This document shows, one piece after another, positions 1 through 64,000 of a stretch of DNA of 64,000 bases. This DNA is from Crambe crambe (taxonomy: Eukaryota > Porifera > Demospongiae > Poecilosclerida > Crambeidae), in assembly GCA_963924555.1 (NCBI GenBank), contig OZ004591.1, positions 5,146,001-5,210,000 on the forward strand. Reading direction: 5' to 3'. A program made the position numbers and the translations under genes. The first letter of the stretch is position 1; every line of letters begins with the position of its first letter. Below the pieces are notes generated by a model. The model was not told the DNA's origin. It did no database searches and saw only the letters and a program-made list of their open reading frames with translations.

Positions 1-674
1 GTCGGGAAGAATGACTTGTGTAATTCCAATCTTGCATGCTGTAACTTAGTCTCGCGTAGCCGACCCTTTACCAACCGCAAGGAAATTTTCCCCCAGATCA
101 AGCTGATATGCCAGGAATCCTGTGGTTACATAAAACCACAAAATTCAAAACGGAGTATCATTCTAACAGTGCCTCCAAGTGTGTTTTTATGCATATTTAT
201 ATGCAAAAATCGTGATCAATATGCAAGTATGCAAATCTTCTTCAAAATGTTATATAGCTGGGCTAAGAATTCCACTGTGGTACACCAATGTCCACAGTTC
301 CAATTTCTCTGAATAAAATTCTAACTAGCTAAGCTAGCTTTAATATGCAAGGTACACTAAAAATATGCAGATCTGGGTATCTCAGTATTCATTTATTTAG
401 TTGCTACTTGGAGGCTCTGTTCTAAAGCTCTTAATCTGGAGGCTTTTAACTATCCATATACACAAGTAATTAGAGAGTAATATTAAAGTATTGCATATGA
501 GTTTGTAAAGAGTACCACACTTTACCACAAATCCCATCAAGTCGTGCCCTTATCTCAATACCACACACATATGCATAAAACTTTCACTTATTTTACTGGC
601 ACAAGTACAATTATTTTTGATAAATAACTTTCACTATGAGTTAGCTAGCTAGCTACTTGTTATCATTGTGTGTG
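1..674. other. Intergenic, no gene seen
   Basis: I see no convincing coding region here. The open frames are short and lack recognisable motifs. The 3' end of the minus-strand caspase frame lies at 675. The stretch holds AT-rich sequence and short agctagct runs. Confidence 0.5.
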
Positions 675-1712
675 CTAGTAGTTGAAGAAGTGCACGTGTT
701 TCTGGAGCTGATTCGAGCAAGTTGGAGTTTGCACATACTCCTTCCCATCAGCAAAGCCTTCCTCCGTGTAGACATAATTGCGATTGTTGGCCAGTGCTTG
801 ATTGATAAGAAGCTGAAAGTCAGCATGGAGACTTGTACATGTTGCTTTTTCACACAGCGCTTTGCAAACTTCAGTTATGAACCACGACCCCCTGTAGCTG
901 TCTCGGTACGACTTGTTCCCGCCAACGGTGGCATAGCACATGTAGAAGTGTGTGCGTCCTGTTGTATATGCACGAGGTGCTACACTTGTTGATGCATCAT
1001 CTGCTTGTACTCGAAGATCACCCATCCTACAACCTTGGCAAGCTTGGATGAAGAATACTTTTGGCTTGCCTAACAGCAGTTCGCTATCTCCTGTCATGTC
1101 TTCTATGAGCTTTATATCGACCGTCTTGCTATCTGAACAAATAATCTTGCCTTCTTTTCCATGTGAGAGTATGCAGCAGATAAATGAGTCATTTGAAACT
1201 CTAGTCTTGGCTTTCTTTTTGCTCTGCAACAAAAGCTCATCAATATGAGAGAATAAGTCGATGGTTTCTTGGCTTTTGAGATTACGGTATATCTTGACAC
1301 GATAGCCCATAAAGAGCAAAGTTTCAACAAGGTTATATTCATCTCGATCGGTTCCATGCCGTGTAGAAGGTGCATTTCGGTTATGAAGTTTCTCGAATAC
1401 CTTGTTACTGATGATCCACGCTACACCATGTTTGCTGGATGTCATAGGGTAGTATCCTTCCCTATACTTGCGTTGATTGACAGGTTCTGGATTTATTTCG
1501 GTGAGTTTTTCATCATTATCGTGGAGCTTAAGCATTGGAATGAAGGAGCCTCGATCACAAGCCTCATAGTAATCCAGTTCCTTATCAAAACTGGGGTCTT
1601 TATGACATAGCCGCAAAGACCTCCCTATGCATGTAGAAAGGACTATGATTACTATTAACACTAATAGGTATACCTTAAGGTGGGTATTATTGGTGGCTAC
1701 TAATTTTAGCAT
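675..1712 (-). CDS. Caspase (peptidase C14 domain), probably a terminal exon
   Basis: The open frame encodes a complete caspase domain, a cysteine protease that cuts after Asp in apoptosis or inflammation-type signalling. The catalytic His lies in ILSHGKEG (His at about residue 184) and the catalytic Cys in FIQACQG (about 225). The usual pentapeptide is QACRG, so Gln replaces Arg. The p10-type segment is present: SYRDSYRGSWF near 268-278 and a C-terminal hydrophobic FF pair. The large subunit starts near residue 90. The first 29 residues look like a membrane anchor, but they are read through a good splice acceptor (tttctacatgcatag, exon from 1624) and through the inverted repeat of a mobile element. 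I therefore take 675-1624 as a terminal exon with entry phase 1. That phase matches the donor at 2577 of the SAM-domain exons upstream. No CARD or DED precedes it in this frame. The family call is firm; the gene start is not. Confidence 0.9.
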   Translation of the reverse strand: MLKLVATNNTHLKVYLLVLIVIIVLSTCIGRSLRLCHKDPSFDKELDYYEACDRGSFIPMLKLHDNDEKLTEINPEPVNQRKYREGYYPMTSSKHGVAWIISNKVFEKLHNRNAPSTRHGTDRDEYNLVETLLFMGYRVKIYRNLKSQETIDLFSHIDELLLQSKKKAKTRVSNDSFICCILSHGKEGKIICSDSKTVDIKLIEDMTGDSELLLGKPKVFFIQACQGCRMGDLRVQADDASTSVAPRAYTTGRTHFYMCYATVGGNKSYRDSYRGSWFITEVCKALCEKATCTSLHADFQLLINQALANNRNYVYTEEGFADGKEYVQTPTCSNQLQKHVHFFNY

Positions 1713-2172
1713 TTTAAGGGGATACTGTATTTGGTGGGTATTAATTTAGCTATTTTGAGCTTTGAGTATTCTATTTTTAAATGTAGTTTCATATGAAGAG
1801 TCTTCAAGAATATCAGGCACGAACAATACAATGCATTATTGTGTCAGTAACTATCATTGGAGAGTTAGTTTTTGTAGATTGAACAAAAAGGATCTTCACT
1901 GGGAATAGTGATACTTCAATCACCCACCCTACTGCTGTCATTCTTGAGTCCATGAAATCAGAAGTATCCGAAATAGACCCTGATGAAGACAACAGCGATC
2001 TAGCTAGCTAGCTAACTCCACCATACCAGGACACTAGCACTGTTTTTGTTCAATATTACTTCTAATTATACGAAATTTTATTATAGCGTGCGCGTGTGCT
2101 TATAATTATTAGCGAATAAAGGTAAATTCGCTAAATTAACAAGTCGCCAATAATACCCACCTTAAGGTAACC
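1669..2172. mobile_element. Decayed DNA transposon or MITE with about 42-bp inverted ends
   Basis: The arm at 1669-1710 (core ccttaaggtgggtattattg) recurs inverted at 2130-2172 with a few mismatches. Weaker partial copies of the same arm lie near 1728-1747, 2190-2215 and 2262-2300. Inside, on the plus strand at about 1894-2010, a short open stretch ends in an acidic, Ser-rich tail (IDPDEDNSD) that resembles the end of a transposase. A stop lies just upstream of it. I read this as a deletion derivative that kept a transposase tail. The superfamily is not certain. It sits in the gap between the SAM exons and the caspase exon. Confidence 0.6.
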
Positions 2173-2333
2173 ACATTAGTAATTATGTAACAGGTATTGG
2201 GATAAACACCAATGCATCAATGTTTTCTACATCTGATTGCACCACTACAAATCAGTGTTTGATATAATATGGGTATTGGGGTAACCACCAATTAAGACCA
2301 GTTTTATACCTGGTTAGTGTTCCCCTGTTAAAA

Positions 2334-2334
2334 A

Positions 2335-2386
<52 letters not shown>

Positions 2387-2390
2387 ATAG
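2334..2390. repeat. (AAAT)n microsatellite
   Basis: About 14 uninterrupted aaat units follow the transposon-derived sequence. A plus-strand frame (2392-2589) runs out of it, but I cannot assign it to a gene. Confidence 0.95.
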
Positions 2391-2576
2391 GGTGTTGACT
2401 ACTGAACCTGTTACAGTAGTGTCACTATGTGCACTACATGATACAGTTCAATATAAAGAGAGGACTGAAGTACCCTTGTTGGGGGCTAATAATGATATTA
2501 GCTGGTTGAATGATAATAAGGAAGTCCTCACATTGAAGAGGATCAAAATTGAAGAGTTATATACACATTATTGTAC

Positions 2577-4345
2577 CTGCTGTTGTTGAAGGACTTGTAC
2601 AACCAGAGTTACCTATTGGGTAGTGATTGTGGTCATAGTGACTAGCTACTGAATCTGAAAGCCACTTATATGTACCTTCTTTTTTGTTTTTCTTCACTCC
2701 TTCCTGCAGGGTCTTAATGGTGTCCAGTCCAACTGGGCTAATGTCATCAATTTTATATCTCTCTAATTTTTCCTCTGTTAGATTCATGAAAAGGCAACCA
2801 GAAATCCCTGATTCTGCGATGGGAAGCCAAAAAAAGTTAACTTAAAAAAGCTTAAGTGCAATCACTACTGACCTCTGATTATGTTACAATCGTCCTTAGG
2901 CACATGCTTTGACTGCAGCCACAGAGCTAGTTCTGCTGCACTCAAATCTTCAGAAAACTCTTTCACTTCTATAATGCATAATAAAAAAGGTAAATGTGAT
3001 GTAGTTCATGAGGGAGTTTACACAAAATATATACTCAAGTCATGCATGGTCAATATTATCTGAAAACTATCTCCTCAAAAACTTCCCTGCATGAAGTTTT
3101 CTTGATTTAGTTGTTAATTACTGTTTGCACGTACCAGGCTGATCTGGTGCTGCTGAAGCATCAAACTCAAATGAAACCTGCTGTTTCAAAAGGAATCCAT
3201 CACACTAATGATAATTAAAGTTTCAATTTTGTATGGATTGTACCTGTGACAAAATTGGAGAAGTTTCAGCTCCAACATCAGCTGTGTGAAAAGAAATGGC
3301 TTATGTACACTCAAATATGCAGTATTTACTACTAGCCAGCCCCTCCCCTCCCCCCCCCCCCCCACTTTTTTTAATTGTAGAAAATTGTAGAGATCAAAGA
3401 AAAATCTTCTGCTGTATGTTATTTGTAACATTACTTTTAACAGTGAGCGAGTGAGCAAGTAAAGAGCTGATAGGTTCCTGAACTCAGTTTATGCTTCAAC
3501 TCTTAAGATTCTTGCAGTTGAGTTATAATTTTGGGTAGCTATAAGTGGGGGGTTCCAGCCGGCAGCTAAGTGGGGGTTCTAGCCGGCTGTATGGTATAGG
3601 AACCTGTAATGCTCACCATGAAGCACTTTGATGAGCCTACAACCCACTTAGATAAGCATGTCACAGTGCATGACAATAGTACGAGTCATGACCTGAGAGT
3701 CAGCTTATTCACTGCACTCATTGGGATTCTCCCACTTAGATTGCGGAGTCACCAATAATTCCCTACCCCACTGCAGAAATAGTAACTGCTATCATGTTGA
3801 TAGTAACCAATGCCCAACTAACACCAGCATTTATAAGTACCTGGTGGCCTCAAGTCTTTTTGCAGTGCGATGATGGTATCCACCCCAACTGATGTCAAAT
3901 CAATCTTGTATCTCCCTTTCAATCGTTCCTCGGTTAAATCCATGAAGATTTGGCCAGAAATACCAGCACCTTTTAAAAGACAACAAAATCAAGTCAAAGC
4001 ATAAGGAAGGAGGCCGGGGATCCAGTTCAAATTTGCCAAGGACAGAAAATTTTATAGTGGAAAGATTTCTCACCACAAAAATTTCTTTCGTGCTGTTATG
4101 ACTTGCAATTGTATGTATGATTATGTATGATTATGTATGTATGTACCATTGATCTTGTCACAATCACCCTTTGGTACGTGTTTGGACAGCAGCCACTCTG
4201 CAAGCTCATCTGCACTCAATTCCTTAGAGAATTCCTTCACCTCTGTATGTACACCAAATAATAATGGCTTTGGATAATCATACTCAATGGACTATTAATC
4301 CCTACCTGACAGAACTTGAATAGGGAAATCAGTATCAGATTCAGC
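2577..4345 (-). CDS. Two tandem SAM domains (seven exons), downstream part of the GTPase gene
   Basis: Seven short exons are read on the minus strand: 4306-4345, 4147-4242, 3841-3970, 3244-3281, 3135-3180, 2873-2968 and 2577-2813. All have GT-AG borders and mutually consistent phases. SAM 1 reads EFSKELSADELAEWLLSKHV, then a second exon containing MDLTEERLKGRYKI and SVGVDTIIAL. SAM 2 repeats this as ELALWLQSKHVPKDD, then MNLTEEKLERYKI and PVGLDTIKTL. SAM domains mediate oligomerisation and adaptor binding. Each domain is preceded by acidic linker exons. The first SAM exon of both copies is exactly 96 nt, so the exon set was duplicated. The last exon can end at a phase-1 donor at 2577, or read on to a stop at 2557. 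The first option joins it in frame to the caspase exon. Confidence 0.75.
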
Positions 4346-4530
4346 CTATAATGAAAGAGCAAAATCGTGATAATAATTATAATTTAGTTGTGAAGCAAAA
4401 TGTTGGACCCTAAATAAAGCTCTAGGACTAATCAGGACACTTCACCCCCTGAAATGAGGACACCCCTCTGATCACAAGATTGTCCTACAACCATAGAGAT
4501 GTACCATAGACTGAATAATTATATGATTAC

Positions 4531-6668
4531 CTGTGATGAAACTTCTTTAGCTCTGACTTCGACCTCCTGAAACCACACCCTCTGAGACTCAGTCAAATCA
4601 AGGATTTTCTGATCGACCTGACACTTCAAGAAATTGTTATCGCCTTTCCGCAGAGCGAGGTGCTCCTTCACCGCATGACTGGAGTCGTGTATGCACTTAA
4701 ATCCGAACTTGTACTGCATCGTGTTTGACTTGTGATCCATGTGTGGAACAAGGGTCTCCAGAAATGACTCTGTCCTCTCACGTATGGTAGAACATATTTC
4801 TTCATTTGGGACACTACTGCGAGGACCTCGTGAAAGTGAAATTGCAATGTACGAAGGACGTGAGATGAGAACAACTTGGTCTCGCTTGTAGGAGAACTTA
4901 ATCATGTTCTTCCAGATTTTTTCATCTTCGGTCAATTCCCACTGAAAGGCAAAGTCGGCAATCATGTGGGAAAATATGCCTACAGGCATGTAGCCACAGT
5001 CGTATTGCAACATCAAAGGAGCTGGATTGTGCTTGGAGGTTACTATGGACTTCAATTCGGTCTTCAATTCTGCAGCTGTTGCACTCTTCAGGGCACAAGG
5101 CATGAAGTAAGTTTTCTTTCCAGCGGATTTAGAGATTACAATCAGAATCTTGAGGTGTTCAAGAAGCTTCACTAGCTGATCGAGTGGGAGTTTGTTGGAT
5201 TCATCACTGCACGGCTGCATGGCACACTGGAGATCTTCATCAGAAAACATCCCTCTTTCTTTAAACTTCTCTATGATTCCAGGACCGATTCTAGTAGGGT
5301 CACTGAAAGTGTGGACAATCAGCTGTGTGATGCCATCGTAGATGACTTGCACATCACAGAAGACTTTGTCTTCGACACCTTTCACTCCAGGATAGTGCAA
5401 GATCAGCCCCATGCAGTGATGGAAGAACCAAAGAGCTTCTTTCAACTCCGTGGGATCGATTCCAAGTTTACCTGCTTGCTCTTTACAATCTTCCAGAAAC
5501 ATTATACGCCTTCTTGATGCGCTGTTGATGTCCTTGCGCATGTAGAGACTCAATATCAGCCAGGCTGCTGGGATGGTGATCTCTTGGAAGTGATGGTTGA
5601 TTATCTTTGCCAAGATATTCTTGATATCCTTTCTCTCACTATTGAGATCTTTGAAATTATCCACTGCCAAAATAGGCTCATTTCTTGCAGGAAATAGTAG
5701 AGTACCATCCTTATAAAGGCTCATATTTTTGACTTGCTCCTTCAAGAATTCCTGCTTCTCCAATAACTCCTCCTTGCTCTTTAACTCATCCAAGTGTGTC
5801 CCCACAAAGAGTGCTCTGGAACGAATTGGAAATTTCTTGCGCATGCTCTTATTAAAATCCTGTGAAGAATCACTGCATGTACCTCTGATACTGGGATCAT
5901 TAACGCTGGCAATGCTTGCAAGGACTTGAAACAGACATTCCTCGACGGTAATCATCGACTCTTCCTCCTCTTCTTCACCATCACTATTGATGGAAGCCAA
6001 TTTGAATGGCCTGTCGAGTTGGTCTTTCAATCGATGATAAAGGAGGTAGAGGGAAGGTCCCATGATTAGGGAGGAAAACATATCATAAAACTCAGGCTTG
6101 CCACCGGTGTCAGTATTGATCAAAAGAATGAGGTGATCAAGGTCACTCAGCAGACTCTTGATGTCACTCACCTCTCTTTCCCTGGCATCTTGAGGAAGGG
6201 CCAACAAATCTTGAATTATCTCCCTCTTTACAAGCGTGTGTACTTTCTTGTCTGGCGGAGAATCAGAGGCAAGTGGTTTTGTTGTGGGCTCTGATGATGA
6301 TGAGGTGTCATCTGCTGCATCTTTTTGAACAGCTTCCAATAGATGAGTGAGGAAGCTGTCTTCCTCCACAAACCCCTTTAGTTTGAGCCACTGGAATGAA
6401 TCTGGATCCTCAGGATCGACCGAGACTGCTGCCATATCTGAGCACAAGCTCCTTGCAGTGATGACTTTAGCTTGTCTTAGGTTGAATGCTGAAATTATTT
6501 TTTTGAATTTCAGGATGTCTCCCATCAGCCGTTTTATTGTGGATGACTTTCCTGAGTGAGGAAGGCCCACATGGACAAGCCTTGCCATCTTTATTTTCAC
6601 AGCAATTTTTTCTCTGATGGCTTTGTAATAAACTTCCCTGCATTGTGCATTATCTTGAGATACAGTAC
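4531..6668 (-). CDS. Roc/COR-like P-loop GTPase (large internal exon)
   Basis: This large exon (first Met at 6600, but the frame stays open to an acceptor at 6668) encodes a ROCO-type GTPase module. The P-loop is VGLPHSGKSST near residues 11-21 from that Met. A switch-II-like motif reads INTDTGGKPEFYD, resembling the DTGGQPEF seen in invertebrate ROCO-like proteins. A G4-like motif reads FVGTHLDE. The following segment (IPAAWLILSLYMRK, then LKEALWFFHHCMGLILHYPG) fits a COR domain, which links the GTPase to dimerisation and output domains. The exon ends ahead of a GTAATC donor at 4530, in phase 0, and joins the acidic linker exon at 4345. Phase-1 entry at 6668 means at least one upstream exon exists; I could not find it. 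Family assignment rests on motifs only. Confidence 0.8.
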
Positions 6669-8540
6669 CTGCAATTATATTAGCTCACATAATCTTAATC
6701 CTGTTAGCTGATAGCTATAGCTATCACCATAATGGACTTGGTGTGTGTGTGTGTGTGTCGTGTGTGTTTATCGACACTTTAGATCTCACTTATCAGCATA
6801 TGAAGTTTTTTTTATTTGACGTCACAGGTCACGTGTGATCGATTTATCCCACCTCCTCGTGTACAGCTGATATAGCAGCTCTGTACAGAAGTGGTAAGTA
6901 AACAAATGCTCTAGTTCTTGTCACGCTAGGAGTGGCTTTTCGTACCAAGGATATATATCTTTATATTAGCAACTATATATAGCTGGAACATGTACTGAAT
7001 GGATCATAACTTCTGCTGCAGATATAGCCGATTTCACTATAATGATAACTGCATTTGCTTGTACACCATTTTTTCCCGTATTATACGTACTCTTAAACAA
7101 TCTGTATATATAACTTTCGTCTGACTTCCATGCATGTCTGCATGTAGAGATCACATGATGAAAAATCTCTATAGGCTACACTACTCCCATGAAGTACTTG
7201 TGAAGGACACACCAAAGTCATGGCAGTGTAGTTATAGTGGTTCATGAATAAAGTTATCTTGGTCATGAATCTAATTTGTGGAGACTTATTGCCATTGTGT
7301 GGTTATGACAGCTAGCGAGTATTCCCCCTAGGCTACATATATATATTCAGACTCTCTGGGCTTGCCAGAGCCTCCATGGCCCTGCATCTGCTGTAGGAAA
7401 ATGTTAGAGGGTGCATGGTGGTGGATTTGAATTCCTAAAGAACTTGGCTAGTAATTCACTAGTTCCGAACGAAGTGAAGTCGCATATATAGCTATACTCT
7501 TGTCCAATTGGACTTCATGATGCGTGGTGGTGGTGTTTTTCAATCATGCACTGCATAGCTAATTACTAAATTTGCAATTCAGCTTATTTTTGTGGTACAC
7601 TGTCAAGAGAACAACCCATTTTTAGGTTATCTGAGTTCACTCAGTGTAGCTGCAAGATCTCATATTAATTTGTATAGCTAAACAAGGTCTGGGATGTTTC
7701 AACTTCAGCTACTGTGCCCAAGACCAAGACTTACGAGATCTATGATAAATCTGCATGTGGCTATGGGTGAGCAGACCTTTCGACCTTTGGGGGTGGGGTA
7801 GGAAGGTCTGGAGATTCTTGACGCTTCGCAGAGGAACGTAAATATCAAATCCAAAGAATGCATGTGCCCCTGTGCGCTCACACCCATGTACCATATTATA
7901 TCTAGCTCAAGCTCAGATCCATCATAAGTTATCTTTGTGTTTTCACTGGCCTAGCTATGCATTAGCCATTATTGTGGGCCGTTTAAGTTTCACTCATGTA
8001 CTGTGGCGCTTATTATTATCTGGTCATGTGACTAGCTACTTCAATCTGATGCATGGCCTATCAAAATTCTTGCAGAGCTGTGTCAAGAGTAGACCTTTCC
8101 TTCCTTCCTGCCCCAAGGTCTGCTGCCTACCTCAGATCCATTTACTTCCAACCTGTGAACTTTGATTTCAATGTCTCATTTTCAGTATTTTTATCATTTT
8201 TTCAGCCATTTTAAATACCAATATAAAATGTATATTAGCTATAGTGAATTTGCCTAGTAATTCTTCAGTCAAATTTCAGTATGGTTGGAGGCTCAGCTCA
8301 ACAGTAGCTATTTTATTTAATATGTTCACCTGTCTTAGGGTCCTGTAGCGGGACACGACTTACATCCATTCGGTTCTGCAGTGAGGCCAGGCCCAAGCTG
8401 GCTAATTTTGCACCCGCGTACAGTATAGCTAAATAGCCTAGCGAATTGCTTCTCTTGCAAGCTTGTTCTTCTCTTGTGGGGGACGGGATATTGTACGTGG
8501 GTGGTGTCTCGCTAGTCTAGCGGTCCAGCTACGCATGTGC
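6669..8540. other. Intergenic or 5' part of the GTPase gene, no exon identified
   Basis: The GTPase exon needs an upstream phase-1 exon, which should lie here or beyond, but no candidate stood out. A short TG repeat lies near 6738-6760. The rest is AT-rich with short open frames that look like noise. Confidence 0.4.
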
Positions 8541-8547
8541 GTTTAGG

Positions 8548-8690
8548 CTACTAAAAAAATATCAACGAGGGAGCTGAAATTTATAGATTCTGAATGTGAG
8601 GTTGGGGAACTAAGACCAGAACATGCTGAGCTTCTAGTCAAACACCATTTATTGGAGTATCTTCTGGAAACACTCAATCTACACAACAGT
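8548..8690 (+). other. Possible orphan coding exon
   Basis: Between an acceptor-like gcgtttag and a donor-like site (aacagtaata), the plus strand stays open for about 48 codons with protein-like composition, including LRPEHAELLVKHHLLEYLLE. Nothing convincing joins it on either side, so it may be a gene relic or a transposon fragment. I do not recognise it. Confidence 0.25.
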
Positions 8691-8699
8691 AATATATAA

Positions 8700-9915
8700 A
8701 TCGGATGACATGGTTGTTCCACTGTCATGAATGGCAAGGGAGATGGGCAGTGTGCATGGATTCAGGTACACTTACAAGGACCATCGTCAGACTGGCACTA
8801 TGGCATCACCAAAGGGCTAGCTCACAAGAGAAGTTGTGTTTGGAGAGTTCAACAATAGCTATGTACTAATGTGGTCCCTCATCATTTAAAATAATTATGA
8901 TGAAACCTTTCGAGCCAAAGCCATAATCATGCAGTGAAGACTTAGCTATTTATTAATTGTTGCTAACTTGCTCGTCTTTTGAAAGTTTGCTGTTCACTTG
9001 GAAATTCTACTTTGCTGAGTGCCATTATCTTATTACCACTGATTGGATAGATAAAGTCATGTAAGGCAAGTTCAACTGAGCAACTTGTTATAGTAAATAA
9101 ACTTACTTAACGTGACATTGTGCTGGTAAGTATAAGTGAACTGTGTGTACAAGGTTCTTGTTCAGTTAGCTATTCGGTGTGGTGCTTTCCCAGGGAAAAC
9201 CCCTAAAGTTATAGGCAACTGATATGAAAAATGCAGTTATTGGCTCAAGGACATATGACATAATATCACCTGTCCAAGAACTAAACTTCAACATCTTGCA
9301 GGTTTTAGTAATTATCTCTCAGATCTACAATTTCAATGAGTCATGAGTCACTCATGACCCGGGAGTCAGCTTGCTTGCTTGCTGAAAGTTCTTCAGTGAT
9401 GCTATGGTGCTAGGCTGGCATAGCAGTGACCAAGCCGATACCATTATCACAGTTGCAACTATGAAGAAGCCAAGCAAAAGCCAAGCACACTAGCTATTGT
9501 ACACAAAAGGACCATACATTGTCCGGCTGGCTTCAGCAATGTGTCTGGTGTATAGCCGCCAATCATAAAATCAAAATTTTCATGTTGAAGAAAATGATTT
9601 ATTTATATAGCCAATCCCTTGAAAGCATGAGTTTTGTCTGCAGTTCCGGCATGTTAGTGATGTGTTAATTGGAGGCTATTTTTTAATGTAATAACTGGGG
9701 CAATGTGGAATATAATTTTGATGGCAAACGAGCTTTTAGAGCTGATTTTTTTGCTGTTGGAGGTTTCAACCAAGCAGCTACATAGTAATGTTTACAAAAA
9801 GCACTTGCATAGATAAACCACCATACAACTGAAATCAATCAATCTCCATTGCTGGACACTTTAAACAATGAATTTAATCACACTGGCTAAGATTTTTTTG
9901 TCTATATTTGTGCAT
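8700..9915. other. Intergenic, nothing recognised except a short dispersed repeat
   Basis: No supported gene. At 9335-9372 there is a copy of a dispersed motif (caatgagtcatgag... then gagtcagct) that recurs near 3680 and 38150. Confidence 0.5.
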
Positions 9916-10380
9916 TTATGGTTCTTGCAAATCAAGCTGGTTGACATCAGCAGCAACTACTTTCTCTATCAGCAGAGCAATGCACTCCTTGTCTTCTTGA
10001 CAAATGCTTTCATCTTCCAAGACTTCAGCCAGTAACTCCAAAATAGCATTATCAAACAAGACTTTCACATTGTGCTTTATGGACACAGCATAACTCAAGA
10101 TTTTTATCGTACTAGGAATGCTGTGGGAATGCTGTAAGCCCTGTATCAAGTATCTGATATCGGTTGGAGTCAAAAGAACCAGATTTTTCTGTTTATCAGA
10201 GAGTTGAGGGAGAAAAGGGTACAAAGCAACAAGAGAAAGCCAGCGGAAATGATCTGCTCTGGAGAGGAAAGGTTCCAGGCAGTTATAGGTATCTGTGACA
10301 TTCGCAATCTCCAACATCCACTGGTGTTGAACACACTTATGCAGGAGCTGGAAAGCAGCTTTCACACAGGCTTCATCCTG
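9916..10380 (-). CDS. Orphan ARM-like helical-repeat exon downstream of the zinc-cluster gene
   Basis: This frame of about 155 codons follows an acceptor (ccttgttgcag) at 10380 and ends with a stop at 9916. It has the same flavour as the ARM-like exons of the neighbouring gene, for example LVLLTPTDIRYLIQGLQ here against a similar LLSPTQMKQILINLRSA in the exon at 14701-15292. The main gene model already ends with a stop at 11087, so this is either an alternative 3' exon, which would need a phase-0 donor, or the remnant of a duplicated gene. A MITE lies between the two. Confidence 0.45.
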   Translation of the reverse strand, partial: QDEACVKAAFQLLHKCVQHQWMLEIANVTDTYNCLEPFLSRADHFRWLSLVALYPFLPQLSDKQKNLVLLTPTDIRYLIQGLQHSHSIPSTIKILSYAVSIKHNVKVLFDNAILELLAEVLEDESICQEDKECIALLIEKVVAADVNQLDLQEP

Positions 10381-10494
10381 CAACAAGGTATAGAGTGAAC
10401 ATGATAGTAGTGATCATAGCTAGTGGAATAATGGAACATGCATGGCTCTGAGTATGAGTTGTGGTAATGGAAGTATGTATGCACTACATAATAT

Positions 10495-10885
10495 CGTATG
10501 GCCGGAAATATTGGCGGAGAATTCAATTTGGCGGTTTGGCAGTTGAGTCTTTTGATTCCACAAAAGTAAAGTCTTTTTACATAGGTAAGGTAAAGGTTGT
10601 CAACATTACAAATCCGACTAGGTCAATCGATAGCTAGCTAGATGTCACGACGCAGTGAAGCAAAAACTGGATTGCATATTGTCCTAGAGTCGGTGTCCAG
10701 ATACTTTTGGTCCCCTAACACAACTTTCAACAGAGAATTCAGATGCATCGATCGATTGAGAGTGCTCACGTACATGTGCTAGATATGCGCATTCCACCAA
10801 TATTAAATCCACCAATAATTTTAAATTTTTCCTGAATGAGAGCAATCCGCCAAATTTAATTACCACCAATATTTCCGGCCATACG
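10495..10885. mobile_element. MITE-like element with about 40-bp terminal inverted repeats
   Basis: The left end reads cgtatggccggaaatattgg, and the same sequence returns inverted at 10866-10885. Similarity continues inward through an aatttggcgg block. It is about 390 bp long with no coding capacity, which fits a non-autonomous DNA transposon. Target duplication is unclear. Confidence 0.8.
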
Positions 10886-11086
10886 TACGGTATTTAATTC
10901 ACTTTTATCTAGCTCTATCAGCGAGTGCATGACATCACCAAGAGCATTATAGCATCATTCGAGTGCACCATGCATTAAAACAGACAGAGCTAGATCAGAG
11001 TGGTCTAAACAATTTAGTGCTGATCAATGTATGGCAGCAAACTAGTTTATTCATGGGGAATCAGTCAACACTTTAGCACAACTTAA

Positions 11087-18553
<7,467 letters not shown>

Positions 18554-18792
18554 ACTGTCGTCGCAGAATCGTTAGCCACACCCACAAACCACACCCACCT
18601 CGTTGCTGAGTGGACCGCCTTGATCAGTATAAATTATTGCAAGTGCCCTGTTTTCAATTTGAGATTCATTTTTAATAAGCTGACAAACTGCAAATCAGAA
18701 CTTTAGCTAATCAGCTCTAATCTGCAATGATAGATCACGGGGCTATTTGCAACTTTACTAGCTAAAAAGAAAGCAAAGCTATAAACTACAAG
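18554..18792. promoter_or_regulatory. Short divergent intergenic region (likely bidirectional promoter)
   Basis: Two well-supported start codons face away from each other only 239 bp apart: the ARM/zinc gene at 18553 (minus) and the POT-like transporter at 18793 (plus). Both promoters must lie here unless undetected 5' non-coding exons exist. No TATA box or other core element is clear. Confidence 0.5.
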
Positions 18793-20586
18793 ATGAAGAT
18801 TTGCAGTAATAATGTGGAATCCCCTCTTTTGAATGTGGCAGTAAGTTCAAATTCGGTTCCTAAATCAACTTGCAAGATTAGAAATGGTTGCATTAAATCA
18901 AAACCAGCCGTGCTGATTTTGATTTGGAGTTTTTCGGTATTGCTTGGGTACAATATGTTGTATAGCATCAAAAATGTCTTATCATCAATACCTTACCAAG
19001 TGTCAGTCATCAGTGTTGTATTGGTTTTCATCAGCATCATCTCCTTCATCTCTCCAATGGCTGGCTTGCTTGCTGATATTAAATTTGGCCGCTATAAAAC
19101 TGTTCTATGTAGTTCCTACATCATAGTTATAGCTGTGAGCTGTCTCCCATTTTATTTCATTGCATTTTCCATAAAAAGTGACTTCTACACTATTCAGAAA
19201 TTTACAAAGAGCCCAGGTGCTATAATTCTTTGTTTGACAGGAATAGCACATCTGATATTTCTATTAGTGTGCTTCACCATATTCACTACTAACGCTATCA
19301 ACTTTGGTATGGACCAGCTCCATGACTCATCAACTCGAGACTCTATTCACTTTGTGCACTGGTATGTGTGGCTTAACTATCTCAGCGTGCTAATTACTGA
19401 ATGTACATGGGACTTCCTCTTTTATGATAATCGCTATTTGGGCCATGTGAATACTCTTGAAATTGTTGGCTTTGCTTTATCGTTTGCTGTCTTTTGTGTT
19501 ATTATATTCCTCCTAATTGGCTCTCTGTGTGTGACACACTTCAGAAAGAGCTGGTTCTTGATAGAACCTGGCAGAAGAAACCCTTATACACTGGTCTTTG
19601 GAGTCATCAAGTTTGCCTGGCACCACAAGATCCCTGTTCGTCGCAGTGCCTTCACCTATTGTGAGGATGAGTGGCCTTCAAGACTGGATCTTGGCAAACG
19701 AAAATATGGTGGACCATTCACTGTAGAGCAGGTCGAAGATGTCAAAGCTTTCCTTGGTATCTTGAAAGTATTGGTTTCCATAATGCCACTATTCATGCTG
19801 CAAGTTGTGTCGGAATCAATGCTTCCACTTTTTGCAACACACCATAATATTTATGTAAAGAATTATTCTGATTATCACTCTATAGTACATACTGAAGGAA
19901 CTATTCGATACCTATTTCTCAGCAGAGGTTTGTTGTCTCCCCTGCTAGTTGTGATCTCTATTCCTCTTTACCTCTTTTTGCTTCGTCCGTTTATTACATA
20001 CCACACTCCAGGGTTGCTAAAGACTATTCTGAAAAGGATAGGAGTAGGGCTGCTTCTGATCATACTATCTCTTGTTTGTGCCCTTGCTATGGATGTGGTT
20101 GTACATGAAAGAAATAACTATATACGATGTATGCTGCCTCCATCTTTTGGTACAGATTACACATTCAATGCTGATAACAACCTATCTCCACATTTGTATC
20201 AAAATATATGGTTCTTAATTTCTCAGCATGTACTTTCTTCACTGTACAACATGCTAATTGATATAGCCGTGCTTGAGTTCATCTGTTCCCAAAGTCCTTA
20301 TTCCATGAAGGGGCTGTTGATAGGCATACTGTTTTCTCTCAAGTGTCTTTCACAGGCTATCTGTGTCATTTTAATGATACCGTTTTCGACCTCCTGGAAG
20401 ACTCATTACCCCTTAAGTTGTGGCTCTGGTTTTTACCTTGTGAGTATCATCGTAGGAGTGGCAACCTTTCTCATGTATTTATGGGTGGCTAAGAACTACA
20501 AGCATCGAACTAGAGATGAGGTATCTAATGAATATCGTTATGCTGAAGAATACTACTCTCGCATTCAAGATGATCACTGCTATTGA
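18793..20586 (+). CDS. POT/SLC15-like MFS transporter, intronless
   Basis: This 597-residue single-exon frame has about 12 hydrophobic segments and POT (PTR2) family marks. GLLADIKFGRYKT at about 91-103 matches the loop between TM2 and TM3. A MDQLHDSSTRDSIHFVHWY segment sits where peptide transporters carry the GADQF...FFxWFY motif. A long basic/acidic loop follows TM6 (FAWHHKIPVRRSAF ... EDEWPSRLDLGK). The ExxERFxYYG motif of proton-coupled peptide transporters is missing from TM1, which reads ILIWSFSVLLGYNM. Substrate and energy coupling are therefore unknown. It is the only plus-strand member here and lies outside the array at 22-43 kb. Identity to those copies is modest in most membrane segments but nearly complete, even in DNA, across the loop. 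Confidence 0.85.
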   Translation: MKICSNNVESPLLNVAVSSNSVPKSTCKIRNGCIKSKPAVLILIWSFSVLLGYNMLYSIKNVLSSIPYQVSVISVVLVFISIISFISPMAGLLADIKFGRYKTVLCSSYIIVIAVSCLPFYFIAFSIKSDFYTIQKFTKSPGAIILCLTGIAHLIFLLVCFTIFTTNAINFGMDQLHDSSTRDSIHFVHWYVWLNYLSVLITECTWDFLFYDNRYLGHVNTLEIVGFALSFAVFCVIIFLLIGSLCVTHFRKSWFLIEPGRRNPYTLVFGVIKFAWHHKIPVRRSAFTYCEDEWPSRLDLGKRKYGGPFTVEQVEDVKAFLGILKVLVSIMPLFMLQVVSESMLPLFATHHNIYVKNYSDYHSIVHTEGTIRYLFLSRGLLSPLLVVISIPLYLFLLRPFITYHTPGLLKTILKRIGVGLLLIILSLVCALAMDVVVHERNNYIRCMLPPSFGTDYTFNADNNLSPHLYQNIWFLISQHVLSSLYNMLIDIAVLEFICSQSPYSMKGLLIGILFSLKCLSQAICVILMIPFSTSWKTHYPLSCGSGFYLVSIIVGVATFLMYLWVAKNYKHRTRDEVSNEYRYAEEYYSRIQDDHCY

Positions 20587-21033
20587 TTTCACAGCTCAAA
20601 TATACACTGTAATGGAGTGCCTTTGCAAACTAGTACATTTACCTCATTATGTACTGTCTAAACACCACATGCAATTAATTATATTACCTACGTATAAACA
20701 CTTCAGTTATCCAACAGCCTGGAAAAAATTTTTTGGCCAAAAGTGTCCTGATAACCAAGTAGAATGACAGTTTCAGTATGATAATTATTTATTAGAGGCA
20801 TCCATTAATTCTTGGCATTTCGTGACTCATGAGGCAAGGGCTGCATGCAATTTGGTATGGAGACACGAAGCATGAAAATGTAAGTCATCATAAGCAACCA
20901 CAACAATGAAAAAATTATTTTTTGCTTTATTTCTTGTTAAAAATAATAAATGTAGCTATTGTAGCCATCTGTGTAGTCACTGTTTGCAACAAACAGAGAA
21001 TTTAGAAGGAAAATAACTCTATTAAGTCATGTT

Positions 21034-21983
21034 CTATTTTAAAGGTTTCTTAGTTTTGGCTTGTGATTTCACAGTAGTACCACCACCAGTGCTTGCTTGA
21101 TGAAGTTGCAGACTTTTCATTTTCAAACGAATTTGCTGCAATAGGAAGAGAACTCGTTATACACTTATACAGCTCCCAATTAATAGCTACTATTCTACAT
21201 CTAACAGCATACATGCACATTCGTGCAGACCTGTTGATAGAGCTGCGCTTTCCTTCTGTTTTCTTCACATGCCTTAGCTCTGTTTTCTTCCTCCTTTCTA
21301 AGTCTCACCTCAGGAAGACGGTTGTAGAGCCTACACAGAAAAAAAATTTAATCTCTGCACACCTTGTTGTTGCATTCATATAATCATGCATTCAAGATAA
21401 CTGATACCTCAAGTTTCTTTTTTTCATCTCAATCTTGTGAATTTTTCTGGAAGATTGAATGTTTGGTTGCACGGGCAAATTTTGATCTATATCAAAAGTC
21501 CAAAATAAATAATAGCTACTGTAGCTAGCTAGATCAAAATCATGCCTCTGAATATATTATGTCACTACTATACTGACCTTTTTCTTTTTCACTTGTTGGG
21601 GGGTGAATTCTATTTTCATTAGCTTTGAGGGGACTGCGCATTTGCAATGGTTTCTTATCATTGTCCTTCAGATTGTGTTTTCTTTCACCCTGTTCCTGTG
21701 CCCTGGTCTTTCCAAGAATACCACCTACAATAGAAATTATGAATGAATAACAAAACAAATTAGAAAGAACGAACCATCAAATCTTACCTTTAGCTCCTGA
21801 TGTAGTGGGCACTGTTTTCTTGCTATGCTGTTTCTCCTGAGCACTGATCTTCAGGATCTGTACTCTGTGCTGCGACCTTTGGACGAACTTCAGTTTCTTT
21901 TTCATGAAAAGTTCTTGCAGGCTAGGAGAGGAGTTGACGCCTGCTTCTTCAGTGGATTCTGCATCGCCACTTTTTTCCCCAGA
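21034..21983 (-). CDS. CEP295: ALMS-motif exons: C-terminus of the CEP295-type gene
   Basis: Five exons fit in phase: 21788-21983 (entry phase 0), 21578-21724, 21408-21486, 21231-21330 and 21034-21135 (stop TAG at 21034-21036). The protein carries a bipartite ALMS motif, known from ALMS1, CEP295 and C10orf90, which targets centrioles. The first half is PSLQELFMKKKLKFVQRSQH. The second half is LYNRLPEVRLRKEEENR followed by CEENRRKAQLYQQ. A Lys-rich linker separates the halves. Entry phase 0 matches the last donor of the CEP295 N-terminal part at 43876, about 22 kb upstream on the same strand, where no ALMS motif was found. I infer that they are one gene. A separate small ALMS gene is the alternative, but these exons show no obvious start codon of their own. 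Confidence 0.8.
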
Positions 21984-22353
21984 CTATAATTATAGTACAT
22001 AATATAAAAATGTAGCTAAAGGTCATGTTATCCTCATTTTCTGTTATCAGAGAGTACGATAGTACTGATTGCCCCATTCGATTAATACTTAGCATTTTCT
22101 TTCATTTCATTCATAGCAGATATTAATAAGCTGCACCGGTGCACTACTTTTGATCAAAGTAGTAATATTTTATTTAAGCAAGCAAGTAAATAAACAAACA
22201 AACATTTAATCTCATAGCTATAACAGTTATTACAACATGGTGATATTAATTAATGTTTAACAATAATATTTCAATGTGCAGTGTGTGAAAAAAAAATGAT
22301 GATGAAAGAACACATTATGCCACAGCAAATTTTTATTATAGTTAGCCAAATTT

Positions 22354-23118
22354 TTAATTTGAATAATAGTTCTCAGCATACTGATATACTTTAGGTGGTT
22401 CATCCCTAATACGGTACTTGTATCCCCTGGCAACTAGTACATACACTACAAGAGAGAAGACAGCAAATATAAGATTCATCAGGTAATAACCTGAATTGCA
22501 GCTCAGGAGAGATGGCTTCCAAAAGAGTAGAAAAAACAGTGGGACCATAACAGCAAAGAAATAAAACAGACCTTGTATGGCATAGAATACACCAAATAAC
22601 ATTCCCTTCATAGAGTAGGGGCTCTGAGAGCAAATGAACTCCCAAGCAGATATGTAAAACAGCATACGGAATAGAGCAGTGAGTATGCACTGCACTACGA
22701 AGTGGCCAGTATTGAAGGAAGAGAATCGAAAAACATCAGAGCCATTGAATGTGACATTTTCATGTCTGCTGCAATAATAACCAATACCAACGTCTTTCAA
22801 GTGATCAGGGGCCAAGGCCACACTGATGATGAAGTAAAGGAGAAAGGAGATACACAGCAAAGCAGAGGCAATCCCAATCCTTTTGAGTGTTCTTGGGATC
22901 CAATAAGAGATGAAGGGACGGAGGACACAGAGATACACAGGAAGACACACCACAATCAAGAGAGATGGTAGTACTCCATTGAAAAGCAAGATGTTCTTCG
23001 CTATTTCTCCACTAAGTTTAAACCTTTGGGCATCTGATCGGTCATGATCAATAAGAGTTGTGGTATTAATACCATCAAGGTAAAATAGTGGACCGACTGA
23101 TAATATAACTTTCAAAGT
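22354..23118 (-). pseudogene. POT-like transporter, C-terminal half of a split copy
   Basis: Homology to the other copies runs from DTLKVILSVGPL (after the TM6-TM7 loop) to the usual end YQYAENYYSN. The frame continues upstream to 23304, but residues before about 23118 match no transporter. The N-terminal half lies at about 24829-25804, separated by about 1.7 kb of inserted DNA that contains a perfect palindrome. Together they are one gene disrupted between the loop and TM7. Both halves are otherwise open, so disruption looks recent. Confidence 0.8.
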
Positions 23119-23119
23119 A

Positions 23120-24391
23120 TCAGAGAGTGCGGTAGCACTCTCTAAGTAGGGATGGCAGGTCAAAGTCCATAGGACAGTATAAACTAAAAACTCTTCTTTC
23201 TCTTCTACCCTTACTCTACAGGTTCTCAGAAGGCTACAGTGAATTATTATATCTACAAAGAAGAGAGGAGAATGTTCAAAAGCCAAAAATTCATTCGCCA
23301 ACATAAGAAAAAAACGAGTTCTAAAATTGACTTTTCGTTCTTTTTCTTTATAATAATAATAATAATAATAATGTATAAGATCGACGTACCGACTTACTGG
23401 CTATAGTCATCAAAATTCTGCTTTGGCCATCTGTTAGAGCGGCACCTAGAGGCTGATCTTTTGCTATTAGTTTTGACTAAGGCTCTACTTCACTATTCGA
23501 TAGCACTCGGAACACAGCTGCTAATCTTTCTACGCCATTTTGAAGGGGGCGGGGCTTATGGGCGGAGCCACGTAAGCTTAAGTTTAGCTATAGCCAAGGT
23601 CTTCATTCATTATCTGATGATGTTCCAGTCACTCCTTGCTGAATTACAGTACAGATGCTCATCCTATAGTAGCATTATAGCCAGTACTTGGCTGTAGTGT
23701 AGTCAGCTCACTTCACCATGCCGTGTACATGTCATTTACATTGCTGTTGCTGTAAAGTTTTATATCAACAAAACTTAAATAGCTAAACAAATTCTTCAAC
23801 CAGAGACACTGTATGTACCTACAAAAGAGGTTTATGTAGAGCTGGCTTTGTATAGTACTGTACTGTAGCCTCCCTCATTCAACTTCAAGCACTAAGAAAA
23901 AGGATAGAAACAAGTGAGCGTAAAAAATAAAAAGGTTAAGTAGGGATAGCCTAAAATCTAGCTGGGCTATCTATAATGTGCTGCAGCCTCGTATGAAAAA
24001 AATCTTCGCGATATTACCTCATAAAAGGGGTGGGGCAATTAATAGCAGTTCTCCTCATATAACACCTGCACAGGATGTGGCCATTTGATGGCATCCACTA
24101 TTATGATCACTACACCAAATGCATAAACTCCCCATACTCCTCCCTCAAGCAAGACATACGTACCATCTCAATAATTATTTCAGTGATCACATATGTAACA
24201 ATTAGCTAATGCTGTTCACTTTTTAAAATGTTCACTCCTTTCAGTACTCCATTACACTGCAGATGATCATCCTTCAAACTCTCCTCCCTGAACAGAATGA
24301 AATACTGATCATTAAATAAATTTAGTTCAATCAAGGAAGCCTTTAGTGTCTATCAATTTTCATAATCACAAAGAAAAAGAATGCAAACAAG
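23120..24391. other. Inserted DNA between the two halves of the split transporter
   Basis: No gene seen. At 23121-23144 there is a short hairpin (agagagtgcggtagcactct core). At about 23880-24000 lies a degenerate single arm of the same family as the palindrome at 24392-24830: acaagtgagcgtaaaaaata, then aagtagggatagc and ctagctgggctat. A (TAA)n run lies near 23352-23371. Confidence 0.5.
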
Positions 24392-24830
24392 TGAATGCAA
24401 AAAATTTCTTCGAAATAAAAATGTGAAGTAGGGATGCTATTATAACTGCAGCTTCATTATGAAAACCAAGTACTGCAGCATCGAAGCAGTATGGCCCAAA
24501 AATCTAGCTGGAATATGTATTATAACTGCATGCAAGAGAGTGAACTTAGTGAAGTGACCCTTACCCATCATCAAGTACAAGATACTATTCCTACTTCACT
24601 CCCATGATCAAGGGCCAAGGGAGTGAAGTAGGAATAGTATCTTGTACTTGATGATGGGTAAGGGTCACTTCACTAAGTTCACTCTCTTGCATGCAGTTAT
24701 AATACATATTCCAGCTAGATTTTTGGGCCATACTGCTTCGATGCTGCAGTACTTGGTTTTCATAATGAAGCTGCAGTTATAATAGCATCCCTACTTCACA
24801 TTTTTATTTCGAAGAAATTTTTTGCATTCA
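24392..24830. mobile_element. Perfect foldback palindrome, 212-bp arms, 15-bp loop
   Basis: The arm 24392-24603 is the exact reverse complement of 24619-24830 as far as I can compare by eye, with a 15-base loop (atgatcaagggccaa). The tips read tgaatgcaaaaaatttcttc. The right tip abuts the N-terminal half of a transporter frame and supplies its premature stop at 24791. Diverged relatives lie near 23880-24000 and 30730-30960, so this is a small foldback-element family. Exact arms imply recent formation or an assembly artefact. Confidence 0.85.
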
Positions 24831-25804
24831 TGTATAAAGGCTCTGACATCTTCGACCTGCTCTACAGTGAATGGTCCACCGTATTTCTGTTTGCCGAGAT
24901 CAAGTCTTGAAGGCCATTCATCCTCACAGTAGGTGAAAGCACTGCGACGAACAGGGATTTTGTGGTGCCAGGCAAACTTAACAACTCTGTACACCAGTTT
25001 GTAAGGGTTATCACTGCTAGGTTCTATCAAGAACCAGTTCTGCTTTTGACAGGTTAAACAGAGAGAGATCACCAAGATGACAATGGCAAGTAGCAGAATT
25101 GCACTGATAAGGGAAATTCTTAAAGTATCAAAGTAAAAGGTATTTGATAAGAAATCTATTACAATGCGCTTTCCCGGAATACCCATTACTCCAAGTGTCA
25201 TAGTAATACTGACATAGTAACACCAAAAGTGCCAGTGTAAAAACAGGACCGAGTCCTGAGATGGTGCATCTCGAAGTTGATCCATTGCAAATTGAAGGAT
25301 ATTAGCAAGATATCCAATAGAGCCAATAAGATAGAAAATGTGAAAAATACCAAGTAAGATACAAAATGCTAAATAGTATGCCGTTGTGCTTACTTTCAGC
25401 AAAATAATAGATATCAATATACAGCTCAATGCTATAATTATGATAAGCACACTAGTCAACACAGTCTTGTAACGACCAAATTTGACATCAGCAAGGAAAC
25501 CAACTAAAGGAGCAAATAGTAGTGTGATTGCTATGAAGCCACTGATCACAGCTGCAATATCAAAATTGAATACTTTCAAATAGCCATTAGGAATCACCAG
25601 AATACCATATGGAAGAGTGATGGCAAAATTCCAAATTAGAATCATAATTGCAGCCTTAGAATTAACGATGATGAAGTTGTGACATTTTGAAAGCACAGAC
25701 TTATTATGAAGCAACCATGCTTGATGTAATAGAGGAGTCATTTCTTTATCCCCCTCTCCTTCAGTACTCTCGACTTTCTTACGAACAAAAATTTCATTTC
25801 CCAT
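24791..25804 (-). pseudogene. POT-like transporter, N-terminal half of a split copy
   Basis: This frame of 337 residues starts MGNEIFVRKKVEST, carries the acidic dileucine motif EMTPLL, the loop LADVKFGRYKTVL and QFAMDQLRDAPSQDSVLFLH, and ends just after the conserved loop at VEQVEDVRAF. The last 15 or so residues are encoded by the palindrome arm. The C-terminal half is at 22354-23118. Confidence 0.8.
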
Positions 25805-26125
25805 AATTCTTAGAATAGCTAAATGTTATACACTTGAACTCTCAAATCAATTCTAAAGTTAGCTGCAGATAGCTACAGAAAACTTTGAGTGTCTATAATA
25901 TTATATACAAGTATATGCTAGCTATCATTATTATATACTTATACATGACACTGTGTAAACATTGAAAATGAAACAGATTAACTGCACTGAAAAAATTCTT
26001 TTTTATAAGTTGAAGTTTAACTTGAACAGCCATAAATATTGATGTTCTGACACTAATACATCAATCAGCTATTCACAACTGCTTTATTGAAAACATGATG
26101 ATTGCTTTATGGTGAGGTAATTACC
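25805..26125. other. Intergenic, nothing recognised
   Basis: AT-rich spacer between the split transporter and the decayed copy. No motif stands out. Confidence 0.5.
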
Positions 26126-26128
26126 ACA

Positions 26129-27710
26129 AGCTTTAATGGGAGTAGTACTCTTCTGCATAGTGATATTCTCTTGAAGGTTCATCTGGACACCACAAAGCTC
26201 ATATCTGCTATGAGAAGGTTCACAATATAGAAAAGCAGAATTACAAGTAAGGGGAGAAGAGAAGAAGACAGCTGAAAACGAAAAACCGTGAATGGTATAA
26301 TAACACCCCCTTCAGCAAATGAACTATCAAACAGATATGTAAAGCAACATACGGAATAGAGCAGTGAGTATGCACTGCACTACTAAGTGGCCAGTATTGA
26401 GGGGAGAGAAAAGAGACAGGTGAGTCTCATAGAATGTAGCAATTTCATATACCCAATCCAATAATACTTGTATCATTATAGGGCACAGCCACACTGATGA
26501 CGAAGTAAAGGAAAGATGAAAACATTTACTCTAAAACTATTTATTCTGAGATATAGGCATTAATAATAATAAGCACACTATAGCTAGCACAGTCTTGTAA
26601 CAATCAAATTTAACATCAGCAAGGAAACCAGCTAAGGGAACAATAGAGAAGTGTGATAGCTCAATCACAATAACATAATTACAACAACAAACAAACAAAA
26701 AACTGTATGGCAGAGAGATGGAGATGCAGTGTTCATAGTTTCTTGCATTCTTTGCACACCATGTCAATACAGTCAGTGCACATCTTACATCAGATTATTA
26801 TACATGTTCGAAAGTGAAATGCAAAGAAACGCTGTGGAGCAACCATCATGGGTTTCATGTATAATATATGATGTATATTTTACAACATGCATATTTCTCG
26901 TGAATGAAGAGTGTCATAATAAAGTCTAAAATGTTGCAGTTTATTGAATGAACCCACTCATTTTTAGTCAACACCGATGGTAGTGGTATACCAATTTCAT
27001 TCTTGAACTCAGTCATACTGTTGATCAAGGAGTGAGATACACAGCAAAGCAGAGGCAATCCCAATCCTTTTGAGTGTCTTGGGATCCAATAAGAGATGAA
27101 GGGACGGAGGACACACAGGAAGATACACCACCAGTCTTGAAGGCCACTCATCCTCACAGTAAGTGAAGACACCATAATTTAATGAACAGAATCTTGTGGT
27201 GCCAAGGGAATTAACAACTCTATGATATGATGTCCCATGTGTCAAGGCAATACTAACATATTAATGCTAAAAGTGCCAGCATAAAAACAGGACTGAGTCC
27301 TGAGATGGTGCATCCCAAAGTTGATCCATTGCAAATTTAAGAATGAAGTACAACAGGCCAAAAAATACCCCCCAAAAGTATACTTCAGTGCTACCAACTT
27401 TTCAACACTATCATATATCAATACAAAAGTAATTGCAATAAATATGACAAGCACACTAGTTAGCACAGTCTAAACATCAGCAAGGAAATGCTAGGAGTAG
27501 TGTGATCCATAAAGCCACTTACTCCAATTGTGATAAAATAATTGAATTCTTGAAGATATGTAGCTATATTAAAAAACCATAATGGCAAGAGTAATGGCAA
27601 AATTCTAGACAAGAATTATGATAGCAGATTTCAAAGTGACAAAGACGAATTTGTGATACTTCGAGAGCTATGCAGTAGCCATGTCATATATGTGTAACAG
27701 AGGGGTATTT
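26129..27710 (-). pseudogene. Heavily decayed POT-like transporter copy or copies
   Basis: Pieces in gene order can be recognised: N-terminal TM1 remnants (27600-27710), MDQL region (27290-27340), a shortened loop with YCEDEWPSRL (about 27130-27170), the FISYWIP segment (about 27070-27110), SPLNTGHLVVQ (about 26340-26410) and the C-terminus (26129-26190). They carry many frameshifts and deletions. An extra LADVKF fragment at 26570-26640 is out of order, so a second truncated copy may be mixed in. Confidence 0.75.
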
Positions 27711-28186
27711 TTACTGCTCGTAGCTTTCTTGCACATACCAGCACATTCGTGTTATCTAGTACACATCTCATTAATTACTATATGTCCATGCATATATTTA
27801 TTGGTACAGTATCATTTCATGAGATAACACTGAATACAGTGTACAAGACTATGATTAGATACAAAATGAAAGTGAATTAGGATAATATTATAAGCTATCA
27901 TAGTAAATATATTATAGCTATGTGGAATAATAATAGTATGAGCATCATGTACAATTCATTTCTGATTCAAATGGTTCAGATTATCAATCTCATTGTGTAT
28001 ACAGACACTTATCACAGATGAATCTGCTGACCTAATACACAACCAGCCCGTATTTAGGAAACCCCCATTAACATAAATTGGTCATGTATGTTGATGATAC
28101 AGACTATATAGTTAATACTCTTAGTTAATTGTATGATAAAAATTACATTAAAAATAATGAATAATGCATGGCATGAAGTATATGCT

Positions 28187-29943
28187 TTAACGGGAGTAGT
28201 ACTCTTCAGCATACTCATACTCTCTTGAAGGTTCATCCCGTACTCGATATTTGTATCTCCTAGCAACCAATACATACACCACAAAGCTGATACATGCTAT
28301 GAGAAGGTTCACGAGGTAGAAACCAGAAGTACAAGTAAGGGGAGAAAGCTTCCAGGGAAGTAGGAAAAGTGATGAGAAACTAACAGCCAAAAAACGAAAC
28401 AGACCTTGAATGGCATAAGATGTACCAAATAACATCCCCTTCATGGAGTGGGGGCTCTGAGAGCAAATGAACTCCCAAGCAGATATATTAAACAACATAT
28501 GGGTTAGAGCAGTGAGTATGCATTGCACTACTAAGTGGCCAATATTGAGGGGAGAGAAAAGCGACTGGTAAGTTTCACCGAGTGAAACATTTTTTTGTTG
28601 TCTGCTACAATAATAGTTGACACCAAGGGTAGTGGAACCTGTTTCATTCTTGAACTCGATCATACTGATGATGAAGTAAAGGAGAAAGGAAATACACAGC
28701 AAAGCAGAGGCAATCCCAATCCTTTTGAGTGTTCTTGGGATCCAATAAGAGATGAACGGACGGAGGACACAGAGATACGCAGGAAGATACACCACTATCA
28801 AGAGAGATGGCAAAATTCCAATGAAGAACAAGACATATTTAACCTTATCATCAAAGGTTATGTCGCTGTATTCTATTCTATTATGATTTATGGTAGCTGA
28901 AGCATTTATATATCTATGATGATTTATGGTAGCTGAAGCATTTGTAAGATCCAAAATTGATATTGGGCCAATTAAAAAGAGTACCTTCAATATACCTAAG
29001 AAAGCTTTGACATCTTCAACCTGCTCTACAGTGAATGGTCCACCATATTTCTGTTTGCCGAGATCCAGTCTTGAAGGCCACTCATCCTCACAGTAAGTGA
29101 AGGCACTGCGACGAACAGGGATCTTGTGGTGCCAGGCAAACTTGACAACTCTGTACACCAGTTTGTAAGGATTCACTCTACCAGGTTCTACTGAAAACCA
29201 CCTTTGCTTCCAGCAAGTAAAAAAAAGAGAGACTATTAAGGCACAAGCAATGACATTGCACCAAGTAAGGAGACACTTAAAGTGTCCATGATGAATACAT
29301 TTAATCTAAAATTTATTCTGATACGATGTCCAGGGATACTCAATACTCCAAGTGTCAAGGCAATACTGACATAGTAACACCAAAAGTACCAGTGCAAAAA
29401 CAGGACCAAGTCCTGAGATGGTGCATCTCGAAGTTGATCCATTGCAAATTGAAGAATATTAGCAAGATATCCAATAGAGCCAATGAGGTATAACGGACCT
29501 GAAATACCAAGTAAGATACAAAATGCTACAGAGTGTACTTTAGTGCTACCAACTTTCAGCACTATTGTACATATTAATAGACAAGTGCTTGCAATTAATA
29601 TGATAAGCATACTAGTTAGCACAGTCTTGTAATGACCAAATTTAACATCAGCAAGGAAACCAGCTAAAGGAGCAAATAGTAGGGTGATTGCTATGAAACC
29701 ACTGATTCCAATTGCAATAGAATTATTGAATTCTTGAAAATAACTTTCAGGAATCATGAAGAAACAATATGGCAGAGTGATGGCAAAATTCCAGATGAGA
29801 ATTATGATAGCAGACTTTGAAGTGACAAAGACAAATTTGTGATACTTTGAGAGCACTGACTTACTATGTCGTAACAATGTTTTACTTAACAGAGGAGTCA
29901 TTTCCTTTTCTTCCTCTTGCTTGGCATTATTGCCACACTCCAT
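28187..29943 (-). pseudogene. POT-like transporter with a single small frameshift deletion
   Basis: Two adjoining frames (29236-29943 and 28187-29176) together make a full copy, from MECGNNAKQEEEKEMTPLLS to EYAEEYYSR. They are separated at about 29245. Intact copies read gttaagataatgatcacaag or similar; this one reads attaaggcacaag, a net loss of about 7 nt in the stretch encoding TM6. Otherwise the copy is well conserved and keeps the dileucine motif, LADVKFGHYKTVL, the MDQL segment and the loop. It appears recently inactivated, or the deletion could be a sequence error. Confidence 0.75.
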
Positions 29944-31674
29944 CTCGGGTTAATGTTCACACTTTAATAGCAAATTGATGTGAAAAATATCCAAATTTCT
30001 CTTGCCTGTAAAGCTTTGGTAGTTATAGCTTGGCAACTAGAATGCAATTATATGTGAGGGTAATATCAATTTTAAGAGCATGTCTGCACATAAAAGTTGT
30101 AATGAAAGTAAACAAACATGTATTTGAACACACGTTTCTGCAATTAGTGATACTCTGAGAGTACTAACTTATACACAGTATAGCCACGTTTTATATAACA
30201 GAGGGGTCATTTCCCTATCTACTTCTCGAGTGCTCTAGCTTTCTGGCATCTTGCTAATTCTGACTTACTATATCCAGTAGCCATGTTTTATGTAACAGAG
30301 GAGTCATTTCTCTATCTCCCTCTCCTCTCCTTCAGTGCTCGCAGCTTTCGACATTCTAAGATTGTTTCCCATGCTATCTAGCACAGCATAAATATGTTCA
30401 TGCAGCCAGTGCACATCTTAGTAGCATTGCATGAGTAAAGATACAGTATGTTCCAAAAATGAAAGTGAAGTGCAAATAAATTAGTAAGAGTATATATTTG
30501 TAATGACTCAGGGTTTATTTCAAGGGGGGCGAGGGGGGGGGGGCTTCTGCCCCCTCGGAATAATTGCTTGCCCCGGAATTAGCTAGCTTTCGTAATGAGA
30601 TTATCATAGAATTCCATATACATGTGCTGGTTTGTAGTTGCCCCTCCTCAAAAATTTTCACTAGGCATTTGACCTCCCTCGAGCAAAATCCTGAATTATT
30701 TTTCAACATCTTAAATATTATGGCCATCACCAATATTACCAAACTACCAGTGAACTATTCCTACAGTGAACTATTCCTACTTCACTCCCATGACAAGCCA
30801 AGATGATATAAAGGGAGTGAAGTAGCTCGTAGTTTGGTAATATTGATGGGTAAAAGGGGTACTTGACTGGAGTTCACTCTCTTATTGCTGAACTTTTTTG
30901 TATCGCACACAGCCATCCCCACTTCTCTTTTTTATTTGGAATAAATCTTTATGAGAATGAAGAGTGCCCTAATAAAGTCAGTGAGTGAAGCATTAGTCTC
31001 ACAGGGTCGGGCCTGCAAGACTAGTGAAACATGGCCTGATTTGCTGACTCTTTTGCTTAAATTTCAGCTATTGATAGGTATACAGTAGCAGCAACTATAG
31101 CTACATAATTTTTTCTCAGTTAAAAAAAGCAACTGTACTGCACTGTAGTGAGGGGGTGTGGTTATTAGTGAACGCACATGCATTCTTACATGCAATGCAA
31201 CTGCAAAAGTTGAGCTCCTCAAATATACAGTATTATGAGCATCATGTATCGTTCATTTCTATTTCTTGCTGATTTGAGCAGTTCAGTGTGCCCACAATCA
31301 GATTAGCTATCAGCTTATCAGCAACAACCATATCCATGAATGTACTGATCTGAATCGAGCCATGATCCCCCCAATTCTAATACAAAAGGGGGGGGGGGGG
31401 GGTGTCCCTATCCTTATTGGAAGCTCTGTGTTCTGTATGCCCATGCCAGATAATCAACTTCAGCACTCTTATCACAAATAAAAATCAATAAGCTACTGCT
31501 GACCTAATAAAAAACAGTCCGTATTTAGGTCATTCTGAATAATGTATGCTGATGATACAGACTATAGTTAGTTGCTTAATGTTTTGTACTTTTTAGTTAG
31601 TTATTGTATAATAAAGATAACAACCACAAGATGAATAATGCATGCATACGATAAGGTTTAACTGGAGTAATACT
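29944..31674. other. Spacer with two N-terminal transporter relics and a foldback relative
   Basis: Relics of the transporter N-terminus (the DNA for KSVLSK...LLSK) occur twice, near 30145-30215 and 30265-30375, both minus strand. At about 30730-30960 lies a degenerate member of the foldback family: ctattcctacttcactccca, then gggagtgaagtag, then gagttcactctctt. G-runs lie at 30525-30543 and 31388-31402. Confidence 0.6.
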
Positions 31675-31796
31675 CAATAGAATTAGTTCTCATAAAATTA
31701 GCTTATGAAACAAACCACCAACGTTTCGACCAGAATACTCTAGCCTTCATCAGGGTGATACAAAAAATGCACACAGAAACGTCCTTATATAGTAAA
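31675..31796 (-). mobile_element. Short retroelement-like insert with a hammerhead-like core
   Basis: This stretch replaces the last 100 or so bases of the transporter at 31703-33463. On the minus strand it carries ctgatga, a 7-bp stem with a 4-nt loop (ggctaga gtat tctggtc), then gaaac: the conserved arrangement of hammerhead ribozymes. CTGATGA lies at 31753-31747 and GAAAC at 31727-31723. An acgt upstream near 31775 could pair with the acgt after gaa to form stem III. Such cores are known in Penelope-like elements. One extra A before stem II departs from the consensus. No element body is present. Confidence 0.4.
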
Positions 31797-33463
31797 TACA
31801 CCACAAAGCTGATGCTTGATATGAGAAGGTTCATGAGGTAGAAACCAGAAGTACATGTAAGGGGAGAAAGCTTCCAGGGAAGTAGGAAAAGTGATGAGAA
31901 ACTAACAGCCAAAAAACGAAACAGACCTTGAATGGCATAAAACATACCAAACAACATCCCTTTCATGGAGTGGGGGCTCTGAGAGCAAATGAACTCCCAA
32001 ATAGATATGTAAAATAGAATATAGAATAGAGCAGTGAGGATGCACTGCACTACTAAGTGGCCAGTATTGAGGGGAGAGAAAAGAGACAGGAAAGTCTCAT
32101 TGAATGAAACATTTTCATGTCGTCCTCTACAGTAATAGTCTACACCAATGGTAGTGGTACCCATCTCATTCTTGAACTCAGTCATACTGATGATGAAGTA
32201 AAGGAGAAAAGAGATACACAGCAAAGCAGAGGCAATCCCAATCCTTTTGAGTGCTCTTGGGATCCAATAAGAGATGAACGGACGGAGGACACAGAGATAC
32301 ACAGGAAGACACACCACAATCAGAAGAGAAGGTAATAGTCCATTCAGGAACAAGAAATTTTTAGCCTTTGTTTCAATATCATAAGAGACTATGTCATTGC
32401 GTTCTGTTCTATCATGATTGATGACAGCTGAAGCATTTGTAAGATCCAAAAGACATAACGGGCCAGTTAAAAAGAGTATCTTAAAAATACCTAAGAAAGC
32501 TTTGACATCTTCGACCTGCTCTACAGTGAATGGTCCACCATATTTCTGTTTGCCGAGATCCAGTCTTGAAGGCCACTCATCCTCACAGTAGGTGAAGGCA
32601 CTGCGACGAACAGGGATCTTGTGGTGCCAGGCAAACTTAACAACTCTGTACACCAGTTTGTAAGGATTCACTCTGCCAGGTTCTATTGAAAACCACCTTT
32701 GCTTCCAGCAGGTCAAAAAAAGAGAGACTGTTAAGATAATGATCACAAGCAATAACATTGCACCAAGTAAGGAGACACTTAAAGTATCTATGATGAATAC
32801 ATTTAATTCAAAATTTATTATGATACGATGTCCAGGGATATGCAATACTCCAAGTGTCAAGGCAATACTGATAAAGTAACACCAAAAGTGCCAGTGCAAA
32901 AACAGGACCGAGTCCTGAGATGGTGCATCTCGAAGTTGATCCATTGCAAATTGAAAGATGTTAGCAAGATATCCGATATAGCCAATGAGGTATAATAGGA
33001 CTGAAGTACTAAGTAAGATATAAAATGCTACATAGTATACTTTAGTGCTACCAACTTTCAGCACTATTGCACATATCAATAGACAAGTTATTGCAATTAA
33101 TATGATAAACACACTAGCTAGCACAGTCTTGTAACGACCAAATTTAACATCAGCAAGGAAACCAGCTAAGGGAGCAAATAGTAGGGTGATTGCTATGAAG
33201 CCACTGATTCCAATTGCGATAATACTATTGAATTCTTGAAAATAACTATTAGGAATCATCAAGAAACCGTATGGCAGATTGATGACAAAATTCCAGATGA
33301 GAATTATGATAGCAGACTTTGAAGTGACAAAGACAAATTTGTGATATTTTGAGAGCACTGACTTACTATGTCGTAACAGTGTTTTACTTAACAGAGGAGT
33401 CATTTCGTTTTCTTCATCTCCTTCACTACACTCAGCTTTTTTGCCACACTCTTTATTTCCCAT
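31703..33463 (-). CDS. POT-like transporter with replaced C-terminus
   Basis: This 586-residue frame matches the family from MGNKECGKKAECSEGDEENE, through the dileucine motif EMTPLL, LADVKFGRYKTVL, the MDQLRDAPSQDSVLFLHWH segment and the complete TM6-TM7 loop, to the last membrane helix ISFVVYLL. The usual end (RYKYRVRDEPS...EEYYS) is then replaced by about 32 unrelated residues encoded by an inserted element. A scrap of the lost tail DNA remains at 31659-31675. It may still make a 12-helix protein with an altered cytosolic tail; function is uncertain. Single exon, inside the inferred CEP295 intron. Confidence 0.75.
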   Translation of the reverse strand: MGNKECGKKAECSEGDEENEMTPLLSKTLLRHSKSVLSKYHKFVFVTSKSAIIILIWNFVINLPYGFLMIPNSYFQEFNSIIAIGISGFIAITLLFAPLAGFLADVKFGRYKTVLASVFIILIAITCLLICAIVLKVGSTKVYYVAFYILLSTSVLLYLIGYIGYLANIFQFAMDQLRDAPSQDSVLFLHWHFWCYFISIALTLGVLHIPGHRIIINFELNVFIIDTLSVSLLGAMLLLVIIILTVSLFLTCWKQRWFSIEPGRVNPYKLVYRVVKFAWHHKIPVRRSAFTYCEDEWPSRLDLGKQKYGGPFTVEQVEDVKAFLGIFKILFLTGPLCLLDLTNASAVINHDRTERNDIVSYDIETKAKNFLFLNGLLPSLLIVVCLPVYLCVLRPFISYWIPRALKRIGIASALLCISFLLYFIISMTEFKNEMGTTTIGVDYYCRGRHENVSFNETFLSLFSPLNTGHLVVQCILTALFYILFYISIWEFICSQSPHSMKGMLFGMFYAIQGLFRFLAVSFSSLFLLPWKLSPLTCTSGFYLMNLLISSISFVVYLLYKDVSVCIFCITLMKARVFWSKRWWFVS

Positions 33464-34989
33464 GTGAAAAAAAGATTCAAATCTTTCTCTTTAGACAGCT
33501 ATAGCTTGACAACTAGAATGAATATACATGAGGATAAAATCTTTCTTCAAGTGCATGACATTGTCTGAAGTAGCATTATATAAAGTTATATTGAAAGTAA
33601 ATGATTATATTGTCTGTACACACAAAATGTTTCTATATTGCTCTGCATGATTGTATCAAGAAATAATTATAAATCATTATAAAGCTACACGTACCATCAA
33701 CGTAACACTTGAGTACTACTCAGCTATTGAACACTAGTTTACGGGACACCTTTTTTGTATATTACAAGTACACGGCATTTATTTTAACAGATTACTATAG
33801 GTTAGTGTCTACAAGGTCTTTACGTAATTTCCCTTGAAAATAACAACAGCAGCAGCCAACAGCTTGGTGTATACCATTTAGAGAGGGTCACAAAAGTCGA
33901 CGCACATCATGGAAGGTGCATCATAATAGTATTATGTAGCATTTTGATATATATTTGTAGCTGAATGCCTCTTAGTTGTCAATGAAAATTAAATCATAGT
34001 TGGATTTGACAAACTATCTGCTTCAAGCTGCTTGTATACATCAGCTCTTCTTTAAAACTCGCACAGAGAACTACATAAATGAACAGTTCCAATAATCACT
34101 TCTATTACTGAATTCCATAGTTATAGCAGTATTTCTTGGATTCATTGTTTCACGCTGTACTTGAACATGACCATACTAAATAAAGGAGAAAGGAAATACC
34201 AATGAAATCACCACAATTAGGGTTGATGAAACTTTCTGGAGAGGTGATACCAACTTCCTCGTGAAATTATATGTCGGAGTGATACTTACTTGCCCATGGC
34301 CCATGGCCATGCACAAGTTGGTTATCAACCTCGATGTGTACAGACTCTTATCACTAATACATCAGTCAGCTACTGCCAGTTTAATAAACAACCAACCCCA
34401 TATATGTACCTAGGACATTAACATCATGATTTGGCATTCTGATGTTATGGTTTATGCAAGGTAACTGAAAGTGGTATGTAATAGATCATGATAGTAACTT
34501 AATGTTTGTAAACTCAGTTTATTGTATGTTAAAACTACAATAGAAATAACCACAAAATTATTGCGAGCAGTTACTCTTCAGCATAGTGATCCTCTCTTGA
34601 AGGTTCATCCCATACTCGATATTTGCATACACCACAAAGCTGCTATCTGCTATGAGATGAATTAAGCACATGTGCATGCAAATTGATACCAGTCACTTTG
34701 CTTTTCCACCACCCCGGGGCCTGCATTGGTACGAGGCTAGCCCATGGCCATGAATAATTTAGCTATCAATCTTCAGTGATCACAGACTCTTATCACTAGT
34801 ACATCAGTCAACTACGACCAGCCCCATCGAACTTAGGAAACCTCATTGACGTAATAAGGTTATGAATTATGTAAGTAACTGAAACTGGTATAAAATAGAC
34901 AAATTATGATACATGCTCAGTGTTTTGTAAACTTAACTAATTGTATGCTAAAACTACAATAGAAATAACAACCACGAGATGGATTAAAT
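33464..34989. other. Spacer with a C-terminal transporter relic
   Basis: At 34562-34660 (minus) the DNA for the transporter tail is recognisable (gcgagcagttactcttcagc onward) but shortened and frameshifted. A gtacgaggctag at about 34729 matches the tip of the short element described at 63419-63499. Nothing else identified. Confidence 0.55.
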
Positions 34990-36699
34990 TTAACGGGAGT
35001 AGTACTCTTCAGCATAGTGATATTCTCTTGAAGGTTCATTCCGTACTCGATATTTGTATCTCCTAGCAACCAATACATACACCACAAAGCTGATACATGC
35101 AATGAGAAGGTTCACGAGGTAGAAACCAGAATTACAAGTAAGGGGAGAAAGCTTCCAGGGAAGTAGGAATAGTAACAAGAAAATAACAGCCAAAAAACGA
35201 CACAGACCTTGAGTGGCATAGAACATACCAAATAACATCCCCTTCATGGAGTGGGGACTCTGAGAGCAAATAAACTCCCAAATAGATATATTAAACAGCA
35301 TACGGGTTAGAGTAGTGAGTATGCACTGCACTACTAAGTGGCCAGTATTGAGGGGAGAGAAAAGAGACAGGAAAGTCTGATTGAATGAAATATTTTCATA
35401 TTGTCTGCTACAATAATAGTTCACACCAATGGTAGTGGCACCGGTTTCATTCTTGAACTCAGTCATACTGATGATGAAGTAAAGGAGAAAGGAGATACAC
35501 AGCAAAGCAGAGGCAATCCCAATCCTTTTGAGTGTTCTTGGGATCCAATAAGAGATGAAGGGACGGAGGACACAGAGATACACAGGAAGACACATCACTA
35601 TCAAGAGAGAAGGTAGTATTTCGATGAGTAACAAGACATATCTAGATTTTGTTTCAACATCATCAGAGGTTATACCACTGTGTCCTGGCCTTTCATGATG
35701 ATTGAAAACAGGTGAAGCATTCATAAGATCCAAAAGAGATACTGGGCCTATTAAAAAGAATACCTTCAAAATACCCAAGAAAGCTTTGACATCTTCGACC
35801 TGCTCTACAGTGAATGGTCCACCATATTTCTGTTTGCCAAGATCCAGTCTTGAAGGCCACTCATCTTCACAGTAGGTGAAGGCACTGCGACGAACAGGGA
35901 TCTTGTGGTGCCAGGCAAACTTGACAACTTTGTACACCAGTTTGTAAGGATTCACTCCACTAGGTTCTATTGAAAACCACCTTCGCTTCCAGCAGGTCAA
36001 AAAAAGAGAGACTATCAAGATGATGATTACAAGCAATAACACTGCACCAAGTAAGGAGACACTTAGAGTATCAGAAATGAAAACATTTATATGATGTCCA
36101 GGAATACTTATTACTCCATGTGGCAAGACAATACTGACATAGTAACACCAAAAGTACCAGTGTAAAAACAGGACTGAGTCCTGAGATGGTGCATCTCGAA
36201 GTTGATCCATTGCAAATTGTAGAATATTAGCAAGATATCCAATAGAGCCAATGAGGTATAGCAAGCCCGAAATACCAAGTAAGATAAGAAAAACTACTTT
36301 ACTGCTACTAAACTTCATGACTATTGTCAATATCAATAAACATGTGTTTGTCATTAATATAATAAGCACACTAGTTAGCACAGTCTTGTAGCGACCAAAT
36401 TTAACGTCAGCAAGGAAACCAGCTAAAGGAGCAAATAGGTATGTGATAGCAATGATGCAACTGATTATAATTGCAGTATAATTATTATTGAATTCTTGAA
36501 GATAACTAATCATCAAGAAACCACATGTCAGAGTGACGGCGAAGTCCCAGAAGAGAATTATGATAGTAGACTTTGAAGTAACAAAGATAAATTTGTGATA
36601 CTTTGAGAGCACTGACTTACTATGTCGTAACAATGTTTTACTTAACAGAGGAGTCATTTCCTTGTCTTCCTCTTTTTCACTGCACTCAGTATTCCTCAT
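34990..36699 (-). CDS. POT-like MFS transporter, intronless
   Basis: A complete 569-residue copy starts MRNTECSEKEEDKEMTPLLS and ends EYHYAEEYYSR. It has about 12 predicted helices. EMTPLL near the N-terminus fits the acidic dileucine signal ([DE]xxxL[LI]) that sends membrane proteins to endosomes or lysosomes. It carries LADVKFGRYKTVL, QFAMDQLRDAPSQDSVLFLH and the full loop from FAWHHKIPVRRS to VEQVEDVKAFLG. TM1 lacks the ExxER motif. The copy is a little shorter than its neighbours in the TM1-TM2 and TM3-TM4 areas. Its substrate cannot be read from sequence. Confidence 0.85.
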   Translation of the reverse strand: MRNTECSEKEEDKEMTPLLSKTLLRHSKSVLSKYHKFIFVTSKSTIIILFWDFAVTLTCGFLMISYLQEFNNNYTAIIISCIIAITYLFAPLAGFLADVKFGRYKTVLTSVLIILMTNTCLLILTIVMKFSSSKVVFLILLGISGLLYLIGSIGYLANILQFAMDQLRDAPSQDSVLFLHWYFWCYYVSIVLPHGVISIPGHHINVFISDTLSVSLLGAVLLLVIIILIVSLFLTCWKRRWFSIEPSGVNPYKLVYKVVKFAWHHKIPVRRSAFTYCEDEWPSRLDLGKQKYGGPFTVEQVEDVKAFLGILKVFFLIGPVSLLDLMNASPVFNHHERPGHSGITSDDVETKSRYVLLLIEILPSLLIVMCLPVYLCVLRPFISYWIPRTLKRIGIASALLCISFLLYFIISMTEFKNETGATTIGVNYYCSRQYENISFNQTFLSLFSPLNTGHLVVQCILTTLTRMLFNISIWEFICSQSPHSMKGMLFGMFYATQGLCRFLAVIFLLLFLLPWKLSPLTCNSGFYLVNLLIACISFVVYVLVARRYKYRVRNEPSREYHYAEEYYSR

Positions 36700-38307
36700 A
36701 CTGTGTTAGGAAAAATAATGTTCGCACTGAAATAGCAAGTCGAAGTGAAAAAGAAAAGAAATGAAATCTCTCTTGCCTGTAATATTTCGCAGATAGGAAC
36801 AACTTCAATGCAATATACATGAGGGTTATAGCGTGAGGATATTGATCAGCTATACTTTCTTCAAGTGCATGATATATATTGCCTGCAGTTCCATTATATA
36901 AAGTTATAATGAAAGTAAACAATGTACATGATTATCAATATACATGTCTGTACACACAAATGTTATATATATATTATTGTTCTGCATGATTACATTGAAA
37001 TTGAGATAATAGGTCTCAGCTATTGCTCAGTTCAGTGAGGCTAGTGTGACACCTTTCTGTACATAAATACACGAGTGTCACAGCATCTATTTAGCTAAAC
37101 AGATTGTTTCCTACAAGATTTTATTGGTATTCCTTGAAAAAAAAAAAAAAAAAAAAAAAAAAGCAACTGTGTGTTGGCTACTAAGAGGCACTCAGCTACA
37201 TGTATGAATCAGAATGCTATTACAGGTATTACACATCTTCCATGCATGATGTATGTGTGTAGGCTTTTTATAGACAGATATGACCCGTTGAGATTTATGA
37301 CTAACTTGTGCATACTGAACAATGAATAATACCACCTACTTCATAGTGCAGTGCATACTCACTGCTCTATTCCGTACGCCATTCTTACTTATCTGCTTGG
37401 GAGTTCATTTGCTTTCAGAGCCTGCTATTAAGAATTTTTTTTTCATACAGTCCATTGAGGAGTGTACAAACTCTTAGCTATCACTAGTATACATCAGCTC
37501 AACAACCAACCCTATATGTACCATATTATGTGTTTTGGAAACCATTGGGTATTAATCAACAATATGTACTTAGGAAACCATCAGGTATTAATCAACAATT
37601 TAATCAACAACCAACCCCATATGTACCATATTATGTGTTTTGGAAACCATCGGGTATTAATCAACAATATGTACTTAGGAAACCATCAGGTATTAATCAA
37701 CAACCAGTCCCAGGAAACCATCGGGTATTAATCAAGAACCAGTCCCCATATATACTTAGGAAACCATTGTTAATCAACAACCAGTCCCCATATGTACTTC
37801 GGGTATTAATCAACAATCAGTCCCCATATGTACTTCGGGTATTAATCAACAATCAGCCCCCATAGTACTTAGGAAACCATCGGGTATTAATCAACAACCA
37901 GTCCCCGTATGTACTTAGGAAACCATCGGGTATTAATCAACAACCAGTCCCCGTATGTACTTAGGAAACCATCGGGTATTCTGATGTTATCAATTAAGTA
38001 ATGACTAAATAAGTTAAGACTATTGCTAAGTGTTTTGTAATCATATGCTCATCCTGTTCTTGATATTTGTACGTACGATATTTGGACGTACGTATGTATG
38101 CACGTACGTATGCCTGGGGCATTGGAAAAAATATATATCTACTATTTCAATGAGTCATGACCTGAGAGTCAGCTCGCTGAATAAATTGTCATTATCGATA
38201 ATGTATGTTGATGATAGTTAGTTGCTTAATGTATTGTACTCTTTACTTAATGTATGATAAAACTACAATAAAAATAACAACCACAAGATGAATAATGCAA
38301 AAATGCT
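36700..38307. other. Spacer: poly-A tract and inverted transporter relic
   Basis: A poly-A run lies at 37137-37162. At about 37344-37430 the plus strand carries a relic of transporter DNA (gtgcatactcactgctctat, then gggagttcatttgct) in the orientation opposite to the array. A dispersed gagtcatgacctgagagtca copy lies near 38153. The minisatellite is listed separately. Confidence 0.6.
37498..37985. repeat. Degenerate minisatellite, about 10 units
   Basis: Units of roughly 40-50 bp repeat the core aaccatcgggtattaatcaa followed by caaccagtccccatatgtac. Unit length varies by internal deletion, and the last units are the most alike. Frames across it give repetitive peptides and are not taken as genes. 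Confidence 0.85.
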
Positions 38308-40053
38308 TTAACGGGAGTAGTACTCTTCAGCATACTGATACTCTCTTGAAGGTTCATCCCGTACTCGATATTTGTATCTCCTAGCAACCAATACATACAC
38401 CACAAAGCTGATACACGCAATGAGAAGGTTCACGAGGTAGAAACCAGAAGTACAAGTAAGGGGAGAAAGCTTCCAGGGAAGTTGGAAAAGTGACAAGAAA
38501 ATAACAGCCAAAAAACGAAACAGACCGTGAATGGCATAAAACATTCCAAATAACATCCCCTTCATGGAGTGGGGGCTCTGAGAGCAAATGAACTCCCAAA
38601 TAGATATGTAAAGCAACATACGGATTAGAGCAGTGAGTATGCACTGCACTACTAAGTGGCCAGTATTGAGGGGAGAGAAAAGAGACAGGTGAGTCTCATT
38701 GAATGAAGTAATTTCATGTCGTCTGCAATAATAGTCAACACCAATGGTAGTGGCACCCATTTCATTCTTGAACTCAGTCATACTGATGATGAAGTAAAGG
38801 AGAAAGGAGATACACAGCAAAGCAGAGGCAATCCCAATCCTTTTGAGTGTTCTCGGGATCCAATAAGAGATGAAGGGACGGAGGACACAGAGATACACAG
38901 GAAGACACACCAAGATCAAGATAGATGGTAAAACTCCATTAAATAACAAGATATATTTAGCCTTCATTTCAATATTATTAGAGGTTATGTCACTGTGTTT
39001 TAGCTTATGCTTGCTGACAGCTGACTCATTCATAAGATCCAAAAGACATAATGGGCTGATTAAAAAGAGTACCTTCAAAATACCTAAGTAAGCTTTAACA
39101 TCTTCGACCTGTTCAACAGTGAATGGTCCACCATATTTCTGTTTGCCGAGATCCAGTCTTGAAGGCCACTCATCCTCACAGTAGGTGAAGGCACTGCGAC
39201 AAACAGGGATCTTGTGGTGCCAGGCAAACTTAACAATTCTGTACACCAGTTTGTAAGGATTTACTCCACTAGGTTCTATTGAAAACCACCTTCGCTTCCA
39301 GCAGGTCAAAAAAAGAGAGACTATCAAGATAATGATTACAAGCAATAGCACTGCACCAAGCAGGGAGACACTTAAAGTATCTATGATGAATACATTAAAT
39401 CCAATATTTTTGATCAGATGTCCAGGGATACTCAATAATCCAAGTGTCAAGGCAATACTGACATAGAAACACCAAAAATGCCAGTGCAAAAACAGGACTG
39501 AGTCCTGAGATGGTGCATCTCGAAGTTGATCCATTGCAAATTGAAGGATATTAGCAAGATATCCAATATAGCCAATGAGGTATAACAGACCCAAAATACC
39601 AAGTAAGATACAAAATGCTACATAGTATATTTTAGTGCTACCAACTTTCAGCACTATCATACATATTAATAAACAAGTGCTTGCAATTAATATGATAAAC
39701 ACACTAGCTTGCACAGTCTTGTAACGACCAAATTTAACATCAGCAAGGAAACCAGCTAAGGGAGCAAATAGTAGGGTGATTGCTATGAAGCCACTGATTC
39801 CAATTGCAATAAAATTATTGAATTCTTGAAAAAAACTATCAGGAATCATCAACAAACCATATGGCAGATTGATGACGAAATTACAGATGAGAATTATGAT
39901 AGCAGGCTTTGAAGTGACAAAGACAAATTTGTGATACTTTGAGAGCACTGACTTACTATGTCGTAACAATGTTTTATTTAACAGAGGAGTCATTTCCTTG
40001 TATTCCTCTCCTTCACTACATTCAGCTTTTTTGCCACAGTCTTTATTCCCCAT
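38308..40053 (-). CDS. POT-like MFS transporter, intronless
   Basis: A complete 581-residue copy starts MGNKDCGKKAECSEGEEYKE and ends EYQYAEEYYSR. It keeps EMTPLL, LADVKFGRYKTVQ, the MDQLRDAPSQDSVLFLHWH segment and the TM6-TM7 loop, with one change (IPVCRS for IPVRRS). It is most like the copies at 31703-33463 and 41104-42858, which share the MG(N/D)K(E/D) start and a long acidic N-terminus. Single exon. Confidence 0.85.
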   Translation of the reverse strand: MGNKDCGKKAECSEGEEYKEMTPLLNKTLLRHSKSVLSKYHKFVFVTSKPAIIILICNFVINLPYGLLMIPDSFFQEFNNFIAIGISGFIAITLLFAPLAGFLADVKFGRYKTVQASVFIILIASTCLLICMIVLKVGSTKIYYVAFCILLGILGLLYLIGYIGYLANILQFAMDQLRDAPSQDSVLFLHWHFWCFYVSIALTLGLLSIPGHLIKNIGFNVFIIDTLSVSLLGAVLLLVIIILIVSLFLTCWKRRWFSIEPSGVNPYKLVYRIVKFAWHHKIPVCRSAFTYCEDEWPSRLDLGKQKYGGPFTVEQVEDVKAYLGILKVLFLISPLCLLDLMNESAVSKHKLKHSDITSNNIEMKAKYILLFNGVLPSILILVCLPVYLCVLRPFISYWIPRTLKRIGIASALLCISFLLYFIISMTEFKNEMGATTIGVDYYCRRHEITSFNETHLSLFSPLNTGHLVVQCILTALIRMLLYISIWEFICSQSPHSMKGMLFGMFYAIHGLFRFLAVIFLSLFQLPWKLSPLTCTSGFYLVNLLIACISFVVYVLVARRYKYRVRDEPSREYQYAEEYYSR

Positions 40054-41103
40054 ATTGTGCTAGGAAAAAAAAGAGATCAAAATCTTTCTCTCTATAGCTT
40101 GACAACTAGAATGAATATTATGTGAAGGTAAAATCTTTCTTCAAATGCATGACATTGTCTGCAGTAGTATTATATAAAGTTATATTGAAAGTAAACAAAT
40201 ATACATGATTATCAATATATTGTCTGTACACACAAAATGTCGGGAAAGTTTCGTTAGATAATAACACAATTAATTGTTGTTATAGCTTATACTTGTACTA
40301 TTTTTATTTTCTTTAACCCTAGATTCTGTGTATACCCTTCAGAATTTTACTCACATCTGTCTAAAGGCCTACACACATTCATATTAAATTATGTATAGAA
40401 CTAGCATTCTGATTTATACATATAGCTGGTTGCCAACAAAGATTTTGAAAAGTTATACATAAGTGAATGCCTATATGATAATTATACAGAAATGAACAGT
40501 TCCCATAATCATTACATAATCTATGTATCTATACTTGACACACTATACATGCAGTTTCTATTATTAGACCGGGACAATAAATGCCATGGACCAGCTGCAT
40601 GTAGGTATGACACGTTGATTTGTCCTTTGTCCTTACAATATCAATTTTGTATGTGGTAGCTATACAGTGTATTACTAGATGGCAGCAGCAAAGTTAACTG
40701 CCAAGTAGTATATTTTAAGACTCTCTGCAGGGAAGTTTTGGGGTAAAAGCTGGAGTGTTTGGGTAGAAACATCTACTCCACCAACCCCAGTAAATAAAAC
40801 CCTGACTATTTGTGACCAGTGATACTTGTTATTCAGAATGCCCATGGCCATGAACGAGTTGGTTATCAATCTTAGAGTATACAGACTCTTATCACTAGTA
40901 CATCAGTCAGCTACTGCCAATATAATAAGCGATAGACTCAAGAAACCCCATTAACATGATTGGGGATTCTGATGTTATAAATTATGTATGATGCAACTGA
41001 AACTGAGATAAGCTATGATGATTGCTAATGTTTTGTAATGTAAACTTAGTTTATTGTATACTAAAACTACTATAGAAATAACAATTAATGGATTGAATTT
41101 GTT
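40054..41103. other. Intergenic spacer
   Basis: AT-rich sequence between two transporter copies. No gene or clear repeat seen. Confidence 0.5.
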
Positions 41104-42858
41104 CTAATGGGAGTAGTACTCTTCAGCATAGTGATATTCCCTTGAAGGTTCATCCCGTACTCGATATTTGTATCTCCTAGCAACCAATACATACACCACA
41201 AAGCTGATACCTGCTATGAGAAGGTTCACGAGGTAGAAACCAGAATTACATGTAAGGGGAGAAAGCTTCCAGGGAAGTAGGAAAAGTGACGAGAAACTAA
41301 CAGCCAAAAAACGAAACAGACCTTGAATGGCATAGAACATACCAAATAACATCCCCTTCATGGAGTGGGGGCTCTGAGAGCAAATAAACTCCCAAGCAGA
41401 TATATTAAACAACATATGGGTTAGAGTAGTGAGTATACACTGCACTACTAAGTGGCCAGTATTGAGGGGAGAGAAAAGAGACTGGTAAGTCTCATTGAAT
41501 GAAATGTTTTTATGTCGTCTGCTACAATAATAGTCGACACCAATGGTAGTGGCACCCGTTTCATTCTTGAACTCAGTCATACTGATGATGAAGTAAAGGA
41601 GAAAGGAGATACACAGCAAAGCAGAGGCAATCCCCATTCTTTTGAGTGTTCTTGGGATCCAATAAGAGATGAACGGACGGAGGACACAGAGATACACAGG
41701 AAGACACACCACAACCAAGAGAGATGGTAAAACTCCATTCAGGAACAAGACATATTTAGCCTTTGTTTCAATATCATAAGAGGCTATGTCATTACGTTCT
41801 GTTCTATCATGATCGATGACAGCTGAAGCATTTGTAAGATCCAAAAGTGATATCGGGCCAATTGAAAAGAGTACTTTCAATATACCTAAGAAAGCTTTGA
41901 CATCTTCGACCTGTTCTACAGTGAATGGTCCACCATATTTCTGTTTGCCGAGATCCAGTCTTGAAGGCCACTCATCCTCACAGTAGGTGAAGGCACTGCG
42001 ACGAACAGGAATCTTGTGATGCCAGGCAAACTTGACAACTCTGTACACCAGTTTGTAAGGATTCATTCTACCAGGTTCTATCGAGAACCACCTTCGCTTC
42101 CAGCAGGTCAAAAAAAGAGAGACTATCAAGATAATGATTACAAGCAATAACACTGCACCAAGCATGGAGATACTTAAAGTATCTATGATGAAAACATTCA
42201 ATCCAAAATTTATAATGATACGATGTCCAGGGATACTCAATACTCCAAGTGTTGAGGCAATACTGACATAGGAACACCAAAAGTGCCAGTGTAAAAAAAG
42301 GACTGAGTCCTGAGATGGTGCATCTCGAAGTTGATCCATTGCAAATTGTAGAATACTAATATGAAATCCAACAGAGCCAATAAGGTACAACAGGTAAAAA
42401 ATTCCTAATAATATAGAAAAAACTAAATAGCATATTTTAGTGCTACCAACTTTCAGCACTACTATAGATATCAATACACAAGTGATCGCCATTAATATGA
42501 TAAGCAAACTAGTTAGCACAGTCTTGTATCGACCAAATTTAACATCAGCAAGGAAACCAGCTAAGGGAGCAAAAAGAAGTGTGATGGCAATGAAGCCACT
42601 GATTCCAATTGCAGTACCATAATTGAAATCTTGAAGATAGCTATCAGGAATAATCAAAAAACCGTATGGCAGAGTGATAGCGAAATTCCAGATGAGAATT
42701 ATGATAGCAGACTTTGAAGTGACAAAGATGAATTTATGATACTTTGAGAGCACTGACTTACTATGTCGTAACAATATTTTACTTAACAGAGGAGTCATTT
42801 CCTTTTCTTCATCTTCTTCACTGCACCCATCCTTTTTGCCACTCTCCTTATCCCCCAT
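41104..42858 (-). CDS. POT-like MFS transporter, intronless
   Basis: A complete 584-residue copy starts MGDKESGKKDGCSEEDEEKE and ends EYHYAEEYYSH. It carries EMTPLL, LADVKFGRYKTVL, the MDQLRDAPSQDSVLFLHWH segment and an unaltered loop. It is the member nearest the CEP295 donor exon and the most upstream copy of the array. Single exon. Confidence 0.85.
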   Translation of the reverse strand: MGDKESGKKDGCSEEDEEKEMTPLLSKILLRHSKSVLSKYHKFIFVTSKSAIIILIWNFAITLPYGFLIIPDSYLQDFNYGTAIGISGFIAITLLFAPLAGFLADVKFGRYKTVLTSLLIILMAITCVLISIVVLKVGSTKICYLVFSILLGIFYLLYLIGSVGFHISILQFAMDQLRDAPSQDSVLFLHWHFWCSYVSIASTLGVLSIPGHRIIINFGLNVFIIDTLSISMLGAVLLLVIIILIVSLFLTCWKRRWFSIEPGRMNPYKLVYRVVKFAWHHKIPVRRSAFTYCEDEWPSRLDLGKQKYGGPFTVEQVEDVKAFLGILKVLFSIGPISLLDLTNASAVIDHDRTERNDIASYDIETKAKYVLFLNGVLPSLLVVVCLPVYLCVLRPFISYWIPRTLKRMGIASALLCISFLLYFIISMTEFKNETGATTIGVDYYCSRRHKNISFNETYQSLFSPLNTGHLVVQCILTTLTHMLFNISAWEFICSQSPHSMKGMLFGMFYAIQGLFRFLAVSFSSLFLLPWKLSPLTCNSGFYLVNLLIAGISFVVYVLVARRYKYRVRDEPSREYHYAEEYYSH

Positions 42859-43875
42859 TAATAGCAGGTTGAAGTAAAACTTGATAGCTATAGACTAGAA
42901 TGTAATATGCATGAGGGTATCTTTTTTTATACCAGCAAGTGCACATTTACATTCTTGAGTTTCAATATAATGATTTTCACATGACTAATCAACAACACTA
43001 AAAATGAAAGTGTACACTGCTAGTGTGTGCATAGGGACAATATATATATACACAGCATACCTATAGTGTGTATAACCAAATTCTAAATAGTACACACATG
43101 TCCAGCTATATAGGAAGTAAAATCAACAGGACTTGATAGTATATAGCATACTTCATTACATATGGCTGGAGAGACCATCTCAATCATCTTAGCAATCGTG
43201 ACCTCCCCCGTATACCAAAAGAAGCTTATCAAACTTTTTAGCTTTTTGCTGTGAGGATGTAGCTATGTGCAGGGTTATTAGAACTCACATGGTGAAGAAT
43301 GACTATACATAGATGAACAGTTATAAAATGATAAAGAATTTAGTTTGCACATGCAGTTTCTAGATAAAAACTGCCACACACTGAAATAGACCTTCGATGG
43401 CATAAAACATGCACACAACAACAATGATGACGGCAAAAACAACAACAATAATAACAATAAAATGAAACAGAACTAGGCCTGTACTGTAATATTTAATGCA
43501 AGTAATATTCCTCTGCATATCGATATCGATTGCGCACATACAATTATTATAATTATGTACCTTACAAGTAATGCGCAACATTATGTACCATACCAGGTTA
43601 TAATAATTTACTCTAAATAGTGCACATCTAGCTACGTGGCTTACCATGATGTATATTATGTCAGTCTTTGATATCCACTTATAAAAGGTATTATTATAGC
43701 TAGCAGGAATATTTAGGGGTAAAATTTTGTGATCAAAACTATAAAAAGGTTCACACTTTCAATTATTGAAAATTTTACCACATGAAAAATTCATGCTATG
43801 TTATTACTGGACTAGCTAGTTACCTATAGACCACGTGTACGTCAATCTGCTCACATTATATAAATATTTATGTAC
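42859..43875. other. Start of the large CEP295 intron, with transporter relics
   Basis: At about 43377-43412 and 43495-43530 (minus) scraps of transporter DNA can be seen (gaaatagaccttcgatggca; gtaatattcctctgcatatc). If the CEP295 intron model is right, the intron begins at the donor 43875/43874 and runs to 21984. Confidence 0.55.
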
Positions 43876-49932
<6,057 letters not shown>

Positions 49933-50535
49933 GATACCTCAACTATAAAGACGATTTAGCCTATTATAAGATTACACACATCCCACCAGGAAAGTAGTAG
50001 CCACCTTCTGTAATAGTCTTTCCCCCAATAACGTACCCTGAGTGAAAATAAAGCGTTTCAGCTTCTTAGCTTCTCATCACCTGAACGGCGTTACCGCGCG
50101 AAAACATTTGTTTTTAAAATTGTGCTGAGTAAGCAATTAACAAATGGACCAATCAGCTCACACCACGCGGGAAATTAAGTTTTTAGCGTTGCTCTACTTA
50201 TCAAACATCCAGTTTCTTTTTTAACATCTGATGCAGGTCGTTATCATAGAGGAAAAAGGTTTACCAAGTAGCTGGCATGCGAGGCAGTTGGATCCACGCC
50301 ATAAAATCCGCTATAATTATATTTTTTAGCCTGGATATTCAGTTAGATGGTGAGTGGTTGGGTAGAAACAGATACTGTACCATACAGTACAGTACCAATA
50401 GTAGAAGCTAGGAGCATTCCTATTCTCTGCTAGCTAACGGAGAGACTTCCATTAGGTAGGAGAATATTGTATTTGACTTATATGAGTTACAACTTAGTAC
50501 AAAAGGGTTCATATGTATGGCTATAATTTATACCT
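49933..50535. promoter_or_regulatory. Divergent intergenic region between CEP295 and DNAJC3
   Basis: The start codons at 49932 (minus) and 50536 (plus) face away across about 600 bp. A CCAAT-like attggtcc/ggaccaat near 50150 and the short spacing suggest a shared promoter region. No other element is clear. Confidence 0.4.
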
Positions 50536-53500
50536 ATGACAAAATTTGAGAGGTGCTTTTCTCTCTCTCTCATCTCTATTTCAGTATTAAGTGACAAGAT
50601 TGATGTGGGGACCCATTTGGAGTTAGGTAAGAAGTTTCTCCAAGAGGGTCAATTATCGGATGCTCTCCTTCACTACTCGGCAGCATGTGGTAAGCATACA
50701 TTTATAAGGGTGCATTTAGCGGGAGTTTGAGCAGGGAGGGGGGGGAGAGAATTTGCCCCCCTCCCCTTTGTGATGCTATTTTGATTGCTGAAGAGGTTAG
50801 TCTCTCTATATATAATTGAGGGGAGGTATGCTAAGCATGATGGAACTTCCCTCAATCAGTTTGCTCAGTAAGAGGGGTGGAAGCAATGGGTGAGCATGTT
50901 AGATTTAGTAACACCCAAACTAAAAGCCCACAGTTGATGATAATGAAGGGAGGTTTGGATATGAATGTCATTTTCATATGCTAAGAACTTGAAAACCTGC
51001 CAGTTCCCTTGAATTTAGTAGGAAGTGAAAACCTGCTAGCTAGCAATCAGTTTGCTCGGTTAGAGGGGTGGGTGAGCATGCTAGATTTAGTGCACCCAAA
51101 CCAAAAGCCCAACTATTGATGATAAATCATAATGATGATCATTAAAATGTTCAATCATGACCTCACTTTATTAGATCAAGACCCTTCCAACTACTTGACA
51201 TACTTCAAGCGAGCTGCTGTGTACCTGGCTATCGGGCAAGCCAAAAAAGCTATTCCAGACTTGGACAAGACCATCGGGCTAAAACCGGACTTCAGTCAGG
51301 TACAGAATGAGTCGTGTAATCTTGTCCTGTCTGTAATCAGACCACCCTGTGAGCTTCCGATTAAGGCCACTCTGGCACATCCCAATTCCAGCTATAGTGA
51401 TCTACAGTAAAACCTTTCTCATCACCACTATGTAAGGGGCCACTCCACCATGTCCCTATTGCACTCATGCCACTCCCACTTTTTGACCTCCCTGTAGAGA
51501 CCACCTCCCTATTGACAGGTTAAAGTGTAGCAGTAGAAAATGTATTTAAAGCTGTTATGTGATGCTTGTAGGCACGTCTACAGCGAGCCAATACGCTGCT
51601 AAGAATAGGACGAATAGATGAAGCCGAGAAAGACTTCTTAGAGCTGGTACATTTATTTAATGTGCATAATAATTATGTATTATTATGTGTGGTCTTGCAG
51701 TCGAAGTCTGGCTCGGATACAATCAAAGGGGAGGCTTCTGTTTCGGTAAGTCGAATGAAAGTACGGAGGGAAGAAGGAAGGAGAAGGGCACACACATCAC
51801 CTTCTTGCAGTTTTCATTCATGTGCAAGGAGTTTTTAAACTAAGTAGATTGATTTTTCCCTCTTGTGCGTAATCCCTTTTCGATGTAGTTTTGAAACTAA
51901 TTTTTGTTTATTCTGTTCCACTGCAGCTTGAAGCTATACCGACATTGAAAGATCGTGTGTCTGTAGCCAACCAACTGTTTGGAAAGCAGGACTATGCATC
52001 TGCCATTGAGTTTCTCACTGAGGCTATTGAAGTATGTTGTGTATGCAGTTGAGATACGACGCACAACAATATCCTAGCTCTTCTGTGTGTTCACTGGAGA
52101 GCTCAATATACTGTATTTCATGCTTCCAATTTGAATCCTGTTAAAAGACTTGAAGAATTTGTGAAGTTATAGCAGTTATAGCGAATGATCTAGGGACCAA
52201 GTGAATGGAAATAGACTATACATCATTTGGTATGTATGTGGGTACTATCATTACTGTCTTTCATCTGCTGTAGTTATGTCCATGGGACTTGAAACTGCGA
52301 GAAATGAGAGCAGTATCTTACGAAAATGTGGGAATGTACCAATCAGCTATCAGTGACCTCAAGTGAGTCAACCCCCCTATAATTATCAGTGACCTCAAGT
52401 GAGTCAACCCCATTCTGGAGTAACGTCTCTTGCAGTATGTTACATTGTCTCTCTTACTTTGCAGAATGACCACCAAACTGGCTAATGACAACACAGAAGC
52501 CTTCCTCAAGATTAGCACACTCTATTACACACTTGGTGAAGCAGAGGATTCCCTCAAGTATGTATTACATCATCTAATGTTGTGTTAATGAAAAGGGGCA
52601 TCCTCAAAGCAGCATACTCTGTTATACCGGTGAAGTAACGTATTCCTTCAGATATTGTGCTACTTAATGAAAAGGGTCACTATTAAAAGTGAAGCAGACT
52701 CCCTTCTATCGTTACAATAATACACTCTCAAATCTCTCTGCTAATGTTGTCAGTATACACAACCCATTGTATATTGAGTGAGGAAGAGACACCACTAGAT
52801 CGTAGCACTAGGAGTGTGCCCCTTTGATTATTGATCAGATGCCATGGTCGTGTTATTACTTTGATGACTGTTGTACGTGCAGGGAAGTGAGAGAGTGTCT
52901 CAGGCTAGATCCTGATCACAAGCAGTGCTTCCCACATTATAAGGTACGTACATGCATACATACAATGGGAGTGTATGATGGCATGGTTATAAGAAACCTC
53001 ATGTACATATGAATAACTTACTGTATAGTTTCCCTAGAGGGAGATCAAAAGGGTGCGTGAAATATTAATTTTTCATGGTCATGTTCAACAGTAAACCCAA
53101 TAGTATATTATGACAAGTAAGCTGTAACAAAGGATTTTAACCATGCTATTGTTTGTAGAAAGTTAAAAAGCTGGAGAAGAAACTGAAATCTATATATGAA
53201 TTGATGGAAGATAAGCAGTAAGTTGGAGATATTTTACAATATGTGAGCTTAGAACATTTGTGAATAATACTTGCATGCATGGTGCAGGTATGAACAAGTA
53301 ATTGACAAGTTACATGCAACGCTTGAAATGGTGGGAGATGTTCAACAGTTTCAGATCAGATTGCTGTCACATTTATGTCATGCATACTCTGAGGTATGTA
53401 TGTATGTATGTATGTATGTGCAATGCAATATGCATAATCATCATTATCCGGCCACATAAGGTCATGCAGATATGAAGCACCACACAGCAAACTTAGTTGG

Positions 53501-53758
53501 TTACCAGTGGTTATTTCCAGCTTCAATTTTAGTATCATCTCTAGCTATACCAGTCACTTGTTTGCTTCGTTTTGCGTGCAGTTGAACACATACAGTGAAG
53601 GCCTGGAGTGGTGTGGTAAAGCGTTGGAATTGGACGACCACCACGTAGATGTACTTTGCGATAGAGCAGAACTCTATATAAGGAACGAAATGTATGAAGA
53701 AGCAATCGAGGACTATGAAACAGCACGTGAAGTGGAAAACCACCCTAACAAGGTGACT

Positions 53759-53798
<40 letters not shown>

Positions 53799-54381
53799 AG
53801 GGGTATTGTTGTTGTTGTTTGTTTGTTGTTATGTGTTTACCTCATGACTGTAGGTTGATGAAGGATTAGAAAGAGCAAAGAGATTGCTGAAGCAATCACA
53901 GAAAAGAGATTACTATAAAATACTAGGAATTAGTAGGTAAGAGACAAGTTATAGTATTGGATGATCCAGGTTCTTCACGATGTCATTTCCTTCCAATCAG
54001 AACGGCCTCAAAGTCTCAGATTAATAGAGCGTACCGTGACCTAGCCATGAAGTGGCACCCCGACAAACATGAAGGAGATGATAAAAAGATAGCGGAGAAG
54101 AAATTTTACGACATTGCGGCAGCAAAGGAGGTCCTCTCTGACCCAGGTATTGAGACAATTGTATACAAACACTATTAGAGCTACACTTTGGGACTGCAGT
54201 GCAGTGGAGGGATCGTTAATGTTGTTATCTTGTGTATGCAGAATTAAGGGAGAAGTTTGATAACGGTGAAGACCCTTTGGATCCAGAACAGAACATGAAC
54301 TCAGGTGGTGGTTTCCATGGCAGTCCTTTTAATTTCGGTGGTGGTGGTGGTGGCTTCACTTTTAAGTTCAAATTCAACTAG
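50536..54381 (+). CDS. DNAJC3: DNAJC3 (p58IPK), ER TPR/J-domain co-chaperone
   Basis: Fourteen exons fit in phase: 50536-50689, 51175-51299, 51572-51646, 51701-51745, 51927-52031, 52274-52362, 52465-52557, 52883-52943, 53159-53217, 53288-53393, 53582-53752, 53854-53936, 54001-54146 and 54242-54381. They encode 483 aa. DNAJC3 binds unfolded clients through TPRs and hands them to BiP in the ER lumen. The N-terminus (CFSLSLISISVLS after a basic start) can act as a signal peptide, though an acceptor-like site (atttcag) leaves a separate first exon possible. TPR segments include HLELGKKFLQEGQLSDALLH and KALELDDHHVDVLCDRAELY. A J domain follows LLKQSQKRDYYKILG, with the HPD triad in MKWHPDKH. The Gly-rich end closes with FTFKFKFN and has no KDEL, as in animal orthologues. 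Length is close to the usual 500 or so. Confidence 0.93.
50820..51125. repeat. Direct repeat in DNAJC3 intron 1
   Basis: The block caatcagtttgctc ... gaggggtgg ... gtgagcatg, then agatttagt and aaaagccca occurs at about 50855-50940 and again at about 51044-51122, same orientation, with some divergence. Confidence 0.7.
52349..52404 (+). repeat. DNAJC3: 36-bp tandem duplication across a DNAJC3 splice donor
   Basis: The sequence atcagtgacctcaagtgagt, with its flank, occurs at 52349 and again at 52385, so the exon 6 donor is present twice. Use of the second donor would bring in a TGA right after the Lys codon. Confidence 0.85.
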
Positions 54382-54506
54382 ATATTATATTATTTAATTT
54401 TTGTTCATTTGTGTATGTGATCATGACGGTCTTTAGGGGATGTGGTTAATTCATCATGTCTAGGTACAGGGCTTACATGAGGACTGTATTACACTTTGAA
54501 CTTCTA

Positions 54507-56803
54507 CTATTTGGTCTTCCTCTTTTTGGATTTAAACTTGTCTTGCAATGAAGTCTGTCCCTCTTCTCTCTTCCTAAGCTTCCCATGGCTCTTGGCCTTT
54601 GCTGTTCCTCCTAGGCCCTGGCTCCCTGTTGAGACAACAGTGGAAGGATATTTGGCTTCAAAAGCTGCCACATCAAACTTCCTCTTGCAGCCATTGTAGT
54701 TCATGAAGCGGATCTTGCCAAACACCTTGCGCTCTGTCCAGCCTCGGTCGTGGATACCACAAATGGACCACATACAACCTACACAAAACAACACAGTGAC
54801 CTTTCGTCATTGGGAGGTTATTTCTTGGACACACATTACATACACAGTACCCCTCAATATGATGTAGGCAATTAAAGTGTTCCAGGATCCCCTCAATGCA
54901 TTCAACCCCTTAAGGACTTTACTGTGTACTGTGTGTGATTATAATCTGAAATAAAATATCAAGGCCGGCAAGTTCCTGGAACAGAGTAATTGTATATACA
55001 TTGAAGGCTTCTTGAAATCACATAGACGGACTCCACTGTGTATGATTGGATGCTCACCTACATATCCATTTGGGTCACGGCCATCCAGTTCATACTTGTC
55101 GTTCAGCTTGATGGCTATTCTCAGAGCTTCTTCAGGTGAGAGAGTCCACTCAAGAATCTTTTTGGCCCAATACATTCTCATGTAGCCATGCATCTTACCC
55201 TCTCTTACCATCTGTAGCTGAGAAACAGCACAGAAGGGGGAAAAAAAAGTGCTAAAGTGGATTATTGCATACAGATATATATGGAAATTGCTAAAGTGGC
55301 ATTGTGAGGCATAACCATGGCAATAAGCAAAGCAAAACAGGTAATGGTCATCACTATAAAAAGCTACTTTAACACGCACACCTGGCAAGCATTCCAGAGT
55401 TTATCATGAGTGTGTCCCTTTTCCAACTCCTCCTCGGTGTACAAGTACTCCCTCTTATCGGATGCATGCAATCTCAATGTCTCCTGGGCCCACGAGTAAG
55501 CCCCTGTAATCTTATCATAATCGTTGCAATAGAAGCAGAAGTTATCAGAGAGTTCTCTACGAATGACAGCTTCTTCAATGAAGGTATCTATTGATTCCTT
55601 TGTGGATGAGGTTTTTTCCTTCTTCAGCAAAAGAACGCACTCCTGTATGCTAATCTGACCTGAGAACAAAAGCCGCCATTACTATCAGGGCTAACACATA
55701 ACTAGGGTGTGTAGGTTGGTGAATGAAATAACCTATGATCCAGGCTACTTTCAGGAAAGTAAACAGTAGTCCAATTCTCCCCAGTGTATCTTTGAGCATT
55801 ACTCACATACCAAAGTGGAGCCAAGGGGAGAGGTTGCTTAAACCATTCTTGTTGGGGTTGTTACGGTCCAAGTGGTAAGTCTTTAACTTCTTTTTGCAAA
55901 ACTGTTGGAAGGTGGCCATCCCGGCAGCCGTCCCGGGAGTACACCACTCCACTTCACCCACCTCCCTGTTCACTTCCAAGCTCTCTTCTGCTCCTCTCCA
56001 GTCTGTACCCTGTCCAAATAACAAGTACACAAAGGCTAAACACCAAGATGTAGCAAAGTAGGTCTCCTCTATCCTACATATTCACCCACCTGTACTATAC
56101 AAATCAGAGAGATAAGTCTCTAGTATGCTACTTATACACTGAAGGGTGTCAACTATCATGTTATGTTACCTTTAGCATGTGACCTTTAGATCCTAACCAT
56201 CATGTGAGAATACCGTGTTATATGATGTACCAAGTTTGATAGGCCAGATGTGGTTGGTAGTGGAGACTGTTTCTCTACTGACGGGAATTCCACCAAGAAC
56301 TCAGGAAGGAGTCTGTGAATCTTGGCTCGAATGGTGCGAGCAGCATACTCCAACTTGTCCGACGCCACCCAGCAGGGAACCACATTGTGTGCATCTACCT
56401 GATGAAGATGGGTTGGGTGAGACTAGAGTGAAAAACTACCTCATTATAGCTACCTCATAATTAGAAGCTACACTGCTCATTTTCAAACCAAAATGGCTGA
56501 TCAAACTTCAGCACTTGTAATCTTGGCTAGCTCTGATCTCTTGACTACCATATTATTATAGTGTAACTTTTCATGGAAGTATAAAGGGTCACCCGCCGCC
56601 ACCTTAATCAAACATACCTGCACTATAGGGACTTTGACTTTGTCCATTTCCACGGCGACAGCTTTGACCCAGGCCAGTGGTACCCTGAGAGGGCTGAAGT
56701 CACAGACCATGGTGGAGACAGAATGAATCTGGACAAATGGAGGCAGCTTCTCCCTCGCTTCTCCCAACAGTAAGTGGAAGGGTATGTTGAGAGAATTCAA
56801 AAT
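54507..56803 (-). CDS. Class II CPD photolyase, N-terminal exons not found
   Basis: Six exons fit in phase: 56618-56803, 56231-56398, 55811-56009, 55382-55659, 55058-55217 and 54507-54778 (stop). They give about 420 aa. CPD photolyase uses FAD and blue light to split UV-made pyrimidine dimers. Class II hallmarks include [75 protein letters not shown] and [13 protein letters not shown]. The upstream end is [15 protein letters not shown], which lies about 80-130 residues into typical family members. The exon starts at a clean acceptor (56803, phase 0), so earlier exons are expected, but no QDNW-type segment was found up to 64000. The tail is Lys-rich, possibly a nuclear signal. Its stop is 126 bp from that of DNAJC3. 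Confidence 0.88.
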
Positions 56804-57016
56804 CTAAATATTGATATATTACATAAAGGAGAGTGAAAATTTTGGTGCTGACATTTTGTTCAGCCATACCCCATTTCAAATACATTGATTTGATTGGTTA
56901 TGTGGTGACCTCCCCAGAGATATCACTGTCAGAAAAGCAACCAGACAATCAGAAGCAGATTCTTTTTCATGCCACCGCTGCCATTGCAGTTTAGTTTCCT
57001 GTTTCTCATCCTCGGT

Positions 57017-57078
57017 TTTTTATCAAAACTAAGGGTTTTTTTTGTCAAAACTAAGGTTTTTTTTATCAAAACTAAGGC
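57017..57078. repeat. Three short tandem repeats
   Basis: Three copies of a unit of about 21 bp, tttttatcaaaactaagg, with one variant (tttttgtcaaaactaagg). Confidence 0.9.
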
Positions 57079-57150
57079 ATGCAGGTGGTACAGTAACAAA
57101 CACAGCTAAAAAAACACAGGGTGTGGCTTCTTCTTGCAGTTGAAGAATGT

Positions 57151-57319
57151 TACAGTGGATTGCAGTGATCTTGCAACGGAACACCAAACCAAAATTTACA
57201 TAGCTTCCTTTTAAGTAGCCCAACTCTAAAGCCACAATTAAGTCCTTTGAAAGGAGGCTATGTAAATTTTGGTTTGGTGTTCTGAATTTCATGTTGCAAG
57301 ATCACTGCAATCCACTGTA
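57151..57319. mobile_element. Short MITE-like inverted repeat
   Basis: The left arm starts tacagtggattgcagtgatc and continues to ccaaaatttacatagc. The right arm returns inverted to end at 57319. The arms are about 60 bp, with a 10-nt insertion in the right arm, and the whole is about 169 bp. No coding capacity. Confidence 0.85.
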
Positions 57320-57688
57320 TTTTTAGTGTTCAGTCACTGGTCTAGTCATTGTTGTAACAGTCTTTCCTTGAAGAATGTCCAATGCTTCTGTAGATCATAC
57401 CTTTACCAAGCTATGAAACTGTAGTCAATCATTTTTTGTATTGAACCTTTTTTTACCAAAATCTAATGAGGAAAATGCCATAGAATTTTTTTTGGTAAGA
57501 ATCGAGGGAGGTGGATGAGAAACAGGGAATTTCCCTGCTATGGCCTAATCTGTTATACCAGACCTTTGGTACATGTATGTGGTCTAATTATGTGCTTGTG
57601 GTATGTGGTATGTGATTGATATCTGGTTTTTCCCAGGGGAATTCCATTAATTTAATAGCCTAATAATTAGTCACTGGCACATTATGCT

Positions 57689-57689
<1 letters not shown>

Positions 57690-57727
<38 letters not shown>
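57690..57727. repeat. Homopolymer tract (38 C)
   Basis: An uninterrupted run of C. Its length is uncertain because such tracts sequence poorly. Confidence 0.95.
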
Positions 57728-57885
57728 ATTATTCTATTCTTCAATTCCAGCTTTATGTGGTTATTATTCTTTTTTGTAGGCCCATTATTCTTAAATTATG
57801 CTTGTTCAAAAAAAAAGATCAATAATAACATAATTATATAATTTATAGATTAGCTAGCCATGTTTATCGCTTGTTATAATTATTA

Positions 57886-59475
57886 TTATTGCAACATTAT
57901 TGAAGCTTCAACATAGTCTTCCAATGAATTAAATTGACGTCTGTTAAAAGAGTTGTTTAAAAGAGAGAAAGCACGCTCTGCAGCTGCAGATGAAGGCTGA
58001 ACCAATAACACATTCCTCACTGCTTTTGACCAAGTAGGCAGTTCGACTTCATAACGCTTCCACCATTCAAGAGGGTCACACTTCTCACTGATATCCCTTG
58101 CTTTAGCCAAGTAGAGAGGCAATTCCAACTTCAAGGAGGAAATAGTAGTTAGATCCAGAAAAGTAAAAGCATCCACACAACCTATTTCTGCTGCTGTGGG
58201 TTGAAGTTCACTAATCTTAGTTGGATTAAAGTACCTGGCTGCCTTGAAGATAGATACGGGAGATTTATTATCATCACCAAATTGGTCTTTGAAATACTTT
58301 ATGCCGCTCCATTCCATATTGTATCCACTGTTGTTGCTGTGAGACATTTGTAGGCGACAGTGATTTTGCAACAGCGTTGAGGTTGGGATAATTAGCAGTG
58401 TGTATCACAGCAGATAGTTGCTGGATAATTTCATAAGCTTCAAGGATAAGTGCACCATCTCCCTCAATGTGATAAGTGGCTTTGATAAAATGCTCACCAA
58501 GGTCAATAACAGCTGCTAACTCAATTTGGAGTAGAGCTCGTTATTGAAGATTTGTTAGTATTTCTATCACTTTAGGCCGAATAGAAGGTCCTATGTCAGT
58601 GTTATCAGCCGCTGTTCTATTTTCCAGTTGCACACAAAACGGACTATCACTGCCAGAACCTCTCCAAGACGGGTGGTGCCATCAAAAATCACGGAAATAC
58701 ATTTCCCTGCAATTTCTTGTTTTATTCTGGATCGCTCTTCATGGAGAATGAAAGGTACTAATTCCAACATATGACTCTTATCTGTTAGTCTATAAGCACC
58801 TTCTTCCAGAATATCACGAAATATGTCAAGCTTTGACATTGGTACACCAGCTCTTAAAAAAGTAGTAACAACTCTTGTTCTGTAGACACGTTGTTCATCA
58901 GATAGTGTTTCACCCTTACTGTGATTACCATCGTCATACTTCTTTAGAGCTCTGACAATATCCATTTCATGGTCCACTCTTTCTTTCATCCTTTTCTTAC
59001 TATCCATATGCTTCACTGACCTCACATGGTTCTGAACTGTGCTACGCTTTAGAGATAACATTTCTCTACATGCAGTGCAGAACAATCGATGATTTGAAAC
59101 AGTTAGCTTCCCCTCAGGAAACTCCAGCACTCTCTGAGAAGGTTTTACAGATTTTGGATCATATTGCCTACTACAACCACCTGACTTCTTTTTGCCTTTG
59201 GGAGGATTGCACTGTAACCTCCTTTTCCTGCTCAAGTCCGAAGGAGTAGGTGACTTCAGTCTCTCGAGAAGTGAAACTGGAGCACTACTTGATGAATTAT
59301 CAGATTCATGAGAGCTACAGCTAGTGCAGTTGTAGGAAGAACTCTCAGAAGAAGCGAGAATATCACTAGCAGACGTCATTATTATGCCACAAGCAGCTGC
59401 TAGACAGGTGCACGTGCAACATAATTCATAACCGGTAACCGGTACCGTGGTGGCAGGCACAAACACATTCCACAA
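57886..59475 (-). mobile_element. Defective hAT-family transposon with BED-type zinc finger
   Basis: Two transposase pieces are read in order. The N-terminal piece (58591-59475, Met possibly near 59378) has a BED-like finger: LFCTACREMLSLKRSTVQNH followed by VRSVKHMDSKKRM. It then runs to VIFDGTTRLGEV, near the first catalytic Asp, and ends at a stop. A middle piece near 58370-58530 reads VIDLGEHFIKATYHIEGDGA in a frame after the stop. The C-terminal piece (57886-58371) carries the hATC dimerisation motif WWKRYEVELPTW, then VLLVQPSSAAAERAFSLLNN. Much of the catalytic core between them is missing, so it is inactive. Clear terminal inverted repeats or 8-bp target duplications were not found. 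Confidence 0.8.
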
Positions 59476-59708
59476 CCTATTATGCTGGCATTATGCTTCC
59501 TGCTTTGATAGACCTATTATTCTCAAAACTATGCCGGCAGAATGTGCCGGTCCCTACTAATAATGAAGATAATCAGATGATGGATACAGCTCCTGTGCAT
59601 GTGGTTCTTCTGCTTAATTGCCTATGTGAGCGTCTTTGTACTGGTAAGCTACAATTAGCAGTAATTAAAGAGTTGATGTCTAGCTATAAGACTAGAGCCT
59701 ACCGAGTT

Positions 59709-60602
59709 GCATATATCATAGATAGTAGACACGGAACAGGATTGGAAACTTAATACTACCATGCGCGTGCTATCCGTGTTTGCCGGGAAATTTTGGCGCG
59801 AGATATGAATGCATAGTTACCACATAGTTAAGGATGAGTTCTGCAAAAGATATCAGAGTAGATATTAGTCTAGTAGCTTAATATTAGCTTGGCTAGAGTG
59901 TTTCCATGTTGTGTTTCTATAAAAATAATAAAACTTAATATGATACTAGATCTAGCTAGACAGTACAAATCTATGAGAGATTCAGTATCTCAAGGATTTT
60001 GAAAGATGAAGAGTTTAGTCTTCCTCTCCAGCCATCTATAGATGCCCGTTCTTGTGCAGAGAGCTTTATGGAGTGGATAATAAAACATGATAATGCAAAT
60101 AAATAATAGAAATGTAATAATAATAACTATTTAACCCATAGTTTAACACTGCAATCAAAAAAAAACTAACAGCTATGAATCAATATAACATATCATCCGA
60201 TAGACAAACTATTATACTACTAAAAGATACCAAATACTTGACTTCTAAATTTATGCGAGTCCTGTTTTAGTCCCACAAATTGGTAGGTCTATAAAATCTT
60301 TAGCAACATATCCTACACCAAGAACAATTACTACACTCTTTATTTCAGTCTATTCCAGTAAGAAACTTTACCTTCCAAACTTCTATAGGATAAAATTGTT
60401 AGAAAAGTACTTGCACTCGTAGCTCTAGTCCCACAAAGTCTGTACCTCTCTTCCTCAGAAAATGTATTGCGACAATAGGGCTAAATTTTCTATGGTTACA
60501 ACGCAGATAGCATGCGCGAAATGTATTAGCTTAATGGGCGTGACGTCACATGACGTAGGCAGTTTCCAATCCTGTTCCGTGTCTAATATCTATGCATATA
60601 TT
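59709..60602. mobile_element. Possible MITE, about 890 bp, about 40-bp inverted ends
   Basis: The segment 59717-59750 (gacacggaacaggattggaa core) returns inverted at 60561-60594, with weaker similarity outward through catatat. The interior has no gene. Near its ends there are GC-richer stretches (catgcgcg, tgacgtcacatgacg). Confidence 0.6.
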
Positions 60603-61508
60603 AAACATAGGTAGCCATGGTTACATGACTGTAGGGGTTCTAACTCTAACACTGTACCACTTTGTGTAGCTAGTTGTTAGCCTTAGATGAGGTAATAAGT
60701 AATTGCCAATGGCTGTTCATTACTATGAAAAGTTGGGCCTATCATTGCTGTTGCTGTTGCTTGTTGTTGACAGTGTGATTCAGGGGTGTGATTACTATAT
60801 ATCCTATTTGGTTAACTGAACAGTTCATAACTTTGGTGTTTGTAACTGTGAGGTTTGACAATAATTCTATGTTATCCAAGTGTGGGCTCTAAATAATGCG
60901 CACTGAGCAACATGGCTTATTGCAGTACGGTTAGTAGTTACATAGCTAGTATCCTTGCTGTTCAATGCTTTCAAACTGCCGTTTTGAATGGTTATTCTCA
61001 CGCATAGCTTGATTGAAGTATGTGTACTGGATTCTCATTATTTGGAAGCCTCAGTCTTAGTTTTGAGATTCTCCTTCATCATGGCTCTCTCTCTGGCACT
61101 TCAAACAATCACTAGTTCGTGTACACTGCAATCTCTGTTGTTTTTATTCACTGCTGTCTTTTAGTCAGTTCTCTGCATGTCATAATTTGCTTGGCCAAGA
61201 AGCATCACTCTCTTCACGGTAGAGTTACCAGCGTAGTGACTGCAAGCCTGAGCCTGAGTCCTGTAGTAGAGCTTGTGTCTAGCTATAGCTAGAGATAATG
61301 CACGTGCTCAATGCGCATCATTGTGCATCCTTGCGCGTCCACGTGAACGTACCACCATGCATGCATAGTCGCTTCCAGCATGCACAGTGCCTTGGCCGAG
61401 GCAAAAACATTCCTTTGAGGGAGTGAAGCATAGTAAAAGTACATATTCAGGATGTGACCTACCACTCCATCACTCATGTAGGATTGTATTTCAATCAAAT
61501 CTCACCAG
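60603..61508. other. Intergenic, nothing recognised
   Basis: No supported coding region or repeat. Upstream exons of the surface-protein gene may lie here but were not found. Confidence 0.4.
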
Positions 61509-63863
61509 TACTTCTGACATGTGATGGACTTGGTGGAGGCTACTTCCACACAGAAAGTAATGAATCTATACATACCGTACTCGCGCGTTATTAGGCGTAT
61601 GCGCTTATATCTCCACAGGAAGCAAACCACCGCTTAACAGCGAGTATGCGCCTAACAGCGAGATGGATAATTTAATTTGGATGGGCATTAATTAGAGTAC
61701 CGCGTGAAGAACCAGCAGTAAGTGGCAGTTCTGTGCAGAAACACACTTTTAAGTGAGGTAAGCTTAGCAAAGAGTTGCTAAACCAGTAAGAAAACAAAAA
61801 ATAAGCAGAAATAGAGCTCATAAGTAAGGAGCGCTTAACAAAGAATAGTTAGTGCAGCAAGAAAACCAGCGCCTAACAATGAATGTGCGCTTATTAACGA
61901 GATGTGCCTAATAACCCGCGAGTACGGTACCATATTGGCAAGACTGACTACTGGCCCCACTGTGTCTAAAGGACTTAAGATCTATTCCTCCATGGAAGAA
62001 TCAGATGTAAGCATTGAATAGGAACACATGTCCAGCATAGAGAATCCGGAAAACAGTCAACTAAATGTAACAGTGTGGAAGGAAAATGGAGAGACTATAG
62101 GAACGTATCCACTCGCAATCGAGATTGGAGGTACTAATCCAAATACACTGAATTTCCTCTTTATTTTGGTGACAAGAAAGGCCCGCCAGTAATGGGTATA
62201 ATCCTATATAGTCTTATACCCAGGCTAAGCTTGAGATGGTGGACAAAAGAGAAAAAAATTGCACTAGCCACTCCCAGCCTTTGCTGACCACACCCATGAC
62301 CTTGGATGCTATTACTCTAGCTGCTCATTTCTTTCCATTAGAGCTAGACCCTTCTCAATAAAGCCCCATTGATTTTATAGGGTCTGACCTAGATAACCTG
62401 GGAAGTCCACATGCAGTATAATGAGAATCTTTCTTTCTCAGATTTATCTTCTTGTCAAACTGGCAATGGGACAACTATAACTGCAAGTCCAACAGCAGCA
62501 AGTAAGTCTGGCACAGCCGACCCTTTACCATATCTCCCTCCCTTGGAAAGGATCTGCTACACCAGTAGAAATGCACTGGCTCCATAAATTATCCAGTCCA
62601 TATCTCTTTCGATTTCTGCAGGTATAAATCAAGCGTCCTTCATACCACAAGTGTCTCATACCATCCTTAATAACACCGGACAGAACGGCCTCTTCCTTAA
62701 GTACAATTTTACCCATCGCACGGAAATAGAAGTGCGTAAAAGTGGAAGGGCTATTGTAAGGGGGGATAACTTCAAACGTTACTGCACACTGAACACAGAG
62801 AGATACTGGAGAGGAGAATGCTTCATACATATTCTTGACACCAGCATGGTTGCCAGTGGAACTGTGATGGATATCATAGTTACATCACCGATATATGATC
62901 CTGACCCCATTGCTAGCATAACTCTTCTACAGCCATCAGGTAAGACCCCATGTAGAATGAGTAGAATGTTTTGGTATTCAAAGTACATATGAACTTGGTG
63001 TGCACAATTGTGGGATAATGCTTGAATGTCCCTTTATGTACGAATCCACACTTTTGATCCTGCCTATTTTGAATTTGAGTTTGAAACTTGACATCATTAA
63101 TTTTGTTCTTTTTATCATAATAATTCAATTAGCAAAACAATTGTCACGATCAGGCAGGGATAGGTGGTGGCCTCGGTGGCTTGGGAACAATAAAATGTTT
63201 TCATAGCCCTATTGTTCTTAGCCACTACCTATTCCAGAGCAGCTGCCTTATCTCTGCCTTATGCATGACGACTGTTCTGCAAACTACTGTATAAAAACAT
63301 AGCAGATCATTATGTGATTTAGCAACAGAACTACTCTAGCCATGATAAGGCTATACTGGTTAAGGCTATCTATACAGTGCTTTGCAAGTTGGTTGGCAGA
63401 TTTCAAGTATGTAAACTCCTAGCCTCGTACCCAGGCCCACTTTTTTCGCGGGGCTTTTCCACCGCCCTGCAAAAAAAGCGGGCCTGGGTACGAGGCTAGT
63501 AAACTCTCTATTGTGTTTGTGGTAGTGCACAATAGAGTTTACATACTTACAATTACATGAACTCTGCCAACCAACTTGCAAAGCACTGTACTCTGAGCTC
63601 TGTCTTGTTGCAAAGATATTGCAACACCACTCTGTAACACCACTCTAATAACCACTTTAATAACCCCTGTACAATGTCTCTATTTCACACAGTCACAATC
63701 ACAGAACAACCTTCGTCTACTACCAATAGTACTCATACCACTGCCGAAATGATGCATGCAAATAGCTCACCTCAACTTTATGATAGGACTAGCTTTGTTA
63801 TTATTTGTTATTATGATAGCTGTTTTAATCAGTAGAACATTATCATTCCTACTAACCTACTAA
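61509..63863 (+). CDS. Probable single-pass surface protein (partial, five exons)
   Basis: Exons joined by phase-1 introns can be read: 61509-61556 (LLTCDGLGGGYFHTE), 62041-62130 (NSQLNVTVWKENGETIG), 62442-62501, 62622-62939 and 63693 onward. Uniform phase 1 is typical of shuffled extracellular modules. The fourth exon has alternating beta-strand-like sequence with N-glycosylation sites (NNTG, NFTH) and two Cys (YCTLNTERYWRGECFIHILD). The last exon is Ser/Thr-rich (EQPSSTTNSTHTTAE), like a stalk. The membrane helix expected next (MIGLALLLFVIMIAVLIS) is encoded in another frame, joined either by a 37-nt intron or not at all. The start is missing. I do not recognise the family; an Ig-like receptor is one guess. 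Confidence 0.4.
61573..61929. mobile_element. MITE-like element with GC-rich inverted ends and internal repeats
   Basis: The ends read taccgtactcgcg...ttattaggc and return inverted at 61929 with about 25 bp of near match. Inside, motifs such as cgcttaacagcgag, cgcctaacagcgag and gcgcctaacaatga repeat several times. It lies in a predicted intron, 17 bp from the donor at 61556. Confidence 0.8.
63373..63590. mobile_element. Foldback MITE interrupted by a second element
   Basis: The outer ends tacagtgctttgcaagttgg return inverted at 63571-63590. Inner arm pieces gtatgtaaactc and tctattgtg also return inverted (cacaatagagtttacatac). The left arm is interrupted at 63419-63499 by another short palindrome. 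The element lies in a predicted intron of the surface-protein gene. Confidence 0.85.
63419..63499. mobile_element. Short 'gcctcgtacccaggc' palindromic element
   Basis: It is 81 bp, starts ctagcctcgtacccaggccc and ends with its inverse. It is flanked by taaactc on both sides, which fits a 7-bp target duplication. A related tip (gtacgaggctag) occurs alone near 34729. Confidence 0.85.
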
Positions 63864-63954
63864 CAATTATGTTACAATTTATGTATGTATGACTCTCATT
63901 GTGGCTTTCATTTTTTAAGTATCATGGTGAAATTCGTCATAAAAAGGGAGGGGG

Positions 63955-63955
<1 letters not shown>

Positions 63956-64000
<45 letters not shown>
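63956..64000. repeat. (GA)n microsatellite at window end
   Basis: A ga dinucleotide run reaches the last base of the window, so its full length is unknown. Confidence 0.95.

Follow-up and report, generated by a model that had tools for sequence, protein, structure and literature searches.

In the APAF1/caspase-9 apoptosome and in the NLR/caspase-1 inflammasomes the components are separate proteins that are joined by CARD/PYD domains, whereas SARM1 is a single protein in which an ARM domain is found together with a SAM-SAM pair followed by a TIR NADase, and DAPK1 combines a ROC with a death domain. TLR- and MyD88-like ROCO proteins have been described in Aplysia (PMC9334734), and the amphioxus genome contains hybrid TNFR-caspase, LRR-caspase and Death-caspase genes (Genome Biol 2008 9:R123, PMC2575513); in the parts of the latter paper drawn upon here the TNFR- and LRR-caspases have a QACXG active site, and cDNA is reported for the TNFR-caspase and the Death-caspase. 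Within sponges, the account of Amphimedon used here records expansions of death-domain and TRADD-N genes in which many domain orders are unique (Kaur et al. 2021, PMC8195603).

The window analysed here is a stretch of 64,000 nucleotides of genomic DNA from the sponge Crambe crambe. On its minus strand, from 6668 to 675, ten exons separated by GT-AG introns join into a single open frame of 1,233 residues, which is predicted to encode a Roc-like G domain, COR, SAM, SAM and caspase in that order, very probably as one polypeptide from one gene. The original prediction knew of no described protein with this order, and none was recognised in the open-access literature that was searched. The features it named lie where it had placed them, namely exon 1 (6668-4531), the two exons of SAM1 (exon 3, 4242-4147, 96 nt, first half; exon 4, 3969-3841, second half), the two of SAM2 (exon 7, 2968-2873, 96 nt, first half; exon 8, 2813-2676, second half) and the stop codon at 677-675. 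Its proposal that the phases fit also holds across the whole model, as the joined frame is open and the same phases recur in relatives. Short linkers occupy exon 2 (4306-4345, phase 0 to 1), exon 5 (3244-3281, phase 1 to 0) and exon 6 (3135-3177, phase 0 to 1). What can be read from the DNA is the exon series, the frames, conserved junctions, the identity of the domains (that of the G domain by motif) and the catalytic residues, together with purifying selection on each folded part and relaxed linkers.

The sponge gene would have the same logical parts as the apoptosome and the inflammasomes, a nucleotide switch, an oligomeriser and a caspase, but they would lie in one predicted polypeptide, with a ROCO unit and not a STAND NTPase as the switch and SAM domains in place of the death fold; when exon 1, the joined pieces of the SAM domains and the caspase exon were compared with Pfam, none matched NACHT, NB-ARC or a death-fold prodomain. 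It resembles SARM1 in having tandem SAM domains directly ahead of an effector enzyme, and a SARM1 SAM is the closest solved structure by profile, whereas its effector is a caspase and a putative Roc-COR switch takes the place of the ARM domain. With DAPK1 and, from what is set out in the sections consulted, with the Aplysia proteins it would share a COR-containing Roc-type unit joined to death or immune signalling domains, but in the sponge gene the C-terminal effector is a caspase; neither LRR nor kinase was found in the exons modelled. The amphioxus hybrids are alike in carrying a receptor or interaction module directly on a caspase; however, no GTPase or SAM pair on a caspase is described in the parts of that paper drawn upon, and the TNFR-caspase is transmembrane (PMC2575513). 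Fusion of a sensor to a caspase as such is thus already known from amphioxus, and what would be new is a ROCO-type GTPase on a caspase, with death-fold prodomains replaced by SAM domains. The Amphimedon expansions also represent lineage-specific growth in a sponge with many unique orders, but no ROCO-SAM-caspase order appears in the portion of PMC8195603 consulted, where 'ROCO' occurs in one cited title only.

Judged from its sequence, the window gene belongs to a small family of recent origin, which in this genome comprises four full copies and a fifth that is truncated at its 5' end. The same order is found at three further places, a tandem copy on contig C14 (C14b), C1:545 kb and C1:7.19 Mb, so that the four full copies span two contigs, and the exon series and phases recur in all three, with exons 2 and 3 fused in C14b and the acceptor of exon 7 lying 3 nt further in at C1:7.19 Mb. 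The copy at C1:523 kb retains exons 4-10 only. Joined models of the four full copies have no internal stops and are 1,234-1,248 codons long including the stop, and the 475-codon partial copy is likewise free of internal stops. The five copies share one origin and are not five independent tests. When the 46 listed caspase matches were compared with the 68 listed for Roc-COR, exactly four caspases proved to have a Roc-COR match on their own strand no more than 10 kb upstream; these four pairs are the four full copies, with a spacing of 2.7-3.5 kb. The opposite grouping, a caspase-ROCO-SAM order repeated in tandem arrays, was considered and rejected, as at C1:7.19 Mb no caspase lies upstream of the ROCO exon among the listed matches, and what precedes the copy in the window is a set of three other reading frames (11439-15388), of which the two that were tested had no Pfam match at 0.01.

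Pairwise dN/dS is 0.22-0.30 for Roc-COR (6 pairs) and 0.13-0.28 for the caspase core (10 pairs), 0 to 0.48 for SAM1 (10 pairs, the truncated copy contributing SAM1 in part) and 0.10-0.63 for SAM2 (10 pairs). For exon 9, with about 36 sites, it is 1.20-2.02 in 6 of 10 pairs where it was computable, and the protein sequence of this exon is therefore without visible constraint.

The junction that had been doubted is the one between SAM2 and the caspase, spanned by the 952-nt intron 9 (1625-2576); in the other copies this intron measures 341 (C14b), 509, 1441 and 504 nt. The last SAM exon had been thought to end at 2577, and the donor gcag|gtacaa is indeed present there, but the piece that it closes is a separate 36-nt linker exon, exon 9 (2612-2577, phase 1 to 1), found in all five copies. 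Reading SAM2 and this linker as one exon was rejected, since the spacer between them (63 nt in the window and 53, 64, 62 and 64 nt elsewhere) is divisible by three in the window only and is thus read as an intron. The predicted phase-1 acceptor of the caspase exon, catag|gg, was located directly before 1624. That this last junction is usable is borne out, as far as genomic sequence can show, by the recurrence of exon 9, its phase-1 donor and the acceptor in 5/5 copies, three of which have no in-frame ATG ahead of the caspase exon, and by a diverged relative at C1:551 kb, its caspase 62% identical, in which one SAM would be spliced in frame to the caspase through two other linker exons.

One junction agrees in phase by chance one time in three, and the locus could be read as two adjacent genes, a ROCO-SAM-SAM gene and a stand-alone caspase, that were duplicated as a block and match in phase by chance. 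In the window an in-frame ATG lies 29 codons upstream of the caspase exon and is followed by a hydrophobic stretch, and C14b has one 25 codons upstream, so that these two copies may have a separate caspase start. It would seem very improbable, however, that this is the arrangement. Exon 9 is aligned without gaps in all 10 copy pairs, with 30-36 of its 36 nt identical, and with the caspase acceptor it is kept in every copy, whereas the intron flanks have decayed between the window and the three C1 copies, where the 60 nt past the exon 9 donor give only 34-36 identities in 68-70 columns. Furthermore, three of the five copies have no in-frame ATG ahead of a caspase exon that is conserved in its first part (dN/dS 0.33-0.64 for the nine pairs, out of 10, that show changes); C14b offers only 341 nt for a promoter and first exon; and SAM-to-caspase splicing fits in the C1:551 kb relative too.

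It is a little less improbable, if still unlikely, that one gene has alternative ends, with a short ROCO-SAM-SAM read-through form acting as regulator or decoy beside the full caspase form. Reading through the exon 9 donor in the window remains open to a stop at 2557, and AATAAA or ATTAAA occurs in intron 9 of 4/5 copies (once each in the window, C1:545 kb and C1:523 kb, five times at C1:7.19 Mb). Against a short form of this kind, neither hexamer is present in intron 9 of C14b, and the read-through tails vary by clade (GTIMCI, GTILCV; GTN, GTN, GTK). The single continuous gene ending in the caspase is the reading followed here.

Exon 1 contributes 712 in-frame residues, with a P-loop GLPHSGKS (6544-6567), a G3 motif DTGG (6100-6111), a G4-like motif THLD (5788-5799) and a COR-A match over residues 368-524 (5095-5565), the last at a Pfam E of 3.1e-5, which is under Pfam's curated cut-off. 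COR-A is matched in all 16 family members aligned, with a best E of 3.1e-8, and COR-B in one of them (E 0.099); the alignment takes 16 of at least 63 genomic places, and its row L034 is without the P-loop part. The description of this exon as a Roc/COR-like GTPase stands as regards the COR-A match and the three motifs, but Pfam Roc matched 0/16 aligned members. A profile search of solved structures with Roc-COR returned no ROCO structure and nothing credible. Scans that see pattern-keeping relatives only gave 20 pattern matches to the exon on prokaryotic genome contigs and 18 on viral contigs, none of them confirmed.

A G domain that does not switch on nucleotide has also to be considered. The protein would then serve as scaffold or adaptor, and its caspase would be activated by other proteins of the same assembly, for example death-domain ROCO relatives; death-domain relatives do occur in the genome. 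The missing Roc match would agree with this, as would the distance of about 150 residues from P-loop to G3 in the window and the state of G3 elsewhere, the pattern D[ST]GG being found in 7/8 further members but not in L040, with NTGG in L031 and DIGG in L032. On the other hand the P-loop pattern GxxxxGK[ST] and the G4-like pattern GTHxD are each kept in 8/8 further members, and exon 1 is under strong purifying selection. A scaffold of this kind is given about one chance in four.

In all four full copies exon 1 is preceded by a phase-1 acceptor, which in the window lies before 6668, and another exon, either coding or untranslated, is therefore expected on the 5' side; the first in-frame ATG of exon 1 is at 6588-6586. 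No convincing upstream coding exon common to the C14 and C1 copies was obtained by blastn or tblastn (E 0.1), the 50 rows of the tblastn comparison being mostly the window against its recent tandem copy and the remainder short. As the gap from exon 1 to the neighbouring gene is no more than about 1.0 kb at C1:545 kb and 1.8 kb in C14b, it is unlikely that a large N-terminal domain is missing from the model.

The window's own two SAM domains have no match in a Pfam SAM search. SAM_2 is matched in 5/10 aligned SAM copies (best E 3.3e-6), these 10 being taken from 14 SAM-like copies counted, with the other four incomplete or near-duplicates of the rows used. A profile of the 10 retrieves the solved SARM1 SAM and other SAM structures with a best E of 0.0028, the SARM1 match spanning positions 12-50 of 75 only.

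The predicted product of exon 10 (675-1624, including the stop codon) is a C14 caspase fold (Pfam E 1.2e-33) with the His-Cys dyad kept, in the His of SHG (1161-1163) and the Cys of QACQG (1038-1040). Among solved structures it matches chains of caspase-7, -6 and -3, the best chain of each giving an E between 1.1e-24 and 6.6e-24, with caspase-7 first, and SHG and Q[AT]CQG are present in 5/5 copies. The start of the exon in the window is 9 nt shorter, in frame, than in the other four.

ROCO proteins have a GTPase-COR unit that dimerises or opens with nucleotide change, and it is from this behaviour that a switch role is suggested for the sponge GTPase-COR part, which would dimerise or open in the same way. 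The SAM pair, standing in for a death-fold prodomain, would build an oligomer, the caspase domains would be brought together and activated by induced proximity, and cleavage at Asp residues may then free the active enzyme, QADD between the subunits and SFD or EACD ahead of the core being candidate sites. We infer this chain of switch, assembly and caspase with about even confidence. That the protein is a GTP-gated one-piece caspase without any death-fold domain, in which Roc-COR controls SAM-SAM assembly and hence caspase proximity, is a tentative proposal that falls just short of an even chance. The protein would most likely act in cell death, during defence or self-recognition.

SAM domains are said not to supersaturate in the parts consulted of PMC13012725, and if our reading is true activation would thus be set by the nucleotide switch and not by a nucleation barrier, which for animal caspases would be a different principle of control. 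The switch, oligomeriser and protease of a death platform would then be united in one small gene family, and the platform would be built from a ROCO-type GTPase and SAM domains and not from STAND NTPases and death folds. With such a family one could test directly whether a death-fold nucleation barrier is required to activate a caspase, and there would be a ROCO family whose enzymatic output can be measured.

As for its origin, the family is probably the result of C-terminal modules having been exchanged downstream of the Roc-COR exon. That exon is much expanded in this genome, and two of four other Roc-COR copies looked at carry death domains.

On the minus strand of the window (C14:5146001-5210000, in a genome of 143 Mb in 119 contigs), ten exons between 6668 and 675 join into a single frame of 1,233 residues that runs from the acceptor of exon 1 to a stop codon at 677-675, with the nine introns in phases 0, 1, 1, 1, 0, 1, 1, 1 and 1. 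This confirms the Roc/COR-SAM-SAM-caspase order of the original prediction; the donor at 2577 and the acceptor at 1624 were both exact when checked on the sequence, though 2577 does not end the last SAM exon as proposed, the piece there being a separate 36-nt exon (exon 9).

Searching the same genome with the joined model revealed the same ROCO, SAM, SAM, caspase order in a tandem copy ~7.4 kb away (C14b) and at C1:545 kb and C1:7.19 Mb, with a further copy at C1:523 kb consisting of exons 4-10 only. All five exon models, in which some ends of the copies were shifted by hand onto in-frame sites, are open, have GT-AG ends and agree in phase; exons 2 and 3 are fused in C14b and the exon 7 acceptor is displaced by 3 nt at C1:7.19 Mb, in both cases with the frame intact. 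Genome-wide, 46 caspase match rows are listed, and the four with a same-strand Roc-COR row, among the 68 listed, within 10 kb upstream are the four full copies, at distances of 2.7-3.5 kb.

Could the caspase nevertheless be a gene separate from ROCO-SAM-SAM? An in-frame ATG does lie ahead of the caspase exon in the window (29 codons) and in C14b (25 codons), which would suit a separate start, but there is none in the other three copies. Exon 9, moreover, is kept in all five, ungapped and identical at 30-36 of 36 positions in all ten pairs, whilst the intron flanks between the window and the three C1 copies have diverged (34-36 identical in 68-70 columns for the 60 nt 3' of the exon 9 donor, 35-37 in 69-75 for a 60-nt stretch upstream of the caspase acceptor). 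The spacer 5' of exon 9 is not decayed in the same comparison (42-47 identical in 64-66 columns), and neither are the flanks in the close pair C1:545/C1:523 (58 and 59 of 60). A relative at C1:551 kb (C1:549001-558900, minus strand 4920-2252), with a caspase 62% identical, also joins one SAM to the caspase in frame, in five exons and via two other linker exons. Because of this junction and the pattern of splice sites and ATGs in the copies, a separate caspase gene is considered unlikely from sequence, and a single gene is supported within limits, as the copies share order, phases, exon 9 and the caspase splice sites. In the window the in-frame stretch at 1625-1712 (minus strand), directly before the caspase exon, consists of this ATG and a hydrophobic run resembling a signal peptide; the three C1 copies do not share it, and it is therefore probably due to chance.

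Pairwise dN/dS (Nei-Gojobori) among the copies was 0.22-0.30 for Roc-COR (6 pairs), 0.13-0.28 for the caspase core (10 pairs), from 0 (a single synonymous change) up to 0.48 for SAM1, 0.10-0.63 for SAM2 and 0.33-0.64 for the first part of exon 10 in the nine of ten pairs with changes. Values for linker exons 5-6 (0.88-1.78) and exon 9 (1.20-2.02) were each computable in six of ten pairs and rest on few sites. The low values in the folded parts, and those near or above 1 in the linkers, indicate that the former are constrained and the latter are not; exon 9 preserves its length and splice sites rather than its amino acids.

The caspase exon matches Pfam C14 (E 1.2e-33), its nearest solved structures are caspase-7 (1.1e-24), caspase-6 (1.4e-24) and caspase-3 (6.6e-24), and all five copies carry SHG and Q[AT]CQG motifs. 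Exon 1 of the window matches COR-A at 3.1e-5, below the curated cut-off; all 16 aligned Roc-COR family members match COR-A (best 3.1e-8) and none of the 16 matches Pfam Roc. Among eight further members the P-loop and GTHxD are retained in eight and D[ST]GG in seven; departures at G3, NTGG in the Roc-COR gene at C1:572 kb (L031) and DIGG at another locus (L032), count against conservation of the G-domain motifs. From P-loop to G3 the window exon has ~150 residues, a longer distance than is generally known for Roc domains. Each SAM domain is split across two exons and, with exons joined, neither SAM1 nor SAM2 of the window matches Pfam SAM; SAM_2 was matched in 5 of the 10 aligned SAM copies that include these two (best 3.3e-6). 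A ten-copy profile gave 19 rows against solved chains at E <=1, 14 of them SARM1, one SAMD12 and two more that we take to be SAM proteins; only two fell below 0.01, both SARM1 (0.0028, 0.0035). With SAM2 as query, 26 match rows were obtained genome-wide, all on C14 or C1: 21 fall within the C1:551 kb relative or one of the five copies, and the other five lie elsewhere in C1 511-544 kb.

Exon 1 matches at least 68 rows genome-wide, a lower bound with 63 scored among 453 candidates. Roc-COR exons are clustered at C6:8.39-8.67 Mb, C8:7.0-7.1 Mb and C18:0.5-0.9 Mb, forming a lineage-specific expansion of putative recognition genes. The stretch 3' of exon 1 was inspected in four other Roc-COR genes: a Pfam death domain follows at C8:775 kb and at C6:8.59 Mb, the latter also with ZU5, and the single piece taken from C18:730 kb had no Pfam match. 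At C1:572 kb (C1:565801-574400, minus strand 8417-2149) the Roc-COR exon, 76-83% identical to that of the window in two match rows, leads into a frame of 1,336 residues whose beginning resembles exon 2 (GESETDFP) but which then diverges and has no Pfam match, with ankyrin repeats further downstream. Neither SAM nor caspase exons were found by tblastn with the gene model at C1:572 kb or C8:775 kb. The C1:551 kb relative has a Pfam death domain piece (3.8e-7) ahead of its SAM and caspase and is likely a Death-SAM-caspase gene. Across the Roc-COR genes the picture is of one Roc-COR exon combined with exchangeable C-terminal modules.

Caspase hybrids with TNFR and LRR have been described in amphioxus, with cDNA for TNFR-caspase and Death-caspase (PMC2575513), ROCO domains occur within TLR- and MyD88-like proteins of Aplysia (PMC9334734), and Amphimedon is reported to have 357 TRADD-N proteins, up to 50% with unique architectures (Kaur et al., PMC8195603). 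No ROCO-caspase or SAM-caspase protein appears in the available portions of PMC7159879, PMC7531772, PMC11508797 and PMC3196919, and none was recognised in searches of mainly open-access literature. Most likely, we infer, the nucleotide state of Roc-COR would govern an assembly that the SAM pair multiplies, bringing caspase domains together so that they gain activity; self-release by cleavage at Asp sites inside or near the linkers may follow. No sensor domain was matched in Pfam among the exons tested, and the model starts at exon 1 and lacks a 5' exon.

Elsewhere in the window, a series of similar-looking membrane-protein frames occupies 18766-42894. The single plus-strand frame matches Pfam POT/PTR2 (4.4e-15); several more lie on the minus strand, and the one of these that was tested had no Pfam match at 0.01. 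A hAT transposase dimerisation region at 57886-58404 on the minus strand (Pfam 1.6e-12) is a transposon remnant or copy.
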